Shown: positions 1 to 64,000 of the stretch, in pieces
Numbering within the stretch: the first letter of the stretch is position 1
Layout of the letters: each line of letters starts with the position of its first letter
Source of the DNA: Flavobacterium beibuense
GTDB lineage: Bacteria > Bacteroidota > Bacteroidia > Flavobacteriales > Flavobacteriaceae
Direction: 5' to 3'
Assembly (NCBI RefSeq): GCF_004151245.1
Contig: NZ_JUIW01000011.1
Coordinates: 62,001-126,000 of the forward strand
DNA length: 64,000 nt
Notes under the pieces: model-generated
Seen by the model: only the letters and a program-made list of their open reading frames with translations
What the model was told of the DNA's origin: nothing
The model's database searches: none
Position numbers and translations under genes: made by a program

Positions 1-87
1 CCGCAACAGCCTATGCCAAACTCTTATGACTCTTTTGAGCCGGCAACAAATTACAAAGAAGAAGACCACGACGATCTTCCTTTCTAA
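1..87 (+). CDS. ssb: Single-stranded DNA-binding protein, C-terminal fragment
   Basis: Only the last 28 codons are in the window; the 5' part lies upstream. The frame reads through a Pro/Gln/Asn-rich linker and ends in the acidic tip DHDDLPF, the conserved SSB tail that recruits replication and repair proteins. A full-length SSB gene at 12445-12918 ends in DDDLPF, so the genome carries at least two SSB-type proteins. A strong terminator follows 20 bases after the stop. The tail is diagnostic, but the OB-fold itself is not visible here. Confidence 0.8.
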   Translation, partial: PQQPMPNSYDSFEPATNYKEEDHDDLPF

Positions 88-107
88 TAAAAGCAGAATA
101 AAAAATG

Positions 108-136
108 AAAGCCCCGAACAATGTTCGGGGCTTTTT
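108..136 (+). terminator. Rho-independent terminator after ssb
   Basis: A perfect 12-bp stem (AAAGCCCCGAAC pairing with GTTCGGGGCTTT) closes a 3-base loop and runs into a T tract. It lies 20 bases after the partial ssb gene. Confidence 0.9.
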
Positions 137-180
137 GTTCAAAAAAAGACACTTCTCCTTTTGAAACAACCCAATAAGTA

Positions 181-314
181 GTTTTTAAGTCCCCGACCCT
201 AAGGTTACAAGGTGTGAGGTAAGGAAACTTAAAAACATTATTATGAACATAACCGATTTTTATTACCCCGTTTTAATCCCCTGCCGCAGGTGTATCGGTG
301 TGGCGACAGGGGTT
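181..314. other. Structured non-coding spacer with inverted and direct repeats
   Basis: GTTTTTAAGT (181-190) is perfectly complementary to ACTTAAAAAC (227-236) across a 36-base G/C-richer loop. CTTAAAAAC recurs at 315-323. A second hairpin pairs CCCCTG (278-283) with CAGGGG (307-312). The stretch lies between the ssb terminator and a convergent lipoprotein gene, so neither neighbour explains it. It could be a small RNA, or the leader of the short ORF at 243-350. I recognise no RNA family. Confidence 0.35.
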
Positions 315-350
315 CTTAAAAACGTGGTGATTATTGTTCTCCAAAACTAA
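243..350 (+). CDS. Possible 35-residue peptide (doubtful)
   Basis: An ATG-initiated frame of 35 codons begins 7 bases after the inverted repeat at 181-236 and stops 2 bases before the stop of the convergent lipoprotein gene. The peptide has a CRRC motif near its middle, then a Gly/Val/Ile-rich hydrophobic end. No ribosome binding site or clear promoter is visible. Much of it overlaps the hairpin at 278-312, so this may simply be chance coding through a structured region. Confidence 0.15.
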   Translation: MNITDFYYPVLIPCRRCIGVATGVLKNVVIIVLQN

Positions 351-352
351 AA

Positions 353-1006
353 CTACATTGTTAAAACGGTTACTACCGCTGTATTTAATACTGCCTGTGC
401 AGGACTGTATAACCCCCCTGAAAGGCCACAAGCCATAACATCCCTTGTTGTACCCCAGTCTTCGTCTCTTCCTTTTTTAGAATTGCTCATAATCGTTAAA
501 TCTGAAGACATAACAATTATTTCCTTATCTGTCTGACTTATGTTGTAATTATTTTTTACTTCATCAGAAAATTCCTGAACCAATACATCAGACACGATAT
601 ACGGATTAGACTCCTGTGTTATAAAACCACGTAAATCAACAGATGTAGCAACCTCAAAAGGCAATTCTACAACATATGCCTCTGTGTCTGCAATTGCCCT
701 GTTGATATCACCCTCATCAACAAAAACATAATCACTTCCTTCTAAAGACATAAATGCCGAATTAGACTTAGCTATAGATAATATATTCTCCATAACTTCT
801 TCAATACTGGCGCCGGATGTTCCATATCTGAGTATATATGCATCAGTAATCTCACCTAATACTAATGCTTCATAATTACTCTCACTGACACCCGATTTAA
901 ATTTAATTTCACCATTTTTAACACTACTTCCTTCAAGGCTGTCATCTGTACTGCAACTTGTAAGAGCCAAAGCAGTAACTGCCATAAACAAAGAAAATCT
1001 TTTCAT
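353..1006 (-). CDS. Predicted lipoprotein of unknown function
   Basis: A 217-residue protein. The N terminus is Lys/Arg, a hydrophobic stretch and a lipobox (ALTSC, Cys 18) followed by STDD, the usual start of a Bacteroidota lipoprotein. The mature part is acidic and shows no domain I recognise. The last 35 residues change character: a DEDWGTTRD segment, one Cys, a Gly pair, then a short hydrophobic end. No operon partner is visible: the upstream side is a 288-base spacer, and downstream is the structured spacer at 181-314. The gene is real by length and signal peptide; its role is unknown. Confidence 0.7.
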   Translation of the reverse strand: MKRFSLFMAVTALALTSCSTDDSLEGSSVKNGEIKFKSGVSESNYEALVLGEITDAYILRYGTSGASIEEVMENILSIAKSNSAFMSLEGSDYVFVDEGDINRAIADTEAYVVELPFEVATSVDLRGFITQESNPYIVSDVLVQEFSDEVKNNYNISQTDKEIIVMSSDLTIMSNSKKGRDEDWGTTRDVMACGLSGGLYSPAQAVLNTAVVTVLTM

Positions 1007-1212
1007 TTAATCACGTTTTTAAGATTTGTTTCTTTGTTTACTTCCCGGGCAGTAAACATTTTTTTCACTTTATCGATACAGGACAAAACTATGAGAGGTA
1101 AAAAAAGTAGGCAAAAGGTTGTTGTGCAGATTTATAAATCTGCAGTGCAAAATCATATAACATACTGATAATCAAAAACAAAAAAATTAACATCTTTGCT
1201 TTTCAAAAAGTG

Positions 1213-1220
1213 TATTTTTG
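1213..1220 (+). promoter_or_regulatory. Candidate -7 element (TAnnTTTG) for the TPR/AraC regulator
   Basis: TATTTTTG matches the Bacteroidota -7 consensus TAnnTTTG and lies 74 bases before the start codon at 1295. A TTTG sits only 14 bases upstream, too close for a standard -33 element, so the match is partial. Confidence 0.35.
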
Positions 1221-1294
1221 CATTATTCATAGTTTTTTTTAATTCCCTCTGTAAACAATAAGTAGTCTTTTTTAAACAAAAAGGCGATGAAAGA

Positions 1295-3004
1295 ATGATG
1301 ACACGCTATTTAATACTCTTTTTTATAATTCCTTTTTTGGGAGTGTCTCAGGAGAAGTTTGTTATTCCTGATTCCCTTTCTCAAAAAACTTTTGATCAGT
1401 TGATTGATGACATAGATGATTCTGAAGACGATGATCCTATCCTATGGACATATTTAAAAACCTATGTTCAAAAAGCAAAGAATGAACATAATGATGAGGA
1501 ATTGATTATAGGGTATCAAAAAACATTAAAAAGGTTACCTGAAAATGCAGCCCTAAAATACTCCGACAGTATTTTAAATATTGCCACCAGGCTTAACGAT
1601 GATTTACTTATAGGAAGGGGATATATTGATAGGGCAGTGATTTATTTTAAGTCGAAAAACTATGATGAATCATTAAACAACTACCTTATTGCTGATAAAT
1701 ACATCAATGAAACCAATGATGTTTACACACAGTATAAGATTAAATACGGAATAGCGAACATTAAATCATATCTGGGACATCACCAGGAAGCTTTAAATCT
1801 TTTTACCGAGTGTAAGGAATTTTACAGGAAGAGAGAGGGGTATAACAACAGGCAGGGCTATTTACATTCATTATGTTCAATGGGCAGAAGTAATTTCAGA
1901 CTTTCCAATTATGAAGAATGTTCTAAAATAAACAAAGAAGGGGTAGCTGAAAGTACTGGTGAAGACTTTACTCTTATTCACGGTTATTTTCTTCAGTCAG
2001 AAGGAATAAATCAGTTTGCAAAAAAAAATTACAAAGAATCAGTTAGCTACCTTCAAAAAGCTTTACCTGAGATTACCCAAAACGAAGACTTTGTTAATAT
2101 AGCCATCACCTATATGTATTTAGGCAAAGACTACCTTAAACTTAATGATGATGAAAAAGCTATAGCCTATCTGCAAAAAACAGATTCAATTCTACAGCAA
2201 CATCAATATGCGAATCTTGACTTAAGGGAAACCTACGAACTTTTTATTAATTATTATAAGGCAAAAGGAGATCTTGAAAACCAGCTTTTATACACTAACC
2301 GATTATTAGATGCTGATAAGATTCTGGAAAAAAACTACAAAACCCTTATATCTACTATCCACAAGGAGTACGACACAGCAGCTCTTATAGCTTCAAAAGA
2401 TAATCTTGAAAAAACACTTAAAAGAAATACCATAATAAGCTATACGGTATATTGCCTTGGAGCTCTGGTTATTCTGGTTATAAGCCTGCTGCTTGTCAGA
2501 AATTACAAAAAACAAAAGGTCTACAAGCTCAAATATGAGGAACTTATAGCCAAAACAGAGAAAAAAGAGACTACGCCAGAGGAAACTATTGAAGTTACCG
2601 AAGAAGCTACAGATGATTTAGATATCAATCAGGATATTATAGTAAAAATACTTAACGGACTGGAAACCTTTGAAAACAAGGAAGAGTTTCTTAATGCAGG
2701 TATAAACCAGTCGGCACTGGCTGAAGACCTGAACACTAATACCTCTTATCTTTCAAAAGTTATCAATCATTATAAAGGGAAAAATTTTAACTCTTACCTT
2801 AATGAATTAAGGGTAAATTATGCCGTAACCCTTTTAAAAAACAGTTCGGTTCATCGCCGTTATACCATAAAGGCACTGGCAGAAGAACTTGGCTTTAGTA
2901 ATCCGCGCAGTTTTTCAGATGCCTTCTTTTCTCAAACCGGCATTAAGCCGTCTTACTTTATAAAACAACTGGAAAAGGAACCAGCCCCTTTATTAAGTGC
3001 ATAA
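1295..3004 (+). CDS. TPR-repeat, membrane-anchored AraC-type transcriptional regulator
   Basis: A 569-residue protein. An N-terminal hydrophobic segment (about 1-18, ending GVSQ) looks like a signal peptide. Residues about 60-370 hold helical TPR-like repeats. One transmembrane segment follows (about 382-402: IISYTVYCLGALVILVIS), then a charged Glu/Thr-rich linker and a C-terminal AraC-type double helix-turn-helix (about 455-560), including the second-helix signature LAEELGFSNPRSFSDAFF. This architecture is common in flavobacteria: an external or periplasmic TPR sensor joined to a cytoplasmic DNA-binding domain. No target gene is evident; it stands alone. Two adjacent ATG codons (1295 and 1298) are equally possible starts. 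Confidence 0.85.
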   Translation: MMTRYLILFFIIPFLGVSQEKFVIPDSLSQKTFDQLIDDIDDSEDDDPILWTYLKTYVQKAKNEHNDEELIIGYQKTLKRLPENAALKYSDSILNIATRLNDDLLIGRGYIDRAVIYFKSKNYDESLNNYLIADKYINETNDVYTQYKIKYGIANIKSYLGHHQEALNLFTECKEFYRKREGYNNRQGYLHSLCSMGRSNFRLSNYEECSKINKEGVAESTGEDFTLIHGYFLQSEGINQFAKKNYKESVSYLQKALPEITQNEDFVNIAITYMYLGKDYLKLNDDEKAIAYLQKTDSILQQHQYANLDLRETYELFINYYKAKGDLENQLLYTNRLLDADKILEKNYKTLISTIHKEYDTAALIASKDNLEKTLKRNTIISYTVYCLGALVILVISLLLVRNYKKQKVYKLKYEELIAKTEKKETTPEETIEVTEEATDDLDINQDIIVKILNGLETFENKEEFLNAGINQSALAEDLNTNTSYLSKVINHYKGKNFNSYLNELRVNYAVTLLKNSSVHRRYTIKALAEELGFSNPRSFSDAFFSQTGIKPSYFIKQLEKEPAPLLSA

Positions 3005-3074
3005 GTATAGCTTAATTCTTTTACCTCTGCGTTCAAATGCTTAAATTTGAACATTCATAATAAGTGCATTGTAT

Positions 3075-3710
3075 ATGTATTTCCTTTCCAGAGATTTATA
3101 CTTCCCTCCTGCTATACATGCCTCTCCCGAAGGCATTGTGGCTATTGGCGGCGACCTGTCTCCCGAAAGGCTTATGCTTGCCTACAACAACGGCATCTTC
3201 CCTTGGTTTGAAGATGACGAACCTATTTTATGGTGGTCTCCACCGGAAAGAATGGTACTTTTCCCCAACGAATTAAAGGTTTCCAAGAGTATGAGAAACA
3301 TTATTAATCGCGGGATTTTTAAAGTGACCTTTAATACTGCTTTCAGGGAAGTGATAACCAATTGCCGAAACATTAAACGTGACGGGCAGCCGGGAACATG
3401 GATTACCCCTGACATGATTGAAGCCTATTGCAGGCTTAATGAACTGGGTAAGGCAAAATCGGTTGAAGTTTGGCAGGACAACGAATTGGTAGGCGGACTA
3501 TATGGTGTAGACCTGGGCCATATATTTTGCGGGGAAAGTATGTTCTCTAAAGCTTCAAATGCCAGTAAGATAGCTTTTATCGCTCTGGTAAAACAGTTAG
3601 AAATTGCAGGTTATCAACTATTGGACTGTCAGGTCTACAACGACCACTTAGCCAGCCTAGGTGCACGTGAAATTTACCGCGAAGACTTTCTTGAAATTTT
3701 AAAGCACTAA
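3075..3710 (+). CDS. aat: Leucyl/phenylalanyl-tRNA--protein transferase
   Basis: Transfers Leu or Phe from aminoacyl-tRNA to N-terminal Arg/Lys of proteins, marking them for ClpAP under the N-end rule (cytoplasmic). The protein is about 211 residues, the usual length. It shows the family pattern: FPP near the start, AIGGDLSPERL, AYNNGIFPWF, WWSPPER and the GGLYGV / FCGESMFS block. I chose the ATG at 3075; a TTG two codons earlier (3069) would add only Met-Tyr. Upstream is a 70-base spacer after the TPR regulator. The gene appears to be single. clpA/clpS are not in the window. Confidence 0.95.
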   Translation: MYFLSRDLYFPPAIHASPEGIVAIGGDLSPERLMLAYNNGIFPWFEDDEPILWWSPPERMVLFPNELKVSKSMRNIINRGIFKVTFNTAFREVITNCRNIKRDGQPGTWITPDMIEAYCRLNELGKAKSVEVWQDNELVGGLYGVDLGHIFCGESMFSKASNASKIAFIALVKQLEIAGYQLLDCQVYNDHLASLGAREIYREDFLEILKH

Positions 3711-3737
3711 ATAATAGTCGGTTACACAAATTTAAAA

Positions 3738-3745
3738 TATCTTTG
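3738..3745 (+). promoter_or_regulatory. Candidate -7 element directly before a GTG start
   Basis: TATCTTTG is an exact TAnnTTTG match ending only 4 bases before the GTG at 3750. Transcription would start at or next to that codon, implying a nearly leaderless mRNA or a different true start. No clear -33 TTG was seen. Confidence 0.4.
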
Positions 3746-3749
3746 CACC

Positions 3750-4103
3750 GTGAAAGAAACGGTTAAAAAAATCAGTTTAGTATTAATTGCCGCCTTATAC
3801 CTGCTTGCCGCTGGTGTGACTGGTTGCTACATGCCTGATTTTAAACCTAACACGGTAAAATCATCAAAAGAGGCTTACCTTATTAAAAGCGAATACAAAT
3901 CGTCGCTTCATACGGTTTCCGAATCAAAGTTTACCGAAACTGCCGCTAATAAAATCAGCAATCCGGTTTACGGTATCATTCACGAGTATAGTATTGACTG
4001 CTTTACACCAAGTACTTTTGCACAGTACATACTCAAATCAGGTAATTTTTTCATCCGTTTCAGCACAACGGATATTATCTACCCCTTTCATTACTTCTGG
4101 TAA
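3750..4103 (+). CDS. Small putative lipoprotein or secreted protein, unknown function
   Basis: A 117-residue product from a GTG start. The N terminus is basic, followed by a hydrophobic run (LVLIAALYLLAAGVTGC) ending in a plausible lipobox, VTGC (Cys 26). The rest is Ser/Thr/Lys-rich with an aromatic, hydrophobic tail ending in PFHYFW. I do not recognise the family. Short proteins of this type are common in flavobacteria, sometimes near TonB-dependent receptors, but none is near here. The first in-frame ATG lies beyond the signal sequence, which supports the GTG start. Confidence 0.55.
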   Translation: MKETVKKISLVLIAALYLLAAGVTGCYMPDFKPNTVKSSKEAYLIKSEYKSSLHTVSESKFTETAANKISNPVYGIIHEYSIDCFTPSTFAQYILKSGNFFIRFSTTDIIYPFHYFW

Positions 4104-4205
4104 ATTCCTTTCCTTTTAGATGCTAATAATATTAGCACATTCAGGAGGCTTGCAATAATTATTGCCAGGCCATAAACTACATGTATATATTAAACACAAT
4201 TTAAA

Positions 4206-4670
4206 ATGGAATTAGGAACAACAATAATAGGAGGCATCCTTGTATTATTATGCATTATACCAATAGTAATAGTAAGTAACAACAGAAAGAAAAAAGATAA
4301 GCTAACGCTAAAAGCGCTTTATGATTTTGCCGAAAATGAGTCGTGTAAAATAGGCTATCACGATATATGGCTTAATGCTGCAATAGGTATAGATAAAGAC
4401 AACAAGGTATTATTTTTCCTTAAAGGAAACCATAAAGAGCATTATATTAAAAAAGTAGATCTTGAGGAAATAAGAGCCTGCAATGTATTACCGCTGGATG
4501 GCATGGATAAGGCAGAGCGTATAGAAAAGCTGGAACTGGCATTGTTCCCTCAAACTAAAAGTGAACCTGCCATACTTTTAGAGTTCTACAGCGCTGATGT
4601 TTCAATGCAGCTTGCAGATGAGTTAATGATTGCCAGAAAATGGGACAAACTGATTAATCAGATGGTATAA
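4206..4670 (+). CDS. Single-pass membrane protein, unknown function
   Basis: A 154-residue protein with one N-terminal transmembrane helix (about residues 5-23) followed by a basic stop-transfer NNRKKKDK. The body is soluble, mixed alpha/beta and probably cytoplasmic, with no catalytic motif I can name. A perfect palindromic terminator follows directly. It is monocistronic by spacing: 102 bases separate it from the gene upstream. Confidence 0.7.
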   Translation: MELGTTIIGGILVLLCIIPIVIVSNNRKKKDKLTLKALYDFAENESCKIGYHDIWLNAAIGIDKDNKVLFFLKGNHKEHYIKKVDLEEIRACNVLPLDGMDKAERIEKLELALFPQTKSEPAILLEFYSADVSMQLADELMIARKWDKLINQMV

Positions 4671-4676
4671 AAACAG

Positions 4677-4704
4677 AAAACCCACTCAATTGAGTGGGTT
4701 TTTG
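4677..4704. terminator. Bidirectional terminator between 4206 gene and rpmA
   Basis: A perfect palindrome: AAAACCCACTCAA then TTGAGTGGGTTTT, with T tracts on both strands. It lies between two convergent genes and can serve both. Confidence 0.9.
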
Positions 4705-4719
4705 TATTGTTTCAAATTC

Positions 4720-4980
4720 TTAAGCTTCAAATGGAACTATCGAAACAAAAGATTTGTTGTTAGCTTTCTTTTGGAACTTAACAACACCAGCAACTTTTGC
4801 ATGTAAAGTATGATCTTTACCCATGTAAACGTTTTCACCCGGGTTGTGTTTAGAACCTCTCTGTCTTACGATAATGTTACCAGCAATAGCAGCTTGGCCA
4901 CCAAATATCTTAACGCCTAAACGTTTCGATTCTGATTCTCTACCATTCTTCGAACTACCGACACCTTTCTTGTGAGCCAT
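4720..4980 (-). CDS. rpmA: 50S ribosomal protein bL27
   Basis: 86 residues with the classic bL27 start [16 protein letters not shown] and the core [16 protein letters not shown]. bL27 reaches toward the peptidyl-transferase centre with its N-terminal tail. There is no cleavable N-terminal extension of the kind seen in Firmicutes. It is transcribed after rplU with a 23-base gap, the standard rplU-rpmA operon. Confidence 0.98.
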
Positions 4981-5003
4981 GATGTTTTGGTTTTAATTGT
5001 TAA

Positions 5004-5363
5004 TTATTCTTCTGTAGCTTCCGCTTTTTTAGTCGCTTTCTTCTTAGTACCTCCAGCTGTAATTCCAGAAATTACAATTTGAGTTAAAGATTGACGGTGA
5101 CCGTTTTTCACTTTGTAACCTTTTCTTCTTTTCTTTTTGAAAACGATTACTTTGTCTCCTTTTAAGTGTTGTAACACTTTGGCTTCAACTGAAGCACCTT
5201 CTATAGCCGGGGCGCCAAGGGTTACTGTTCCGTTGTCATCAAGTAAAAGAACTTTTGCAAATGAAATTGCATCTCCTTCTTTACCTTCAAGACGGTGAAC
5301 ATAAACCTTTTGGTCTTTGCTAACTTTAAATTGCTGCCCTGCTATCTCTACGATTGCGTACAT
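5004..5363 (-). CDS. rplU: 50S ribosomal protein bL21
   Basis: 119 residues. The bL21 start YAIVEIAGQQFKVSKDQ and the RNA-binding KKRRKGYKVKNGHRQ segment are clear. A Lys/Ala/Glu-rich tail of about 15 residues (KKKATKKAEATEE) extends beyond the usual end, as in other Bacteroidota. First gene of the rplU-rpmA operon, with its own promoter at 5396-5425. Confidence 0.98.
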   Translation of the reverse strand: MYAIVEIAGQQFKVSKDQKVYVHRLEGKEGDAISFAKVLLLDDNGTVTLGAPAIEGASVEAKVLQHLKGDKVIVFKKKRRKGYKVKNGHRQSLTQIVISGITAGGTKKKATKKAEATEE

Positions 5364-5395
5364 AACAATATGGTTTAATTAATTTTTTGAGTTTG

Positions 5396-5425
5396 CAAAT
5401 ATACGACTTAATATTTATCACACAA
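5396..5425 (-). promoter_or_regulatory. Promoter of rplU-rpmA (TTG-N19-TATATTTG)
   Basis: On the minus strand TTG (5423-5425) is followed by exactly 19 bases and then TATATTTG (5396-5403), an ideal Bacteroidota housekeeping promoter. It lies 33 bases before the rplU start codon. Confidence 0.8.
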
Positions 5426-5553
5426 CATGTTATGACAAAAAATACACTCTCCTAACCCCTTAATTATCAATAATGAAAAAAAATAAAAATTTATTGTAAC
5501 AAAATACCGAAATTGCGTACCAATTATCAAAATCAAAATAATTATTAATTTTT

Positions 5554-6879
5554 ATGAAAAAATCTTTAATGGCTTTGGGTTCACTTCTGATGCTTGGCGG
5601 AGTAGCTTCAGCCCAAAAAGTAGCATTTGAGGAATACGATCTGGATAATGGTCTGCATGTAATATTACATCAGGACAAATCGGCTCCTGTTATCGTTACA
5701 TCGGTTATGTATCACGTAGGTTCTAAAGATGAGAACCCTCAGAGAACAGGATTTGCACATTTCTTTGAGCACCTTTTATTTGAAGGTACAGAAAATATTG
5801 CACGTGGAGAGTGGTTTAAAATAGTTACTGCAAACGGTGGTAACAATAACGCCAATACTTCTGACGACAGAACTTACTATTATGAAGTATTCCCTTCAAA
5901 CAACCTTGAGCTTGCCATTTGGATGGAATCTGAAAGGTTAATGCACCCGGTTATTAACCAAATTGGTGTTGATACTCAAAATGAAGTAGTAAAAGAAGAA
6001 AAAAGGCTACGTGTAGACAACCAGCCTTATGGTAACCTTCTTGCAGAGGTTAAAAGAAACCTATTCACAGTACACCCATACCGTTGGGCTACTATCGGTT
6101 CTATGGATCACCTGGATGCTGCTACTTTAGAAGAGTTCCAGGCTTTCAACAAAAAATTCTATATCCCTAACAATGCTGTATTAGTAATTGCAGGTGATTT
6201 AGATATCGCTCAAACTAAAGAGTGGGTGAACAAATACTTTAGCGCAATACCTAAAAGTACACCTATTACTCGTCAGCACTTTGAGGAAGCTCCTATCACA
6301 AAAACTATCCACGCTACATACGAAGATCCTAATATCCAGCTGCCAATGGCAATTGCTGCATATAGAACTCCTTCTATGAAAACAAGAGAGGCAAGAGTAC
6401 TTGATATGATTTCTGCTATCCTAAGCGGTGGTAAAAGTTCAAGAATGTACAAGAGAATTGTAGACGAGGAGAAAATGGCACTTCAAATGGGTGCTTTCAA
6501 CTACAGCCAGGAAGATTATGGTGCATATATTATATATGGCATCCCTATGCAGGGCCATACATCGGAAGAGCTTATCGCTGAAGCTGATAAAGAAATCGTA
6601 AAACTACAAACTGAGCTTATTTCTGAAAAAGAAATGCAAAAGCTTAAAAACCAGTTTGAAAGCCAGTATGTAAACAGTAATGCGAGCGTTGAAGGTGTTG
6701 CAGAAAACCTTGCTACTTACTACCTGCTTTATGGTGATGTTAACCTTATAAATACTGAGAACGGTATTTACCAAAGCATTACAAGGGAAGAGATTAGGGA
6801 TGTGGCTAAAAAATACCTAAACCCTAACCAGAGATTAATTCTTGATTACGTACCAGCTAAAGACAAAGCACAAAACTAA
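5554..6879 (+). CDS. M16 family zinc metallopeptidase, catalytic subunit
   Basis: A 441-residue insulinase/pitrilysin-type protease. A signal peptide (about 1-20, ending ASA) directs it to the envelope. The inverted zinc motif HxxEH is intact (HFFEH, residues 69-73), with the downstream Glu region EVVKEEKR. The C-terminal M16 domain contains ILSGGKSSRMYKRI. The next gene, 14 bases away, encodes an M16 protein lacking the zinc motif, so the two probably form a heterodimer like other two-subunit M16 proteases. The substrate is unknown, probably periplasmic peptides. Confidence 0.93.
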   Translation: MKKSLMALGSLLMLGGVASAQKVAFEEYDLDNGLHVILHQDKSAPVIVTSVMYHVGSKDENPQRTGFAHFFEHLLFEGTENIARGEWFKIVTANGGNNNANTSDDRTYYYEVFPSNNLELAIWMESERLMHPVINQIGVDTQNEVVKEEKRLRVDNQPYGNLLAEVKRNLFTVHPYRWATIGSMDHLDAATLEEFQAFNKKFYIPNNAVLVIAGDLDIAQTKEWVNKYFSAIPKSTPITRQHFEEAPITKTIHATYEDPNIQLPMAIAAYRTPSMKTREARVLDMISAILSGGKSSRMYKRIVDEEKMALQMGAFNYSQEDYGAYIIYGIPMQGHTSEELIAEADKEIVKLQTELISEKEMQKLKNQFESQYVNSNASVEGVAENLATYYLLYGDVNLINTENGIYQSITREEIRDVAKKYLNPNQRLILDYVPAKDKAQN

Positions 6880-6893
6880 GCATACAAAACATC

Positions 6894-8936
6894 ATGAAAA
6901 AAGTAATATATATATTAGCCAGCTTGTTTTTAACAGTTACTATGCAGGCACAAGACAGACCAATGCCCCAGGCGGGCCCGTCGCCTACTGTAAACGTAGG
7001 TAAGCCGGAAACATTTAAACTTAAAAACGGTTTAACTGTACTAGTTGTGGAAAACCACAAACTACCTAGAGTATCTTATACACTTACTATGGACAACGCT
7101 CCATATGCTGAAGGAAGCAAAAAAGGTGTTTCAGATCTATTAAGTGCTGTAATAGGTAGTGGTACTAAAAAAATGTCTAAAGAAGCATTTAACGAAGAGA
7201 TTGACTTTTTAGGTGCCAACATTAACTTCTGGGCCAGCGGTGCTGCCGGAAGCGGACTTTCTAAATACTCTAACAGAATTCTTGAGTTAATGGCAGACGG
7301 TGCTCTTAACCCTGTGTTCACTCAGGAAGAGTTTGATAAGCAAAAAGCTAAAATGATTGAAGGACTTAAGTCTGACGAGAAAAGCGTTTCTGCAGTATCT
7401 TCAAGAGTTACAGATCTTTTAATCTACGGTAAAAGCCATCCTGCAGGTGAGTATGTTAGCGAAGAGACACTAAACAACGTTACTTTAAACGATGTTGTAG
7501 AAAACTATAATACTTACTTCGTTCCTGGTAATGCTTACCTTGTAATTGTTGGTGACGTTAAAGTAAAAGACGTTAAGAAACAGGTTAAGAAGTTATTTGA
7601 AAACTGGACCCCTGCTACAGCTCCAAACATTACTTACACTGACCCTAAAGATGTACAGTACACTCAAATCGACTTTGTTGATATGCCAAACGCAGTACAG
7701 TCTGAAATTTCAGTTGTAAACGTTTCTAATCTTAAGATGACAGACAAAGAATACTTTGCTGCTATCCTTGCTAACCAAATCCTTGGTGGTGGTGGAGAAG
7801 GCCGTCTATTCCTTAATCTTCGTGAGGCTCACGGATGGACTTATGGTTCATACTCTTCACTTGGCGCTAACAAACGTGTATCTTCTTTCCGTGCTACAGC
7901 TTCTGTAAGAAATACAGTAACTGACAGTTCTATCGTTGAGATTCTTAACGAAATGAAGAGAATAAGAACTGATCTTGTAAGCGAAGAAGATCTTAAAAAC
8001 GCTAAAGCTAAATACATTGGTAACTTTGTAATGCAGATTGAAAAACCATCTACTGTTGCCAGTTACGCTTTAAGAACAGAAACACAAAACCTTCCTGCAG
8101 ATTTCTATGAGAACTACATTAAAAACATTAATGCAGTAACTCCTGAAGATATTAGAAATGCAGCTCAAAAATTCTTTAAGGCTGATAATGCAAGAATCGT
8201 AATTGTAGGTAAAGCTGCAGACGTATTACCGGGTCTTGAGAGCAGAAAGCTTCCTATCAACTATTTTGATAAGTATGGCAACCCTACACAAAAACCGGTT
8301 CTTAACAAACCAATACCTGCTGGTGTAACAGCTAAAACTGTTTTAGAAGGTTATATCAACGCAATTGGTGGTGAGAAAGCCGTTAAAGGTGTAAAAACAC
8401 TTTATACTAAAGCTTCTGGTGTAGTACAGGGTACTCCGCTTGAGCTTACTGTAAAAACTACTGCAGACCACAAAATGTTTGTAGAAATGACTGCCATGGG
8501 TATGAGCATGATGAAACAGGTAGTTAACAACAAAGAAGGCTACATGGTACAACAAGGCCAAAAAATGGCTGTTGAGGGTGAAAAGCTGGAGGAAATGAGA
8601 AAAGGTGCAGTTCCTTTTGATGAGCTTAACCTTGTAAACAATGCTAATGTAACCCTAACAGGTATCGAAACTATTAACGGTACTGACGCATATGCTGTTA
8701 AAAACGACGATACAACTTTATACTTTGACACAAAAACAGGTTTAAAAATTGCTGAAGCTAAAGAAATGGAACAAATGGGTCAAAAAATGACACAAACTAC
8801 ATATTACAGCGATTATAAAGATGTAAAAGGTATTAAGATTCCTTACAAACTTACAATGAATGTAGGTATCGATATTGAGTTAACAGTTTCTGAGGCTAAG
8901 ATCAATGAAGGTGTTAGCGATGCTGATTTCCAATAA
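6894..8936 (+). CDS. M16 peptidase-like non-catalytic subunit with extra C-terminal domain
   Basis: 680 residues with a signal peptide (about 1-19, ending MQAQ). Two M16 domains are recognisable (KLKNGLTVLVVENHKLPRVS; GGGGEGRLFLNLREAHGWTYG), but the position of HxxEH reads GVSDLLSAVIGSGT, so zinc ligands are absent. The R/Y motif for substrate binding (REAHGWTYG) is kept. After about residue 470 an extra domain of about 200 residues follows, with a small lipoprotein-carrier-like beta pattern (KTLYTKASGVVQG; YFDTKTGLKIAEAKE). It is cotranscribed with the catalytic partner upstream and ends at a terminator. Confidence 0.92.
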   Translation: MKKVIYILASLFLTVTMQAQDRPMPQAGPSPTVNVGKPETFKLKNGLTVLVVENHKLPRVSYTLTMDNAPYAEGSKKGVSDLLSAVIGSGTKKMSKEAFNEEIDFLGANINFWASGAAGSGLSKYSNRILELMADGALNPVFTQEEFDKQKAKMIEGLKSDEKSVSAVSSRVTDLLIYGKSHPAGEYVSEETLNNVTLNDVVENYNTYFVPGNAYLVIVGDVKVKDVKKQVKKLFENWTPATAPNITYTDPKDVQYTQIDFVDMPNAVQSEISVVNVSNLKMTDKEYFAAILANQILGGGGEGRLFLNLREAHGWTYGSYSSLGANKRVSSFRATASVRNTVTDSSIVEILNEMKRIRTDLVSEEDLKNAKAKYIGNFVMQIEKPSTVASYALRTETQNLPADFYENYIKNINAVTPEDIRNAAQKFFKADNARIVIVGKAADVLPGLESRKLPINYFDKYGNPTQKPVLNKPIPAGVTAKTVLEGYINAIGGEKAVKGVKTLYTKASGVVQGTPLELTVKTTADHKMFVEMTAMGMSMMKQVVNNKEGYMVQQGQKMAVEGEKLEEMRKGAVPFDELNLVNNANVTLTGIETINGTDAYAVKNDDTTLYFDTKTGLKIAEAKEMEQMGQKMTQTTYYSDYKDVKGIKIPYKLTMNVGIDIELTVSEAKINEGVSDADFQ

Positions 8937-8956
8937 TCATTAAAGACTTTATATAC

Positions 8957-8986
8957 AAAAGGCTGCCGATTGGCAGCCTTTTTTTA
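8957..8986 (+). terminator. Terminator after the M16 operon
   Basis: AAAGGCTGCC pairs with GGCAGCCTTT around a GATT loop, followed by a run of T. The convergent EamA gene may use it too. Confidence 0.9.
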
Positions 8987-8999
8987 TGTGTTTTATTCG

Positions 9000-9866
9000 C
9001 TATTTCCTTGCAGAAAAATAAACCCCGATTAAAATTACCAAAGCTCCAAATCCCTGAGCTAAGCTAAGCGATTCGTTATCCAGCAAGCCCCATATACAGG
9101 CTACTATAGGTATTAGATAAGTAACCGAAGAAGCAAATACCGGTGAGGACATTTGTATAAGCCTGAAGAAAACAATATTTGCTATACCTGTACCTAAAAT
9201 ACCAAGTATGGCTATATACATCATTGCAGTTTGAGCCTCTGGCTTTACCATTACATCACTAAACCCTGAACAGAACAGGATAATAAGTGCCGGCACAAGC
9301 ATAACAACAAAGTTGCCTACCGTTATACTTAAAGGAGTAAGATCTGAAAGGTATTTTTTTATAAGGTTTACGTTTGTAGCATAACAAATGGTGGCCAACA
9401 CCACAAACAAAGCAAAATAATAGTTCTGTCCCGGATTGTCTACTGCACCATTATAGACTAAAAGTATACTGCCTATTAAACCTATAACTACCCCAAAATA
9501 CTGTCTCCTCTGGAACTGAAGCCCAAACACAAGCGCCCCGATAACTAACGTATTAAGCGGCACCAAAGAATTTAATATGGCGCTTACCGAACTATTTATT
9601 TCCGTTTGTGCTATAGAAAATAGATATACCGGCAAAAAAGTACCTGTTAATGCCGTTGCGGTTATATATTTCCACTTACCTAACGGAATAGTTTTAAGGC
9701 TTTTAAACCCTACTATCAGTAAAAAAAGAGCACAGAATATAATACGCAGCGAACCCATCTGAAAAGCCGTAAGCCCTTCCAAGCCTCTCTTCATCAATAT
9801 AAAAGAACTGCCCCAAATACAGGCTAACACTATTAAAAGATACCACTTTAAGTTTTTTGACTGCAT
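9000..9866 (-). CDS. EamA/DMT-family transporter
   Basis: 288 residues with ten hydrophobic segments in two repeated halves, the drug/metabolite transporter layout. Family marks include ACIWGSSFILMKRGLEGL at the start of the first EamA repeat and IPIVACIWGLLDNESLS in the second. Located in the inner membrane; the substrate cannot be inferred. Monocistronic, between the M16 operon terminator and a divergent metal-binding lipoprotein gene. Confidence 0.9.
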   Translation of the reverse strand: MQSKNLKWYLLIVLACIWGSSFILMKRGLEGLTAFQMGSLRIIFCALFLLIVGFKSLKTIPLGKWKYITATALTGTFLPVYLFSIAQTEINSSVSAILNSLVPLNTLVIGALVFGLQFQRRQYFGVVIGLIGSILLVYNGAVDNPGQNYYFALFVVLATICYATNVNLIKKYLSDLTPLSITVGNFVVMLVPALIILFCSGFSDVMVKPEAQTAMMYIAILGILGTGIANIVFFRLIQMSSPVFASSVTYLIPIVACIWGLLDNESLSLAQGFGALVILIGVYFSARK

Positions 9867-9928
9867 ACTTTTTAAATTATTTTGCCCAAAATTCCGCTAT
9901 TTAAAACTGCCTGACAACAGTTTTTTCA

Positions 9929-9936
9929 TATTTTTG
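9929..9936 (+). promoter_or_regulatory. Candidate -7 element for the HMA lipoprotein gene
   Basis: TATTTTTG matches TAnnTTTG and lies 45 bases before the start codon at 9982. No convincing -33 TTG at 17-23 bases upstream. Confidence 0.35.
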
Positions 9937-9981
9937 TAAACTCTTTTAACAGAGTTTATTAACTACACAATATTATATATT

Positions 9982-10515
9982 ATGAACAGTATTAAAAAAA
10001 TTGCATTCTTTGCACTTACAGCTGCCTTACTTGTAAGTTGTAATGACAAGAAAGAAAACATGGAGACTCCTGAAGGATCTGCAGATACTACAATGACAGA
10101 TGCTACTGCTGCTGCCAATGTAGAAACTACTTCGTTTAAAATTGATGGTATGACATGCCCTCAGGGATGTGCTGCTACTATAGAGCACAAACTTGCTGCT
10201 CTTGAAGGTGTTCAGGATGCTAAAGTGGATTTTGACAACAAAACAGCTACCATTTCTTATGACACTGCAAAACAAACTCCTGAAACACTCGTTTATACTG
10301 TAGAAAATATTGCAGATGGTGCTTACAAAGTATCTGATGTACACTCTTCGGCTGATAAAGCTTACTATGGTGTAGACCAGGAGAAAGAAAAAACTAAAAA
10401 AGCTGACAAGAAAAACGATAAATCCTGTTCATCAGGAGAGAAAAAAGAAGGAAGCTCATGCTGTGGCGGAGCTAAAAAATGCTCTTCTGAAACTAAGAAA
10501 CCTACAACTATGTAA
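9982..10515 (+). CDS. Heavy-metal-associated (HMA) domain lipoprotein with Cys-rich tail
   Basis: 177 residues. A lipobox at Cys 20 (LLVSC) follows a short signal peptide, then a Thr/Ala-rich linker. An HMA fold lies at about 51-120. Its metal loop is GMTCPQGC (Cys 59 and Cys 63), a CxxxC instead of the usual CxxC spacing. The last 45 residues are Lys-rich with further cysteines (SCSS, SSCCGG, KKCSS), probably extra metal sites. Likely binds copper, zinc or another soft metal at the membrane surface; a transporter partner is not in the window. Monocistronic with its own terminator. Confidence 0.85.
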   Translation: MNSIKKIAFFALTAALLVSCNDKKENMETPEGSADTTMTDATAAANVETTSFKIDGMTCPQGCAATIEHKLAALEGVQDAKVDFDNKTATISYDTAKQTPETLVYTVENIADGAYKVSDVHSSADKAYYGVDQEKEKTKKADKKNDKSCSSGEKKEGSSCCGGAKKCSSETKKPTTM

Positions 10516-10534
10516 TTCTTAAACATATAAACAA

Positions 10535-10564
10535 AAAAGGCAGCTATTCAGCTGCCTTTTTTTA
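10535..10564. terminator. Terminator shared by HMA gene and gldD
   Basis: AAAAAGGCAGCT pairs with AGCTGCCTTTTT around a short loop, with T-rich flanks. It sits between convergent genes and overlaps the gldD stop codon region. Confidence 0.85.
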
Positions 10565-11131
10565 TTTCCATCGTATGCTTTCCATGAGGGTTCGCATATC
10601 GTTTTTTACATAACTTGCTGCCGGCATAAGGGAATCGTAATTAGGCTTTACATAAAAATATAAAGACCCGGTAACAAAATGATTTGTACTGTCGGTCACA
10701 TAAAACTGGGCATTAGTTGCCGCATCACCCCCTACCTGATAAAACATACCGTAAAGTTTCTTTTCGCGAATAGCAAACGGCTGTTCCTGTATACCATCAG
10801 CCTTAATAACGTGCTCATAGGTAAGCTTTTGCGCATCCCTAAGCAGCTTCTCAAGATTACCATTAACCGGCTTATAAGTAATATAAACACTCGCCTTCAT
10901 GTTAGGATATCTGAGAGTCAGGTTGCAGTTACCCTTATCTTCAACAATGACCCTATCGTTTACTGCAAAATCAAAAGCACAATCCTTATTATAAAGCACA
11001 TAATTAGCCTCGTTGTAATCCAGTCTCAGGTAAGCCTCAGGTTTAGGTACCGTATCGTCTCCGCAGCTTCCTGTAAAAGCAGCTATTGAAACCATTATAC
11101 CAAAACCAAAAAATCTTTTAATAGCGTCCAT
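10562..11131 (-). CDS. gldD: Gliding motility lipoprotein GldD
   Basis: 189 residues with a lipobox (AFTGSC, about Cys 23) and the GldD pattern PKPEAYLRLDYNEA, then LRYPNMKASVYITY and FYVKPNYDSL. GldD is essential for gliding in Flavobacterium johnsoniae; its exact biochemical role is not settled. The start codon directly abuts the stop codon of gldE, so the two are translationally linked. It is the last gene of the mutY-ssb-gldE-gldD operon. Confidence 0.93.
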   Translation of the reverse strand: MDAIKRFFGFGIMVSIAAFTGSCGDDTVPKPEAYLRLDYNEANYVLYNKDCAFDFAVNDRVIVEDKGNCNLTLRYPNMKASVYITYKPVNGNLEKLLRDAQKLTYEHVIKADGIQEQPFAIREKKLYGMFYQVGGDAATNAQFYVTDSTNHFVTGSLYFYVKPNYDSLMPAASYVKNDMRTLMESIRWK

Positions 11132-12421
11132 TTATAGTAAAGTAACCTTTATTTGTTTTATCCTTCTCTTATCAACAGATTCGATGGTAAAGATATTGCC
11201 ATTAAAAGTAATTTTTTGTCCTTTTTTAGGAAAATTTCCTGATATCTCTAAAATAAAGCCGCCAAGTGTCTCTGCTTCACCCTTCGCTTCCTCAAACTCC
11301 TCTTCCTCAACATCAGTAACCCTGTAAAAGTCCTTAAGGTTTATTTTACCGTCAAAAAGATAGTTTTTATCGTCTATTTTAGAGTAAATTATATCTTCGT
11401 CGTCAAACTCATCACTTATATCCCCTACTATCTCTTCCAGTATATCCTCCAGCGATATAAGCCCCGATGTTCCTCCATATTCATCTACCACGATGGCAAG
11501 GTGGTTTTTCATGGTTTGGAATTCCTTCAACAGGTTATCCAGCTTTTTGTTTTCGGGCACAAAAAACGGAGGCCTTATTATTTCCTGCCAGTTAAATTCT
11601 TCCTTGTCAATATGAGGTATAAGGTCTTTAATAAACAACACTCCTTCAATCTGGTCTATATTGTCACGATACACAGGTATCCTGGAAAACCCTTTATCAA
11701 GGATTTTTGGGAATATCTCCTGAAAAGTTTCCTCAATCTCCAGAGCAAAAATATCAATACGCGGACACATAACCTGCTTAACATCAGTATTACCAAAAGA
11801 CACTATCCCTTCCAGTATCTTCTGTTCTTCTTGGGTAGCATCACCATAATCGGTAAGTTCAAGTGCCTGCGAAAGCTGGTCTACAGAAAAATTCGATTTT
11901 TTATTCCCAAACCGTTTGTTTAGAGCCAGCGTTACCTCACGCATAGGGACACTTATTGGCGAGAGTATTATATTTAGCACATATAATGGAAAAGCTACCC
12001 TTTTGGAGAAACGTATACTGTTTCTAGAGGCATAGAGTTTAGGCAGCACCTCTCCAAACAATAATATAAAAAAGGTAACAAGTAGTATTTCGAGTCCGAA
12101 TCTTAGAAATGGCGAAATAACATTAGCAAACAGATTACCCGACAGCCTGAAAAAAAGGATGATAACTGCCAGGTTAAACATGTTATTTGTAATTACTATG
12201 GTAGCCAATAGTTTTTTAGGCTTTTGCAATAGTGTACTGATGAGCTTACCTTTTTTAGGGTTCTCTTCGTTTATCTTGTCAAGATCATGGGGAGTAAGCG
12301 AAAAAATAGCTACTTCTGTTCCCGAAATGTATGCAGAACAGATTAATAGGAGTAATATCCCTGCGAAACCTATAATAAGGTTATAATCTAACAGCGTGTA
12401 ACTCGAGGGGTCAGGATCCAA
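11132..12421 (-). CDS. gldE: Gliding-associated CNNM/CorC-type membrane protein GldE
   Basis: 429 residues. Residues about 10-190 form a DUF21/CNNM membrane domain with several helices (IIGFAGILLLLICSAY, TEVAIFSL). A CBS pair follows (about 205-330: VMCPRIDIFAL, HLAIVVDEYGGTSGLI), then a CorC/HlyC C-terminal domain (about 345-425). Such proteins resemble magnesium/cobalt efflux systems. In F. johnsoniae gldE overexpression supports gldD function. The adjacency to gldD and ssb is conserved in flavobacteria, which fixes the identity. Confidence 0.92.
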   Translation of the reverse strand: MDPDPSSYTLLDYNLIIGFAGILLLLICSAYISGTEVAIFSLTPHDLDKINEENPKKGKLISTLLQKPKKLLATIVITNNMFNLAVIILFFRLSGNLFANVISPFLRFGLEILLVTFFILLFGEVLPKLYASRNSIRFSKRVAFPLYVLNIILSPISVPMREVTLALNKRFGNKKSNFSVDQLSQALELTDYGDATQEEQKILEGIVSFGNTDVKQVMCPRIDIFALEIEETFQEIFPKILDKGFSRIPVYRDNIDQIEGVLFIKDLIPHIDKEEFNWQEIIRPPFFVPENKKLDNLLKEFQTMKNHLAIVVDEYGGTSGLISLEDILEEIVGDISDEFDDEDIIYSKIDDKNYLFDGKINLKDFYRVTDVEEEEFEEAKGEAETLGGFILEISGNFPKKGQKITFNGNIFTIESVDKRRIKQIKVTLL

Positions 12422-12444
12422 AGCTATACAAATTAGTTAAACAA

Positions 12445-12918
12445 TTAGAACGGAAGGTCATCATCCGGCGCGGGTACATTATGTGGTTCGGCATCCGGCG
12501 TTCTGGCAGGTTCACTGGCAGCACTACCATAGTTTTGCTGCTTTGCAGGTGCTGTTGTGCTACCGCTGCCGTCAATATCCTTTTTAGTAGTAAGGAAAGT
12601 AAATTCGGTAACCTGAATTTCCGTTGTATATTTAGTAGTCCCGTCTTCAGCCTGCCATTGGCGCGACTTAATACGGCCTTCTATATAAATCTTATCACCT
12701 TTGGTAAGGTATTTTTCACAAATCTCTGCAGCTTTGTTCCTCACCACAAGGTTATGCCATTCCGTAGAAGTTATCTTTTCGTTAGTCTGCTTATTAATAT
12801 ACACTTCGTTGGTCGCTAAAGGAAACCTTCCAATGCAGTTACCTCCTTCAAAATAGTGCAGTTTTACATCATCTCCCAAGTGTCCTATAAGCATTACTTT
12901 ATTTAACGTTCCGTTCAT
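12445..12918 (-). CDS. ssb: Single-stranded DNA-binding protein
   Basis: 157 residues. OB-fold at about 1-110 (LNKVMLIGHLGDDVKLHYF, WHNLVVRNKAAEICEKYL, KGDKIYIEGRIKSRQW), then a Gln/Ala/Pro-rich linker and the acidic tip PDDDLPF that binds partner proteins. Coats single-stranded DNA in replication, recombination and repair. It lies between mutY and gldE, with 40 bases to mutY and 23 to gldE. This is the full-length copy; a second SSB-type gene ends at base 87. Confidence 0.96.
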   Translation of the reverse strand: MNGTLNKVMLIGHLGDDVKLHYFEGGNCIGRFPLATNEVYINKQTNEKITSTEWHNLVVRNKAAEICEKYLTKGDKIYIEGRIKSRQWQAEDGTTKYTTEIQVTEFTFLTTKKDIDGSGSTTAPAKQQNYGSAASEPARTPDAEPHNVPAPDDDLPF

Positions 12919-12958
12919 GGCTTTTACTGTGTTTACTCAAAAATACTAAATTTAATTG

Positions 12959-13996
12959 TTACTCCCAATGCTTCTCCATAAAATTATGGATCACTATAGG
13001 ATACGGATAGACCTTAATCTCATCATAAGACTGACCATTAACAACAGTGTCGTTAGTAACAACCTCCCAAAAACGGATGTGAAGGTGCTGATGCGAAAGC
13101 TTATGCACAACTTCGGGCACTATAGCCTGCACGCTTTTTACAGTAAATTCAAACCCAGGAAACTGTTCAATAAGTTTTACAACTTCCTTATCAGGAACGG
13201 GCATTACAGTCTCCAAAAGCGGAAACTCATACAGATTGTGCCAAATACCCTTTGCCGTACGTTTTTGTACAATAGTATTATCTAACGCATCTTTAACCAC
13301 CATATAATTAAAGTACCTGTTGGTCACTTTTGTTTTTTTCAGTTTAACCGGCAGGCTGTCTACCCTACCGGTAGTGTAGGCCACACAGTTTACATTAAAA
13401 ATACAGTTTACACAATCAGGACTTTTAGGAACACATTGCAAAGCACCAAACTCCATCATGGCCTGATTGAATTCGGCAGCATTATCTTTTGGCAATTGAG
13501 AACCTGCCAGCTCCCTGAACTCTGCCTTGGCGGCAGAAGACGATATATCTGTTTCAATACCAAAATAGCGGGACAGTACCCTGTACACATTACCGTCTAC
13601 CACAGGAACAGGTTCATTATAGGATATGGAAGCTATGGCAGCAGCAGTATAATCGCCTACTCCTTTTAGTTTTAATAGCTCCTTATAGCTTGAAGGAAAC
13701 TTACCGTTTAAGTTATAAGCCACGTGTTTAGCGGTAGCATGGAGGTTGCGTGCACGGGAATAATAACCCAGCCCCTGCCATAGCTTAAGCACCTTTTCCT
13801 CAGGAGCATCAGCAAGATCAAACACGGTAGGAAAAGCTTCCTGAAAGCTCAAAAAGTAGGGCAACCCCTGTGCAACCCGCGTTTGCTGAAGCATAATTTC
13901 TGACAACCATATAAAATACGGATTGTGAGTTTTTCGCCATGGCAAATCTCTTTTATTATGTAAATACCACTGAATTAAAGACTTATAAAAAACCAT
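12959..13996 (-). CDS. mutY: A/G-specific adenine DNA glycosylase
   Basis: 345 residues. Removes A opposite 8-oxoguanine or G. Visible: LPWR near the start, the catalytic-Glu region IMLQQTRV, the helix-hairpin-helix LKGVGDYTAAAIASI with catalytic Asp in VVDGNVYRVL, and the [4Fe-4S] ligands in CVPKSPDCVNCIFNVNC (C-x6-C-x2-C-x5-C). The C-terminal third is the NUDIX-like 8-oxoG recognition domain. First gene of the mutY-ssb-gldE-gldD operon and divergent from the HU gene across 147 bases. Confidence 0.97.
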   Translation of the reverse strand: MVFYKSLIQWYLHNKRDLPWRKTHNPYFIWLSEIMLQQTRVAQGLPYFLSFQEAFPTVFDLADAPEEKVLKLWQGLGYYSRARNLHATAKHVAYNLNGKFPSSYKELLKLKGVGDYTAAAIASISYNEPVPVVDGNVYRVLSRYFGIETDISSSAAKAEFRELAGSQLPKDNAAEFNQAMMEFGALQCVPKSPDCVNCIFNVNCVAYTTGRVDSLPVKLKKTKVTNRYFNYMVVKDALDNTIVQKRTAKGIWHNLYEFPLLETVMPVPDKEVVKLIEQFPGFEFTVKSVQAIVPEVVHKLSHQHLHIRFWEVVTNDTVVNGQSYDEIKVYPYPIVIHNFMEKHWE

Positions 13997-14063
13997 TATT
14001 ACTTATTAGACAACAAAAGTAAAAGTTTATGTTATTAAATTTTAATGCATTAACGTTGAATAA

Positions 14064-14097
14064 TTGTTTTTTTAATTCATATATTTGCAAACTCAAA
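14064..14097 (+). promoter_or_regulatory. Promoter of the HU-type gene (TTG-N23-TATATTTG)
   Basis: TTG (14064-14066) and TATATTTG (14090-14097) are 23 bases apart, at the upper end of the spacing reported for Flavobacterium. Transcription would start about 40 bases before the ATG at 14144. Confidence 0.6.
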
Positions 14098-14143
14098 AAA
14101 ATGCACAAGAGAAATATTTAAATACTTATAAATAAGAATAAAA

Positions 14144-14440
14144 ATGACGAAAGCAGACATCGTAGCGAAAATCTCGGAAAAACTGGGTCTAGAAAAAGGA
14201 GATGTACAGGCAACAGTTGAGTCTTTTATGGAAGAAGTAAAAAACTCTTTAGAAACGGGTGATAACGTATACCTAAGAGGTTTTGGTAGCTTTATTATTA
14301 AAACCCGTGCCGAGAAAACTGGTAGAAACATTTCTAAAAACACTACCATTAAAATTCCTGCACACAACATTCCGGCATTTAAACCTGCGAAAATATTCAT
14401 TGACGGAGTAAAAACAAATACTGAAGTCAAAGTAAACTAA
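14144..14440 (+). CDS. HU/IHF-family DNA-binding protein
   Basis: 98 residues, usual length. N-terminal helices (TKADIVAKISEKLGLEKGDV), the beta-arm region with GFGSF and the terminal NIPAFKPAK motif are all present. Binds and bends DNA as a nucleoid protein. It is followed after 25 bases by the small basic protein gene at 14466, with which it likely shares a transcript ending at the terminator at 14544-14582. Confidence 0.95.
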   Translation: MTKADIVAKISEKLGLEKGDVQATVESFMEEVKNSLETGDNVYLRGFGSFIIKTRAEKTGRNISKNTTIKIPAHNIPAFKPAKIFIDGVKTNTEVKVN

Positions 14441-14465
14441 TTATTAATCACAAAACCTTAACACT

Positions 14466-14558
14466 ATGCCAAGTGGTAAAAAAAGAAAAAGACATAAGGT
14501 AGCGACGCACAAACGTAAGAAGAGAGCGAGAGCTAACCGTCACAAAAAGAAAAAGTAG
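14466..14558 (+). CDS. Very basic 30-residue ribosomal-type protein
   Basis: The protein begins MPSGKKRKRHKVATHKRKKR and ends RHKKKK; almost every residue is Lys, Arg or His. Size and composition fit a small ribosomal subunit protein. It resembles the bacterial AURKAIP1/COX24 (mS38/bS22-like) type and could be the bL38 protein reported from the F. johnsoniae ribosome; I cannot decide between them by eye. It follows the HU gene by 25 bases, a conserved flavobacterial arrangement. The final Lys codons and stop form the left arm of a terminator. Confidence 0.8.
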   Translation: MPSGKKRKRHKVATHKRKKRARANRHKKKK

Positions 14559-14582
14559 TTTAATACTACTTTTTCTTTTTTA
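14544..14582 (+). terminator. Terminator overlapping the end of the small basic gene
   Basis: A perfect 16-bp stem: bases 14544-14559 (A5 G A5 GTAGT) pair with 14565-14580 (ACTAC T5 C T5) across a 5-base loop, and T continues. The left arm contains the last four codons and the stop of the upstream gene. Confidence 0.85.
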
Positions 14583-14820
14583 AGATTTAAGTTCATTGAA
14601 AAAGGTTTTTATAAGACACTAAGAAATAACACTCTAGCCTATACGGCTCAATTAAAAAAACTATTTCTGTCAATAATTGTCTATAAAAACCGCCGGGTAC
14701 ACAATACCTGTAAATTTATTGTTTAATCCATCTGTATAGAGCAATGGTTTCGATGTTTCAAATTTCAAGTTATATAACCTGAAAGCTAAAACCTGAAATT
14801 TTTGCCATGTGCGGATAAAA

Positions 14821-16377
14821 ATGTACAGTGTGAACAAGGAATTAATTATCCGATCCAGTTCTGATGCCGTAGATTTTGCCTTATTAAAAGATGGAAAACT
14901 AATTGAATTACACAAGGAACAGGAAGATAAAAACAAGTTTTCTGTTGGCGATATATTTATAGCCAAAATAAGAAAACCTGTTGCCGGCCTTAATGCCGCC
15001 TTTGTAAACGTAGGCTTTGAAAAAGATGCCTTTTTACATTATCATGACCTGGGGCCTAATTTGCCCTCCCTGTTGAAATTCATAAAACTTGTAAGCGCAG
15101 GTAAAATAAAAGATTTCTCCCTGAAAAACTTTCCTTTTGAAAAAGAAATCGACAAAGACGGAGCCATTACCGATGTTTTGAGCGCCAACCAGTCGGTTCT
15201 TGTACAGGTAGTAAAAGAACCCATATCTACAAAAGGCCCAAGAATAAGCTCAGAGCTTTCACTGGCCGGAAGATATGTTGTTTTAGTACCTTTCTCTGAC
15301 AGGATTTCAATTTCTCAGAAAATTGATTCCAAAGATGAAAAAGAAAGACTAAAACGCTTGGTTCAGTCTATCAGGCCAAAAGGATTTGGTGTTATTGTGA
15401 GAACAGTAGCAGAAGGCAAAAAAGTAGCCGAACTGGATAAAGACTTGCAAAACCTGATCGATAAATGGTCAGCCATGTGCAAGCGCATCCCATCTGCCCA
15501 TCATCCCTCTAAAGTATTAGGTGAAGTAAATAAAGTTTCATCAATGCTAAGGGATATTTTTAATGATACCTTTACCGGTATTCATGTGGATGATGAGGAT
15601 TTGTATTACCAAACAAAGGACTATCTGCAGGAGATAGCCCCTCAAAAAGCTAACATCGTTAAGCTGTACCAGTCTAAGGAACTGCCACTATTTGAGAAAT
15701 ACAATATAGAAAGGCAGATTAAAACCTCTTTCGGGAAAACGGTATCCATGAGTAAGGGAGCCTACCTTATTATAGAACACACAGAAGCTCTTCACGTTAT
15801 AGACGTAAACAGCGGAAACCGTTCTAATAAGGCACAAAGCCAGGAAGATACAGCCCTTGAAGTAAACCTTATTGCTGCTGCAGAGATTGCAAGACAATTA
15901 AGGCTAAGGGATATGGGTGGAATTATAGTTGTCGATTTTATAGACATGTCCAACCCAGAGAACCGAAAGACCCTCTACGACTTTTTGAAAGAGGAAATGA
16001 GCGACGATAAAGCGAAACACAAGATCCTGCCTCCTAGTAAATTTGGACTTATCCAAATTACCAGACAGCGTGTCAGGCCAGAGGTGAATATTAAAACCAG
16101 AGAAGAAGACCCTAACAGGGTTAACGGAGAAATTGAAGCTCCTATACTGGTAATAGACCGAATTACGTCCGACCTAGAAAGAATTATTAAGACCCATAAG
16201 AAGATAGTGCTTAACGCACACCCTTTTGTGGCCGCATACCTTACTAAAGGTTTTCCATCAATACGTTCAAAATGGTTTTTTGAACATAAAAAATGGGTGA
16301 AAATCATACCGCGTGACGCTTACACGTATTTAGAATACAGATTTTTTGACAGCAAAGGAAACGCTATCAAAGAGTAA
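14821..16377 (+). CDS. rng: Ribonuclease G/E family endoribonuclease
   Basis: About 518 residues. An S1-like RNA-binding domain lies near the N terminus (KFSVGDIFIAKIRKPVAGLNAAFV). The RNase E/G catalytic core includes HVIDVNSGNRS and GGIIVVDFIDM, where the conserved Asp residues bind magnesium. The protein cuts single-stranded RNA in rRNA maturation and mRNA decay and is RNase G-sized, without the long degradosome scaffold of RNase E. I chose ATG 14821; GTG at 14830 would give the common start MNKELIIRSS, and GTG at 14809 is also open. It ends at a terminator. Confidence 0.95.
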   Translation: MYSVNKELIIRSSSDAVDFALLKDGKLIELHKEQEDKNKFSVGDIFIAKIRKPVAGLNAAFVNVGFEKDAFLHYHDLGPNLPSLLKFIKLVSAGKIKDFSLKNFPFEKEIDKDGAITDVLSANQSVLVQVVKEPISTKGPRISSELSLAGRYVVLVPFSDRISISQKIDSKDEKERLKRLVQSIRPKGFGVIVRTVAEGKKVAELDKDLQNLIDKWSAMCKRIPSAHHPSKVLGEVNKVSSMLRDIFNDTFTGIHVDDEDLYYQTKDYLQEIAPQKANIVKLYQSKELPLFEKYNIERQIKTSFGKTVSMSKGAYLIIEHTEALHVIDVNSGNRSNKAQSQEDTALEVNLIAAAEIARQLRLRDMGGIIVVDFIDMSNPENRKTLYDFLKEEMSDDKAKHKILPPSKFGLIQITRQRVRPEVNIKTREEDPNRVNGEIEAPILVIDRITSDLERIIKTHKKIVLNAHPFVAAYLTKGFPSIRSKWFFEHKKWVKIIPRDAYTYLEYRFFDSKGNAIKE

Positions 16378-16383
16378 CAAACA

Positions 16384-16418
16384 AAAACCGCCTTGGGAAA
16401 CCCTGGCGGTTTTTTTGT
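16384..16418 (+). terminator. Terminator after rng
   Basis: AAAACCGCC and GGCGGTTTT pair, with an inner GGG-AAA-CCC hairpin, then a T run. Almost the same sequence terminates the next gene at 17169-17208. Confidence 0.85.
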
Positions 16419-16556
16419 TTTATAACGAATAGTAAACCAATATCAATATTTAGCATTAAAATCTTATTCTACCTATTATAGTCTCAATACCCACCCTGAT
16501 ATGTTATTAAATTTCCTGAAGTTTGCCGTATAAAAATCATTAAAATCAATCAATCA

Positions 16557-17165
16557 ATGAAAACAGTAAAAATCCCTGCCATTCTTTTGGTGGTGTATTC
16601 TGCTATTGTAAGTATAGCATTCGTATTTCTTTTATTTTCCTTTAAAACAAATAATTCTTTTAATGAAGATGAAATATCATTAAAACGCATTAACATAACC
16701 GATGAACAAGGTAATGTACGTCTTGTAATATCAAATGAGGAAAGGATACCGCCTCCCATATTAGACGGCAAAGAGTTTAAAAGAGCTATAAGCCCCGCCG
16801 GAATTATATTTTATGATAAAAAAGGCAATGAATGTGGAGGACTTGCCCTTTCAGGCAAAGACAATACAGATATTGGCGCGCTGGTTTTAGACTACAGCAA
16901 CATGGACGCCATAGCAATGCGCGTAATTGACACCGAAGGTGGAGACTACAATGCCGGTTTCATAATAAACGATCCATCTCCTAAAGGAACATTGGGCCGC
17001 GGTAACGGACGTATTGCCTTAGAGAATGATAACGGTAGTGCCCAACTGATATTAAACGATGCCAACGGTAAGCCACGCTTAAAAATAGCTGTAGATGATA
17101 ACGGAAATGCCTCCTTTAATCTTTTAGATAAAGATGGTAATATCACTAAAGATGTTTTAAAATAA
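16557..17165 (+). CDS. Membrane-anchored repeat protein, unknown function
   Basis: 202 residues. One N-terminal transmembrane helix (about 6-28) anchors a beta-rich outer part made of repeated short units of the form D-x-x-G-N/K-x-x-hydrophobic: TDEQGNVRLVIS, YDKKGNECGGLAL, DANGKPRLKIAV, DDNGNASFNLLDKDGN. The regular strand-turn pattern suggests a stacked beta fold. I recognise no named family and no active site. Flanked by two nearly identical terminators, so it is an isolated transcription unit. Confidence 0.7.
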   Translation: MKTVKIPAILLVVYSAIVSIAFVFLLFSFKTNNSFNEDEISLKRINITDEQGNVRLVISNEERIPPPILDGKEFKRAISPAGIIFYDKKGNECGGLALSGKDNTDIGALVLDYSNMDAIAMRVIDTEGGDYNAGFIINDPSPKGTLGRGNGRIALENDNGSAQLILNDANGKPRLKIAVDDNGNASFNLLDKDGNITKDVLK

Positions 17166-17168
17166 TAA

Positions 17169-17208
17169 TAAAAAACCGCTTTGGGAAACCCTGGCGGTTT
17201 TTTTTACT
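17169..17208 (+). terminator. Terminator nearly identical to the one after rng
   Basis: AAAAACCGC and GCGGTTTTT pair, with the same inner TTGGGAAACCCTGG as at 16384-16418, followed by T. The two differ mainly at one base in the left arm. Confidence 0.85.
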
Positions 17209-17250
17209 ATTTACTAGTTTTTCTTAAATTAGCGTTTCATAAATTTTCCA

Positions 17251-17670
17251 ATGGACATTATACTTAAGCCTTACCTTACAAGACGAATTATAGCAGGATT
17301 TATAGATTACAGCTGTATGTTTTTCATATCAGTTATCCTTATAGTAACTCTTGGAACACATAAAGGTGGTGGTAATTATGAATTAACAGGATTTCCCGCT
17401 CTTATAATTAATTTGTTTTGGCTATTATTTATTGTCGGCATGGAGCAAATAACCGGGGCAACATTAGGCAATGGCATAACTGGCTTAAAACCAACAACCT
17501 TATCAGGTTCAAAACCCAGTTTTATACAATCTTTTAAAAGACATCTTTTAGACCCCATAGATATGTTCTTCTTTGGTTTAGTAGGGATAATTACAATTAA
17601 AAATTCCGAGAAAAGTCAACGCCTTGGCGACAGTTGGGCAAAAACTATTGTAATAAGGGATAAAAAATAG
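17251..17670 (+). CDS. RDD family membrane protein
   Basis: 139 residues with three hydrophobic segments. The RDD-type start is seen as LTRRIIAGFIDYSCMFFISVI (Arg...Asp), with the internal GATLGNGITGLKPTT and RLGDSWAKTIVI near the end. RDD proteins are small inner-membrane proteins, some proposed to be Na+/H+ antiporters; function here is unknown. The next gene follows after 23 bases and may be cotranscribed. A second, longer RDD protein is at 35966-36466. Confidence 0.85.
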   Translation: MDIILKPYLTRRIIAGFIDYSCMFFISVILIVTLGTHKGGGNYELTGFPALIINLFWLLFIVGMEQITGATLGNGITGLKPTTLSGSKPSFIQSFKRHLLDPIDMFFFGLVGIITIKNSEKSQRLGDSWAKTIVIRDKK

Positions 17671-17693
17671 TTTTTATACAAAACCTACTAAAC

Positions 17694-18266
17694 ATGAAAC
17701 CGCAAATTAAATATATAGAACTAAAATCAGGCTACAGCGACAACGGACCTGCATGGATAGGACTTGTTACTTTTTCCAAAACCGGACGTACCATATATTT
17801 TAACGGAAAGGCTCTTAAAAACTTAAAAGCTCAGGGTATAAGCGGCAATTACTATGATATGGAGACTGGCGATGAGTACTGGATATCGGGCGTTAAAAAA
17901 AATGGTTTCGACAGACACACTTTTGGTTCCGGAAAAATAGCTGTAGACAGCCGCATAGTAAACGAATATCTTACTATTATTAATCGCAGTGAACTTGACA
18001 GTTCAAAATATACTATAACAGATGTTATAACAAATGACGTTAAGAAGCAGACATACCTTATTGAAAACGAATTAGAGGAGGAAGAAATATTCAAAAACGA
18101 AATACTTCTCAAAAACCCTATAGAGCTTTCAAACTCTGAACTCGAAGCTGGTATAAACCATCTTATAGAAAGTGAAGTTAATGCGAGATACAATAAAGGA
18201 CGAAGAAGTTATAAAGAAATAAGAATATTATTTGAAAAGGAGCTAACCAAAAGAGCTGAGGAATAA
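17694..18266 (+). CDS. Conserved hypothetical protein
   Basis: 190 residues, soluble, no signal peptide. The N-terminal half has a compact beta pattern (IKYIELKSG, NGPAWIGLVTFSKTGRTIYF) and a later DEYWISGVKKNG segment. The C-terminal third is Glu/Lys-rich and helical. I have the impression of a recurrent flavobacterial family but cannot assign a function. It lies 23 bases after the RDD gene, so it may be its partner. Confidence 0.65.
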   Translation: MKPQIKYIELKSGYSDNGPAWIGLVTFSKTGRTIYFNGKALKNLKAQGISGNYYDMETGDEYWISGVKKNGFDRHTFGSGKIAVDSRIVNEYLTIINRSELDSSKYTITDVITNDVKKQTYLIENELEEEEIFKNEILLKNPIELSNSELEAGINHLIESEVNARYNKGRRSYKEIRILFEKELTKRAEE

Positions 18267-18328
18267 CTCCCGTCAAAATGTATCATACTCCCCCACTTTT
18301 GTATAAGTCCTAAGGTAGGTGCCCTACA

Positions 18329-18360
18329 TAACTTTGTATCATCAATATTAAATGATACAA
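18329..18360 (+). promoter_or_regulatory. SDR promoter -7 element with overlapping inverted-repeat operator
   Basis: TAACTTTG (18329-18336) fits TAnnTTTG. Overlapping it, TTGTATCAT (18334-18342) and ATGATACAA (18352-18360) form a perfect 9-bp inverted repeat with a 9-base spacer, ending 2 bases before the SDR start codon. A third half-site, TGTATCAT, lies at 18279-18286. This covers the likely transcription start and looks like a repressor site. Confidence 0.55.
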
Positions 18361-18362
18361 CA

Positions 18363-19184
18363 ATGAGCAAAACAATTTTTATAACAGGTGCTTCCAGAGG
18401 ATTTGGACGCCTTTGGGCAGAGGCCTTTTTAAACCGTGGTGACAAAGTGGTCGCCACAGCAAGAAGTACAGAATCCCTTAACGGACTGAAAGAAAAATAC
18501 GGCGATGCTGTGCTAACACTTCAGCTTGACGTAAACAACCGCGAACAAAGTTTTGCTGCAATAAACCAAGCCAAAGAACATTTCGGCACAATAGACGTAG
18601 TGATTAATAATGCCGGATACGGATTGTTTGGAACTATTGAGGAAACCAGCGAGGAAGATGCCCGTCAACAGATTGAAACCAACGTATTCGGACTACTTTG
18701 GGTTACTCAGGCAGCACTTCCTGTTATGAGAGCACAGGGGCACGGACACATCATTCAGGTATCAAGTGTACTTGGTATTACTACCCTGCCTAACTTAGGC
18801 ATATACAACGCTTCTAAATTTGCCGTGGAAGGCCTTAGCGAAACCTTAGCTGCTGAAGTAAAAGATTTCGGAATCAACATTACATTAGTAGAACCAAATG
18901 GTTTTGCTACCGAATGGGCTGGTGCTTCTGCTAAACAATCTGAAACCATACCTGCTTACGACCAGGTAAGAGCCGCATTTAACGAAGGCATGAGCGACAC
19001 AGATATTTTTGGTATCCCAGAAGCTACTACACCTGCAATACTAAAACTGGTAGACGCACAAACACCACCGCTTCGCTTGTTTTTAGGTAAAGTAGCGCTA
19101 CCATGGGCAAAACAAACCTACGAACAGCGTATTAACGAGTGGGAAGAGTGGGATGCGGTTGCATCTGCTGCTCACGGAAAATAA
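18363..19184 (+). CDS. Short-chain dehydrogenase/reductase (SDR) family oxidoreductase
   Basis: 273 residues. Rossmann start ITGASRGFGRLWAEA, NNAGYG motif, catalytic Ser in QVSSVLG and YNASK (Tyr and Lys). A classical NAD(P)-dependent SDR, cytoplasmic; substrate unknown. Followed by an AraC-type regulator in the same direction (70 bases), a common pairing in which the regulator controls the enzyme. The inverted repeat just before the start codon is a candidate operator. Confidence 0.9.
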   Translation: MSKTIFITGASRGFGRLWAEAFLNRGDKVVATARSTESLNGLKEKYGDAVLTLQLDVNNREQSFAAINQAKEHFGTIDVVINNAGYGLFGTIEETSEEDARQQIETNVFGLLWVTQAALPVMRAQGHGHIIQVSSVLGITTLPNLGIYNASKFAVEGLSETLAAEVKDFGINITLVEPNGFATEWAGASAKQSETIPAYDQVRAAFNEGMSDTDIFGIPEATTPAILKLVDAQTPPLRLFLGKVALPWAKQTYEQRINEWEEWDAVASAAHGK

Positions 19185-19253
19185 TTTCACATTGTTTTTT
19201 ACTAACTTTACACTAGCACCCGCAACGGGTGCCGGTGTTTATCTTTAAAGGTT

Positions 19254-20150
19254 ATGAAACATTTTAAAAGCCTGAGCGAGTTTAACCGACAGAACGGTTT
19301 TCCGCCACCCGAAAATCCTTTATTAAGTTTAGTAGAATGTAAAGGTTTAGATACATGCTCTATAATCAGGGAAGAGTTTACCAGCGATTTTTATGCAATA
19401 ATGTTTAAAAAAATGAAGTCGGGGGTGGTCCTGTATGGTCGTACAAAATATGATCATGATAATGGCTCACTATCATTTGTAAAACCCCGACAGATTATAC
19501 AGCTGGACAATATTGAACTGGAAGAAAACGGTTTTATTATCTACATACACGAAGATTACCTTAATGGCCACAGCCTGCATTCTGAAATAAAGAAGTATGG
19601 CTTCTTTGAGTATGAGGCTAATGAGGCATTGCACCTTTCCGCTCGTGAAGAACAGATAATATGGGATCTTTTTTTCAGGATAAAGGCAGAGTACAATAAC
19701 ACTACCGATGAGTACAGCCGCGATATTATCTTAACGCATATCGACTCCATCCTTAAATATTCGCAACGCTTTTACAAAAGACAGTTTATAAACCGCACCC
19801 AGCTTTCGGGTAAAACCATATCCAGATTCAATGAACTGCTGGGTTCTTATTTTGAGGGCGGACAACTAAAGGAGAACGGATTACCAACGGTTAAGACCAT
19901 GGCCGATTCGCTTAACCTTTCCCCTCGTTACTTAAGCGATATGCTTAGGCAGGAAACCGGAAAAACAGCTATAGACCTTATTCATATCCATCTTATAACC
20001 GAAGCCAAGCACATGCTTCAGGCATCGGAAAACACGGTCGCAGAGATTGCTTATCAGCTTGGTTTTGAAAACCCGCCTTATTTTACAAGGCTCTTTAAAA
20101 AAGAGGCCGGTTTAACACCTAATGAATACCGTAAACAGTTACTCAATTAA
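19254..20150 (+). CDS. AraC-family transcriptional regulator
   Basis: 298 residues. The N-terminal part (about 1-165) resembles the ligand-binding domain of cupin-type AraC regulators. The C-terminal double helix-turn-helix (about 200-298) carries MADSLNLSPRYLSDMLRQETG and the signature IAYQLGFENPPYFTRLFKKEAG. Probably controls the upstream SDR gene, though the palindromic site there is not a typical AraC direct-repeat site. Followed by a terminator. Confidence 0.9.
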   Translation: MKHFKSLSEFNRQNGFPPPENPLLSLVECKGLDTCSIIREEFTSDFYAIMFKKMKSGVVLYGRTKYDHDNGSLSFVKPRQIIQLDNIELEENGFIIYIHEDYLNGHSLHSEIKKYGFFEYEANEALHLSAREEQIIWDLFFRIKAEYNNTTDEYSRDIILTHIDSILKYSQRFYKRQFINRTQLSGKTISRFNELLGSYFEGGQLKENGLPTVKTMADSLNLSPRYLSDMLRQETGKTAIDLIHIHLITEAKHMLQASENTVAEIAYQLGFENPPYFTRLFKKEAGLTPNEYRKQLLN

Positions 20151-20165
20151 TAGTCTACATATAAC

Positions 20166-20190
20166 AAAGCCGCTTATAGCGGCTTATTTT
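20166..20190 (+). terminator. Terminator after the AraC gene
   Basis: AAGCCGCT and AGCGGCTT pair across a 3-base loop, followed by ATTTT. Confidence 0.7.
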
Positions 20191-20282
20191 ATACCCAAAC
20201 ACCCCCTTTTTTTGTCCCGTCTGCCTCCTTATGTTTTAATTTGATTTTCAGAACTTTGAATATCTGAATAAAACATACAGCG

Positions 20283-20837
20283 ATGAGAAAGTTAACCATG
20301 TACAACTTTATTACCCTTAACGGTTTTTATAAAGGATTAAATGAAGACATAAGCTGGCACAGGCACGGCGGCGAAGAGGAAGGCTTCTCTGTAGACAGCC
20401 TTCAGCAGGATAATATGCTTTTGTTTGGCAGGGTTACTTACCAAATGATGGCTTCCTTTTGGCCTACCCCCATGGCTATGGAAAGTATGCCCGATGTAGC
20501 TACCGGAATGAACAATGCCGAGAAAATAGTGTTTTCCAACTCACTTGATAAAGCCGAGTGGCAAAACACCCGTATTATAAAGGGAGATATAGTTGAGGAA
20601 ATAAAAAAACTGAAACAGAAGCCGGGTAAAGACATGACCATACTGGGCAGCGGAAGCATTGTTACACAGTTTGCCGAAGCCGGACTTATAGATGGCTATG
20701 AAATTATGATAGATCCCGTAGCCATAGGCAACGGCACACCTATTTTTAATGGTATAAGCAACAATCTAAACCTGATGCTTACCAACTCAAAAGTATTTAA
20801 AAGCGGCGTGGTACTGTTAAGCTATACCCCTCAGTAA
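20283..20837 (+). CDS. Dihydrofolate reductase-like (RibD C-terminal domain) protein
   Basis: 184 residues. It begins MRKLTMYNFITLNGFY, as in the RibD_C/DHFR-like family, with LFGRVTYQMMASFW and the C-terminal GSGSIVTQFAEAGLIDGY nucleotide-binding part. Probably an NADPH-dependent reductase of unknown substrate, not the folate enzyme itself. Its stop codon shares TAATTA with the stop of the convergent lipoprotein gene, with no spacer. Confidence 0.88.
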   Translation: MRKLTMYNFITLNGFYKGLNEDISWHRHGGEEEGFSVDSLQQDNMLLFGRVTYQMMASFWPTPMAMESMPDVATGMNNAEKIVFSNSLDKAEWQNTRIIKGDIVEEIKKLKQKPGKDMTILGSGSIVTQFAEAGLIDGYEIMIDPVAIGNGTPIFNGISNNLNLMLTNSKVFKSGVVLLSYTPQ

Positions 20838-21293
20838 TTATTCTGTAGTTTCAAGGCTTATTCCTAAAGCAATAACATTAGGCAAATAAGGTCCGTTGAC
20901 TTCATGCATTACCTTTATTGTATATTTACCTTTAGTAAAGCTTTGTGTTGCTATAGTTTGTGTGAGGTCACAAACATCACCCAGGCAATCACCCATATCC
21001 TCACCTGCTTCATTCTTTAAAAGAAGGACTTCAGGCATTAGGTTCTCTTCTTCTCCCTCTTTTATCATATACAACTTAACAGGAACTTTGTCGTAACCCG
21101 GTTCAAAAACATAAGAAAAAAACAAATCCAGTTTTGCTTTTTCAACATCTTCCGTTAATTCAAAACTAAAGGTTTTTGCATCAGCTGCTACCCATCGGTT
21201 ATCCGGAAAATCCTTGATTTTTTCACTATACAGGGAAAATTTGGCACAGGAAGTCAAAAGTAATAACGGAAGAAGAAGCAGTAGTTTTTTCAT
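20838..21293 (-). CDS. Predicted lipoprotein of unknown function
   Basis: 151 residues. Leu-rich signal peptide with lipobox LLTSC (Cys 16). The mature part is beta-rich and looks like a small sandwich (FELTEDVEKAKLDLFFSYVF, KVPVKLYMIKEGE). A pair of Cys in GDCLGDVCDL may form a disulfide. The length, signal and beta pattern resemble gliding-associated GldH-type lipoproteins, but the match is too weak for a name. The convergent neighbour ends in the same TAATTA. Confidence 0.65.
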   Translation of the reverse strand: MKKLLLLLPLLLLTSCAKFSLYSEKIKDFPDNRWVAADAKTFSFELTEDVEKAKLDLFFSYVFEPGYDKVPVKLYMIKEGEEENLMPEVLLLKNEAGEDMGDCLGDVCDLTQTIATQSFTKGKYTIKVMHEVNGPYLPNVIALGISLETTE

Positions 21294-21354
21294 AAGATTT
21301 AGTATTGACTATTTAATTGGCTAACCAATATAATCAAATTATTTAAACCCTTGC

Positions 21355-22227
21355 TTATTTAATAACCGATTTAAGCTCTTTGCGATACTGCGAAGCACTC
21401 TTACCCGTAAACTCCTTAAACGCCTTATTAAAATGGCTGAAATTATTAAATCCGCTTTCATAACATACCTCGGTAATGCCAATAGGTTTTTCGGCCAGCA
21501 GTTTTGAAGCGTGTACAATACGGTATTCATTTACAAAACGGGTAAAGGTCTTATTGGTTATCTTTTTAAAATAACGGCAAAAAGAAGGTACGGTCATACT
21601 CACCCTGTCGGCTACCTCATCTAACGGAATAGGTTCCTTAAAATGATCTTTTACATAATTAAATATGGTGTTTAGCCTGTCGTTATCCTGCACCTGCATT
21701 TCCATAGACAGCCCCTGCGCATTTAAAACCTTATAATCGGCCGCGTCTTCCAGTTCGTTAAGTACCTCAAGCAACCCCAGTAGCCTTTCAAAATAAGGTT
21801 TATCGTTAAGCGCTTCTATTTTATGGCCCAGCTTCTTTATAGTCTCTTCGCCAAAAGCGAGCCCACCTCTTGCCCTGTCAAACAAATGCTGAACATTCTT
21901 CATTTCCGGAATCTCTAAAAAACCTTCTCCTAAAAAATCAGGCTTCATCTGTATTACGGTTTCATTACGGTTTCCGGTAGTAGTGTCGGTAAATCCGCAG
22001 TGCGGCAGGTTACTCCCTATTAGTATCAGGTCTCCATCGGTATAATAAGAAAGGTGTGTGCCTATCTGTCTCTTACCCGAACCCCCGTTTACAAATACCA
22101 GTTCTATTTCAGGATGGTAATGCCAAACGTGTGCTTTACTGTTTTCATTCTGCATGTATTTAGAATAGCAAAACGAACTCCCAAATGGTGGTTCTATAAC
22201 TTCAAAAGTGGGTTTAAGCGTTTTCAT
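21355..22227 (-). CDS. AraC-family regulator with cupin sensor domain
   Basis: 290 residues. The N-terminal cupin shows WHYHPEIELVFVNGGSGKRQIG and GDLILIGSNLPHCG, a small-ligand pocket. The C-terminal AraC helix-turn-helix pair includes VADRVSMTVPSFCRYFKKITN and VCYESGFNNFSHFNKAFKEFTG. Such regulators often control sugar or stress genes. No adjacent target runs with it; the nearest divergent gene is at 22413 across 185 bases, which could be its target. Confidence 0.9.
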   Translation of the reverse strand: MKTLKPTFEVIEPPFGSSFCYSKYMQNENSKAHVWHYHPEIELVFVNGGSGKRQIGTHLSYYTDGDLILIGSNLPHCGFTDTTTGNRNETVIQMKPDFLGEGFLEIPEMKNVQHLFDRARGGLAFGEETIKKLGHKIEALNDKPYFERLLGLLEVLNELEDAADYKVLNAQGLSMEMQVQDNDRLNTIFNYVKDHFKEPIPLDEVADRVSMTVPSFCRYFKKITNKTFTRFVNEYRIVHASKLLAEKPIGITEVCYESGFNNFSHFNKAFKEFTGKSASQYRKELKSVIK

Positions 22228-22412
22228 GGCAACATCATTTTTCTCTTTGCAAATTTACCTAAATATTATACATTTTTACCAAAATTAACACTAAAACGTT
22301 ATAGTAGAGTTAATATAGTATATAAATATGAAAATTATGTGGTAATAGCCAGGACTTAAACACAGTAATTTAGCATTATAGAAAAAGATGTAGAACCTTA
22401 AGACTTTTAATT

Positions 22413-22997
22413 ATGAAAAATTTTGCGAAAATTGGTTTAGCCGTAGCAGTTTTATTAACTACGTTCGGTGTACGTGCAGGTGAATATGATTTTTCACTGA
22501 AGGTAACTAACGAAACAGGAAAAAAAGTAAGCTTTTCTGTTATTGATGCAGAAACAGTAAATTTCTCTATATACAATACTAACGAAGAGCTGTTATTTAA
22601 CGAACAGATATCCGGCCCTAACGCTATTAACAGGACTTATGACCTTTCGGCTTTCCCTGAAGGAACCTATTACCTTGAGGCAGAAACAGCAGCTAAAGTT
22701 GCTCGTTATGAAATTACTGTAGTAAACCAGACAGCTACAATTTCTAAAACTGCTATCGAAGAAACATATAAGCCGGTTATCACTAAAAAAGGCGATTATA
22801 TCACTGTAACGGTACCGGGTGATGTAAAAACTCCTGTAAACATTACACTATACGATCAGCACAACGGAGAGCTTTACAACGAGACTGTAAAAGGTAACGT
22901 TGCTAAGAAGTTCAACACAAGTAAAATATTATCTAAAGAGTTCACTTTTGTAATTAGTTACAACGACAAAATGTTCTCTGAGACAGTTTCAAAATAA
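22413..22997 (+). CDS. Secreted beta-sandwich protein, unknown function
   Basis: 194 residues with a signal peptide (about 1-22, ending VRAGEY). The mature protein has two similar beta-rich halves (about 25-105 and 110-194), each reading like an Ig-type or T9SS-associated sandwich: NEELLFNEQISG in the first, NGELYNETVKG in the second. The parallel NEELLFNEQ / NGELYNETV suggests an internal duplication. There is no T9SS sorting domain, so it is probably periplasmic. Own promoter region and terminator. Confidence 0.75.
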   Translation: MKNFAKIGLAVAVLLTTFGVRAGEYDFSLKVTNETGKKVSFSVIDAETVNFSIYNTNEELLFNEQISGPNAINRTYDLSAFPEGTYYLEAETAAKVARYEITVVNQTATISKTAIEETYKPVITKKGDYITVTVPGDVKTPVNITLYDQHNGELYNETVKGNVAKKFNTSKILSKEFTFVISYNDKMFSETVSK

Positions 22998-23023
22998 ACC
23001 CATAATTAATTCTGAATAAATGC

Positions 23024-23058
23024 GGCAGCTTCCTTTACAGGGAGCTGTTTTGCTTTTA
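23024..23058 (+). terminator. Terminator between the sandwich gene and pbpC
   Basis: CAGCTTCC and GGGAGCTG pair (one G-T) across TTTACA, followed by TTTTGCTTTT. The convergent pbpC ends 9 bases later. Confidence 0.75.
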
Positions 23059-23065
23059 CATCACT

Positions 23066-25432
23066 TTACTTGTTTATAAATTCAACCTTTCTTTTTATTT
23101 CATTACCCTCCTCATCGGTTATTGTTAAATAATAAGTTCCTGTTTGTGCCGTTACGGCCATTTCATGAAACGTTTGGGTTTCTCCCAGATATTTATCCCC
23201 CAAATACCAAAACAGCTTTGCATTAGGCACAGTATGGGCCGCTTTGAATATAACAGGCTGAATTTCGCCGTTAAAATCTTTGGTAAGATATACTTTACTG
23301 TCCTCCTTAGGATAGATAAAATCCATAGTACTGCCAGATGAACCTTTACAGTCTTCCCGGAAAGGCGGCAACGCTATATAATCCAGGTGGTTGCTGCGGT
23401 AGTACCATTCCATTACAGGAGGAAGTACAAACCATGGTTTGGTTACCATATTATCCACACTCTCACATCCGCTGTTTACCTGATATTTTTCTGAAACATC
23501 AAGATGCACTAAACGATGATACGGACATGCTTCTGTCTGTTTCTCGCTTAAAGGAATCCATTGCTTAATAGTAGGACAAAACTGCCCGGCCAGATGCCCG
23601 CTTGCAGTGCATACCTCAACCTCTTCAAGATCATCATAGGGAGTGGCAAACCATTTCTGCCTTGGCAACAGGTTAAATACATCAAACAATACAGGAGCCG
23701 CACTCCCTACACCTGTAAGTGTTGGCCTTCCTTCTCCTGATGCATTTCCAACCCACACACCTACCACATATCTTGAATTAGTACCTATAGCCCAGGCATC
23801 ACGGCTACCAAAACTGGTTCCTGTTTTCCATGCGATTTCCAGCGACGAATCATAAAACTTCCAGGCTTCATCCCCTTCAGGGCGGTTAACTTCCTTCATG
23901 GCATTATAGGTAAGCCATATAGACCCTGCTCCTAATACAGGCTTGTTATATACTTCCTTACCAAAGTCATTTTTAAGGCTGCTGTCCCAATTAAGGTTGG
24001 CAAATTCATTTTGCCTGTATTTTGCCTGATGTGCCGTAAAATAATTGAGCGTAGAGCTCATACCGGCATAAGCACTGCATAAATCCCAAAGGTTAGACTC
24101 CGCACCTCCTAAAATAAGCGACAACCCGTAATGATTAGGATGCTCCTTAATATCCGAAAGTTTGAACTTTTGAAGTTGTTCATAAAAATGATACACCCCA
24201 TAATCCCTTAACATAAGTACAGCAGGCACATTTAACGACCTTGCAAGCGCCCTTTGCGCCGGAACGGCACCATCATAGGTCAGGTCATAATTCTTAGGGC
24301 TATAGCCCGCTATCTGCGTAGGAATATCAGGTATTAAGGTGTTAGGCAATAACTCTCCCGAGTTAAGCATGGAGGCAAACAGCAAAGGCTTAAGTATACT
24401 TCCCGTACTTCTCGCTGCAGGTATTATATCCACATCCTTTTGGTGTGCCCTGTCGGTAGGGGAATTACCCACATAAGCCATAACATTTCTGGTTTGCACA
24501 TCCACAACCAGTATAGCAAGGTTATAAACCTCTGTCTGTTTATATTCCTGATAATATCTTGCAGCTATCTGGTTTACTCTTCCCTGAAGGTTATTATTTA
24601 CTGTAGTCTTTATACGCTGCCCTTCGTGTGTTTTAGCAATATTTTGTAACAGGTGCTGTGCCGACTGAGGCAAATCAAAAGGTTTTTGAGGTAACTCCTC
24701 CAGCAAGGACAACTCATAGGTTTCCTTATCTATTACACCCTCATCCTTAAGTTTTTTAAGGAGCCTGTTTCGTTTATCCAAAAGCTGTTTTTGATTCCTA
24801 CCCGGATAGATAAGACTTGGAGCATTAGGCAATACGGCAAGTGTTGCAGTCTCTGCCCAGCTAAGCTGATGCGGCTGAACGCCAAAATAGCGCCAGGAGG
24901 CCATTTCAAGCCCTACTACATTACCTCCGTAAGGAGCATGTGCAGCATACAGGTTAAGTATGTCGTCTTTACTGTACCTAAACTCCAGTCGGGTAGCCAG
25001 TATAATCTCTATAAATTTTTCGAAGTAAGTCCGTTTTTCATCACCTCTGGAAAGGCGTATTACCTGCTGGGTAAGCGTACTTCCTCCCCTTACTACCCTG
25101 CCTGCTTTGTGATTTTGCCTTGCAGCCTTTACAATCGCTACCGGATTAAACCCCGGGTGGCTGTAAAAATGCTGGTCCTCAAAATAAACAATACATTGTT
25201 TAAACTTATAGGGCACACTATCCTGCGCCGGAAAACGCCATTGACCATCCGTTGCTATACGGGCAGCCAGCAAATCGCCTTCGGTGCTTTCTATAACCGT
25301 AGAATAAGGCTCTTTAAAAAGAGTTGAGGGAAGGCAAAAATAGTATAGAAGCAGCAGGATAAAACTTACTCCAAGTTTTATCCTGCGCTTTTTAATCCAA
25401 TTGATTATTGCTGTTTTTCTACTTTCACCCAT
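23066..25432 (-). CDS. pbpC: Penicillin-binding protein 1C
   Basis: 788 residues. N-terminal transmembrane anchor (about 18-32). Glycosyltransferase 51 domain with EDQHFYSHPG and RGGSTLTQQVIRLSRG. Transpeptidase domain with the SxxK active site in STGSILKP, SLN and the KTGT box (AWKTGTSFGSRDAW). The C-terminal third contains the PBP1C-specific domain with Cys pairs (CTASGHLAGQFC, SGC). Makes peptidoglycan in the periplasm. The start overlaps the 3' end of the macroglobulin gene by 28 bases, the well-known pbpC/A2M pairing. Confidence 0.96.
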   Translation of the reverse strand: MGESRKTAIINWIKKRRIKLGVSFILLLLYYFCLPSTLFKEPYSTVIESTEGDLLAARIATDGQWRFPAQDSVPYKFKQCIVYFEDQHFYSHPGFNPVAIVKAARQNHKAGRVVRGGSTLTQQVIRLSRGDEKRTYFEKFIEIILATRLEFRYSKDDILNLYAAHAPYGGNVVGLEMASWRYFGVQPHQLSWAETATLAVLPNAPSLIYPGRNQKQLLDKRNRLLKKLKDEGVIDKETYELSLLEELPQKPFDLPQSAQHLLQNIAKTHEGQRIKTTVNNNLQGRVNQIAARYYQEYKQTEVYNLAILVVDVQTRNVMAYVGNSPTDRAHQKDVDIIPAARSTGSILKPLLFASMLNSGELLPNTLIPDIPTQIAGYSPKNYDLTYDGAVPAQRALARSLNVPAVLMLRDYGVYHFYEQLQKFKLSDIKEHPNHYGLSLILGGAESNLWDLCSAYAGMSSTLNYFTAHQAKYRQNEFANLNWDSSLKNDFGKEVYNKPVLGAGSIWLTYNAMKEVNRPEGDEAWKFYDSSLEIAWKTGTSFGSRDAWAIGTNSRYVVGVWVGNASGEGRPTLTGVGSAAPVLFDVFNLLPRQKWFATPYDDLEEVEVCTASGHLAGQFCPTIKQWIPLSEKQTEACPYHRLVHLDVSEKYQVNSGCESVDNMVTKPWFVLPPVMEWYYRSNHLDYIALPPFREDCKGSSGSTMDFIYPKEDSKVYLTKDFNGEIQPVIFKAAHTVPNAKLFWYLGDKYLGETQTFHEMAVTAQTGTYYLTITDEEGNEIKRKVEFINK

Positions 25433-28400
25433 TGTCCTTTGGTTCGTGCCAGATAAGAGTTGTCATACATGGCTTCACACTGTACTCCCGGCAGGTAATA
25501 ACTTCCCGGATAAGATGCATTAAGCAGTATCCTGAAGGATTTGGTTTCACGAGGTTTGAGCGTGAAATAGAAGTTGGTCCTGTCATCCCTTATATCGGTA
25601 TAGTCAACCTGATTCTCTGCAAAGTTGCCAAAATCAGTAAACCTTGTATTTACAATTTCCCATCCCGAAGGAATAATTTGTGTAAGCGCCACATTATCTA
25701 CCCTCTCATCTTTCAGGTTGGTTATATACACTTCGGCTACAAACTCTGTTCCCTGAGTTAACGAAGCAGGGTTAATAACAGTACCAGACCTGTCTTTAAA
25801 GCTTATTCTTGTACTAAGTCCTTTTTGCTCGGTCTGCTCCTCGCCCACAGGCAGTATACCACTGTATACTACTTTAGCGTATAGTGTAGCATCCTTAGTA
25901 TTCTTAATTGTAACCGAATTATTATCCGACACCGTAAGCACCCTGTCTGCAAATGTTTTGGCAGTTGCAATGCTTTGGGCTTTACCGGCATTGTTATATT
26001 GTAGCTCTATTCCCTTACCACCATTTGCTTTGGCAAATTTAGACATTGAATACAGGCAATAAGCCGTGGTTTGTGTACTCATCCACATGTTAGACGACAT
26101 TGACTCAGCTATTTTATTAGCCATTTCAAACGACTTTTCTTTTTGATTAAGTATTACAAGTGTTTCCAATGCCATAGCCTTGTTACGCTCTGCAGAGCCA
26201 TAATAGTAATAATATCCATCCTGATAATTGTAATTAATACTACTCTGGCTTAACAATGACTGCCCAACATTCTTTTGCCCTGCAAGTGCATAGGCTGCTG
26301 CCAGCCTTAATTTCGATTCATTATCAAGGCCTCTTGTTTCTCGTAACCTATTCATAGACGATAAGTCAGGTGAACCTGCAAGTGCAAGTGTATATAATCT
26401 GTAAGCCTGTGCAAAATCATTAGAATAACCCTCTGCATAGCGCCATTGCCTTGCCATTTTCTTTTGGTAAGACAACCATTGGGCTTTTGCGTTTAAAGGA
26501 AGTTTATATCCTTTTTTCTCGGCTTCAATATAAAAATGCCCTACATAGCTTGAACCCCAATCATCCGGATTTGAATTACCCGGCCAGTATACAAAACCGC
26601 CGCTTGCCGTTTGAAACTGTGCCAGCCTGTTTATGGCAGCGGTTACATTGCGCTGTATTTTTTGTTTTCTTGCTTCATCAATATCAGCTATATCCGCAAG
26701 GTACAGCTGAGGAAACACACTTGAAGTAGTTTGCTCCAAACATCCGTGAGGATACTGGATAAGGTAATCCAGTCTCTTATTAAAATCAATAGACGGGAAC
26801 GATGATACCTCCAGCTTAGCCTTATTACTACCCGGCACACCAAATGCAGCCCAGTCTATAGTTGCTGTGCTCTTAGGGTCTATAACCAGCGTCTTAACGT
26901 TTGTGGTTACAGGGTTAGGATTGGTTATATCCAACTCCACATCATAGCTTGCCTTCTCATTGCCTGAGAAAGCCTCAACCGTTACCTTACCAATTCCGGT
27001 AAGGTTTCCAACCTCTAAATCAAAGTAGGCAATCTTTTCATCCGGTCTGCTAAATGAGAGTGTCTGGCTTGCAGAGCCTTCCATTATAAAGCCGTTATTG
27101 GTTTTTACCTTAACGGTAACATTCTTCACATGGTCTTCCATGGCAAATACCGTTACCGGAAGGGTTACCTTCTCACCCGGAGTTACTTTTCTTGGAAGTG
27201 AAGCCAACAACATTAACGGACTCCTTACAGGTGTTGCCTTTTCGGCATTGCCATAAGCATTAAGATCGTTATTGGAAGCCACAACCATAGTACGTACGGA
27301 GCCTACATATTTAGGCAGTGTAATACTATGTGCTTTGGTTTCACCCTTAGCCAGATTAAACGGACCCAAATAAATTACCACCGGTTTAAATCGGTTTGCT
27401 TTTTTGGCATTACCTCCGCCCAGGTCAGCATCACCACCAATGCTGAATATCTGGTTTACCTTACCACCGTAAGCACCAATAATATCATCATATACATCCC
27501 AGGTTTTTACTCCCAGAGCTTCTTTTGCATAAAAACTGTCCCACGCGTTTGGCGTTTTAAACCTTGTAAGATCAAGTAAACCTTCATCTACTATGGCAAT
27601 GGTATAGGTCATAGCCTTACCTGATTTCTCGCTAACTTTTATTGTAGCTTTCTGTTCCGGTTTCAGCACTTCAGGCATGTTTATCTGAGGCTGTAATAAC
27701 GTGCTTTTATCTACCACTTCAATAGGCACTATACCATACAGTCGTATAGGCGAATCATTCTTAGTGGTGGCATGCGGCTGTAACATGGTAACATTTACAT
27801 ACACATTAGGGGCCATTTTTGCCGTTACCGGAATTTCCATTTGGGTTTCGCCTTTCTGCGTTTTTACCCAATAGGTTTCAAGTACCTTAGAGCCGTTTTC
27901 AAGAGACACCAATGCCCTTCCCCCTTCACTGGAAGGGAATGACACTTTTACTTTTTCGCCTACACTGTATTTCTCCTTATCAGTAGTAAACACAAGCATT
28001 TTTGCTTCGTCTCCTCCGTTGTTTCTGCTTCTGCCAGACCAGTAAGGGTAATCTATATATACGGTACCTCCGGCAGAGTGTCCGCTCTCATCATCGGTAA
28101 CTCTTACAAGGAACCTGCCCCACTGATTTTTATCGGTACCGAAACTAAAGCTTCCTTTACCCGAAGCATCTGTTACTATTTGGGTTTCATAATATGGCGT
28201 ATTTGAAAGCGCCGAACTGTAAGACGACATATTGCCGTGTGAGGCATCCCACCACCAGCTCCATGACACCTCAAATACTTTAGCTGTAAGTTTTCTTGAT
28301 GCCTTAGGTTTACCGTTCTCATCTACAGATACCACATTAATACGGTTGCTCTTACCGTTCTCTACAATTCCATACTTATTTCCTTCAGGCAGCTTTACCC

Positions 28401-30924
28401 CTACATAGCTGCTGTATGGAGAATAGGTAGAACTAATAACATCGGTACTAAAATCGCCTCCTTTTTCATAGGCCTTAGTCATTATCACCGCCTTAAGCAT
28501 ACCTGGTGCACGCAGCTTTAATTTTGGCTGAAGCGTTACCGTTGCCGAACCGTTTGCATCGGTCTTTCCTGTAAAGATGTTTACCTCTTCTGTAGAGAAA
28601 CGTTGTGCAGGATCGTCAAACACAAAGTTGTTATAATTCTTAAAGGTTGTTTTCTGGTTCAGGAATTTGGCCTGCATTTCCAGTTTAAGGTCTTTAGCTA
28701 CTGCTCCATGAAGCCATGCCACATCAACATTAGCTGTGTTTTTTTGTGATGCATAAATGGTTTTACCATTAAAGCCATTTTTAATTTTTAATCGGTTAGG
28801 CTTTATGGTTTCTACTTTAATACTTTTATAGAATTTAGCTCCTCCCACAGCCACTACAGCTTCCCAGTTTCCTGTTGGTGCCGAAGCCTGTGTGGGCACA
28901 ATAAATTTATAATGGTTTTTATCATTATGGTTTTGTACTGCTTCAAACACTACTTTACCATTAGGATCGCTTAGTTTTAGCTTTATAGGGTGAGATGGTG
29001 GCAGTTTAGCCGCTTTGTCGTTAAGGATAAACCCTATAAACAGGGTATCTCCCGGACGCCATACACCACGCTCCCCGTAAATATACCCCTTAAGTCCTTT
29101 TTGCAGCTTGGTACCGTCTACATCAAAGTTACTAACCGACTGTGAGTTACCATCAGCCATTTTCACATAGGTGGTATTGTCATCCTTTTTAACTATCGCA
29201 AAGAATGCAGGCCTTTCGGTTGACAACGTAACAGAACCATCTACCCCTGTTGTGCCCTCTGCCATTTTCTGTTGCTGGTAATTATATACCGCAACATTGG
29301 CTCCCGAAACCGCATCGGTAGTGATAATACTACTTACGCCAAAATAATAACTGTTATCCTCACCTCTTTTGGCAATTACACCCAAGTCACTGGCCAGTAC
29401 GTTAGTAGCTATCTTCTTATTGTAATAATATGATTTGCTGCAAGGGTTTTCTCTTTCCCTCCAGTCGTAATCATAGTCATAGTAATCATAATACTCCTCA
29501 CCATATTCGTCATACTCCGGATAGTAGTCTGACTCATCGTCTTCCTCTTCCTCATCGCTACTTTCATCATCGTTTGTTTCGCTTGGGTCACACTTGTACA
29601 GCGAGTATGCTTTTTTATAGGTTATTTCTACCCTGTAAATAGCTCCTCTTTCCGGCTTTATAATGGTTGCAAGATCTATGGCATACGAATTCCATTTGCT
29701 GTAATCGGCCATCTTATCGGTATTAAGTACAAGGTTCTTTTTGGCTACCGGCAGGGCCACGTTTCTTATATAGCTACCATCAAGCTCATTGCTTTGAAGG
29801 AACTGCATTATGTTGTTTTCAAAAATCCTGTAAACCTTTACATCTACCGCACTAAGGTTCACTGCCTGAAAGTTTATTTTAAGATTGCTCGATCCCGGCA
29901 GTATTGTTCCGCTCTTTAAAAACTTCACTTCCGGTTTAAGTTGTTCGAAAAGCACTTTAGTGGAATAGGTCTTTTTGGTCTTATAACCGTCTGTACTTTC
30001 TATTCCCTGAAAAACCTCCACCAGTCGGTTACCGTTTAATGCTTCCGAAAAGAAAACCTTAAGCAGGTTACCGTCTACCGAGAATTTAAGGTTCTGTACC
30101 CCTTCTACCGATATAAGTCCGTCAAAATTCTGGTTCTTTTTAAGTGGGTCGGAGAAATTAATATACATAGCCTGCGTATCGCCGTTAGCCACATCAATAC
30201 TAATAACCTTAAAGTTGTTTTTACCGGGAATGATAAATTCTTCCGAGCCTTCACGCTCAATACCATAAGGCTTACCGTTCCATATAATTTTTATGGCGGC
30301 ATCCTCTTCCGGACGCTTAATGCTGTCTATCACAAAAGGAAACTCTGTCTGGTTACCCATGGTTTTAGTAAAACGAACAGCAAGCTGCCTTCCGTCCTGC
30401 TCTGCCCTTACCAGTTTTTTCACGGTTTCGGCATCAATAAAATCACTTGTTTTGAGCTCACAGTTTAAAAACTGCCAGTCTTTGCTGTACGACTGCAGGT
30501 CTTTTGAGGCAACCATAAAATCCTGCTCCAGCGTTTTTACTATAAAGTTAAAGTCACGCAGATTTTTAGGTACATCTATAAATTCTGAAAGGTGAAGTGT
30601 AACCCTGTATTCAGTATCCGGCTGTAAAGGTTTTTCAGGTTTAAAGGTGATAATGTTGCCCGGCATGTAAACCACCTTTCCCGAAACCGAAGGTGATATG
30701 GTAAAATAATCGTCATCCAGTTCCTTATTAAGTTCCCATTCCTTTTTATCAAAAGCAAGCCCTACCTGAATATCAGAGTGCGTTGAAATGATTCCCGAAG
30801 TAAAACTGGTTATGTATTCGCGATAAAGAGAGATCTCGGATTCAAAATCTTCATCAGATTTTTTGGAGCATGAATGCAGCAATGCCATAGCTGCAACAAA
30901 CAGTAACAGTTTAAGGGGTTTCAT
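25405..30924 (-). CDS. Bacterial alpha-2-macroglobulin family lipoprotein
   Basis: 1839 residues. Lipobox LLHSC (about Cys 19) anchors it to a membrane. Several MG beta-sandwich domains follow (MG2/BAM near 600-1100), then the thioester motif GCLEQ in a YPHGCLEQTTSS context, and the alpha/alpha toroid and final receptor-like domain. The thioester is thought to trap proteases covalently. It overlaps pbpC by 28 bases, so the two are cotranscribed; the pair is thought to protect and repair the cell wall after attack. Residues 445-495 form an odd acidic, Tyr-rich insertion flanked by two Cys. Confidence 0.95.
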   Translation of the reverse strand: MKPLKLLLFVAAMALLHSCSKKSDEDFESEISLYREYITSFTSGIISTHSDIQVGLAFDKKEWELNKELDDDYFTISPSVSGKVVYMPGNIITFKPEKPLQPDTEYRVTLHLSEFIDVPKNLRDFNFIVKTLEQDFMVASKDLQSYSKDWQFLNCELKTSDFIDAETVKKLVRAEQDGRQLAVRFTKTMGNQTEFPFVIDSIKRPEEDAAIKIIWNGKPYGIEREGSEEFIIPGKNNFKVISIDVANGDTQAMYINFSDPLKKNQNFDGLISVEGVQNLKFSVDGNLLKVFFSEALNGNRLVEVFQGIESTDGYKTKKTYSTKVLFEQLKPEVKFLKSGTILPGSSNLKINFQAVNLSAVDVKVYRIFENNIMQFLQSNELDGSYIRNVALPVAKKNLVLNTDKMADYSKWNSYAIDLATIIKPERGAIYRVEITYKKAYSLYKCDPSETNDDESSDEEEEDDESDYYPEYDEYGEEYYDYYDYDYDWRERENPCSKSYYYNKKIATNVLASDLGVIAKRGEDNSYYFGVSSIITTDAVSGANVAVYNYQQQKMAEGTTGVDGSVTLSTERPAFFAIVKKDDNTTYVKMADGNSQSVSNFDVDGTKLQKGLKGYIYGERGVWRPGDTLFIGFILNDKAAKLPPSHPIKLKLSDPNGKVVFEAVQNHNDKNHYKFIVPTQASAPTGNWEAVVAVGGAKFYKSIKVETIKPNRLKIKNGFNGKTIYASQKNTANVDVAWLHGAVAKDLKLEMQAKFLNQKTTFKNYNNFVFDDPAQRFSTEEVNIFTGKTDANGSATVTLQPKLKLRAPGMLKAVIMTKAYEKGGDFSTDVISSTYSPYSSYVGVKLPEGNKYGIVENGKSNRINVVSVDENGKPKASRKLTAKVFEVSWSWWWDASHGNMSSYSSALSNTPYYETQIVTDASGKGSFSFGTDKNQWGRFLVRVTDDESGHSAGGTVYIDYPYWSGRSRNNGGDEAKMLVFTTDKEKYSVGEKVKVSFPSSEGGRALVSLENGSKVLETYWVKTQKGETQMEIPVTAKMAPNVYVNVTMLQPHATTKNDSPIRLYGIVPIEVVDKSTLLQPQINMPEVLKPEQKATIKVSEKSGKAMTYTIAIVDEGLLDLTRFKTPNAWDSFYAKEALGVKTWDVYDDIIGAYGGKVNQIFSIGGDADLGGGNAKKANRFKPVVIYLGPFNLAKGETKAHSITLPKYVGSVRTMVVASNNDLNAYGNAEKATPVRSPLMLLASLPRKVTPGEKVTLPVTVFAMEDHVKNVTVKVKTNNGFIMEGSASQTLSFSRPDEKIAYFDLEVGNLTGIGKVTVEAFSGNEKASYDVELDITNPNPVTTNVKTLVIDPKSTATIDWAAFGVPGSNKAKLEVSSFPSIDFNKRLDYLIQYPHGCLEQTTSSVFPQLYLADIADIDEARKQKIQRNVTAAINRLAQFQTASGGFVYWPGNSNPDDWGSSYVGHFYIEAEKKGYKLPLNAKAQWLSYQKKMARQWRYAEGYSNDFAQAYRLYTLALAGSPDLSSMNRLRETRGLDNESKLRLAAAYALAGQKNVGQSLLSQSSINYNYQDGYYYYYGSAERNKAMALETLVILNQKEKSFEMANKIAESMSSNMWMSTQTTAYCLYSMSKFAKANGGKGIELQYNNAGKAQSIATAKTFADRVLTVSDNNSVTIKNTKDATLYAKVVYSGILPVGEEQTEQKGLSTRISFKDRSGTVINPASLTQGTEFVAEVYITNLKDERVDNVALTQIIPSGWEIVNTRFTDFGNFAENQVDYTDIRDDRTNFYFTLKPRETKSFRILLNASYPGSYYLPGVQCEAMYDNSYLARTKGQWVKVEKQQ

Positions 30925-31040
30925 AGGCCGGTAAGGTTTATGTTAAAAATGGATATTTGTGTACTGCAATAACTTAAAAAAAGTCGGAATTATTGTAATA
31001 AAAACATTAAAAATTTACTGACAATCACACCTTTATGTCT

Positions 31041-31484
31041 CTATCTCCTTCTTTTAAAAAAATCTTTCACCAAAACCGAGCATTCGTTCTCCATAATTCC
31101 GCTAACCACCTCAGTTTTAGGATGAAGCTTTGTCCCTATAACCCTGTATCCCCTGTGCGTATCTGCAGCCCCAAAAACAATTTTTGATATCTGGCTCCAG
31201 TATAATGCCCCCGCACACATCTGGCAGGGCTCAAGCGTTACATAAAGCGTACAGCCTATAAGATATTTCCCTCCTAAAAAATTAGCTGCCGATGTTATGG
31301 CCTGCATTTCTGCATGGGCGGTAACATCGTGTAAAAGTTCGGTAAGGTTATGGGTTCTGGCAATAACCTTATTATCAACAACTATAACCGCACCTACCGG
31401 TATTTCGCCTTTATCAAAAGCTTCCTGCGCTTCCTGCAGTGCTTTTTTCATAAAATACTCATCGGTAAAAATGTCTTCAATCAT
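31041..31484 (-). CDS. tadA: tRNA-specific adenosine deaminase (TadA-like)
   Basis: About 147 residues. Zinc deaminase motifs HAEMQAI and PCQMCAGAL are intact, as are MKKALQEAQEAFDKGEIPVGAV and VVDNKVIARTHN. Converts A34 to inosine in tRNA-Arg(ACG). I prefer the ATG at 31484 (MIEDIFTDEYF), matching relatives; a frame open to 31514 would add ten residues. Divergent from dxs, with the starts 78 bases apart. Confidence 0.92.
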   Translation of the reverse strand: MIEDIFTDEYFMKKALQEAQEAFDKGEIPVGAVIVVDNKVIARTHNLTELLHDVTAHAEMQAITSAANFLGGKYLIGCTLYVTLEPCQMCAGALYWSQISKIVFGAADTHRGYRVIGTKLHPKTEVVSGIMENECSVLVKDFFKRRR

Positions 31485-31537
31485 TATGGTTAACCTAATT
31501 GTTTGTATTGCCAACCCAAAAATAGGAAACTATATTG

Positions 31538-31545
31538 TAAATTTG
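31538..31545 (+). promoter_or_regulatory. Candidate -7 element for dxs
   Basis: TAAATTTG matches TAnnTTTG and lies 17 bases before the dxs ATG at 31563. No TTG at the standard spacing; a short leader is implied. Confidence 0.4.
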
Positions 31546-31562
31546 TCCTTTCAAAAGCTATA

Positions 31563-33332
31563 ATGTCAGGCAATTTACTCTCACACATACAAACCCCCGG
31601 CGATTTACGTAAACTGGAGCCACAGCAGCTGCCGCAACTGGCAAAAGAACTGCGTGATTTTATTATTGATATCGTATCGGTTAAGGAAGGGCACTTAGGC
31701 GCCAGCCTTGGTGTTGTGGAGCTTACCATTGCCCTGCACTATGTTTTTAACACCCCAAACGATTTATTGGTTTGGGATGTGGGCCATCAGGCATACGGAC
31801 ATAAAATACTTACCGGACGCCGTGATAACTTTGACACCAACAGGCAGCTGGGAGGTATTAGCGGTTTCCCGAAGAGAAGCGAAAGCATTTATGATACTTT
31901 TGGTGTAGGTCATTCCTCTACTTCTATTTCTGCGGCGTTAGGTATGGCAATAGCCTCTCAGTTAAAGGGAAAAAACGACAAAAACCACATTGCGGTTATC
32001 GGGGATGCTTCAATAGCCTCAGGGATGGCTTTTGAAGGCCTTAATCATGCAGGAGTTACCGATGCCAATCTACTGGTTATACTTAATGACAATGCCATAG
32101 GCATAGATCCAAGCGTAGGTGCACTGAAAGATTACCTTACACAGGTTAAGGACGGAAAAAACCCGCGTAAAAACAACATGATCAAATCCCTGAATTTTGA
32201 CTATTCAGGACCTATTGACGGGCACGACCTTAACGGACTTATAAAAGAACTGGAGCGTCTTAAAAACATAAAAGGCCCTAAGTTTCTTCATATAATTACA
32301 ACTAAAGGGAAAGGCCTTAAACAGGCCGAGGAAGATCAGGTAAAATACCATGCTCCCGGTAAGTTTGATAAACTTACAGGAGAAATCCTTAAGATTGCCG
32401 ATGAGAATCTTCCACCAAAATACCAGGATGTATTTGGGCTTACCCTTGTGGAACTCGCCGAAAAAAATGATAAGATTATAGGTATTACCCCTGCCATGCC
32501 ATCGGGTAGCTCTATGAAATTTATGATGGAGGCTTTTCCCGAAAGGGCCATAGATGTAGGTATAGCCGAGCAACATGCCGTTACGCTCTCCGCGGGGATG
32601 GCTACTCAGGGCATGATTGTATACTGCAATATTTACTCCACCTTCCTGCAAAGGGCATACGATCAGGTAATACACGATGTGGCCCTGCAAAACCTTCCGG
32701 TTATATTTTGTCTTGACAGGGCAGGATTGGTAGGTGAAGACGGCGCTACGCACCACGGGGTTTTCGATCTGGCTTATCTTAACTGTATTCCTAACCTGAG
32801 TATTTTTGCTCCGCTTAATGAGAGGGAATTACGGAATATATTATATACCGTACAGCTTGGCTTAGATCATCCTATAGCCATACGTTATCCAAGAGGCCGT
32901 GGAGAAAGTACCGAATGGCAACTGCCTTTTGAAAAGATTCCGTTTGGCAAGGCAAAACAGCTTAAAGCAGGTAGTGAAGTAGCGATACTTACCACAGGAA
33001 CCATTGGCAACAATGTTACCAAAGCCTTAGCCGAAACCGAAAAAGCTAATTTGTTCTCACATTATCATTTTGGGTTTGTAAAGCCTGTTGATGAGGAAGC
33101 ATTACACACCATCCTAAACAAATACAAAACCGTAATTACCGTAGAAGACGGCACAGTTAAAGGAGGTTTTGGCTCAATAACAGCTTCTTTTGCAACCACA
33201 CATAATTACACTACAAACATAACCATACTGGGCATTCCCGATGAATTTATAGAGCACGGAAGTATTGCCCAGCTACAACATTACTGCGGTATTGACGTTA
33301 AAAGCTTAAAAGATATTTTTTCAACTTATTAA
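31563..33332 (+). CDS. dxs: 1-deoxy-D-xylulose-5-phosphate synthase
   Basis: 589 residues. First step of the non-mevalonate isoprenoid pathway: pyruvate plus glyceraldehyde 3-phosphate give DXP, with thiamine diphosphate. Motifs: GHLGASLGVVELTIALH, the TPP site GDASIASGMAFEGLNHAG followed by NDN, and the transketolase core DRAGLVGEDGATHHGVFD. I chose ATG 31563 (SGNLLSHIQTPGDLR); the frame is open 20 codons further but that part overlaps the promoter. Followed 47 bases later by the DUF3078 gene, a conserved flavobacterial order. Confidence 0.97.
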   Translation: MSGNLLSHIQTPGDLRKLEPQQLPQLAKELRDFIIDIVSVKEGHLGASLGVVELTIALHYVFNTPNDLLVWDVGHQAYGHKILTGRRDNFDTNRQLGGISGFPKRSESIYDTFGVGHSSTSISAALGMAIASQLKGKNDKNHIAVIGDASIASGMAFEGLNHAGVTDANLLVILNDNAIGIDPSVGALKDYLTQVKDGKNPRKNNMIKSLNFDYSGPIDGHDLNGLIKELERLKNIKGPKFLHIITTKGKGLKQAEEDQVKYHAPGKFDKLTGEILKIADENLPPKYQDVFGLTLVELAEKNDKIIGITPAMPSGSSMKFMMEAFPERAIDVGIAEQHAVTLSAGMATQGMIVYCNIYSTFLQRAYDQVIHDVALQNLPVIFCLDRAGLVGEDGATHHGVFDLAYLNCIPNLSIFAPLNERELRNILYTVQLGLDHPIAIRYPRGRGESTEWQLPFEKIPFGKAKQLKAGSEVAILTTGTIGNNVTKALAETEKANLFSHYHFGFVKPVDEEALHTILNKYKTVITVEDGTVKGGFGSITASFATTHNYTTNITILGIPDEFIEHGSIAQLQHYCGIDVKSLKDIFSTY

Positions 33333-33379
33333 AAATACCGACTTTTGCATCGCATCTATTTAATACACCGTTTAGTAAA

Positions 33380-34327
33380 ATGAGAATAAAAGCCGTTCTT
33401 GCAGTATTATTTATTATTATAAGCACTAAAGCAACTTCACAGGTTATCATAACCACAACATTACCGGATACCATAAGCCATTGGGAAAACACCAATAGAG
33501 TAGGACTGGACATTAACCAGGTTGCCTTCATTAACTGGAGTGTGGGTGGTAACAATGCTATCTCCGGAGTTATAAAAGGTGAGTTTGACAAAAACTACAC
33601 AAGAAAAAACGTAAACTGGGCTAACGAGCTTATTCTTAGGTATGGTCTAAACAGCCAGGAAGGTCAGGAAGTACGTAAAACCGAAGATAAAATTCAGTTA
33701 ACCTCTACTTTTGGTTACAGGAAAGACACTGTCTCAAACTGGTACTACAGTGCTAAGTTTAATTTCAACACGCAATTTGCTAACGGTTATGCTTATCCAA
33801 ATACTGATGATGAAATATCAGGCCCTTTTTCGCCTGCTTATATATTTCTGGGTGTTGGTTCTGAATACAAACGTAAAGATTTAGGCCTTACCGTATATAT
33901 GTCTCCGCTTACTAATAAAACTACTTTAGTACTAAACCAGACGCTTGCCAATAAAGGTGCATTTGGTGTTGATAAAGCAGTTTATGATGATTTGGGCAAT
34001 CTTGTACGATCAGGAAAAAATTCACGTACCGAAATAGGTATGCTCTTAACCGCGCAGCTAAAAAGACAGATATTTAAGAACATCATGATGGATCAGCGTA
34101 TATCCCTTTACTCTGATTACATCAATAAGTTCGGAAACATAGACGTTGACTGGCAGTTACAACTGGATATGACGGTAAACGAATATGTAAAAGCCAATAT
34201 AGGTACTCAGCTTATTTATGACAACGACATTAAATCTACCAAAGAGGTAGACGGTGAAGTGGTAACAATGGGGCCAAAAATACAGCTAAAGCAAATGCTG
34301 GGCGTTGGCCTTAGCTATACTTTTTAA
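33380..34327 (+). CDS. DUF3078 outer-membrane-type protein
   Basis: 315 residues with a signal peptide (about 1-20, ending ATSQ). The body alternates strands with aromatic residues (INWSVGGNNAISGVIKGEF, NWANELILRYGL), and the final residue is Phe (VGLSYTF), typical of an outer-membrane beta-barrel. The family is found in Bacteroidota; function unknown. Downstream of dxs and in the same orientation. Its stop shares TAATTA with the convergent dgt stop. Confidence 0.88.
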   Translation: MRIKAVLAVLFIIISTKATSQVIITTTLPDTISHWENTNRVGLDINQVAFINWSVGGNNAISGVIKGEFDKNYTRKNVNWANELILRYGLNSQEGQEVRKTEDKIQLTSTFGYRKDTVSNWYYSAKFNFNTQFANGYAYPNTDDEISGPFSPAYIFLGVGSEYKRKDLGLTVYMSPLTNKTTLVLNQTLANKGAFGVDKAVYDDLGNLVRSGKNSRTEIGMLLTAQLKRQIFKNIMMDQRISLYSDYINKFGNIDVDWQLQLDMTVNEYVKANIGTQLIYDNDIKSTKEVDGEVVTMGPKIQLKQMLGVGLSYTF

Positions 34328-35686
34328 TTAAGCCTTAGTATTACCTGTTATAGTATTATATAAAAGTAATGCCTTACCATCGGTTAAGGTAGATACAAAG
34401 TGGCAAATGTGCAGTAACCTGTCATAAAGGTTCATCTTTTCTGTCACAAACCTTTCCGGAAGCATTTTTAATACCAGCTTATCATAATTGCTGTCCTTAC
34501 CTTCAAACTTATTGTTATAAGCCGTACAAAAGGTATCCAGAAGTGTATTGATAATACGGTAGCCAATAATCTCCTTTTCTACCACCTCGCGGCTCTGGTA
34601 AATATTTTTAATACTCAGGTTTATAATATCTTTCATCTGGGCAGTATACTTGCCCTGATCGGTTAAGGCATAAGGATATTCCCCATTAAGTATTTTGTCT
34701 TCGTTTGCTACAAATACATCGACCGCATCACTTATAAGACTGCTTATGGCTAAAGCACGCAGGTAACTTATACGGTCTTCTTTAGTGGTAAGCGTATTGT
34801 ATTTTGCAACATCAATACTGTTTTTTACCAGTTTTATAAGATATTCCAAAGCATATTCTTCCTGGATAAGTCCAAGGTTTATACCATCTTCAAAATCGAT
34901 AATAGTGTAACATATATCGTCGGCCGCCTCTACCAGATAAGCCAGCGGATGGCGTTCAAAACCTATATCATCACCTGTTTTGTTAGGAATAAGCCCTAAC
35001 TCTTTTGCCACATCCTGAAAAAAGGCCTTGTCACTTTGAAAGAAACCATATTTTTTATCAGCAATATTAGCAGTAGGTTTTTTAGGAAGCGATTCTTTAG
35101 GATACTTCATAAAAGCCCCAAGGGTTGCATAAGAAATTCTTAGGCCGCCTTCAATTCCGGGCCTTGAAGCGGTTAGCAGGTTAAATCCGTTTGCATTACC
35201 CTCAAAATCTATAAGATCCTGCCATTCCTTATCGGTAAGCTCACTTTTATACTGTTGCCCTTTTCCGGTTTTAAAATACTCACCAATAGCCTTCTCGCCC
35301 GAATGCCCAAAAGGCGGGTTACCAATATCATGAGCCAGTGCTGCGGCAGCCACTATGGCTCCAAAATCATTCATTTGGTAGCCGTGTACATCCTGAAGAT
35401 ACGGATGCTTCTCTATAATTTTCTTTCCTACAAGCCTTCCTAAGGAACGGCCTACAACCGATACCTCAAGGCTATGGGTTAAGCGCGTATGCACAAAGTC
35501 GGTTTTAGAAAGTGGTATAACTTGTGTTTTATCCTGCAGGCTCCTAAAAGCCGATGAAAATATTATACGGTCGTAATCCACCTCAAAACCCAAACGGGTA
35601 TCGTCCTGCTCTTTACGCAAACGCTTGCTTGTATCTCCCTGTCTTTTTAGCGACAGCAACTGTTCCCACTGCATCTTTGTAGCCAT
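34328..35686 (-). CDS. dgt: dNTP triphosphohydrolase (dGTPase)
   Basis: 452 residues. HD-domain phosphohydrolase with FVHTRLTHSLEVSVVGRSLG and AALAHDIGNPPFGHSGEKAI (metal-binding His-Asp), and DDICYTIIDFEDG later. Splits dNTPs to deoxynucleoside and triphosphate, lowering pools. It is third of a group with a 74-residue protein (24 bases upstream) and an RDD protein, and lies downstream of nrdB-nrdA, which builds dNTPs. The two activities oppose each other. Confidence 0.94.
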   Translation of the reverse strand: MATKMQWEQLLSLKRQGDTSKRLRKEQDDTRLGFEVDYDRIIFSSAFRSLQDKTQVIPLSKTDFVHTRLTHSLEVSVVGRSLGRLVGKKIIEKHPYLQDVHGYQMNDFGAIVAAAALAHDIGNPPFGHSGEKAIGEYFKTGKGQQYKSELTDKEWQDLIDFEGNANGFNLLTASRPGIEGGLRISYATLGAFMKYPKESLPKKPTANIADKKYGFFQSDKAFFQDVAKELGLIPNKTGDDIGFERHPLAYLVEAADDICYTIIDFEDGINLGLIQEEYALEYLIKLVKNSIDVAKYNTLTTKEDRISYLRALAISSLISDAVDVFVANEDKILNGEYPYALTDQGKYTAQMKDIINLSIKNIYQSREVVEKEIIGYRIINTLLDTFCTAYNNKFEGKDSNYDKLVLKMLPERFVTEKMNLYDRLLHICHFVSTLTDGKALLLYNTITGNTKA

Positions 35687-35710
35687 AATTAGTTAAGAGA
35701 TTTAAATCCC

Positions 35711-35935
35711 TTATTTTTTATTATTAAACAAAAAGAAATCTTTAGACTTTTTAGGGTACTTATCATAACTTTTATCGCTTGGATTCTCAATAACCGATCT
35801 TATGGTTATTTTTTCTCCGGGTTTAAATCCGGCTGTTACACGCTGATAATCTAACAGGTACTCTCCGCAAAAAAAGTTCCCTTCATCATCTTTTTCTATA
35901 ATCCCTATATAGATTTCCTTTTTGTCTTTTGACAT
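35711..35935 (-). CDS. Small conserved protein, unknown function
   Basis: 74 residues, soluble. Begins MSKDKKEIYIGIIEKDDEGN and ends Lys-rich (KSKDFFLFNNKK), with one Cys (FFCGEYLLD). No domain recognised. It sits between the RDD gene (30 bases) and dgt (24 bases), so it is almost certainly translated from the same transcript. Confidence 0.6.
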   Translation of the reverse strand: MSKDKKEIYIGIIEKDDEGNFFCGEYLLDYQRVTAGFKPGEKITIRSVIENPSDKSYDKYPKKSKDFFLFNNKK

Positions 35936-35965
35936 ATATTTGATTTAATTGTTTATTCTCAATAA

Positions 35966-36466
35966 TTACTGTTCAACACCTATTTCTTCAAAAGATTCTT
36001 TAAGCGTTATGGCATGTTCAAAACTTTTAGCGTCTACAACATAAGTTTTAGAAAGACTATCATGCCATCCTCTTGATTTATCTCCAAAAAAAGTAAAAGC
36101 GTCAAGTGGTATAAACCTACATAGTGACCTTAATAATATAGTTCCAATCTTTGGTTTTGACCCATCCTGCATCACTACTTTTGTTCCTGTTATATATTTC
36201 CCTATCGTTCGTTGTGTAAGCGACTCCATAAATGTAGAGTATATGTATAGAACACTCAAATTAAGCAATAACTCTTCGCCAGCGCCAATAGTAGAAATCC
36301 ACATAAGTGGCCCATCAATTCCTAAGATTCCTGACATCAAGCCCGCTAATGCTGCTATGATAAAAATAATGACATAAAAAACAATTGTGTCGATTACGTA
36401 ATTTGCAAACCTTTTACCCGAACCTACAAGAAGGTCATTATTAACATAAAAAGTGGTTGTTTCCAT
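35966..36466 (-). CDS. RDD family membrane protein
   Basis: 166 residues. RDD-type start GKRFANYVIDTIVFYVIIFI (Arg, Asp in helix 1), a second hydrophobic region (LAGLMSGILGIDG) and a third helix near 90-110. RTIGKYITGTKVV and SLCRFIPLDAFTF are typical internal pieces. Function unknown. First of the RDD - small protein - dgt group, separated from nrdA by a hairpin terminator. Confidence 0.85.
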   Translation of the reverse strand: METTTFYVNNDLLVGSGKRFANYVIDTIVFYVIIFIIAALAGLMSGILGIDGPLMWISTIGAGEELLLNLSVLYIYSTFMESLTQRTIGKYITGTKVVMQDGSKPKIGTILLRSLCRFIPLDAFTFFGDKSRGWHDSLSKTYVVDAKSFEHAITLKESFEEIGVEQ

Positions 36467-36497
36467 TGGTTGGTGTGTTTGGTTAAAATTGGTTTAA

Positions 36498-36529
36498 TCA
36501 AATAAGGAGCATTACTGCTCCTTATTTCT
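36498..36529 (-). terminator. Terminator after nrdA
   Basis: A perfect 12-bp stem, AAATAAGGAGCA with TGCTCCTTATTT, and a 4-base loop (36512-36515). The downstream T run is short, so it may act partly as a 3' stabilising hairpin. Confidence 0.65.
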
Positions 36530-36556
36530 TTATCATTGGTTATATTTATTCTAAAA

Positions 36557-38959
36557 TTAAGAACCGCACATTTCACAGTCATCCGGCTCTGCGTTACGCG
36601 AACGCTCCAGCATCGCCTGGAATTCTGTAACCGACATAGCTTCTGACTCGCCTTCTGCATTTGCTACCGCAGCAACAGGCTGTGCTTTTTTCTCGTTATT
36701 AAGGGTAAACTTAATAGCATCCACAGCACTTTTAGTCCTTAAGTAGTACATACCTGTTTTAAGTCCGCTCTTCCATGCATAGAAGTGCATAGAAGTAAGC
36801 TTAGCAAAGGTTGCATTTTCCATGAACAGGTTAAGCGATTGCGATTGGTCTATAAAGTAACCTCTTTGGCGGGACATATCGATGATGTCTTTCATACTCA
36901 TCTCCCATACCGTTTTGTAAAGCTCTTTTATTTCCTGAGGGATAATATCTATATGCTGTATAGATCCGTTTGCCCTCATTATTTCCTGCTTAAGCTCATC
37001 GTTCCATAAACCTAACTGTACAAGGTCTTCTAAAAGGTGCTTGTTTACTACAATAAACTCACCCGATAGTACCCTTCTTGTATAAATATTAGAAGTGTAT
37101 GGCTCAAACGCTTCGTTATTACCTAAAATCTGAGAAGTTGAAGCAGTAGGCATCGGCGCCATTAAAAGCGAGTTTCTTACACCGTGCTCCATAACTTCTT
37201 TTCTTAGAGAAGTCCAGTCCCAACGGCCGCTTAGGTCTGAATCTTTTAAGCCCCAAAGATTGTACTGGAATTCACCCTGAGAAATAGGCGATCCTTCAAA
37301 TGTTGAGTAAGGACCTTCTTCTTTAGCCATTTCCATTGAAGCAGTAACAGCCGCAAAGTAAATAGTTTCAAAAATCTCCTGGTTAACCTGTTTAGCCTCA
37401 TCACTTGTAAACGGAAGGCGCATAAGGATAAATGCGTCAGCAAGACCCTGAACACCTAATCCTACGGGACGGTGGCGCATGTTAGAGTTCTCTGCCTCAG
37501 GCACAGGATAGTAGTTCCTGTCTATCACCTTATTAAGGTTACGCGTTACACGCTTAGTTACTTCATACAGGTAATCGTGGTTAAATTTCCCTTCTTCCAC
37601 AAACATTGGTAATGAGATAGAAGCAAGGTTACAAACCGCAACCTCATCCGGAGCTGTATACTCCATAATCTCTGTACAAAGGTTTGAAGAACGGATAGTA
37701 CCAAGATTCTTTTGATTTGACTTTCTGTTAGCCGCATCTTTATAAAGCATGTATGGTGTACCGGTTTCAATTTGCGACTCAAGGATTTTTTCCCAAAGCT
37801 CACGTGCCTTGATAGTTTTTCTTCCTTTTCCGGCAGCCTCATACGATTCATACAGCTTCTCAAATTCTTCACCATATACATCATAAAGTCCCGGGCACTC
37901 GTTAGGGCACATTAATGTCCATTTTGCATCTTCCTCAACACGTTTCATGAAAAGGTCAGACGTCCACATAGCATAGAATAAATCCCTTGCACGCATTTCC
38001 TCTTTACCATGATTCTTTTTAAGATCAAGGAAATCAAAAATATCGGCATGCCATGTTTCTATATATACCGCAAAGCTACCTTTACGTTTACCACCACCCT
38101 GGTCTACATAACGGGCAGTATCGTTAAATACACGAAGCATAGGTACGATACCGTTTGAAGTACCGTTTGTACCGCGGATGTAAGAACCTGTAGCCCTTAC
38201 ATTGTGGATAGATAAGCCTATACCTCCTGCAGACTGCGATATTTTTGCAGTTTGCTTAAGAGTATCATAAATACCGTCTATACTGTCATCACGCATTGTT
38301 AAAAGGAAGCATGAAGACATTTGCGGTTTTGGAGTACCGGAGTTAAACAACGTAGGAGTAGCATGTGTAAAGAATTTTTTAGACATTAGCTCATACGTCT
38401 CTAAAACAGCCTCAATATCGTTAAGGTGTATACCTACAGACACTCTCATAAGCATGTGCTGAGGCCTTTCTACAATCTTACCGTTAATTTTTAACAGGTA
38501 AGAACGCTCCAGGGTTTTAAATCCGAAATAATCGTAGTTAAAATCCCTGTTATAAATAATTGTTGAGTCTAAAACTTCTGCATTAGCCATGATTGTCTCA
38601 TACACTTCATCAGAAAGAAGCGGAGATTCCTGGCCTGTTCTCGGGTTTACATAATGATACATTTCATGCATCGTTTCCGAGAAGGATTTTGTTGTGTTCT
38701 TATGCAGGTTAGACACCGCAATACGCGCTGCTAACTGTGCATAGTCAGGATGCGTTGTTGTCATAGACGCAGCTGTTTCTGCTGCAAGGTTATCTAATTC
38801 AGATGTAGACACACCATCATATAAACCTTCAATAACACGCATAGCCACCTTTACCGGATCTACTAAGTCGTTAAGCTCATAGCATAATTTCCTTACTCTA
38901 TCCGTTATCTTGTCAAACATTACCGGCTCTCTGCGGCCATCTCTTTTTACTACATTCAT
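36557..38959 (-). CDS. nrdA: Class Ia ribonucleotide reductase, alpha subunit
   Basis: 800 residues. N-terminal ATP-cone (about 1-90: [19 protein letters not shown]), the allosteric activity site. Catalytic core with [18 protein letters not shown] and [11 protein letters not shown]-terminal redox tail DDCEMCGS. Reduces ribonucleoside diphosphates with the NrdB radical. nrdB lies upstream in the same direction, 63 bases away, with a small hairpin in the gap. Confidence 0.97.
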
Positions 38960-38984
38960 AAGGCAACAATTTTAAGTTAATACT

Positions 38985-39000
38985 GGGTGTCACGACACCC
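38985..39000 (-). other. Hairpin in the nrdB-nrdA gap
   Basis: GGGTGT and ACACCC form a 6-bp G/C-rich stem with a 4-base loop in the 63-base spacer. No T tract follows on the minus strand, so it is not a normal terminator; it may mark mRNA processing or balance the two subunits. Confidence 0.5.
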
Positions 39001-39022
39001 GTGGGGTTGGGGTATATATTTA

Positions 39023-40003
39023 TTAAAAATCAGCGTCAAAACTAATTTTTCCTGTATCATTATTATCTTTATTCAGTACTCCCGCTTTCTGATACTCAGA
39101 AACTCTCTTTTCAAAGAAGTTGGTTTTACCCTGAAGCGAAATCATATCCATAAAATCAAACGGATTACCTGAGTTAAACTGTTTTTCACAGCCAAGCTCT
39201 ACTAAAAGCCTGTCGGTAACAAACTCAAGGTACTGCGTCATTAAGGTAGCGTTCATACCTATAAGGCTTACAGGAAGCGACTCGGTAACAAACTCTCTTT
39301 CTATATTAAGGGCATCTATAATAATCTCTTTAATCCTGTCTTTAGGTACTTTGTTTACAAGGTGATGGTTGTGCAGGTGTACCGCAAAATCACAGTGCAC
39401 TCCTTCATCTCTTGAGATAAGCTCGTTAGAGAAGGTAAGCCCCGGCATTAAACCACGCTTTTTAAGCCAGAAAATTGAACAGAATGCACCAGAGAAGAAA
39501 ATACCTTCTACCGCTGCAAATGCAATAAGCCTTTCTGCAAAAGAGTCAGACTCTATCCATTTAAGTGCCCATTGCGCCTTTTTCTTAATAGCAGGAAAAA
39601 CCTCAATAGCATTAAAAAGCTCATCTTTTTCTGCCTCATCTTTTACATATGTATCAATTAGCAACGAATAAGTCTCACTATGAATGTTTTCCATCATAAT
39701 CTGGAAACCATAGAAAAACTTAGCCTCTGCATACTGCACCTCATTTACAAAGTTTTCTGCCAGATTTTCATTTACAATACCGTCAGATGCTGCAAAGAAG
39801 GCCAAAATGTGCTTGATAAAATATTTTTCATCATCACTAAGCTTATTGTTCCAGTCGGTAAGGTCCTGATGTAAATCTATCTCTTCAGCCGTCCAGAAAC
39901 TAGCCTCCATCTTTTTGTACCAGTCCCAAATATCATGGTGTTTTATCGGAAAAATTACAAATCGATTCTTGTTTTCTTGTAAAATTGGTTCTACTACAGA
40001 CAT
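39023..40003 (-). CDS. nrdB: Class Ia ribonucleotide reductase, beta subunit
   Basis: 326 residues. Iron ligands and radical Tyr fit the class Ia pattern: ENIHSETYS (Glu, His and the radical Tyr), EGIFFSGAF and [15 protein letters not shown] (Glu and His). It generates the tyrosyl radical used by NrdA. First gene of nrdB-nrdA, preceded by a 245-base control region with candidate promoters and an inverted repeat. Confidence 0.97.
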
Positions 40004-40091
40004 ATCTTTTTGACTTATATGATATTATGAAAATGATTTTTTTGGTAAAGCGGTTCTACAAAGATTGGCATTTGAATTAAAAAATGAAAGC

Positions 40092-40134
40092 CAAACTTAT
40101 TCACAATCAGCGATAGTTTTTAACAACGCTGATT
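40092..40134 (-). promoter_or_regulatory. Candidate nrdB promoter with inverted repeat
   Basis: On the minus strand TTG (40124-40126) and TAAGTTTG (40092-40099) are 24 bases apart. Between and over them, AATCAGCG (40105-40112) and CGCTGATT (40127-40134) form a perfect 8-bp inverted repeat whose arms are 22 bases apart. A second -7 match, TATTTTTG, lies upstream at 40188-40195; if used, the repeat would lie in the mRNA leader. Confidence 0.45.
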
Positions 40135-40248
40135 TTTACAGAGTATAAAAACCTTATTCGCAACTTGTTGATTACGAACATTTTGAACAAAAATAAAGTT
40201 ACGGATTTTTTGCGGAAAAACCGCAATATACTTGGCTTTTTGGAAGAA

Positions 40249-40836
40249 TTAACGCCTTCTTTGACCCGGTTCCTGTTTTAGCTCTTCAGCAACCTTTTCG
40301 AGTTCCGCATACCAGTCGGCACCAAACTTTCTTATCAGTGCTTCCTTTACAAATTTGTATACAGGAACCTCTAATTCTTTTCCTAAAGCACATGCCGGAC
40401 TACATATATCCCAGCGATCGTAATTTACAGCCGCAAACTCGGTAAAGTCTTTTACCCTTACCGGATATAAATGGCAGGAAACCGGTTTTTTCCAGTCTAC
40501 AATTCCCTGATTGTATGCCTGCTCTATACCGCACAATGCAGTTTGTCCGTCAAAAATTACATAAGCACAGTCCTTATTATCTATAAGCGGAGTTTCAAGA
40601 TCACCATCGGTACCATGTACCCATGTACCCTGCGCCTCTATAGCCGCTATACCTTCTTTTCTTAAAAAGGGTTTTATCTTAGGATAAATTTCCTCAAGTA
40701 TTTTTGTCTCCTCTTCATTTAGGGGAGCACCCGCATCACCGTCTACACAACAAGCCCCTTTGCATGCCGATAAATTGCATACAAATTCTTTTTCTAATAT
40801 GTCTTCAGAGACAATTGTTTTTCCCAGTTGAAACAT
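40249..40836 (-). CDS. DUF3109 family cysteine-rich protein
   Basis: 195 residues. Begins [20 protein letters not shown], with a CxxxxGxCC cluster ([19 protein letters not shown]) and later HLYPVRV and [11 protein letters not shown]. Such Cys clusters suggest a metal or iron-sulfur site, as in YkgJ-type proteins. Function unknown, cytoplasmic. Divergent from the MarC gene and read toward the nrdB control region. Confidence 0.9.
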
Positions 40837-40921
40837 GCCGCAAAGATAGTCAAAGTTTACCCTTGTTTATCACCTAAAATGGTGCCTGAAAAATTTTAAC
40901 TATATATCCCTTTATTATTAA

Positions 40922-40929
40922 TACTTTTG
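40922..40929 (+). promoter_or_regulatory. Candidate -7 element for the MarC gene
   Basis: TACTTTTG matches TAnnTTTG and lies 23 bases before the ATG at 40953. No convincing -33 element. Confidence 0.4.
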
Positions 40930-40952
40930 TTAATTCTTAAAAACTAAGCTAA

Positions 40953-41528
40953 ATGGGATTTGACTGGAAAGAAATGTTTACAATCAGCATGATACTTTTT
41001 GCTGTAATAGACATTATAGGTAGTGTACCAATTATAGTAGACCTGCGCGCTAAAATAGGACACATACAATCGGAAAAAGCATCTATAGTAGCTGCCGTTA
41101 TAATGATTGCCTTCCTTTTTGTAGGAGAAGAAATCCTTAAACTTATAGGCATAGACGCCAGTTCGTTTGCCGTGGCAGGTTCGTTTGTACTTTTCTTCCT
41201 GGCTTTGGAAATGATACTGGGAATACGTCTCTATAAAGAGGATAACCCCAGCACCGCATCCATAGTACCTATTGCGTTCCCGCTTATAGCAGGTGCAGGA
41301 ACAATGACTACCATACTTTCCCTTAGGGCAGAATATGAGAAGATAAACATTATTATAGCCATACTTATAAATGTTACGGTAGTATATGTTGTTTTAAAAT
41401 CTTCCTCTAAAATAGAGAAGCTTTTAGGTGAAAACGGACTTGGCGTTATACGTAAGGTTTTTGGCGTAATCCTCTTAGCCATAGCTGTTAAATTATTTGC
41501 AGCTAATGTTAAACAATTGTTCCCTTAG
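40953..41528 (+). CDS. MarC family integral membrane protein
   Basis: 191 residues, six transmembrane helices. The MarC pattern is clear: ISMILFAVIDIIGSVPIIVDL, the GSFVLFFLALEMILGI helix and PIAFPLIAGAGTMTTILSL. The family is widespread and has unproven transport function (once linked to antibiotic resistance). The gene at 41600 follows after 71 bases. Confidence 0.93.
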   Translation: MGFDWKEMFTISMILFAVIDIIGSVPIIVDLRAKIGHIQSEKASIVAAVIMIAFLFVGEEILKLIGIDASSFAVAGSFVLFFLALEMILGIRLYKEDNPSTASIVPIAFPLIAGAGTMTTILSLRAEYEKINIIIAILINVTVVYVVLKSSSKIEKLLGENGLGVIRKVFGVILLAIAVKLFAANVKQLFP

Positions 41529-41599
41529 TTTTATATTTAGTACTTTCACAACCTGATAATCACATATATTAATCTTTTTTTGCATCTAAGATTTAAAGA

Positions 41600-41797
41600 A
41601 TGAAAATTTTTATTTATACACTTTTAGCTATTGCGGTAGCGCTTATAATATTTAATGCAACCCTTCTTGATTTTAGTAACCTGTTTGAAGGAAACAGCCT
41701 TGTAGCACTTATCGGTATAGTAGCTTCGCTATGTGCCGTATGCATACTTATTATCTTCAAGATTGCCAGAAGCATTGACGAAAAAACCAGATACTAA
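41600..41797 (+). CDS. Small two-helix membrane protein
   Basis: 65 residues with two hydrophobic helices (about 3-22 and 35-55) joined by a short acidic loop (LFEGNSL). The end is charged, KIARSIDEKTRY. No named family. The next gene begins 11 bases later, so the two are cotranscribed. Confidence 0.7.
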   Translation: MKIFIYTLLAIAVALIIFNATLLDFSNLFEGNSLVALIGIVASLCAVCILIIFKIARSIDEKTRY

Positions 41798-41808
41798 GTC
41801 GTTTTTTT

Positions 41809-42423
41809 ATGTTTGATGTTTTAATTATTGGCGGAGGGGTTTCAGGAGTATCCTGTGCTCTTATATTAGGCTCTGCACACAACAAACCTTATGCTCAGGG
41901 CAAAAGGGTAGGGATTTTTACCCACCAGAAATCAACTGCATTACAGGACGCATTATTTAATAATGCATATGGAATACCTCAGGGAAAACTAGGCAAAGAT
42001 CTTATGGCTGAAAGCCTGGAGCATCTGCACAGTGCTTATCCTGAAGTTGAGCAGATTGAAAACGAAAAAGTAATGAAAGTGGAAGGTGCAGCCGGAAACT
42101 TTATAGTTACCACTAACAAAAACACTTACCAAACCAGGATTGTGGTTATTGCTATTGGCTCTGCCAATACTTTTGCTATAGAAGGGTTAATGGATTATGT
42201 TATTCCGCACAAAAAAGCACTACCTGAAAAAAACAGGATACAGCTTAAAAACAACGATCATTTAGTTACCGAAGGTATTTATGCAGCAGGAACACTTGCA
42301 GGCTGGAGAAGCCAGTTATCTATTGCAGCAGGCAGCGGAGCATCTGTAGGAACAGATATCCTTACCTTATGGAATAACGGCATCCCGTCGCAACACCACG
42401 ACAGTACACGTCCTAAACATTAA
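41809..42423 (+). CDS. Truncated FAD-dependent oxidoreductase (thioredoxin-reductase-like)
   Basis: 204 residues. FAD-binding GGGVSGVSCALILG at the start and the C-terminal FAD motif GIYAAGTLAGWRSQLSIAAGSG. The normal NADPH domain and its active-site CxxC are missing; full reductases have about 310 residues. It may accept electrons from another donor or act as a flavoprotein. The gene is intact with its own start and stop, so the short form is likely genuine and not a recent break. Confidence 0.85.
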   Translation: MFDVLIIGGGVSGVSCALILGSAHNKPYAQGKRVGIFTHQKSTALQDALFNNAYGIPQGKLGKDLMAESLEHLHSAYPEVEQIENEKVMKVEGAAGNFIVTTNKNTYQTRIVVIAIGSANTFAIEGLMDYVIPHKKALPEKNRIQLKNNDHLVTEGIYAAGTLAGWRSQLSIAAGSGASVGTDILTLWNNGIPSQHHDSTRPKH

Positions 42424-42472
42424 TAAAAAATCAGATTTAAATTATACGGCAGAGATGAAAGAATAAGCAACA

Positions 42473-44101
42473 TTATTCTTTCTCGTCTGTCAATACGGCT
42501 TTTACCATATTGTCTTCCTTAAGCACCATTTGGTAGTAAGCATCCTCCCCTATAAGCTGTCTTACAAATTCGGCAGCAAGGTAATGCTTCACCCTGTCTT
42601 TATGCTTTTGCAGATTAAACACAAGTCCGTTATTAGAAAGATAAGACGAAAAGGCAGTGTAATATTTATCGGTAGCAAGTACCTTATCCACGACTTCTTT
42701 CTGTGAAAGCCCTTCAAACTGCTTTCTTTCCCTATCCAGCTGTTCAAAAATGAAATAGCTCACAAAGCCCGACTGCATTACCATTGTAACGCCTTCGTCG
42801 CCATGTTTGCCTTCCATAGGCACAAACATATCCGGTATAATACCGCCGCCGCCATATACGGTACGACCTTTTAGTGTTTTGTATTTAAGGGTATCAGCTA
42901 TTTTAATACTGTCGGCAGCATAAAGCTCACCACTTTCATAACGCTTGGAAAAATCATTAAAGTAAGCATCACCACCTTCGGCATAACTTCGCTGAATCGA
43001 ACGCCCGGATGGTGTATAATATCTTGCCACGGTAAGTCTTACCGCAGAACCATCACCTAAAGGCATTTCGCGCTGTACAAGCCCTTTACCAAAAGAACGC
43101 CTGCCTACTATTTTACCCCTGTCGTTATCCTGTATGGCACCGGCAAGAATTTCGCTGGCAGAAGCACTGTTTTCGTTAATAAGTATATATACTTTACCTT
43201 TTTCAAAATCACCTCTTGAAGTAGCAAAAGTTAAGTCTTCACGATTCTTTTTATTCTTGGTTTTTACAATCAGTAGATCATTAGCCAATAAATCATCGGC
43301 TATACTAACTGCCATTTCAAGATATCCACCACCATTATCCCTTAAATCTATAATAAGCGAATTAGCCCCTTCATCTTTAAGATTTAACAGCGCGTCATGA
43401 AATTCATTATAGGTAGTCTCGGCAAAACGATTGATTTTTATATAACCAGTTTTATTATCTAATAAAACCGAAGCATCTACACTTTTAATAGGAACTATAT
43501 CGCGGGTTACATTAACCTTGAATTTCTTATTGTCCGTTTTCCTGAATACGGTAAGCTCTATTTTGGAACCCTCTTCTCCTTTAAGTTTTGAGAACAGGCT
43601 GTCGTTAGGCAGGTTTCGCCCAAATAGTTTATCATTACCGGCAAATAAAATACGGTCGCCCGCTTTGATACCTGCCTTGTCTGACGGACCGTTTGGTACA
43701 GGCTTAATAACCGCCACAGAGTCTTTGTACATATAGAAGTTCACCCCGATACCTACAAAATCGCCCTTCATGCTTTGGGCTACCTGTTCCATGTCATTTT
43801 TGTCTATATATACCGAATGCGGATCAAGCTGTTCCAGTATGTTGTTAACCGTAAGATCTACTATAGAATCGGTATTTACATTATCCACATACTCGCTTTC
43901 TATAAAATCCATAAGCTTATTAAGCTTATTTTTATGAGACCCTGAACCAAGTAATGTACTTCCTCCCGAAGAAAAATTAAGAAAACCACCCATAAGCACT
44001 CCGGCAGCCAATGCTGAAGCAACAATAATAGGCAGGTAAATCCTGTTTACAGAACCACCTCTTTTGTTATGAGGGTACATGTCTCTTTCTTCGTTTTCCA
44101 T
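42473..44101 (-). CDS. S41 family C-terminal processing peptidase
   Basis: 542 residues. N-terminal membrane anchor (about 21-43), PDZ domain (about 100-190: VAVIKPVPNGPSDKAGIKAGDRI) and the S41 catalytic core: SLIIDLRDNGGGYL, NENSASASEILAGAIQDNDR (catalytic Ser) and RSFGKGLVQ (Lys). A periplasmic carboxyl-terminal protease. The dCMP deaminase gene precedes it with 4 bases between, so the two are cotranscribed. Confidence 0.95.
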   Translation of the reverse strand: MENEERDMYPHNKRGGSVNRIYLPIIVASALAAGVLMGGFLNFSSGGSTLLGSGSHKNKLNKLMDFIESEYVDNVNTDSIVDLTVNNILEQLDPHSVYIDKNDMEQVAQSMKGDFVGIGVNFYMYKDSVAVIKPVPNGPSDKAGIKAGDRILFAGNDKLFGRNLPNDSLFSKLKGEEGSKIELTVFRKTDNKKFKVNVTRDIVPIKSVDASVLLDNKTGYIKINRFAETTYNEFHDALLNLKDEGANSLIIDLRDNGGGYLEMAVSIADDLLANDLLIVKTKNKKNREDLTFATSRGDFEKGKVYILINENSASASEILAGAIQDNDRGKIVGRRSFGKGLVQREMPLGDGSAVRLTVARYYTPSGRSIQRSYAEGGDAYFNDFSKRYESGELYAADSIKIADTLKYKTLKGRTVYGGGGIIPDMFVPMEGKHGDEGVTMVMQSGFVSYFIFEQLDRERKQFEGLSQKEVVDKVLATDKYYTAFSSYLSNNGLVFNLQKHKDRVKHYLAAEFVRQLIGEDAYYQMVLKEDNMVKAVLTDEKE

Positions 44102-44105
44102 AGTA

Positions 44106-44537
44106 TTATGAATCTAGATCGGGAATGTGTACGACTTCAACTCCTGCTCTTATCAGGAAATCGATACCCGAATTGTCTTTATAGCCGCTTTGATAAACCA
44201 CCCTTTTTATACCCGACTGATGTATAAGTTTACTGCAGTCTTTACAGGGCGACATGGTTATGTATAAGGTTGCCCCTTCACAGGATTGGGTAGAGCGCGC
44301 CACTTTTAAAATAGCATTGGCCTCAGCATGCAGTACATACCATTTAGTAAGGCCTTCTTCATCTTCACAGCAGTTTTCAAACCCCGATGGTGTACCGTTG
44401 TACCCATCGGATATTATCATCCTATCCTTTACAATAATTGCACCAACTTTCTTTCTTTCACAATAAGACAGCTGGCCCCACTCTCTGGCTATTCTTAAAT
44501 AAGCCTTATCGTATTTGTTTAATTTTTTATCCTTCAT
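44106..44537 (-). CDS. dCMP deaminase-type cytidine/deoxycytidylate deaminase
   Basis: 143 residues. Zinc deaminase motifs VLHAEANAILKVA (His/Glu) and MSPCKDCSKLI (Cys pair), plus VGAIIVKDRMIISDGYNGTPSG. Converts dCMP to dUMP for dTMP synthesis; ComEB-like. Lies 4 bases ahead of the S41 protease and 56 bases after the HupE-like gene. No allosteric subunit needed. Confidence 0.92.
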   Translation of the reverse strand: MKDKKLNKYDKAYLRIAREWGQLSYCERKKVGAIIVKDRMIISDGYNGTPSGFENCCEDEEGLTKWYVLHAEANAILKVARSTQSCEGATLYITMSPCKDCSKLIHQSGIKRVVYQSGYKDNSGIDFLIRAGVEVVHIPDLDS

Positions 44538-44593
44538 CTTTAAAGCATACAGTCAAATTTAAGCTTTTTTGACCTTTTTTATGCATTATATCC

Positions 44594-45181
44594 TTACCAA
44601 ATTCTGTTGTTAATTATCATAGGTACAACCACTCCCGCTACAAACGAACAGGTAACCAATATCCAGTCTCTTAACGAGAAACGGAAAAACGTTTGTACCG
44701 CCCATGACAGTATAAGTACTATTAGTACAATAATAACCTGTGCCACCTCTATACCTAAGGCAAACTCCATTAAAGGCAACAGTTTATCGTCGTGGTTATT
44801 TGCTACCAGCATTTTAAAATAGCTTGAAAAACCAAGCCCGTGTATAATACCGAAAAACAAAGTGGTAAAAGCAAGGAAGTTTACACTCTCCTTTTTACCC
44901 GACTTATTTGCCCTGAATATATTATACAGAGCAGTTATGAGTATTGTTACCGGAATGAGGAATTCCACAAGCCTTCCGTTTACATGGATAATATCGTATA
45001 CCGAAAGTATAAGCGACATACTGTGCCCTATGGTAAACAATGTTACCAGCAACAACACATTCTTCCAGTCTTTAAATACGTATGGCACGGTTAATGCAAC
45101 GATAAAAAGTATATGGTCGTATGCATAAATATCAAGCACGTGGTACAGTCCCTGCTGAAAATATAACTGAAATTCTGACAT
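44594..45181 (-). CDS. HupE/UreJ-like membrane protein
   Basis: About 195 residues, six or seven transmembrane helices. Matches the HupE/UreJ_2 type seen in flavobacteria (GLYHVLDIYAYDHILFIVALTVPYV, LVTLFTIGHSMSLILS, FGIIHGLGFSSYF), with conserved His residues that suggest metal binding (nickel or cobalt in relatives). I chose ATG 45181 (SEFQLYFQQ); an upstream extension to 45271 is rejected as it is unlike relatives. Confidence 0.85.
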   Translation of the reverse strand: MSEFQLYFQQGLYHVLDIYAYDHILFIVALTVPYVFKDWKNVLLLVTLFTIGHSMSLILSVYDIIHVNGRLVEFLIPVTILITALYNIFRANKSGKKESVNFLAFTTLFFGIIHGLGFSSYFKMLVANNHDDKLLPLMEFALGIEVAQVIIVLIVLILSWAVQTFFRFSLRDWILVTCSFVAGVVVPMIINNRIW

Positions 45182-45311
45182 AGTAATTTTAGTGTTTGCA
45201 AGCCGTAAACTTACATCAATTTTTATAAAATACCTTACTGCAAAAACGCCATAACGGCATATTATTGCCAAAAACTTTTAAAAAAATTTTAAAGGAGATA
45301 AAATATAGGAT

Positions 45312-45319
45312 TATATTTG
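45312..45319 (+). promoter_or_regulatory. Candidate -7 element for the TerB-like gene
   Basis: TATATTTG matches TAnnTTTG, 27 bases before the ATG at 45347. A -33 TTG was not seen at standard spacing. Confidence 0.4.
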
Positions 45320-45346
45320 CTCAAAATATATAATACATAGAGAATT

Positions 45347-45778
45347 ATGTCAATTTCAGATTTATTTGATAGCGGCTTTAAAAACAGGAATAAAGGTCAC
45401 TTTTCGGCTATTGTAAGAGTAGCTATGGAGAACGGACACCTAAGTCCTGAAGAGAAAACGTTTCTTGATAAACTTGCAAAACAGCTGGAGATTTCAGAAG
45501 ATGAATATCAGGAAATAATGGCTAATCCGTTAAAGTACCCTATCAACCCTCCTTACCTGCATGTACACAGGCTAGAGCGTTTGTATGACCTGTCAAGAAT
45601 GGTTTATGCTGACCATATACTTGGACCAAAACAAAAAGAAATACTTACCCGTTTTGCCCTTGCATTAGGTTTTACACCGGGTAACGTACACTACATTGTA
45701 GACAAGGCCCTTTCGCTTTTAGTTCTTAATGTAGATCTTGACACTTTCCTTTACGAAATGCAACACATGAATAAATAA
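45347..45778 (+). CDS. TerB-like tellurite-resistance-type protein
   Basis: 143 residues, all helical, no signal. The pattern FSAIVRVAMENGHLSPEEKTFL fits the TerB/DjlA-N fold, with an acidic surface and YDLSRMVYADHILGPKQKEI in the second repeat. Function unknown in most flavobacteria. Monocistronic; a terminator separates it from convergent fbp. Confidence 0.82.
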   Translation: MSISDLFDSGFKNRNKGHFSAIVRVAMENGHLSPEEKTFLDKLAKQLEISEDEYQEIMANPLKYPINPPYLHVHRLERLYDLSRMVYADHILGPKQKEILTRFALALGFTPGNVHYIVDKALSLLVLNVDLDTFLYEMQHMNK

Positions 45779-45779
45779 A

Positions 45780-45807
45780 AAAAGCCCCGAAAACCGGGGC
45801 TTTTTTT
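45780..45807. terminator. Terminator between TerB-like gene and fbp
   Basis: AAAGCCCCGA... and ...CCGGGGCTTT pair around a short loop, with T on the plus strand and A on the left. Serves both convergent genes. Confidence 0.9.
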
Positions 45808-45809
45808 TA

Positions 45810-46817
45810 TTACTTATACTTTGCCATAAACTCCTCTGCCTTTTCCACCATATTGTAGCTTCCGCAAAAGAACGGAACACGCTGATGCAGTTCGGTTGGC
45901 TTTATTTCCATTATCCTGTTAAACCCGTCTGAAGCCTTGCCTCCGGCCTGTTCTGCTAAATAAGCCATAGGGTTGCACTCGTACAGCAGTCTCAATTTTC
46001 CTGAAGGCGCCTTAGAGCTGGTTGGGTAAATATAAATACCACCTTTAATCATATTGCGATGAATATCAGATACCAAGCTACCAATGTACCTTGATGTATA
46101 AGGCCTGTCTTCCTCTTCAGTCTGGCAGTATTTAATATAGTCTTTCACTCCCTGAGGGAAATGAACATAGTTTCCTTCATTTATTGAATAGATGTTCCCG
46201 TCTTTAGGGAACTGCATGTTAGGGTGCGAAAGGTAAAAGGTACCTATTGCAGGGTTTAAGGTAAACCCGTTTACCCCGTGCCCTGTAGTATAAACAAGCA
46301 TGGTAGAGGTACCGTAAATTACATAGCCCGCAGCTACCTGGTTAACGCCCGGCTGAAGGAAATCTTCTATGGTTACAGGCGTACCTACCGGTGTTACCCT
46401 TCTGTATACCGAGAAGATCGTACCTACCGACACATTCACATCGATGTTAGATGAACCGTCAAGCGGGTCCATAAGCACCACATACTTGTTATTATTAGAC
46501 TCATCTTTACCCTTAATTGTTATAAAGTCATCATTCTCTTCAGAGGCTATACCGCAAACAATTTCACGGTTTATAAGCGTCTGCATAAAAGTTTCATTAG
46601 CATAAACATCAAGCTTCTGCTGGTCTTCACCCTGTACATTCTGTTCACCAAAAGCACCTACAATATCTACCAGTCCTGCCTTATTTACCTTATAATTAAC
46701 CACTTTTGCAGCTAATCGTATCGAGTTAATAAGCCTTGACAGCTCGCCCGAAGAATACTTGAATTCTTCCTGCTTTTCAATTATAAATTCCCCCAGTGTC
46801 TTGTTGCGTTCTTCCAT
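45810..46817 (-). CDS. fbp: Class I fructose-1,6-bisphosphatase
   Basis: 335 residues. Gluconeogenic hydrolysis of fructose 1,6-bisphosphate. Metal site [20 protein letters not shown] and [20 protein letters not shown] are intact. I prefer the ATG at 46817 ([12 protein letters not shown]), the common start; a frame open to 46850 is rejected. Divergent from the GNAT/aspartate kinase operon. Confidence 0.96.
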
Positions 46818-46906
46818 TACTATAACGTTGTAGTTGTGTTGAGGGCACAAATATCGATATTTTTGTGATATGATAATAATTTATTATAAGATAGCTAAAT
46901 AGAATG

Positions 46907-46914
46907 TATTTTTG
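46907..46914 (+). promoter_or_regulatory. Candidate -7 element for the GNAT-aspartate kinase operon
   Basis: TATTTTTG matches TAnnTTTG and lies 15 bases before the ATG at 46930. No -33 TTG at standard spacing. Confidence 0.4.
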
Positions 46915-46929
46915 CCTCAAATTTTGCTT

Positions 46930-47403
46930 ATGGTTATCCGAAAAGGACAAAAAGAGGACATGCCTGCCGCACTGGAACTTATAAAAGAACTTGCAGTATT
47001 TGAAAAGGAACCTGATGCGGTGGTAGTAACTGTTGACGAACTGGTAAAAGATGGCTTTGGCCCTAACCCCCTGTTTAAAACCTTTGTTGCCGAAAAAGAC
47101 AACGAGATTATAGGCATGGCGCTGTTTTATTACCGTTATTCTACCTGGAAAGGAAAAACCATACACCTGGAAGATCTTATCGTAAAAGAAAATCATCGCG
47201 GTACGGGTGCCGGAAGTGCGCTTTATAAAGAGGTTATAAAGTTTGCCAAGCATGAAGGTGTTCGCCGTGTGGAATGGGCGGTTTTAAACTGGAACCAGCA
47301 CGCCATCGATTTTTATGAACGATCCGGAGCAACAGTTTTTCAGGACTGGCTAACAGTGCAGATGAACGAAGAAGGAATTACAAAGTTTACACTTAATTTA
47401 TGA
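46930..47403 (+). CDS. GNAT family N-acetyltransferase
   Basis: 157 residues. GNAT core with LIVKENHRGTGAGSALYKEV (acetyl-CoA loop) and WAVLNWNQHAIDFYERSGA. Acceptor unknown; the size and KEDMPAALELIKELAVFEK start resemble diamine acetyltransferase-like enzymes. Its stop overlaps the aspartate kinase start by four bases (ATGA). I chose ATG 46930, just after the -7 element; a TTG at 46912 is rejected. Confidence 0.9.
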   Translation: MVIRKGQKEDMPAALELIKELAVFEKEPDAVVVTVDELVKDGFGPNPLFKTFVAEKDNEIIGMALFYYRYSTWKGKTIHLEDLIVKENHRGTGAGSALYKEVIKFAKHEGVRRVEWAVLNWNQHAIDFYERSGATVFQDWLTVQMNEEGITKFTLNL

Positions 47404-48659
47404 GAGTATTTAAATTTGGAGGTGCGTCGGTAAAAGATGCTGACGGCATTAAAAATGTATATGATGTTTTGCAGAAGGTAGGGCACGAAGATGTGCTTGT
47501 TGTTATTTCTGCCATGGGCAAAACCACTAATGCCATGGAGGTTGTTGTAAGGAACTATTTTGACAAGTCGGCCGAACTGAAGGCATCTATTCAGGAAGTG
47601 AAGAAGTATCATAACCAAATACTTCTTGACCTTTTTGACGACGAAAAGCATGCGGTTTTTGCTGCTGTGAATACTCTTTTTAAAGATCTTGAATATTTTC
47701 TTGAGCATAATAAATCGCCTAACTACAACTTTGTTTACGACCAGGTTGTCAGTATGGGAGAGATTATCTCTACTACCATAGTAAGCCACTACTTTAACCA
47801 CAGCGGACTTAAAAACCAATGGGTAGATGTAAGGGAACTTATTAAAACAGACAACACGTACCGTGATGCGGTTGTTGACTGGGAACAGACACAACAAAAC
47901 ATTAAAAAAGGCATCAAAAAGAAAACCCTTAACATTACTCAGGGTTTCTTAGGGTCTGACGAAAACAGCTTTACAACCACACTGGGAAGGGAAGGATCTG
48001 ACTACAGTGCCGCTATATTTGCTTACTGCCTTAATGCAGAAAGCGTAACAATATGGAAAGATGTACCGGGTGTACTTAATGCCGACCCAAGGTATTTTGA
48101 AAACACTACGCTGCTTAACCAGATTTCGTACCGTGAAGCTATTGAGCTTGCGTTTTACGGAGCTTCGGTTATTCACCCTAAAACGCTGCAACCGTTACAA
48201 AAAAAGGAAATACCTCTTTATGTAAAATCGTTTATCAACCCGTTATTACCGGGAACAAGCGTAAGCAAAGGTGCCGATTTAGAGCCGCAAACATCGTGCT
48301 TTATCGTTAAGAAAGACCAGTTGCTCATATCGCTGTCTTCCCTTGATTTCTCTTTCATTATGGAAGAAAACATTAGTGAGATTTTCAGCCTGCTGCATAA
48401 ATACAAAATGAAAGTGCACCTTATCCAGAACTCTGCCATCAGTTTCTCTGTATGTGTAGATGATAAGTTTGGTAATTTTAATGAGCTTAAAACAATTCTT
48501 TCAAAGAAATTTAAAGTGACTTACAATGATGATGTATCATTATATACCATCCGCCACTTTAACGACAAATCGGCCGATGCTGTTACTAAAAACAGAGAAG
48601 TTTTAGTAAGACAGCTAAGCCGCGAAACATTACAAATCGTTACAAAAGAACTTAATTAA
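47400..48659 (+). CDS. Aspartate kinase
   Basis: 419 residues. Catalytic domain with VFKFGGASVKDADGI, GFLGSDENSFTTTLGREGSDYSA and the WKDVPGVLNADPR loop; the C-terminal third has two ACT-like regions, likely for feedback. First step of the Asp-family amino-acid pathway. It is monofunctional, with no homoserine dehydrogenase domain. Overlaps the GNAT gene by four bases and ends at a terminator. Confidence 0.95.
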   Translation: MRVFKFGGASVKDADGIKNVYDVLQKVGHEDVLVVISAMGKTTNAMEVVVRNYFDKSAELKASIQEVKKYHNQILLDLFDDEKHAVFAAVNTLFKDLEYFLEHNKSPNYNFVYDQVVSMGEIISTTIVSHYFNHSGLKNQWVDVRELIKTDNTYRDAVVDWEQTQQNIKKGIKKKTLNITQGFLGSDENSFTTTLGREGSDYSAAIFAYCLNAESVTIWKDVPGVLNADPRYFENTTLLNQISYREAIELAFYGASVIHPKTLQPLQKKEIPLYVKSFINPLLPGTSVSKGADLEPQTSCFIVKKDQLLISLSSLDFSFIMEENISEIFSLLHKYKMKVHLIQNSAISFSVCVDDKFGNFNELKTILSKKFKVTYNDDVSLYTIRHFNDKSADAVTKNREVLVRQLSRETLQIVTKELN

Positions 48660-48663
48660 TACA

Positions 48664-48691
48664 AAAAGCCCCTTTTCAGGGGCTTTTTTAT
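48664..48691. terminator. Terminator between aspartate kinase and mscS-type gene
   Basis: AAAAAGCCCC and GGGGCTTTTT pair around TTTTCA, symmetrical enough to stop both convergent genes. Confidence 0.9.
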
Positions 48692-49758
48692 TCATCATTC
48701 TTATCATCTTCTTCTTTAGGACTTTCCTTTAGTGCTATACGGGTTCTCGGAAGGCTGTCCGGATAATTCTTTTGTATAAACTCTATAAGCTTTTCCCTTA
48801 CATAAACCCTCAAATCCCATGAGATGGAAGAATCCTTAGAACTCATAAGCGCCCTTATTTCCATTACCCTTTCGCGGGCATCTGTAACCTGAAGCACATT
48901 TACCTGTCCGTCCCATAAATCAGAACCTTCCAACAGCCTTGTCAGCTCTGTTCGTAATTTATCAACTTCCACCTTAAAATCGGTATAAATAAATACTGTC
49001 CCTAATATCTCAGCAGAATTGCGCGTCCAATTTTGGAAGGGTTTTTCTATAAAATAAGGTGTTGGCACCACCAGCCTGCGTTTATCCCAAATCTTTACCA
49101 CCACATAGGTTAAGGTAATTTCCTCTATCCTTCCCCATTCACCTTCTACAATAACCACATCGTCCAGCCGTATGGGTTGTGTAATCGCTATCTGAATACC
49201 CGCCAATAATGTCCCTAATGCTTTTTGTGCCGAAAAACCAATAATAATACCTGCTATACCTGCCGAGGTCAGGAAACTCACCCCTATAGACCGTATGCTT
49301 TCAAAGCTCATAAGTGCCACTCCTATGGCGCATACAATAATAAGAAAGACCACCACCCTTTCCAGTATGGAGAATTGTGTATATACCCGGCGAGCGGTAA
49401 GATTATCCGACACCGAGATATCATACTTCTTTACAAAGCTTGCCTTAAGCACTTTTACAAAAATTATTAGGAACCACGTAACACTTAGTATAAACAATAG
49501 TGTCCCGATATGCGCTATTGCCTTCGAGGCTTTCTCGTTAAAAACATCACTGGCTACGCCTATTCGCAGGGCAAGCGCAGCTATAAAAAGAACCAGCGGA
49601 ATTTTTATGCGATGGGCAAAATTTACAGGAAGTATGTTTTTAGGGTTTTTACCTACCTTTTTAAGAACATAAAAAACTATGGTAAAGACAATTACCAAAC
49701 CTACTACACTTATTGCAATAAATTTTATGAGGTTAGTGTCAAGATTAGAAAAATTCAT
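48688..49758 (-). CDS. MscS-type mechanosensitive ion channel
   Basis: 356 residues. Four hydrophobic helices, then the pore region FLTSAGIAGIIIGFSAQKAL and the MscS beta domain (RLDDVVIVEGEWGRIEEITLTYVVVKIWD, VVPTPYFIEKPFQNWTR). Opens on osmotic downshock to release solutes. The C-terminal tail is charged (ESPKEEDDKNDE). Monocistronic. Confidence 0.94.
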   Translation of the reverse strand: MNFSNLDTNLIKFIAISVVGLVIVFTIVFYVLKKVGKNPKNILPVNFAHRIKIPLVLFIAALALRIGVASDVFNEKASKAIAHIGTLLFILSVTWFLIIFVKVLKASFVKKYDISVSDNLTARRVYTQFSILERVVVFLIIVCAIGVALMSFESIRSIGVSFLTSAGIAGIIIGFSAQKALGTLLAGIQIAITQPIRLDDVVIVEGEWGRIEEITLTYVVVKIWDKRRLVVPTPYFIEKPFQNWTRNSAEILGTVFIYTDFKVEVDKLRTELTRLLEGSDLWDGQVNVLQVTDARERVMEIRALMSSKDSSISWDLRVYVREKLIEFIQKNYPDSLPRTRIALKESPKEEDDKNDE

Positions 49759-49848
49759 TGGGCGTGTATTTTTAGAAGTTGACGGATAAAGTTAGAAAAA
49801 CGAGCAGGCTTATAGAATTTATTAAAGATTATATTAACATAATTACCT

Positions 49849-49884
49849 GAAAAACAAAAGCCAACACTTAAAGTATTGGCTTTG
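49849..49884 (-). terminator. Terminator of the TetR-controlled operon
   Basis: On the minus strand AAAGCCAA and TTGGCTTT pair, with further inner pairing, followed by TGTTTTTC. It sits 24 bases after the stop of the SDR gene. Confidence 0.8.
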
Positions 49885-49907
49885 CACAATTAAATATTCA
49901 GAAAGCT

Positions 49908-50645
49908 TTAAGCTACCGGATTCATAACTTTTAGTGCCTCAGCCGGATTGGCAAGGCTTAATTTGTAAACATCTTCTGTTTGTCCGGTACGTATCTCATA
50001 CCTGTTGCCTGCAATGGCATCCAGCACATCCTCTGCCACTACTGACGGAGCAATACCATTCTCCCCTCCTATTTCTTTAGAAAGCTCAGTATTAACCAGA
50101 GGAGGCATTAGTTCAAACACCTTAACCGAAGTATCTTTTAAAGCCAATCGCAACGATGTTGTATAGGAATGAAGTGCTGCTTTTGAAGCCGCATAAGTTG
50201 GCAGGTGTTGTGTTGGCACATAAGCAACTACAGACGATACATTCAATACAGCTGCCTCATTTTGTTCTTTTAGTAAGGGTAATAGTTTATCGGTAAGGCG
50301 GAGTACCGAAAAGTAATTGGTTGTCATTTCGTCCACCGCTATATCATACGACCTTGATTCCGACAGGTTATGTATAAGTGCCCTACCTGCATTATTGATC
50401 AGGATATTCAGCTCAGGAAATTCTGCTTTTATCCTTTCTGTAAGAGCATCAGCATCAGCTGCACTGGTAACATCAAACTGTATTGCGGTTACATTACCTA
50501 ATTCCGCTTTTGCTTTTTCAAGCCTTGCTGCATCTCTTCCGGTAATTATCACCTTGTTGCCCTGCTGTACAAACTTTCTTGCAATTTCAAGACCTATACC
50601 GGCACTACCGCCGGTTATTAAAATGGTATTTCCTGTTGTTTTCAT
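49908..50645 (-). CDS. SDR family oxidoreductase (DltE-like)
   Basis: 245 residues. Glycine motif TGGSAGIGLEIA, NNAGRAL, NVSSVVA and YAASKAAL are all intact. NAD(P)-dependent; probably acts on a ketoacyl or related group, given its place at the end of the thiolase - thioesterase - KAS II group (24 bases after fabF). Substrate not known. Confidence 0.9.
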   Translation of the reverse strand: MKTTGNTILITGGSAGIGLEIARKFVQQGNKVIITGRDAARLEKAKAELGNVTAIQFDVTSAADADALTERIKAEFPELNILINNAGRALIHNLSESRSYDIAVDEMTTNYFSVLRLTDKLLPLLKEQNEAAVLNVSSVVAYVPTQHLPTYAASKAALHSYTTSLRLALKDTSVKVFELMPPLVNTELSKEIGGENGIAPSVVAEDVLDAIAGNRYEIRTGQTEDVYKLSLANPAEALKVMNPVA

Positions 50646-50669
50646 ATATAAAGTATTTGGGATTATTAA

Positions 50670-51914
50670 TTAAACTTTCTTAAAAATGGTACTCGCTGTA
50701 TGTCCGCCAAAGCCAAAAGTGTTGTTAAGCACATAATCCACTTTAGTTTTTACAGCCTGTTGTGTAATTATATTGAGCCCCGAAGGGATTGCATTGTCTA
50801 TGTTTTGTGTATTGATTGTAGGAGGGATAATATTATTTTGTATTGCCAATACACTTATAATACTTTCTATTGCGCCGGCAGCACCCAGTAAATGTCCCGT
50901 CATGGATTTTGTCGCACTTATAGCCGGAGTATGATTACCAAAAAGTGTTTTAACCGCTGTAAGTTCACTGACATCCCCTAACGGAGTAGACGTAGCATGA
51001 GTATTGATATAGTCTATCTTATCGGGTGTAAGTCCGGCATCGTTAAGAGCTTTCTGCATACCCAGCAATGCGCCTATACCATCTGCAGGGGTAGCTGTTA
51101 AATGGTAAGCATCTGCTGCCATACCGCCACCTGCCAATTCTGCATATATTTTTGCACCACGGCTAACTGCGTGGTCCCATTCCTCAAGTATAAGGGCACC
51201 GGCACCTTCACCTGCAACAAATCCGTCCCTATTACTATCAAAAGGCCTTGAGGCACCCTGCGGGTCATCATTGCGTTTGGAAAGTGCCTGAGAAGCATTA
51301 AAACCTCCTATAGAAGCAGGAGTTATGGCAGCTTCACTACCACCCGCTATCATAATATTTGCCCTGCCCAGCCTTATGGCATCATAAGCAGCAATTAACG
51401 CCGTGTTTGATGAGGCACAGGCAGAAACCGTAGCATAATTAGGTCCGTGTAAACCATTGCGTATTGAGATAACACCTGCTGCAATATCCACAATCATTTT
51501 AGGGATAAAAAACGGGTTGAAACGTGGTGTACCATCTCCTTTATGAAACTCATCCAGCTGCTCTTCAAACGTACCTATACCACCATTACCCGAAGCCCAA
51601 ATAACACCTACATCAAATCGCTGCTCCTGTGTCATTGTATTAAAATCCAGGCCTGCATCCTGTATTGCCTCGTCTGTGGCAGCTATGGCATATTGGGTAA
51701 AAAGATCATATTTCTTAATTTCCTTACGTTCTATATAATCTTCAGGATTAAAACCCTTAACCTCACAGGCAAACTGCGTTTTAAACTTAGAGGCATCAAA
51801 TTTTGTTATGGGTCCGGCACCACTTTTACCTGCTATTATATTCTGCCAAAACTCCGCTACCGAATTACCCAACGGGGTAATGGCACCAAGTCCTGTTACG
51901 GCTACTCTTTTCAT
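50670..51914 (-). CDS. fabF: Beta-ketoacyl-ACP synthase II (KAS II)
   Basis: 414 residues. Condensing enzyme with catalytic Cys in TVSACASSN (Cys 166), first His in YINTHATSTPLGD and second in KSMTGHLLGAAGA; all three are present. Extends an acyl-ACP with malonyl-ACP. The operon context (thiolase, thioesterase, SDR, TetR) suggests a dedicated role and not the main fatty-acid gene, which usually sits beside acpP. Starts four bases after the thioesterase stop. Confidence 0.93.
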   Translation of the reverse strand: MKRVAVTGLGAITPLGNSVAEFWQNIIAGKSGAGPITKFDASKFKTQFACEVKGFNPEDYIERKEIKKYDLFTQYAIAATDEAIQDAGLDFNTMTQEQRFDVGVIWASGNGGIGTFEEQLDEFHKGDGTPRFNPFFIPKMIVDIAAGVISIRNGLHGPNYATVSACASSNTALIAAYDAIRLGRANIMIAGGSEAAITPASIGGFNASQALSKRNDDPQGASRPFDSNRDGFVAGEGAGALILEEWDHAVSRGAKIYAELAGGGMAADAYHLTATPADGIGALLGMQKALNDAGLTPDKIDYINTHATSTPLGDVSELTAVKTLFGNHTPAISATKSMTGHLLGAAGAIESIISVLAIQNNIIPPTINTQNIDNAIPSGLNIITQQAVKTKVDYVLNNTFGFGGHTASTIFKKV

Positions 51915-51918
51915 ACAT

Positions 51919-52350
51919 TTATTTTATTTCGGTTTTTATCAGATTGGTATAGCCTCTTGCTATGAGTTTGGTATGGTCTTCATTCCATATCTCACACTGT
52001 GCATTTACAATCTGCTTTCCTTTTTTTATCACTGTAGATGTTGCTGTAATAACATCCCCTTCACGAGCCGAAGCAAAATAGTCTACAGCCAGATTTACTG
52101 TTATATGGTAATAGGGTTCGCCCATACTTATAAAAGTTGCTCCTACGGCGTCATCTATCATAGCTGCCGTTACCCCACCATGGAGTATCCCGAACGGGTT
52201 GGTCATTTCTTTTCTTACCGTATACTGAAATGTGAGACTTTCGGACTCTACAGCCACCATAACCGGATTTAACCAGTTCATAAAAGCTGATGGTGAATTC
52301 TCTACCTTTTTACCCAAAAACTGTTTCAGGAATTCTGATGCCTTTTCCAT
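51919..52350 (-). CDS. PaaI-type hotdog thioesterase
   Basis: About 143 residues. Hotdog fold with NPFGILHGGVTAAMIDDAVGA (HGG and Asp), and SAREGDVITATSTVIKKGKQI. Hydrolyses acyl-CoA or acyl-ACP. Begins one base beyond the thiolase stop (ATG 52350); an alternative frame up to 52368 would overlap thiolase. Same operon as fabF. Confidence 0.9.
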   Translation of the reverse strand: MEKASEFLKQFLGKKVENSPSAFMNWLNPVMVAVESESLTFQYTVRKEMTNPFGILHGGVTAAMIDDAVGATFISMGEPYYHITVNLAVDYFASAREGDVITATSTVIKKGKQIVNAQCEIWNEDHTKLIARGYTNLIKTEIK

Positions 52351-52351
52351 A

Positions 52352-53515
52352 TTACTGTAAATTTTCAATTACTAATGCCGAGGCTCCTCCGCCTCCGTTA
52401 CAAATTGCGGCAACACCATATTTACCGCCTTCCTGTTTAAGGACAGATAAAAGCGTTACCACTATCCTAGCCCCCGATGCGCCTATTGGGTGTCCCATAG
52501 CCACACCGCCTCCATAAACATTTATCTTATCCATATCTAGATCCAGAATTTTACTGTTTGCCAGTATCACCGCAGCGTAAGCTTCATTAATTTCATAGTA
52601 ATCAATATCCTCTTTGGTAAGTCCTGCCTGTTGCAATGCTTTAGGTATAGCTATCGCCGGCGATGTGGTAAACCATTCGGGGGCTTGGGCGGCATCTGCA
52701 TAACCTTTAATCTTTGCCAGTGGTTTAAGGTTATATTCCTTTATCATTTCTTCTGAAACCAGTAATAAGGCAGCAGCGCCATCATTAAGGTTACTGGCAT
52801 TTGCAGCTGTAATGGTACCTCCTTCTTCAAAAACAGGTTTTAATTTGGCTACCTTTTCCGGTATAAGTTTATACACATCCTCGTCTGCCGTAATTGTCGT
52901 TCCGTTAACCGTAAGAGGAATTATTTCATTATTAAACTTACCCTGGCTAAATGCTTTTGCAGCTTTCTCGTAAGACTGTAAGGCATAAGCATCCTGATCT
53001 TCCCTTGACAGATAGTATTCCCTGGCACAAATTTCTGCCGCATTCCCCATGTGGAAACTGTTGTAAACATCAGTCAGACCATCTTTCAGTAAACCGTCTA
53101 TAACTTCTGTATTGCCAAGTTTTGTGCTTTTACGCTGGGTTGTATGATGAGGAACATTGCTCATGCTCTCCATTCCGCCTGCTACAACTGCATTATCGGT
53201 TCCCAATTGTATCTGCTGGGCTCCTGTAATAACAGCCTTTAGTCCCGAAGCACAAACCTTATTTACCGTTGTGGCATCTGCCTCCACGGGCAATCCTGCA
53301 AATACTGCAGCCTGTCTTGCAGGGGACTGCCCTAAATTTGCAGAAAGCACATTTCCCATATATACAGAGTCTACCTTCTCTTTTGGAAACCCTATCTCAT
53401 TCACTATACTCTCAACAGCAATCTTACCCAACTCTGTTGCAGTAAAACCCGAAAGGCTACCTAAAAACCCTCCTATTGGGGTTCTTTTTGCAGCCACTAT
53501 AAATACATCTTTCAT
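52352..53515 (-). CDS. Acetyl-CoA C-acyltransferase (thiolase)
   Basis: 387 residues. The reactive Cys is in TVNKVCASGLKAV (Cys 88), with GHPIGASGARIV and CNGGGGASAL for the second Cys and His. Biosynthetic or degradative thiolase: joins or splits acyl-CoA and acetyl-CoA. First structural gene behind the 53533 operator, 49 bases after the tetR stop. Confidence 0.94.
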   Translation of the reverse strand: MKDVFIVAAKRTPIGGFLGSLSGFTATELGKIAVESIVNEIGFPKEKVDSVYMGNVLSANLGQSPARQAAVFAGLPVEADATTVNKVCASGLKAVITGAQQIQLGTDNAVVAGGMESMSNVPHHTTQRKSTKLGNTEVIDGLLKDGLTDVYNSFHMGNAAEICAREYYLSREDQDAYALQSYEKAAKAFSQGKFNNEIIPLTVNGTTITADEDVYKLIPEKVAKLKPVFEEGGTITAANASNLNDGAAALLLVSEEMIKEYNLKPLAKIKGYADAAQAPEWFTTSPAIAIPKALQQAGLTKEDIDYYEINEAYAAVILANSKILDLDMDKINVYGGGVAMGHPIGASGARIVVTLLSVLKQEGGKYGVAAICNGGGGASALVIENLQ

Positions 53516-53532
53516 AATATTATTTCTATTTT

Positions 53533-53546
53533 ATACCAATCGGTAT
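53533..53546. promoter_or_regulatory. TetR-type operator before the thiolase operon
   Basis: ATACC-AATC-GGTAT, a 5-bp inverted repeat within an identical 16-base word (TTATACCAATCGGTAT) also found at 54182-54197. It lies 18 bases before the thiolase start and downstream of tetR. No other copy was noticed in the window. Confidence 0.7.
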
Positions 53547-53564
53547 ATTTTGTAATAAAAAAAT

Positions 53565-54158
53565 TTATATCGCTAATTCATCAATTATATTTTCTGCATG
53601 GTTCATAGCAGCATTAAGCGTGTTTATTTTACCTGTAACCTTAACCAGCATAACGCCACCTTCTATAAGCGCTACCAGAGTCCACCCAAAAGCAGAAGCG
53701 TCAACATCAGGCTTGATAAAGCCATTCTTTTTACCGTCATTTATAACCTTAACAATACTGTCATGCCACTTCCTTATGGCATTAACTACGTTCTCACGCA
53801 GGTCTACGTGTGTATCATCAACTTCTGTCGCCGAATTAAGTACGGGACATCCCCAACGTAATACAGGGTTATCTGTAAAGTTTGAAAAGACATTAATATA
53901 TATTTTCAGCTTTTTAATAGGATCTGGTTCATTATCCCTCTTCTCCTTTATCCATTCCGATAGCAGGTCAAAATTATAATTGAAGGCAGCAATAGCCACT
54001 TCATCCTTATTTTTAAAGTTACCGTATATACTTCCTTTGGTTAATCCCGTAGCCTCGGTTATGTCAGAAAGAGAAGTTCCGGCATATCCCTTCCTGTTAA
54101 AAATGGGTGCCGTTTTTTCAATTATAAACTGTCTTGTCTTTTCTGCTTTGGTCAACAT
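53565..54158 (-). CDS. TetR/AcrR-family transcriptional regulator
   Basis: 197 residues. N-terminal helix-turn-helix TSLSDITEATGLTKGSIYGNFKNKDEV is typical; the C-terminal part is a ligand-binding domain. First gene before the thiolase operon, flanked by two identical operators, one of which lies within its own promoter, so it probably represses itself and the operon. Start chosen at ATG 54158 (LTKAEKTRQF); an extension to 54179 reaches into the promoter. Confidence 0.92.
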   Translation of the reverse strand: MLTKAEKTRQFIIEKTAPIFNRKGYAGTSLSDITEATGLTKGSIYGNFKNKDEVAIAAFNYNFDLLSEWIKEKRDNEPDPIKKLKIYINVFSNFTDNPVLRWGCPVLNSATEVDDTHVDLRENVVNAIRKWHDSIVKVINDGKKNGFIKPDVDASAFGWTLVALIEGGVMLVKVTGKINTLNAAMNHAENIIDELAI

Positions 54159-54176
54159 CGTGTAAAATCTAGGATA

Positions 54177-54207
54177 CAAAATTATACCAATCGGTATTAT
54201 TTACAAA
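54177..54207 (-). promoter_or_regulatory. tetR promoter with operator inside its spacer
   Basis: On the minus strand TTTG (54204-54207), 19 bases, then TAATTTTG (54177-54184): an ideal flavobacterial promoter. ATACCAATCGGTAT (54184-54197) fills the spacer, so a bound TetR would block RNA polymerase. Confidence 0.8.
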
Positions 54208-54332
54208 ATATTTTTACATCTTTTTTAATAAATGTTATAATAGCGAATCTACTTTTATTTCGTAAATTGCATAGTACATCAGCCTTTTGATGGAAAAATA
54301 ATTAAAATGAAATAACCTTAAATTTCAGAATT

Positions 54333-54647
54333 ATGCAAATACAGATAAACACAAACAACCATGTTGAAGGACATGAAAGAATGGAAACTTACTTTAGAGA
54401 AGTAATTACCAACTCCCTTAAACGTTTTGAAGACAAAGTAACCAGAATAGAAGTTCATGTAGGTGATGAGAACAGCCACAAGTCTGGCGATGCCGATAAA
54501 AAATGTACTATTGAAGCACGTATTGCCGGAATGCAGCCAGTCGCTGCCACCAATCATGCTAACACTCTTGAAAAAGCCATAGACGGTGCATTAGACAAAA
54601 TCAAGAAACTGTTAGACACAACATTTGATAAAATGAAAACGCATTAA
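54333..54647 (+). CDS. Ribosome hibernation-promoting factor, HPF/RaiA family
   Basis: 104 residues. MQIQINTNNHVEGHERMETYF start, beta-alpha-beta fold, KKCTIEARIAGMQPV and HANTLEKAIDGALDKIKKLL. The short form, without the long C-terminal dimerisation domain. Binds the 30S decoding region in stationary phase. Monocistronic; a terminator follows. Confidence 0.92.
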   Translation: MQIQINTNNHVEGHERMETYFREVITNSLKRFEDKVTRIEVHVGDENSHKSGDADKKCTIEARIAGMQPVAATNHANTLEKAIDGALDKIKKLLDTTFDKMKTH

Positions 54648-54668
54648 AAAATTAATGCTCTTAAATAA

Positions 54669-54701
54669 AAAAAGCCGCTCAGTAACTGAAGCGGCTTTTT
54701 A
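54669..54701. terminator. Terminator between hpf and the DUF6029 gene
   Basis: AAAAAGCCGCT and AGCGGCTTTTT pair, with inner CAG-TAA-CTG. Serves both convergent genes. Confidence 0.9.
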
Positions 54702-54726
54702 ATTAAGTATGTAAAGTATAGTAGTT

Positions 54727-56424
54727 TTAGAATGCTGTACTTATAGAGAAAGAGAAACCTGTACTCTCCGGCACAAAGCGGCAAACACCGCCCACACATA
54801 CAAGACCACCACGCTGCCTACCGTAGTTAACGGCAAACCTTGACGCACCCACACGGTAAGCACCACCAAAATTGTAGTAGTTATTTCTTTTCTCAGAATC
54901 ATCATTACCGTAGTTAATAATATCCCATACATAGAAAGAATACTTATCGTTAAGGTTAAGTTCTACAGTACCTCCGGCCCAGTTTTTAAAATCGGCATTG
55001 GCCCACATGTGCTCACCTTCTACACGTATAGATTTTGACGGATCAAAGTTATAAGTAGCCTCGGCAGCTACAATATTAGTATGTACCTTTTCACCTCCCT
55101 GTAACCATTCTTTATTATAGAACTGGTTAACGTAATAGAAACCGGTGTGCCAGCTTTCTGAAAGCTTTTTCTTAACCTCTAAGTTAACATCTGTATAATA
55201 TCTTTCACCAACACCAAAGAACTTGGTATCATATTCAGAAGGATAAAGCCTGTAAGTTCCCGGAAGATTATACCAGCTTGAAGCATTAACACCTACGTTA
55301 GTACCATATTTCCCTCCAAATAAAGTTTCGGGAGTAAAATCATAAAAAATATCAATCTGACCTCCGGTTTCACCTGCTTTCATTATTTCACCACTTTGAA
55401 AATCCACTTTAGCCTGTGCCTGATAAACATATATGTTTGCAAGGTTAGAATGATGCTGTTTAGTTAAAGCGGGTGTGAAATTAAGCACCTTATCATTAAA
55501 GTTTAAGCTTGTAGAGGTTGCGTCAACTACGGTTGGCTCCCTCTCAGAAAGGAAACTCATATTCTCCATCCTCCTAAAAGTAGCATCAACACCAAGTCCA
55601 TCTGCAGAGTACCCAAGATTTAGCAAAACAGCATTTCCAGATTTAATAAAATCATTATTAATAGTGTTTTGCGCATCAAGTACGGCATCTTTCTGTTTAA
55701 AGTCATACTCTGTGGAAAGATAAAAAGACCCGTGAATAAAGTTTAGCCTACCCGCTACTGCGTTAGTAAGTTCGTCAAAATTAGGATTCGGGATATATGT
55801 CTTCTCATAGCGACCAACATAGGTAAGTCCTAGAGAAAGATCAGACTCCTCAAAAGAAAGAAGTTTGTCAAGATTAAAATCAGAATCAAATCCGTATATC
55901 TTTCCGTCAGATACATCAAAACCGGTTCTTTGCTGGCCATAAAGAGCCGTTAGCCTAACATTATCACTAGGCCTGAAAACAATCCTTCCTCCACGAAGTG
56001 CAGTATTAATACCTAAAGAACGGTCTTCCCAGGCCCTTAACAAAAGTCCGCTACCAAACTGCTCATAAAAATACCCGGCAGTAGCTTCAAACTTTTCAGT
56101 TTTATAGCTTAAATAGTAAGTACCTACATTTGTTCCCTTAAAACCGGGATTATAATTAAGCAGTGCATTAGGCTCATAGGCTTCGCCCTGTATACCTGCC
56201 GTCCATTTTTTATACTGATAATTTACATACAGGTAGTTGTTAGACCTAAACGGATCTTCAGGATGTTGCAAATTCCTTTCCTTATCATTAAGATACCATT
56301 GGGAGTTGGACTCAAAACTACCATATACTTTACCGTAATCTTTCTTTTCAGCTTCAGCATCATCCTGTGCAAATAAAGGGGCACTAAAAGATAACGGCAA
56401 TAACAGCAATAATACTTTTTTCAT
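54727..56424 (-). CDS. DUF6029-type outer-membrane barrel protein
   Basis: 565 residues. Signal peptide (about 1-19, ending LFAQ), then strand-rich sequence with many Tyr/Trp/Asn (YLSYKTEKFEATAGYFYEQF, LRAWEDRSLGIN) and final Phe (FSFSISTAF), an outer-membrane beta-barrel. A single Cys pair lies near the end (LVCVGGVCRFV). It follows the TlpA gene with 4 bases between and is cotranscribed with it, and faces the T9SS cluster. Function unknown; possibly works with the thioredoxin-fold partner. Confidence 0.78.
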   Translation of the reverse strand: MKKVLLLLLPLSFSAPLFAQDDAEAEKKDYGKVYGSFESNSQWYLNDKERNLQHPEDPFRSNNYLYVNYQYKKWTAGIQGEAYEPNALLNYNPGFKGTNVGTYYLSYKTEKFEATAGYFYEQFGSGLLLRAWEDRSLGINTALRGGRIVFRPSDNVRLTALYGQQRTGFDVSDGKIYGFDSDFNLDKLLSFEESDLSLGLTYVGRYEKTYIPNPNFDELTNAVAGRLNFIHGSFYLSTEYDFKQKDAVLDAQNTINNDFIKSGNAVLLNLGYSADGLGVDATFRRMENMSFLSEREPTVVDATSTSLNFNDKVLNFTPALTKQHHSNLANIYVYQAQAKVDFQSGEIMKAGETGGQIDIFYDFTPETLFGGKYGTNVGVNASSWYNLPGTYRLYPSEYDTKFFGVGERYYTDVNLEVKKKLSESWHTGFYYVNQFYNKEWLQGGEKVHTNIVAAEATYNFDPSKSIRVEGEHMWANADFKNWAGGTVELNLNDKYSFYVWDIINYGNDDSEKRNNYYNFGGAYRVGASRFAVNYGRQRGGLVCVGGVCRFVPESTGFSFSISTAF

Positions 56425-56428
56425 CAGG

Positions 56429-56905
56429 CTACAACTTCTTCAACTGATTGTACAATTCCTCTTCTGCTCCCTGACTGTAACCATTATGTACATAAACCAC
56501 TTTTTTGTTTTTTACAACAACCGTGTAAGGAACATTAACAATACCTAATGCTCTTTTTAAATCCTGATTAGTATCTAAAAGCACCTGATAAGGCCATTTT
56601 TTTCCGTTAAGTAAAGGCTTAACTCTTTTTTGCGTACGGCTATCGTCTACAGACACGGCAACAACTTCCATATCAAGCTCTTTAGACCACTGCGCATATT
56701 TTTCATTTATCGCGTCCAGCTCCTTAATACATGGAGCACACCATGTTGCCCAAAAAGAGAACACATATATCTTATCTTTTTCAGAAAAATCGTTTTTTAC
56801 ATTAAAGCTTTTATTATCAGCCGATTTAATAGTCACATTTGGCATTTCCTTTTGTGCATAAGCTGCACAACCAAGAAATAGAAATAACATTAGAATCTTT
56901 TTCAT
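56429..56905 (-). CDS. TlpA-family periplasmic thiol-disulfide protein
   Basis: 158 residues. Signal peptide (about 1-18), then a thioredoxin fold with active site WATWCAPCIKELD (Cys 56 and 59) and cis-Pro region IVNVPYTVVV. Probably a reductase for periplasmic disulfides or cytochrome maturation. First gene of a two-gene operon with the barrel protein. The active site matches the T9SS thioredoxin at 57222 (WCAPC) on the opposite strand. Confidence 0.92.
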   Translation of the reverse strand: MKKILMLFLFLGCAAYAQKEMPNVTIKSADNKSFNVKNDFSEKDKIYVFSFWATWCAPCIKELDAINEKYAQWSKELDMEVVAVSVDDSRTQKRVKPLLNGKKWPYQVLLDTNQDLKRALGIVNVPYTVVVKNKKVVYVHNGYSQGAEEELYNQLKKL

Positions 56906-57221
56906 TCCGATTTGATTTTTATTAATTTACAGTTTTCCAGTCAGGTCGCAATATTAAAAATTTTTTAACAGTAATCAGAACTTTTTTTCTTAAAAAAACA
57001 AACCTAAACCCTACCAATTTAGTAGAGAAATAGCCTGATTACTAAACTTTTGACACTGTTTAAGCAACAATACTGTTAAAAATGATGCCAAATTATATTT
57101 TTTAATGATTTTTTTTTTGCCGTTAATATTTTTTACATACTTTCGGAAAAATTTTCCAAATTATTTTTTTGTTAAACAAATTATTAAATAGGAAACACTA
57201 ACTTAAAACTACCATCATTAC
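56906..57221. other. AT-rich divergent intergenic region (316 bases)
   Basis: No gene seen. It separates tlpA (minus) from the T9SS thioredoxin gene (plus). Long T and A runs. One likely promoter for the plus side is at 57117-57145. A short palindrome GGAAAAATTTTCC lies at 57145-57157. No minus-strand promoter was clear. Confidence 0.6.
57117..57145 (+). promoter_or_regulatory. Candidate promoter of the T9SS thioredoxin gene
   Basis: TTG (57117-57119), 18 bases, then TACTTTCG (57138-57145), one mismatch from TAnnTTTG. It would leave a leader of about 70 bases. Confidence 0.4.
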
Positions 57222-58700
57222 ATGAAAAAAACTTTACTTTTAGGATTAATGCTTTTAGGGGCTTACTCTGCGAAAGCTCAGCAGTTCCCTACTTTCGAGG
57301 CAGAGGATATTAACGGAAACATGCATTCTGTACAGGATTATCTTGCAGAGGGCAAAACTGTTCTGTTAGATATTTCTGCAACATGGTGTGCACCATGCTG
57401 GAACTTCCATAATGCTCATACATTAGAGAAGATATATGAAACTTATGGCCCAGGAGGTTCTGATGAAGTTGTTGTTATATTCGTTGAAGGAGATCCTTGG
57501 ACTCCTGCAAACAATCTTTACGGAGAAGGAACTTCAATAAACTACAGCCCGCCACGCCCACCAATTGGAGATTGGACAGAAGGTGTACCTTATCCTATCA
57601 TTAACGATGATAACCTTATAAATGCGGTAGGATTAACAGGCTTCCCTTCTTTATACAGAATATGCCCGGACGGTACTTATGTACAAATACCAAACAGCCA
57701 GATGGGTAATATCCAAAACATCATAAACAGTATGAATGTTTGTGGTACTCTTACAGGTGCTTCAAATCACGCTAAAATAGAAAGTGAAGATTTAAGAGTT
57801 TGTGTTGCTAACAGTAATGCTGCTGCTTCAGCTTCTTTTACAAACTATGGTACAAATGCTATTACATCAGCTACATTTAACATTAAAAATAGTTCTAATG
57901 AAGTTGTAGCTACTAAAGAATATACTGGTAATGTTGCAACATATGCTTCTGCAACTGTAACATTTGATGATGCAGCATATGCTACAGGCGAATATACAGT
58001 AGAAATAGCAAGTATTAATGGTGCTGCTCCATACAGTGCGGCTAACAACAACTTCAATATTGTTGAAGCTAATGAAACTTCAATCAATGCAGTAGTAAAA
58101 GTTTACACAGACAATTATCCAAGTGAAGTTTCTTGGGCTATTAAAGACAGTAACGGTACAACTGTTGCCAACGGTGGTCCTTATCAACCAGGTGATGAGG
58201 ATGAATATGGTGCAGGAGGACCAGATGCTAACACTACAAAAACTCATTATGTAGTATTACCGGAAGCTATTGACTGCTACTCTGTTGTAATGTATGATGG
58301 ATTTGGTGACGGATGGATATATGGATCTACACAACACGGTATTGAAATTTTCAGCCATGATGGTACTGTTTCTATATTCCAAAAAATAGTTGGATCTCTT
58401 AATTTTGGTGATGAACTTACTACCGAGTCTGCATTCAAAACAAATGGTATCTTAGGAAATGAGACTTTTGAAACAGCTAAATTCTCAATATACCCTAACC
58501 CTACAAACGGTATACTTAACTTTGCTACACAAGAAGCAGTTAATGTATCAATTGTTGACCTAACAGGTAAGGTAGTGTTTACAGCATCAAACATTAACAA
58601 TGGTGACTCAGTAAACTTAAGTTCTCTTCAGGCAGGTATGTACATTGCTAAAATAAAAGGTACAAGCACTGAAAGAATTGAGAAAGTTGTTATAAAATAA
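57222..58700 (+). CDS. Secreted thioredoxin-fold protein with T9SS sorting domain
   Basis: 492 residues. Signal peptide (about 1-20), then a thioredoxin fold with ISATWCAPCWNF (Cys 56 and 59) near the N terminus and GFPSLYRICPDG in the cis-Pro region. Middle beta domains (about 180-290) and YDGFGDGW (about 355). The last 75 residues form a T9SS type A sorting domain, SIYPNPTNGILNF ... MYIAKIKG ... KVVIK. The sorting domain sends it to the cell surface or medium, an unusual place for a thiol active site. Confidence 0.92.
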   Translation: MKKTLLLGLMLLGAYSAKAQQFPTFEAEDINGNMHSVQDYLAEGKTVLLDISATWCAPCWNFHNAHTLEKIYETYGPGGSDEVVVIFVEGDPWTPANNLYGEGTSINYSPPRPPIGDWTEGVPYPIINDDNLINAVGLTGFPSLYRICPDGTYVQIPNSQMGNIQNIINSMNVCGTLTGASNHAKIESEDLRVCVANSNAAASASFTNYGTNAITSATFNIKNSSNEVVATKEYTGNVATYASATVTFDDAAYATGEYTVEIASINGAAPYSAANNNFNIVEANETSINAVVKVYTDNYPSEVSWAIKDSNGTTVANGGPYQPGDEDEYGAGGPDANTTKTHYVVLPEAIDCYSVVMYDGFGDGWIYGSTQHGIEIFSHDGTVSIFQKIVGSLNFGDELTTESAFKTNGILGNETFETAKFSIYPNPTNGILNFATQEAVNVSIVDLTGKVVFTASNINNGDSVNLSSLQAGMYIAKIKGTSTERIEKVVIK

Positions 58701-58726
58701 TTTCTTAACAGAAATACACCTTATAA

Positions 58727-58765
58727 AAGCTATCGGGAATCTAACAGTTCCTGATAGCCTTTTTA
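58727..58765 (+). terminator. Terminator after the T9SS thioredoxin gene
   Basis: GCTATCGGGAA and TTCCTGATAGC pair (one G-T), followed by CTTTTTA. Confidence 0.8.
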
Positions 58766-58801
58766 CTTAAAAAAAATAGCTTAAATGTTAAAATTACACA
58801 G

Positions 58802-59536
58802 ATGAAAAAATTATTACTTTTAGCAGGATTACTTTGTTTAGGGTCAGTTAACGCTCAGATAACTGTAACTCATGAAGGAATACCTTTTGAGGATGGAGAA
58901 ACTTTTACTTATAACACTCCGGGAACTGAGCTTCCTATCCTAATCAACAATACATCAACAACTGAAACGGTTTATGTAAAAATAAGAGTTGATGAGGTGC
59001 TTAACACAACTCTTGGTAATAATACCGGAGACAATTTACAGTTTTGTGTTTTAGAGATTTGTTACACAGGCGTAACAGCTGGTGTTAGCTATCCTCCTGG
59101 AGACATAGTAGCTCTTAACCCTAACACTTCAACCTCTGAAGCCGATCATTTTTATAGTTCTGACCCCGGAAATGGTGAAGGCCCTGTACAGTATTCATTT
59201 ACTGTACTTGAAACAGACGAAAACGGAGATCCTCTAAATGAATTAGTATCTTTTACTTACATATATTCACCAACTGCTGGTGTTAATGATTTTGAAACTC
59301 TAAAAAATATGGGAATAACTGTAAACAATACAGTGATAAACAATTCCCTTAATATTGATGCAACAGTTAATGCTACATTACAAGTGTATGATATTAACGG
59401 TAAAGTTGTTAAAACAGCCTCTGTTGAAAACGGATCTCAGACAATCGATCTTTCATCTCTGAATTCAGCTGTTTATATCGCTAAGTTTATGACTGAAGAC
59501 AAAAAGTCGACTCAAATAAAACTTGTAAAAAATTAA
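58802..59536 (+). CDS. Secreted protein with T9SS sorting domain
   Basis: 244 residues. Signal peptide (about 1-19, ending VNAQ), a beta-sandwich of about 130 residues (ITVTHEGIPFEDGETFTY, ETVYVKIRVDEVL) with one Cys pair (FCVLEICY) and an acidic, Pro/Gly-rich stretch. The C-terminal about 80 residues match the T9SS type A domain (LQVYDINGKVVKTA, VYIAKFMTEDKKST). Function unknown; exported by T9SS. 52 bases before the Omp28-type gene. Confidence 0.88.
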   Translation: MKKLLLLAGLLCLGSVNAQITVTHEGIPFEDGETFTYNTPGTELPILINNTSTTETVYVKIRVDEVLNTTLGNNTGDNLQFCVLEICYTGVTAGVSYPPGDIVALNPNTSTSEADHFYSSDPGNGEGPVQYSFTVLETDENGDPLNELVSFTYIYSPTAGVNDFETLKNMGITVNNTVINNSLNIDATVNATLQVYDINGKVVKTASVENGSQTIDLSSLNSAVYIAKFMTEDKKSTQIKLVKN

Positions 59537-59588
59537 TTTGAAAACCGGTATTTCCAATAGGTAGGTTTTGTAATATTTAAAACAGCAA

Positions 59589-60641
59589 ATGAAACGCATA
59601 CTATTCTCTTTTTTTTCAGTTCTTGCTTTAATATTAAGTTCATGTTCATCTGATTATTTAATATTAGATTCTATTGAAACACACATATTAACTGCCGACT
59701 TTTCGTCAAGAAAAATTGGAGACCCTATTACTTTTACAGTTAGGGACAAAGACGGAGAGGACATAACTTCTTTAAGCACCATCTTTATAGACGGAAATGC
59801 TATTGAAGGTTATACCTTTACTTCACAAACTGTAGGAAATTTTGAGGTTAAAGCTGAATATTTAGGTGTTTTATCAGACGATGTTACGGTATATTTTCAT
59901 GACGGCTCTGAAATTAATTTCAAAAAACGCCTTCTTATTGAAGATTATACAGGTACATGGTGTGGCTTCTGCCCTAGGGTTGCCCATGCTATTGAACTTG
60001 TAAAAGAGCAGACAGAAAATTTTGTTGCTGTTGCTATACACAGATCAAGCCTAAACCCAGCAAGTGCTAATTACGACCCATATACCTATGATAGTAGTGA
60101 ACTTGAAAATTTACTTGGAGCTGCCGGATATCCTAAAGGATACCTTAACAGGTTTACAAAATGGCGAGCACTGGAAACTAACAATATTGCCCAGGCCGTA
60201 AACCTTACCCAGGGAGAAAACCCTAAGCTTGGACTGGCATTAAGCTCTACTGTTGATAACGGAAATATAAACATTGATGTTAAGGTTAAGTTTGGTAAAG
60301 ACTTTAGCGGACTTAAATTAGTAGTGTATGTTCTTGAAAACGGACTTATACATGAGCAGCATAACTACACTACTTATTATGGCGGTGCTGATATACTAGA
60401 GGATTTTGAACATAACCATGTTTTAAGAGAATGTATTACTCCATTACTTGGCGAAAATATAGAAACTTCTCAAACCTATTTAGCAAATGTTTATACTAAA
60501 TCATTTAATGTTACTGTACCAGCTACGGTTGAAAATGCAGCAAACATTGAGTTTGTAGCTTTTGTTACAGATGAAAACGGCAATTCGCTTAACGTAAGAA
60601 GTGCATTACCGGGTGTTGTTCAGGAATTTGAAGAGTTATAA
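59589..60641 (+). CDS. Omp28-related lipoprotein with thioredoxin-like fold
   Basis: 350 residues. Lipobox LILSSC (Cys 19) and SSDY. An Ig-like domain (about 30-105), then an Omp28-type thioredoxin-like domain with EDYTGTWCGFCPRV (Cys 125 and 128) and AAGYPKGYLNRF in the cis-Pro region. A surface or periplasmic lipoprotein. It follows the two T9SS genes on the same strand and may share their transcript. Confidence 0.9.
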   Translation: MKRILFSFFSVLALILSSCSSDYLILDSIETHILTADFSSRKIGDPITFTVRDKDGEDITSLSTIFIDGNAIEGYTFTSQTVGNFEVKAEYLGVLSDDVTVYFHDGSEINFKKRLLIEDYTGTWCGFCPRVAHAIELVKEQTENFVAVAIHRSSLNPASANYDPYTYDSSELENLLGAAGYPKGYLNRFTKWRALETNNIAQAVNLTQGENPKLGLALSSTVDNGNINIDVKVKFGKDFSGLKLVVYVLENGLIHEQHNYTTYYGGADILEDFEHNHVLRECITPLLGENIETSQTYLANVYTKSFNVTVPATVENAANIEFVAFVTDENGNSLNVRSALPGVVQEFEEL

Positions 60642-60657
60642 AAAATATTTTATACTT

Positions 60658-60687
60658 TTAAAGCCTCCCAAACGGGAGGCTTTTTTA
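60658..60687 (+). terminator. Terminator after the Omp28-type gene
   Basis: AAAGCCTCCC and GGGAGGCTTT pair across AAAC, followed by a T run. Confidence 0.9.
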
Positions 60688-60698
60688 TTTCTATCATT

Positions 60699-61676
60699 AT
60701 GAACCGACGTAATTTTATATCAGCAACCGGAAAAGCCGGAATAGCAACCGGTCTGGCAGGAAACATTATTCCTTCACTATTCAGCCTATTTGAAAACCCT
60801 GAAGAAAAACCCTTCTTTAAATTATCTTTGGCACAATGGTCGCTGCATAAGGCTATACAGGAAACCAAAACACTTTCTAACCTGGATTTTGCAAAAAAGG
60901 CTAAAGAATTAGGTTTTGAAGGTATAGAATATGTTTCCCAGCTTTATCAGCTTGATGAAAGCAATCAAAAAGCCTCACTGGCAAAACTGGTTAGGGAGCT
61001 AAAACTTAGAAGCAATGACCAGGGAATAAAGAATGTATTGATAATGGTAGATAATGAAGGTGAACTGGCTGCTGCTGATAAAAAAGAACGCGACCAGGCC
61101 GTTTCTAATCATTCAAAATGGGTAGATGCAGCTGCCGAACTGGGTTGCCACTCCATAAGGGTAAATCTTTTTGGCACCGGAACAGAGCATGACTTTCATA
61201 AATGGCAGGCCGCCTCTTACGACGGCTTAAGTCAACTTTCACGTTATGCTTCTAAAAGTGGCGTTAATATTATAGTTGAAAATCACGGTGGCTTATCATC
61301 CGACGCAGAAAAACTTATACAGGTAATACGATCCATCAATAAAAGGAACTGTGGCCTGTTACCTGACTTTGGTAACTTTTGTGTAAAAAGAAAAAATGGC
61401 GAGCGTTGGGGTTCCCCATGCATAGAAGAATACGACCGCTATAAGGGAACACTCGAAATGATGCCTTTTGCTTATGGCGTTAGCGCCAAATCTTATGATT
61501 TTGATGAAAAAGGCGATGAGACTACCATAGACTATTACAGGATGCTTAAAATTGTGAAAGACGCAGGCTATAATGGTTTTATTGGTGTAGAATATGAAGG
61601 CAACAGATTAAGTGAAGAAGAGGGAATCCTGGCAACCAAAGCTCTTTTGCTTAAAGCCGCAAATCAGTTGAAATAA
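60699..61676 (+). CDS. TIM-barrel sugar phosphate isomerase/epimerase-type protein
   Basis: 325 residues. The N terminus NRRNFISATGKAGIATGL looks like a twin-arginine (Tat) signal. The xylose isomerase-like barrel shows EGIEYVSQLY, IIVENHGGLSSDAEKL, LLPDFGNF and FIGVEYEG, where Glu/Asp residues bind metal. Probably exported and acting on sugars. The 3' end overlaps the convergent DUF1080 gene by 13 bases. Confidence 0.9.
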   Translation: MNRRNFISATGKAGIATGLAGNIIPSLFSLFENPEEKPFFKLSLAQWSLHKAIQETKTLSNLDFAKKAKELGFEGIEYVSQLYQLDESNQKASLAKLVRELKLRSNDQGIKNVLIMVDNEGELAAADKKERDQAVSNHSKWVDAAAELGCHSIRVNLFGTGTEHDFHKWQAASYDGLSQLSRYASKSGVNIIVENHGGLSSDAEKLIQVIRSINKRNCGLLPDFGNFCVKRKNGERWGSPCIEEYDRYKGTLEMMPFAYGVSAKSYDFDEKGDETTIDYYRMLKIVKDAGYNGFIGVEYEGNRLSEEEGILATKALLLKAANQLK

Positions 61677-62548
61677 GAAGTATATTCTTCGGGCAGCCCG
61701 TTAAGCTTTTTAATTTTTACATCCTTAAAATACGTTTCGGCAGCTTCGCTCTGTAACTGGATTTTTCCTTTTGTAAGCGGAAAGCTTTCGCCATTTTCCA
61801 CATAACGCGAGTTTTGCAGTACCATCACTACTTTTCCGTTAACTATATGCAGGCTTTTATCGCCATAACAAACAAGCTCAAGCTCTGTCCACTCTCCGTC
61901 AGGACTTTCATTGTTTTCGCTTCTAAGGCAAAACCCTCCATATTGAGAACCCGTACCCATAGGCAAAAAAGACTGATTATTTCCTGCAACAGCATTCATC
62001 ATACCTTCAGGCAAAAAAGCTCTTATGTCTATGGCAGAATTGGCTATATTCCAATAATCTCCCATATGTCCTTCCATTATCTGAAATTCCTGCGAAAGCA
62101 TCCATGCTCTCCAGTAATCCTTTCCGGCATCTCCAGCAGAATGATATAATATGCCTGAATCTTTTAATTTGTCTTCACGGGGAATCCATTTCTTATCGCC
62201 CCACTTCACTTTTACCTTTAAATGATAGTTTTCAAATTCCTCTTTGGTAAACACACAGCCATATCGCTCTCCGCTAACCCTTAAAACAGGCTCACCATTC
62301 TCCTCTATCATGGTAAATACACCTTCCGGATCATTGTTATAACCCAAAGGCTGTATGGTATCGCCATTAGCATTTACAGGAAGGCTGCCATTATATTCAT
62401 TTGTGTGCTTATAGCTTAGGTATTTTCCCCATTGCGACATATCCTTATCAAAAAGATTTGTCCATCCTTCTTCCTGCTGCTTTCCACAACTTATAAAACA
62501 GATGGCGCAAAAACAGAAGTAAACAGTAGTAAGAATAGCTCTAAACAT
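61664..62548 (-). CDS. DUF1080 (3-keto-disaccharide hydrolase-type) lipoprotein
   Basis: 294 residues. Lipobox CFISC (about Cys 21) after a short signal. The concanavalin-like DUF1080 fold is seen in EGWTNLFDKDMSQW, YHLKVKVKWGDKKW, DSGILYHSAGD and GEWTELELVCYGDKSL. Family members cleave 3-keto-glycosides or bind glycans. The adjacency of an isomerase-type barrel and a DUF1080 protein is common in 3-keto-sugar pathways of Bacteroidota. Convergent with the barrel gene. Confidence 0.9.
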   Translation of the reverse strand: MFRAILTTVYFCFCAICFISCGKQQEEGWTNLFDKDMSQWGKYLSYKHTNEYNGSLPVNANGDTIQPLGYNNDPEGVFTMIEENGEPVLRVSGERYGCVFTKEEFENYHLKVKVKWGDKKWIPREDKLKDSGILYHSAGDAGKDYWRAWMLSQEFQIMEGHMGDYWNIANSAIDIRAFLPEGMMNAVAGNNQSFLPMGTGSQYGGFCLRSENNESPDGEWTELELVCYGDKSLHIVNGKVVMVLQNSRYVENGESFPLTKGKIQLQSEAAETYFKDVKIKKLNGLPEEYTSYFN

Positions 62549-62683
62549 GTAAGATAGATTTTACAAAACGCGAAATATAGTTTTTATTTTCAACATAATC
62601 TACGCTAAAACAATCATATCGTTATACTTAATTTGCAAATAGCAGCTATAACTATTATTTTTATGCCTTCATATTTTTTGATT

Positions 62684-62884
62684 ATGCGTTATGTAATAGC
62701 TTTTTTTCTGCCTTGGCTTTCTCTGTTTTTGCAGGGTAAAATACTCTCGGGTATAGTGTGCCTTATACTCCAGATAACCATAATAGGGTGGCTTCCTGCC
62801 TTTATATGGGCCTTTACCTCTTTAAACAGAATGTATGCCGACAGAAGAACGCGCAAAATTATAGCAGCAATGCCTAAACGATAA
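62684..62884 (+). CDS. YqaE/Pmp3-family small membrane protein
   Basis: 66 residues with two transmembrane helices (YVIAFFLPWLSLFLQGKILSG, VCLILQITIIGWLPAFIWAF) and a basic end. The PWLSLFLQGK ... GWLPAFIWA pattern is YqaE/Pmp3. Role in membrane potential or stress is proposed for relatives. I chose ATG 62684, matching relatives; ATG 62663 is also open. Confidence 0.88.
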   Translation: MRYVIAFFLPWLSLFLQGKILSGIVCLILQITIIGWLPAFIWAFTSLNRMYADRRTRKIIAAMPKR

Positions 62885-62894
62885 GCAACCGTAA

Positions 62895-64000
<1,106 letters not shown>

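Follow-up and report, generated by a model that had tools for sequence, protein, structure and literature searches.

The window analysed here, a 64,000-nucleotide stretch of Flavobacterium beibuense DNA, carries on its minus strand a gene for a TetR-family regulator with a TetR_C_13 C-terminal domain (tetR), which is flanked by two identical palindromes. We consider it quite probable that this arrangement is a local cassette in which the regulator represses its own gene and also gates the adjoining operon, with binding, repression, and induction deduced from sequence comparisons. According to this proposal, a TetR_C_13 dimer would bind the two palindromes on either side of its own gene. At the upstream site (op1), the dimer would occupy the tetR promoter between its -33 and -7 elements, turning tetR transcription off, and at the downstream site (op2) it would keep the genes for a thiolase, a thioesterase, FabF, and a short-chain dehydrogenase off. 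A small molecule or a reactive compound would release the dimer, and tetR and its cargo genes would then be switched on together.

The tetR gene spans positions 53565 to 54158 (minus strand) and encodes a protein of 197 amino acids that matches PF00440 in its N-terminal helix-turn-helix (E = 1.4e-11; 44.4 bits, curated cut-off 24) and PF16925, or TetR_C_13, toward its C-terminus (E = 7.3e-23; 81.5 bits, curated cut-off 27). Its start codon is most likely the ATG at 54158, and the TTG at 54179 is simply the start of the longest open reading frame. Reading along the minus strand, the promoter consists of a TTTG -33 element (54204 to 54207), 19 nt of spacer, the -7 element TAATTTTG (54177 to 54184), and then the ATG with its A at 54158. 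These elements agree with the consensus TTTG/TAnnTTTG, which is given for F. johnsoniae in PMC6847099, and the -7 element further matches the pattern TAHHTTTG conserved among relatives. The same source places the G of the -7 element at -5, and by analogy the tetR leader would be about 14 nt long. Operator op1, ATACCAATCGGTAT, lies at 54184 to 54197 and takes up most of the spacer; base 54184 belongs both to the operator and, as its first base, to the -7 element. The identical op2 lies at 53533 to 53546, beginning 19 nt beyond the end of the tetR stop codon and leaving 17 nt free before the thiolase ATG (53515), rather than the 18 bases given in a sequence-only reading of this DNA. That reading had otherwise correctly located a 16-base word at 53531-53546 and 54182-54197, without a mismatch at either place, and had correctly set the tetR-side copy inside the spacer of a TTTG-N19-TAATTTTG promoter. 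A run of seven T residues (53557 to 53563, minus strand) ends 10 nt upstream of op2, an offset that is conserved among relatives.

Downstream on the tetR strand, the gene order is thiolase, PaaI-like hotdog thioesterase, FabF, and short-chain dehydrogenase. The first cargo gene (52352 to 53515) encodes the thiolase, an acetyl-CoA C-acyltransferase (PF00108, E = 1.2e-88; TIGR01930, 444.5 bits, over the cut-off). It is followed by the gene for a PaaI-like thioesterase of the 4HBT hotdog type (51919 to 52350; PF03061, E = 8.4e-18; under the cut-off of the PaaD/PaaI equivalog), by that for a FabF-type beta-ketoacyl-ACP synthase II (50670 to 51914; TIGR03150, 561 bits, over the cut-off), and by that for the short-chain dehydrogenase (49908 to 50645; PF00106, E = 1.3e-47), which judging from gene spacing is probably the last member of the operon. 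A gene for a ribosome hibernation factor is divergent from tetR. We leave it out of the predicted targets because a homologue adjoins tetR in only 6 of 80 loci (L037-L040, L049, and L057; best 80 of 279).

The sites are widely conserved in relatives that were picked by TetR protein similarity alone. Among the best 80 of 279 stretches that encode a relative, plus the window, the upstream site matches at 10 of 10 positions in 75 of 81 loci and the site after tetR does so in 66. Adding 57 further loci gave 138, and removing 16 at 90% identity left 122 non-redundant loci. In this set, op1 is present with 9-10 of 10 matches in 112 loci and op2, after the tetR stop, in 95, all of which also have op1; loci whose operators are of the AGACC or TGACC type fall below 9 and are counted here as lacking the site. 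The same scoring finds a site in 25 of 4029 random 230-bp windows and in 32 of 6100 shuffled op2 regions. Flavobacterium, Dyadobacter, Chitinophaga, Pedobacter, and Rufibacter are among the genera named in the record titles of the best 80. Two loci labeled Limnohabitans (L056) and Beijerinckiaceae (L091) are probably Bacteroidota loci in mis-binned MAG contigs. In another locus (L039:6608-6748), three successive operators, at 6608, 6686, and 6735, occur from tetR to the thioesterase gene.

This comparison supports the view that the palindromes are real operators. The opposing idea, that they are meaningless chance words, could appeal to the fact that the degenerate core is hardly enriched in the genome: ATACCN4GGTAT occurs at 12 places, versus 9 for a reversed control pattern. 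That idea is already contradicted by the retention of op1 in 112 and of op2 in 95 of the 122 loci, with control rates below 1%, and we regard its chances as negligible.

Further support for a connection between the regulator and the sites comes from covariation. The recognition helix in the window reads LTKGS43IYGNF. Operators of the AGACCN4GGTCT type are found at one or both sites in five loci (L056, L110, L154, L164, and L168), where residue 43 of the protein is Cys or Gly. In the rest of the 138, as far as the proteins are readable, it is Ser or Ala, except for L161, which combines Cys43 with an ATACC operator. Operator variants mostly track residue 43, which is not the sole determinant because three loci (L160, L162, and L163) have TGACC operators with Ser43 and an otherwise different helix. 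Such covariation links the adjacent regulator to these sites, and the change from ATACC to AGACC with that from Ser/Ala43 to Cys/Gly is a candidate natural specificity switch.

Within the organism, the predicted regulon looks local rather than genome-wide, comprising just these two sites. The exact word TTATACCAATCGGTAT occurs in the whole 3.7-Mb genome only at the two places flanking tetR. On this point, the sequence-only reading, which proposed to list a regulon by a genome search, is not supported. The single genomic site with one mismatch (L003) falls inside an open reading frame. Allowing up to three mismatches gives five matches in the window (shuffle mean 0.84), two of which are the same sites on the other strand and one of which is unrelated. 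Nor do counts of ATACCRATYGGTAT support a genome-wide regulon: the F. beibuense genome has two copies (control, 0), and a hand count from a table gives 82 places in 149 family genomes versus 20 for the control. Thirty of these places were fetched: 13 share a stretch with a tetR relative, 16 fall within an open reading frame of at least 100 amino acids, and one (L142) does neither. At this last place (L142:1501-1514), the sequence ATACCAATTGGTAT is part of a longer inverted repeat with A and T runs on each side, resembling a terminator. A related palindrome, ATACTAATTAGTAT, is found in the F. beibuense genome itself (contig C8, L176:1425), in a stretch fetched for a second TetR_C_13 match. Six operator words were absent from the literature that was searched, and nothing relevant emerged on TetR autoregulation in Bacteroidetes or on the combination of TetR, Flavobacterium, operator, and thiolase; this search lay mostly outside the subscription literature, and as a sign of novelty its outcome is weak.

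The genes behind op2 are far from constant. A first cargo gene was obtained for 77 of the 80 relatives, with L063, L087, and L102 yielding none, and together with the window 78 genes were compared with Pfam. Among these, 25 encode 4HBT proteins, 12 short-chain dehydrogenases, 11 DinB_2 proteins, 8 4HBT_2 proteins, 7 thiolases, 5 ABM proteins, 3 MFS proteins, and 2 ketoacyl synthases, with overlap between families, and 4 of the 78 are mycothiol-S-transferase-like. A tree was made from 80 TetR proteins (excluding L075, in which the tetR open reading frame is mis-called), and cargo was divided by single-linkage BLAST clustering into 14 classes, with 77 loci scored. On this tree, the first cargo gene switches class a minimum of 26 times, a number that may be inflated by over-splitting of the BLAST classes. 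The presence of op2 changes 7 times, with 72 loci having the site, including L056 and L110, which were scored as op2-bearing, and 8 lacking it; because of these eight loci, op2 is evidently dispensable. From these patterns, it seems that the repressor and its flanking sites stay together in many Bacteroidota while the cargo keeps switching, as might be expected of a portable cassette.

The two operators differ sharply in their surroundings. A sigma-A -7 element (TAHHTTTG) is present in the 30 nt that follow op1 at 84 of 112 loci (shuffled mean 3.85), and in 42 of these 84 it begins on the last operator base. Together with the covariation between operator and helix, this makes the predicted autorepression well supported by comparison. 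No such element follows op2 in any of 95 loci (shuffled 1.05), and none is found in the 60 nt preceding it (0/95; shuffled 2.25) or in the preceding 120 nt (0/71), where a control window inside tetR is also low (4/71). On the opposite strand, TAHHTTTG is in mild excess at both sites (op2, 8/95, shuffled 3.15; op1, 15/112, shuffled 4.3). Of the SM5 and sigma-54 motifs that PMC9723704 reports for F. psychrophilum, SM5 occurs at 3 of 95 op2 sites, with no clear excess over the shuffled 1.4, and sigma-54 at none of 95. A canonical sigma-70 promoter was also considered and is weak at op2, with a mean score of 8.84 of 12 versus 8.29 after shuffling with the operator kept; at op1 the values are 8.48 and 8.16. 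Because op2 has neither a sigma-A -7 element nor a sigma-54 motif and shows no clear excess of SM5, the notion of an operator set within a known promoter type cannot be transferred to it. Control of the neighboring operon through op2 is nevertheless supported by the presence of the site in 95 of 122 loci. Thus, both halves of the circuit anticipated by the sequence-only reading, autorepression and operon control, gain support from comparison, although its twin sites prove to be unsymmetric.

What op2 does have is the T-tract. A run of at least four T residues ends exactly 10 nt before the operator in 65 of 95 loci, 20 have no such run, and the tract is often of the form AnTm, with about one-third of tracts having A in the 5′ half. 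Clear hairpins lead into the run in a few loci (e.g., L040 and L151). As a general intrinsic terminator the tract was rejected: a hairpin with dG below -6 is found in 6 of 75 loci, and the median is -0.3 versus -0.8 for shuffled sequence.

In ten Flavobacterium loci, a further T-tract/operator unit lies 7-12 nt before the start of an MFS pump gene, which was identified by Pfam for L103 only and judged from near-identical N-termini in the other nine. The 330 nt upstream contain no TAHHTTTG in any of the ten. In L103, L104, and L108, the unit lies 11-12 nt before the start codon and has 250-330 nt of intergenic DNA upstream. In L099:7404-7439, the operator before the MFS-like gene (core at 7415) is centered in a perfect 36-bp inverted repeat, and L100, L103, L104, and L108 have inverted-repeat stretches, MITE-like as judged by eye, in the interval from paaI to the MFS gene, where they separate paaI from the third operator.

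How might op2 act? We prefer the reading that op2 overlaps and blocks a promoter of an unusual type, and put its chances at about even. Because in three of the ten loci the MFS unit sits by a start codon after a long intergenic stretch, where it looks promoter-like, an op2-type unit is favored as a promoter, and this same placement argues against the view that op2 is a roadblock. By the latter account, RNA polymerase starting at the tetR promoter would read through into the cargo genes and would be stopped by TetR at op2, leaving the stalled RNA with its 3′ end about 11 nt upstream, within the conserved T-tract. The complete lack of TAHHTTTG on either side of op2, the fixed offset of the T-run, and the few clear hairpins are all consistent with a roadblock. 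So is the narrow gap between tetR and cargo, only 10-18 nt, at five of the eight loci that lack op2, a shortness that is partly trivial because op2 needs room; from such gaps, the tetR promoter is probably able to drive the cargo genes. However, the scarcity of hairpins, the A residues in about a third of the tracts, and the loci without a T-run do not fit well, and we judge a roadblock to be a real but lesser possibility. Far less credible is a lac-like DNA loop of about 650 bp joining op1 and op2. The sites are identical and their spacing is narrow (middle half, 648-662), but a narrow spacing follows from the length of the tetR gene. Moreover, looping was rejected on the grounds that the spacing shows no helical phasing (mean resultant length of about 0.13 at periods near 10.5 bp; n = 95). 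TetR-family dimers are not known to form loops.

The nature of the signal is a separate matter, for which two proposals deserve comparison. Perhaps the regulator is a NemR-like sensor of electrophiles or oxidants that acts through Cys104, with cargo enzymes handling a reactive acyl or carbonyl compound. We hold this view tentatively. Of the 138 TetR proteins, 137 have Cys104 (the exception, L075, is a gap caused by the mis-called open reading frame) and 97 have Lys173. By hand count, both align with residues of NemR (4yze) and the two pairs are equally 69 apart, which fits the sensing cysteine of NemR and its lysine, given as Cys106 and Lys175 in PMC8748444. A cargo that includes DinB_2 proteins (11/78), mycothiol-S-transferase-like proteins (4/78), and MFS pumps would suit such a sensor, and AltR, a relative of NemR, is reported to detect thiosulfinates via Cys100. 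On the other hand, an invariant cysteine can be structural, 41 of 138 proteins lack Lys at position 173, and PMC8748444 describes a NemR-derived biosensor in which the lysine bond was not found, making the role of the lysine disputed. Furthermore, nemA and gloA, the co-operonic partners of nemR, are not adjacent to this tetR, whose neighbors are instead the genes for the thiolase, thioesterase, FabF, and short-chain dehydrogenase.

Those neighbors invite the alternative that the regulator senses acyl-CoA or acyl-ACP and governs fatty-acyl metabolism, which we consider somewhat unlikely. The first genes after op2 are rich in enzymes of acyl thioesters, namely the overlapping 4HBT and 4HBT_2 groups (25 and 8 of 78), the short-chain dehydrogenases (12), the thiolases (7), and the ketoacyl synthases (2), but the DinB, ABM, and MFS genes make the cargo rather varied for a single acyl substrate. 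The Bacillus FadR equivalog NF053878 scores 51.1 bits against a cut-off of 200, and the predicted fold (AlphaFold model, pLDDT 92.3) resembles FadR bound to stearoyl-CoA (3whc; Z 17.0, rmsd 3.0, 187 aligned) less than it does NemR (4yze; Z 20.1, rmsd 2.2, 187 aligned). CifR, whose PDB titles name cysteine mutants, is also a close match (6nsm; Z 20.3, rmsd 3.0, 190 aligned). The score for the ScbR family autoregulator-binding factor NF041196 is 81.6 bits, below its cut-off of 150. An acyl-CoA or acyl-ACP ligand, as put forward by the sequence-only reading, was a guess; given the conserved cysteine, an electrophile or oxidant is at least as good a candidate.

Several known systems resemble parts of the cassette. 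The closest solved fold to the modeled protein is 3eup (Z 26.4, rmsd 1.4, 196 aligned, 39% identity), an uncharacterized TetR protein of Cytophaga hutchinsonii from structural genomics, whose PDB title names no function. It belongs to the same family (E = 3.9e-43) and has the GCP motif. Among characterized regulators, AcuR from Rhodobacter sphaeroides (acuR-acuI-dddL) offers a precedent for autorepression by a TetR repressor that is encoded first in its own operon and whose operator overlaps the promoter. Its half-sites, AGAC-N6-GTCT, are in the same register as ATAC-N6-GTAT here. AcuR differs in the single operator described for it, a leaderless operon, and acrylate as inducer, and the AcuR equivalog NF051457 gives 50.1 bits for the present protein against a cut-off of 247. 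AltR of Pantoea ananatis and NemR of E. coli are likewise reported to be autorepressors with a sensing cysteine (for AltR, Cys100 is required). AltR further has extra candidate operators before other genes of its cluster, and NemR aligns over nearly the full length with a common GC column. However, the AltR operator is unlike the one here, the cargo of both regulators is different, and the accounts consulted describe no site directly downstream of either regulator gene. DitR from Stenotrophomonas maltophilia is described as a cysteine-dependent TetR protein that represses MFS pump genes and has several binding boxes, but these boxes are grouped in one promoter rather than placed on either side of the regulator gene.

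It is also conceivable, albeit doubtful, that the order of T-tract, 10 nt, operator, short gap, and ATG represents a separate kind of repressor-gated switch in Bacteroidota, one that operates without a sigma-A -7 element. If true, it would be either a non-standard promoter in which the operator serves as the -10-like part or a switch based on roadblock and termination, and it would form a portable output port that has repeatedly gained new cargo genes. The absent sigma-A element at op2 poses a concrete puzzle about how transcription starts and stops in these bacteria. In addition, the cassette is a natural experiment in how repressor specificity may change through residue 43, and both its motif and its recognition helix could serve to build inducible systems for Flavobacterium and its relatives.
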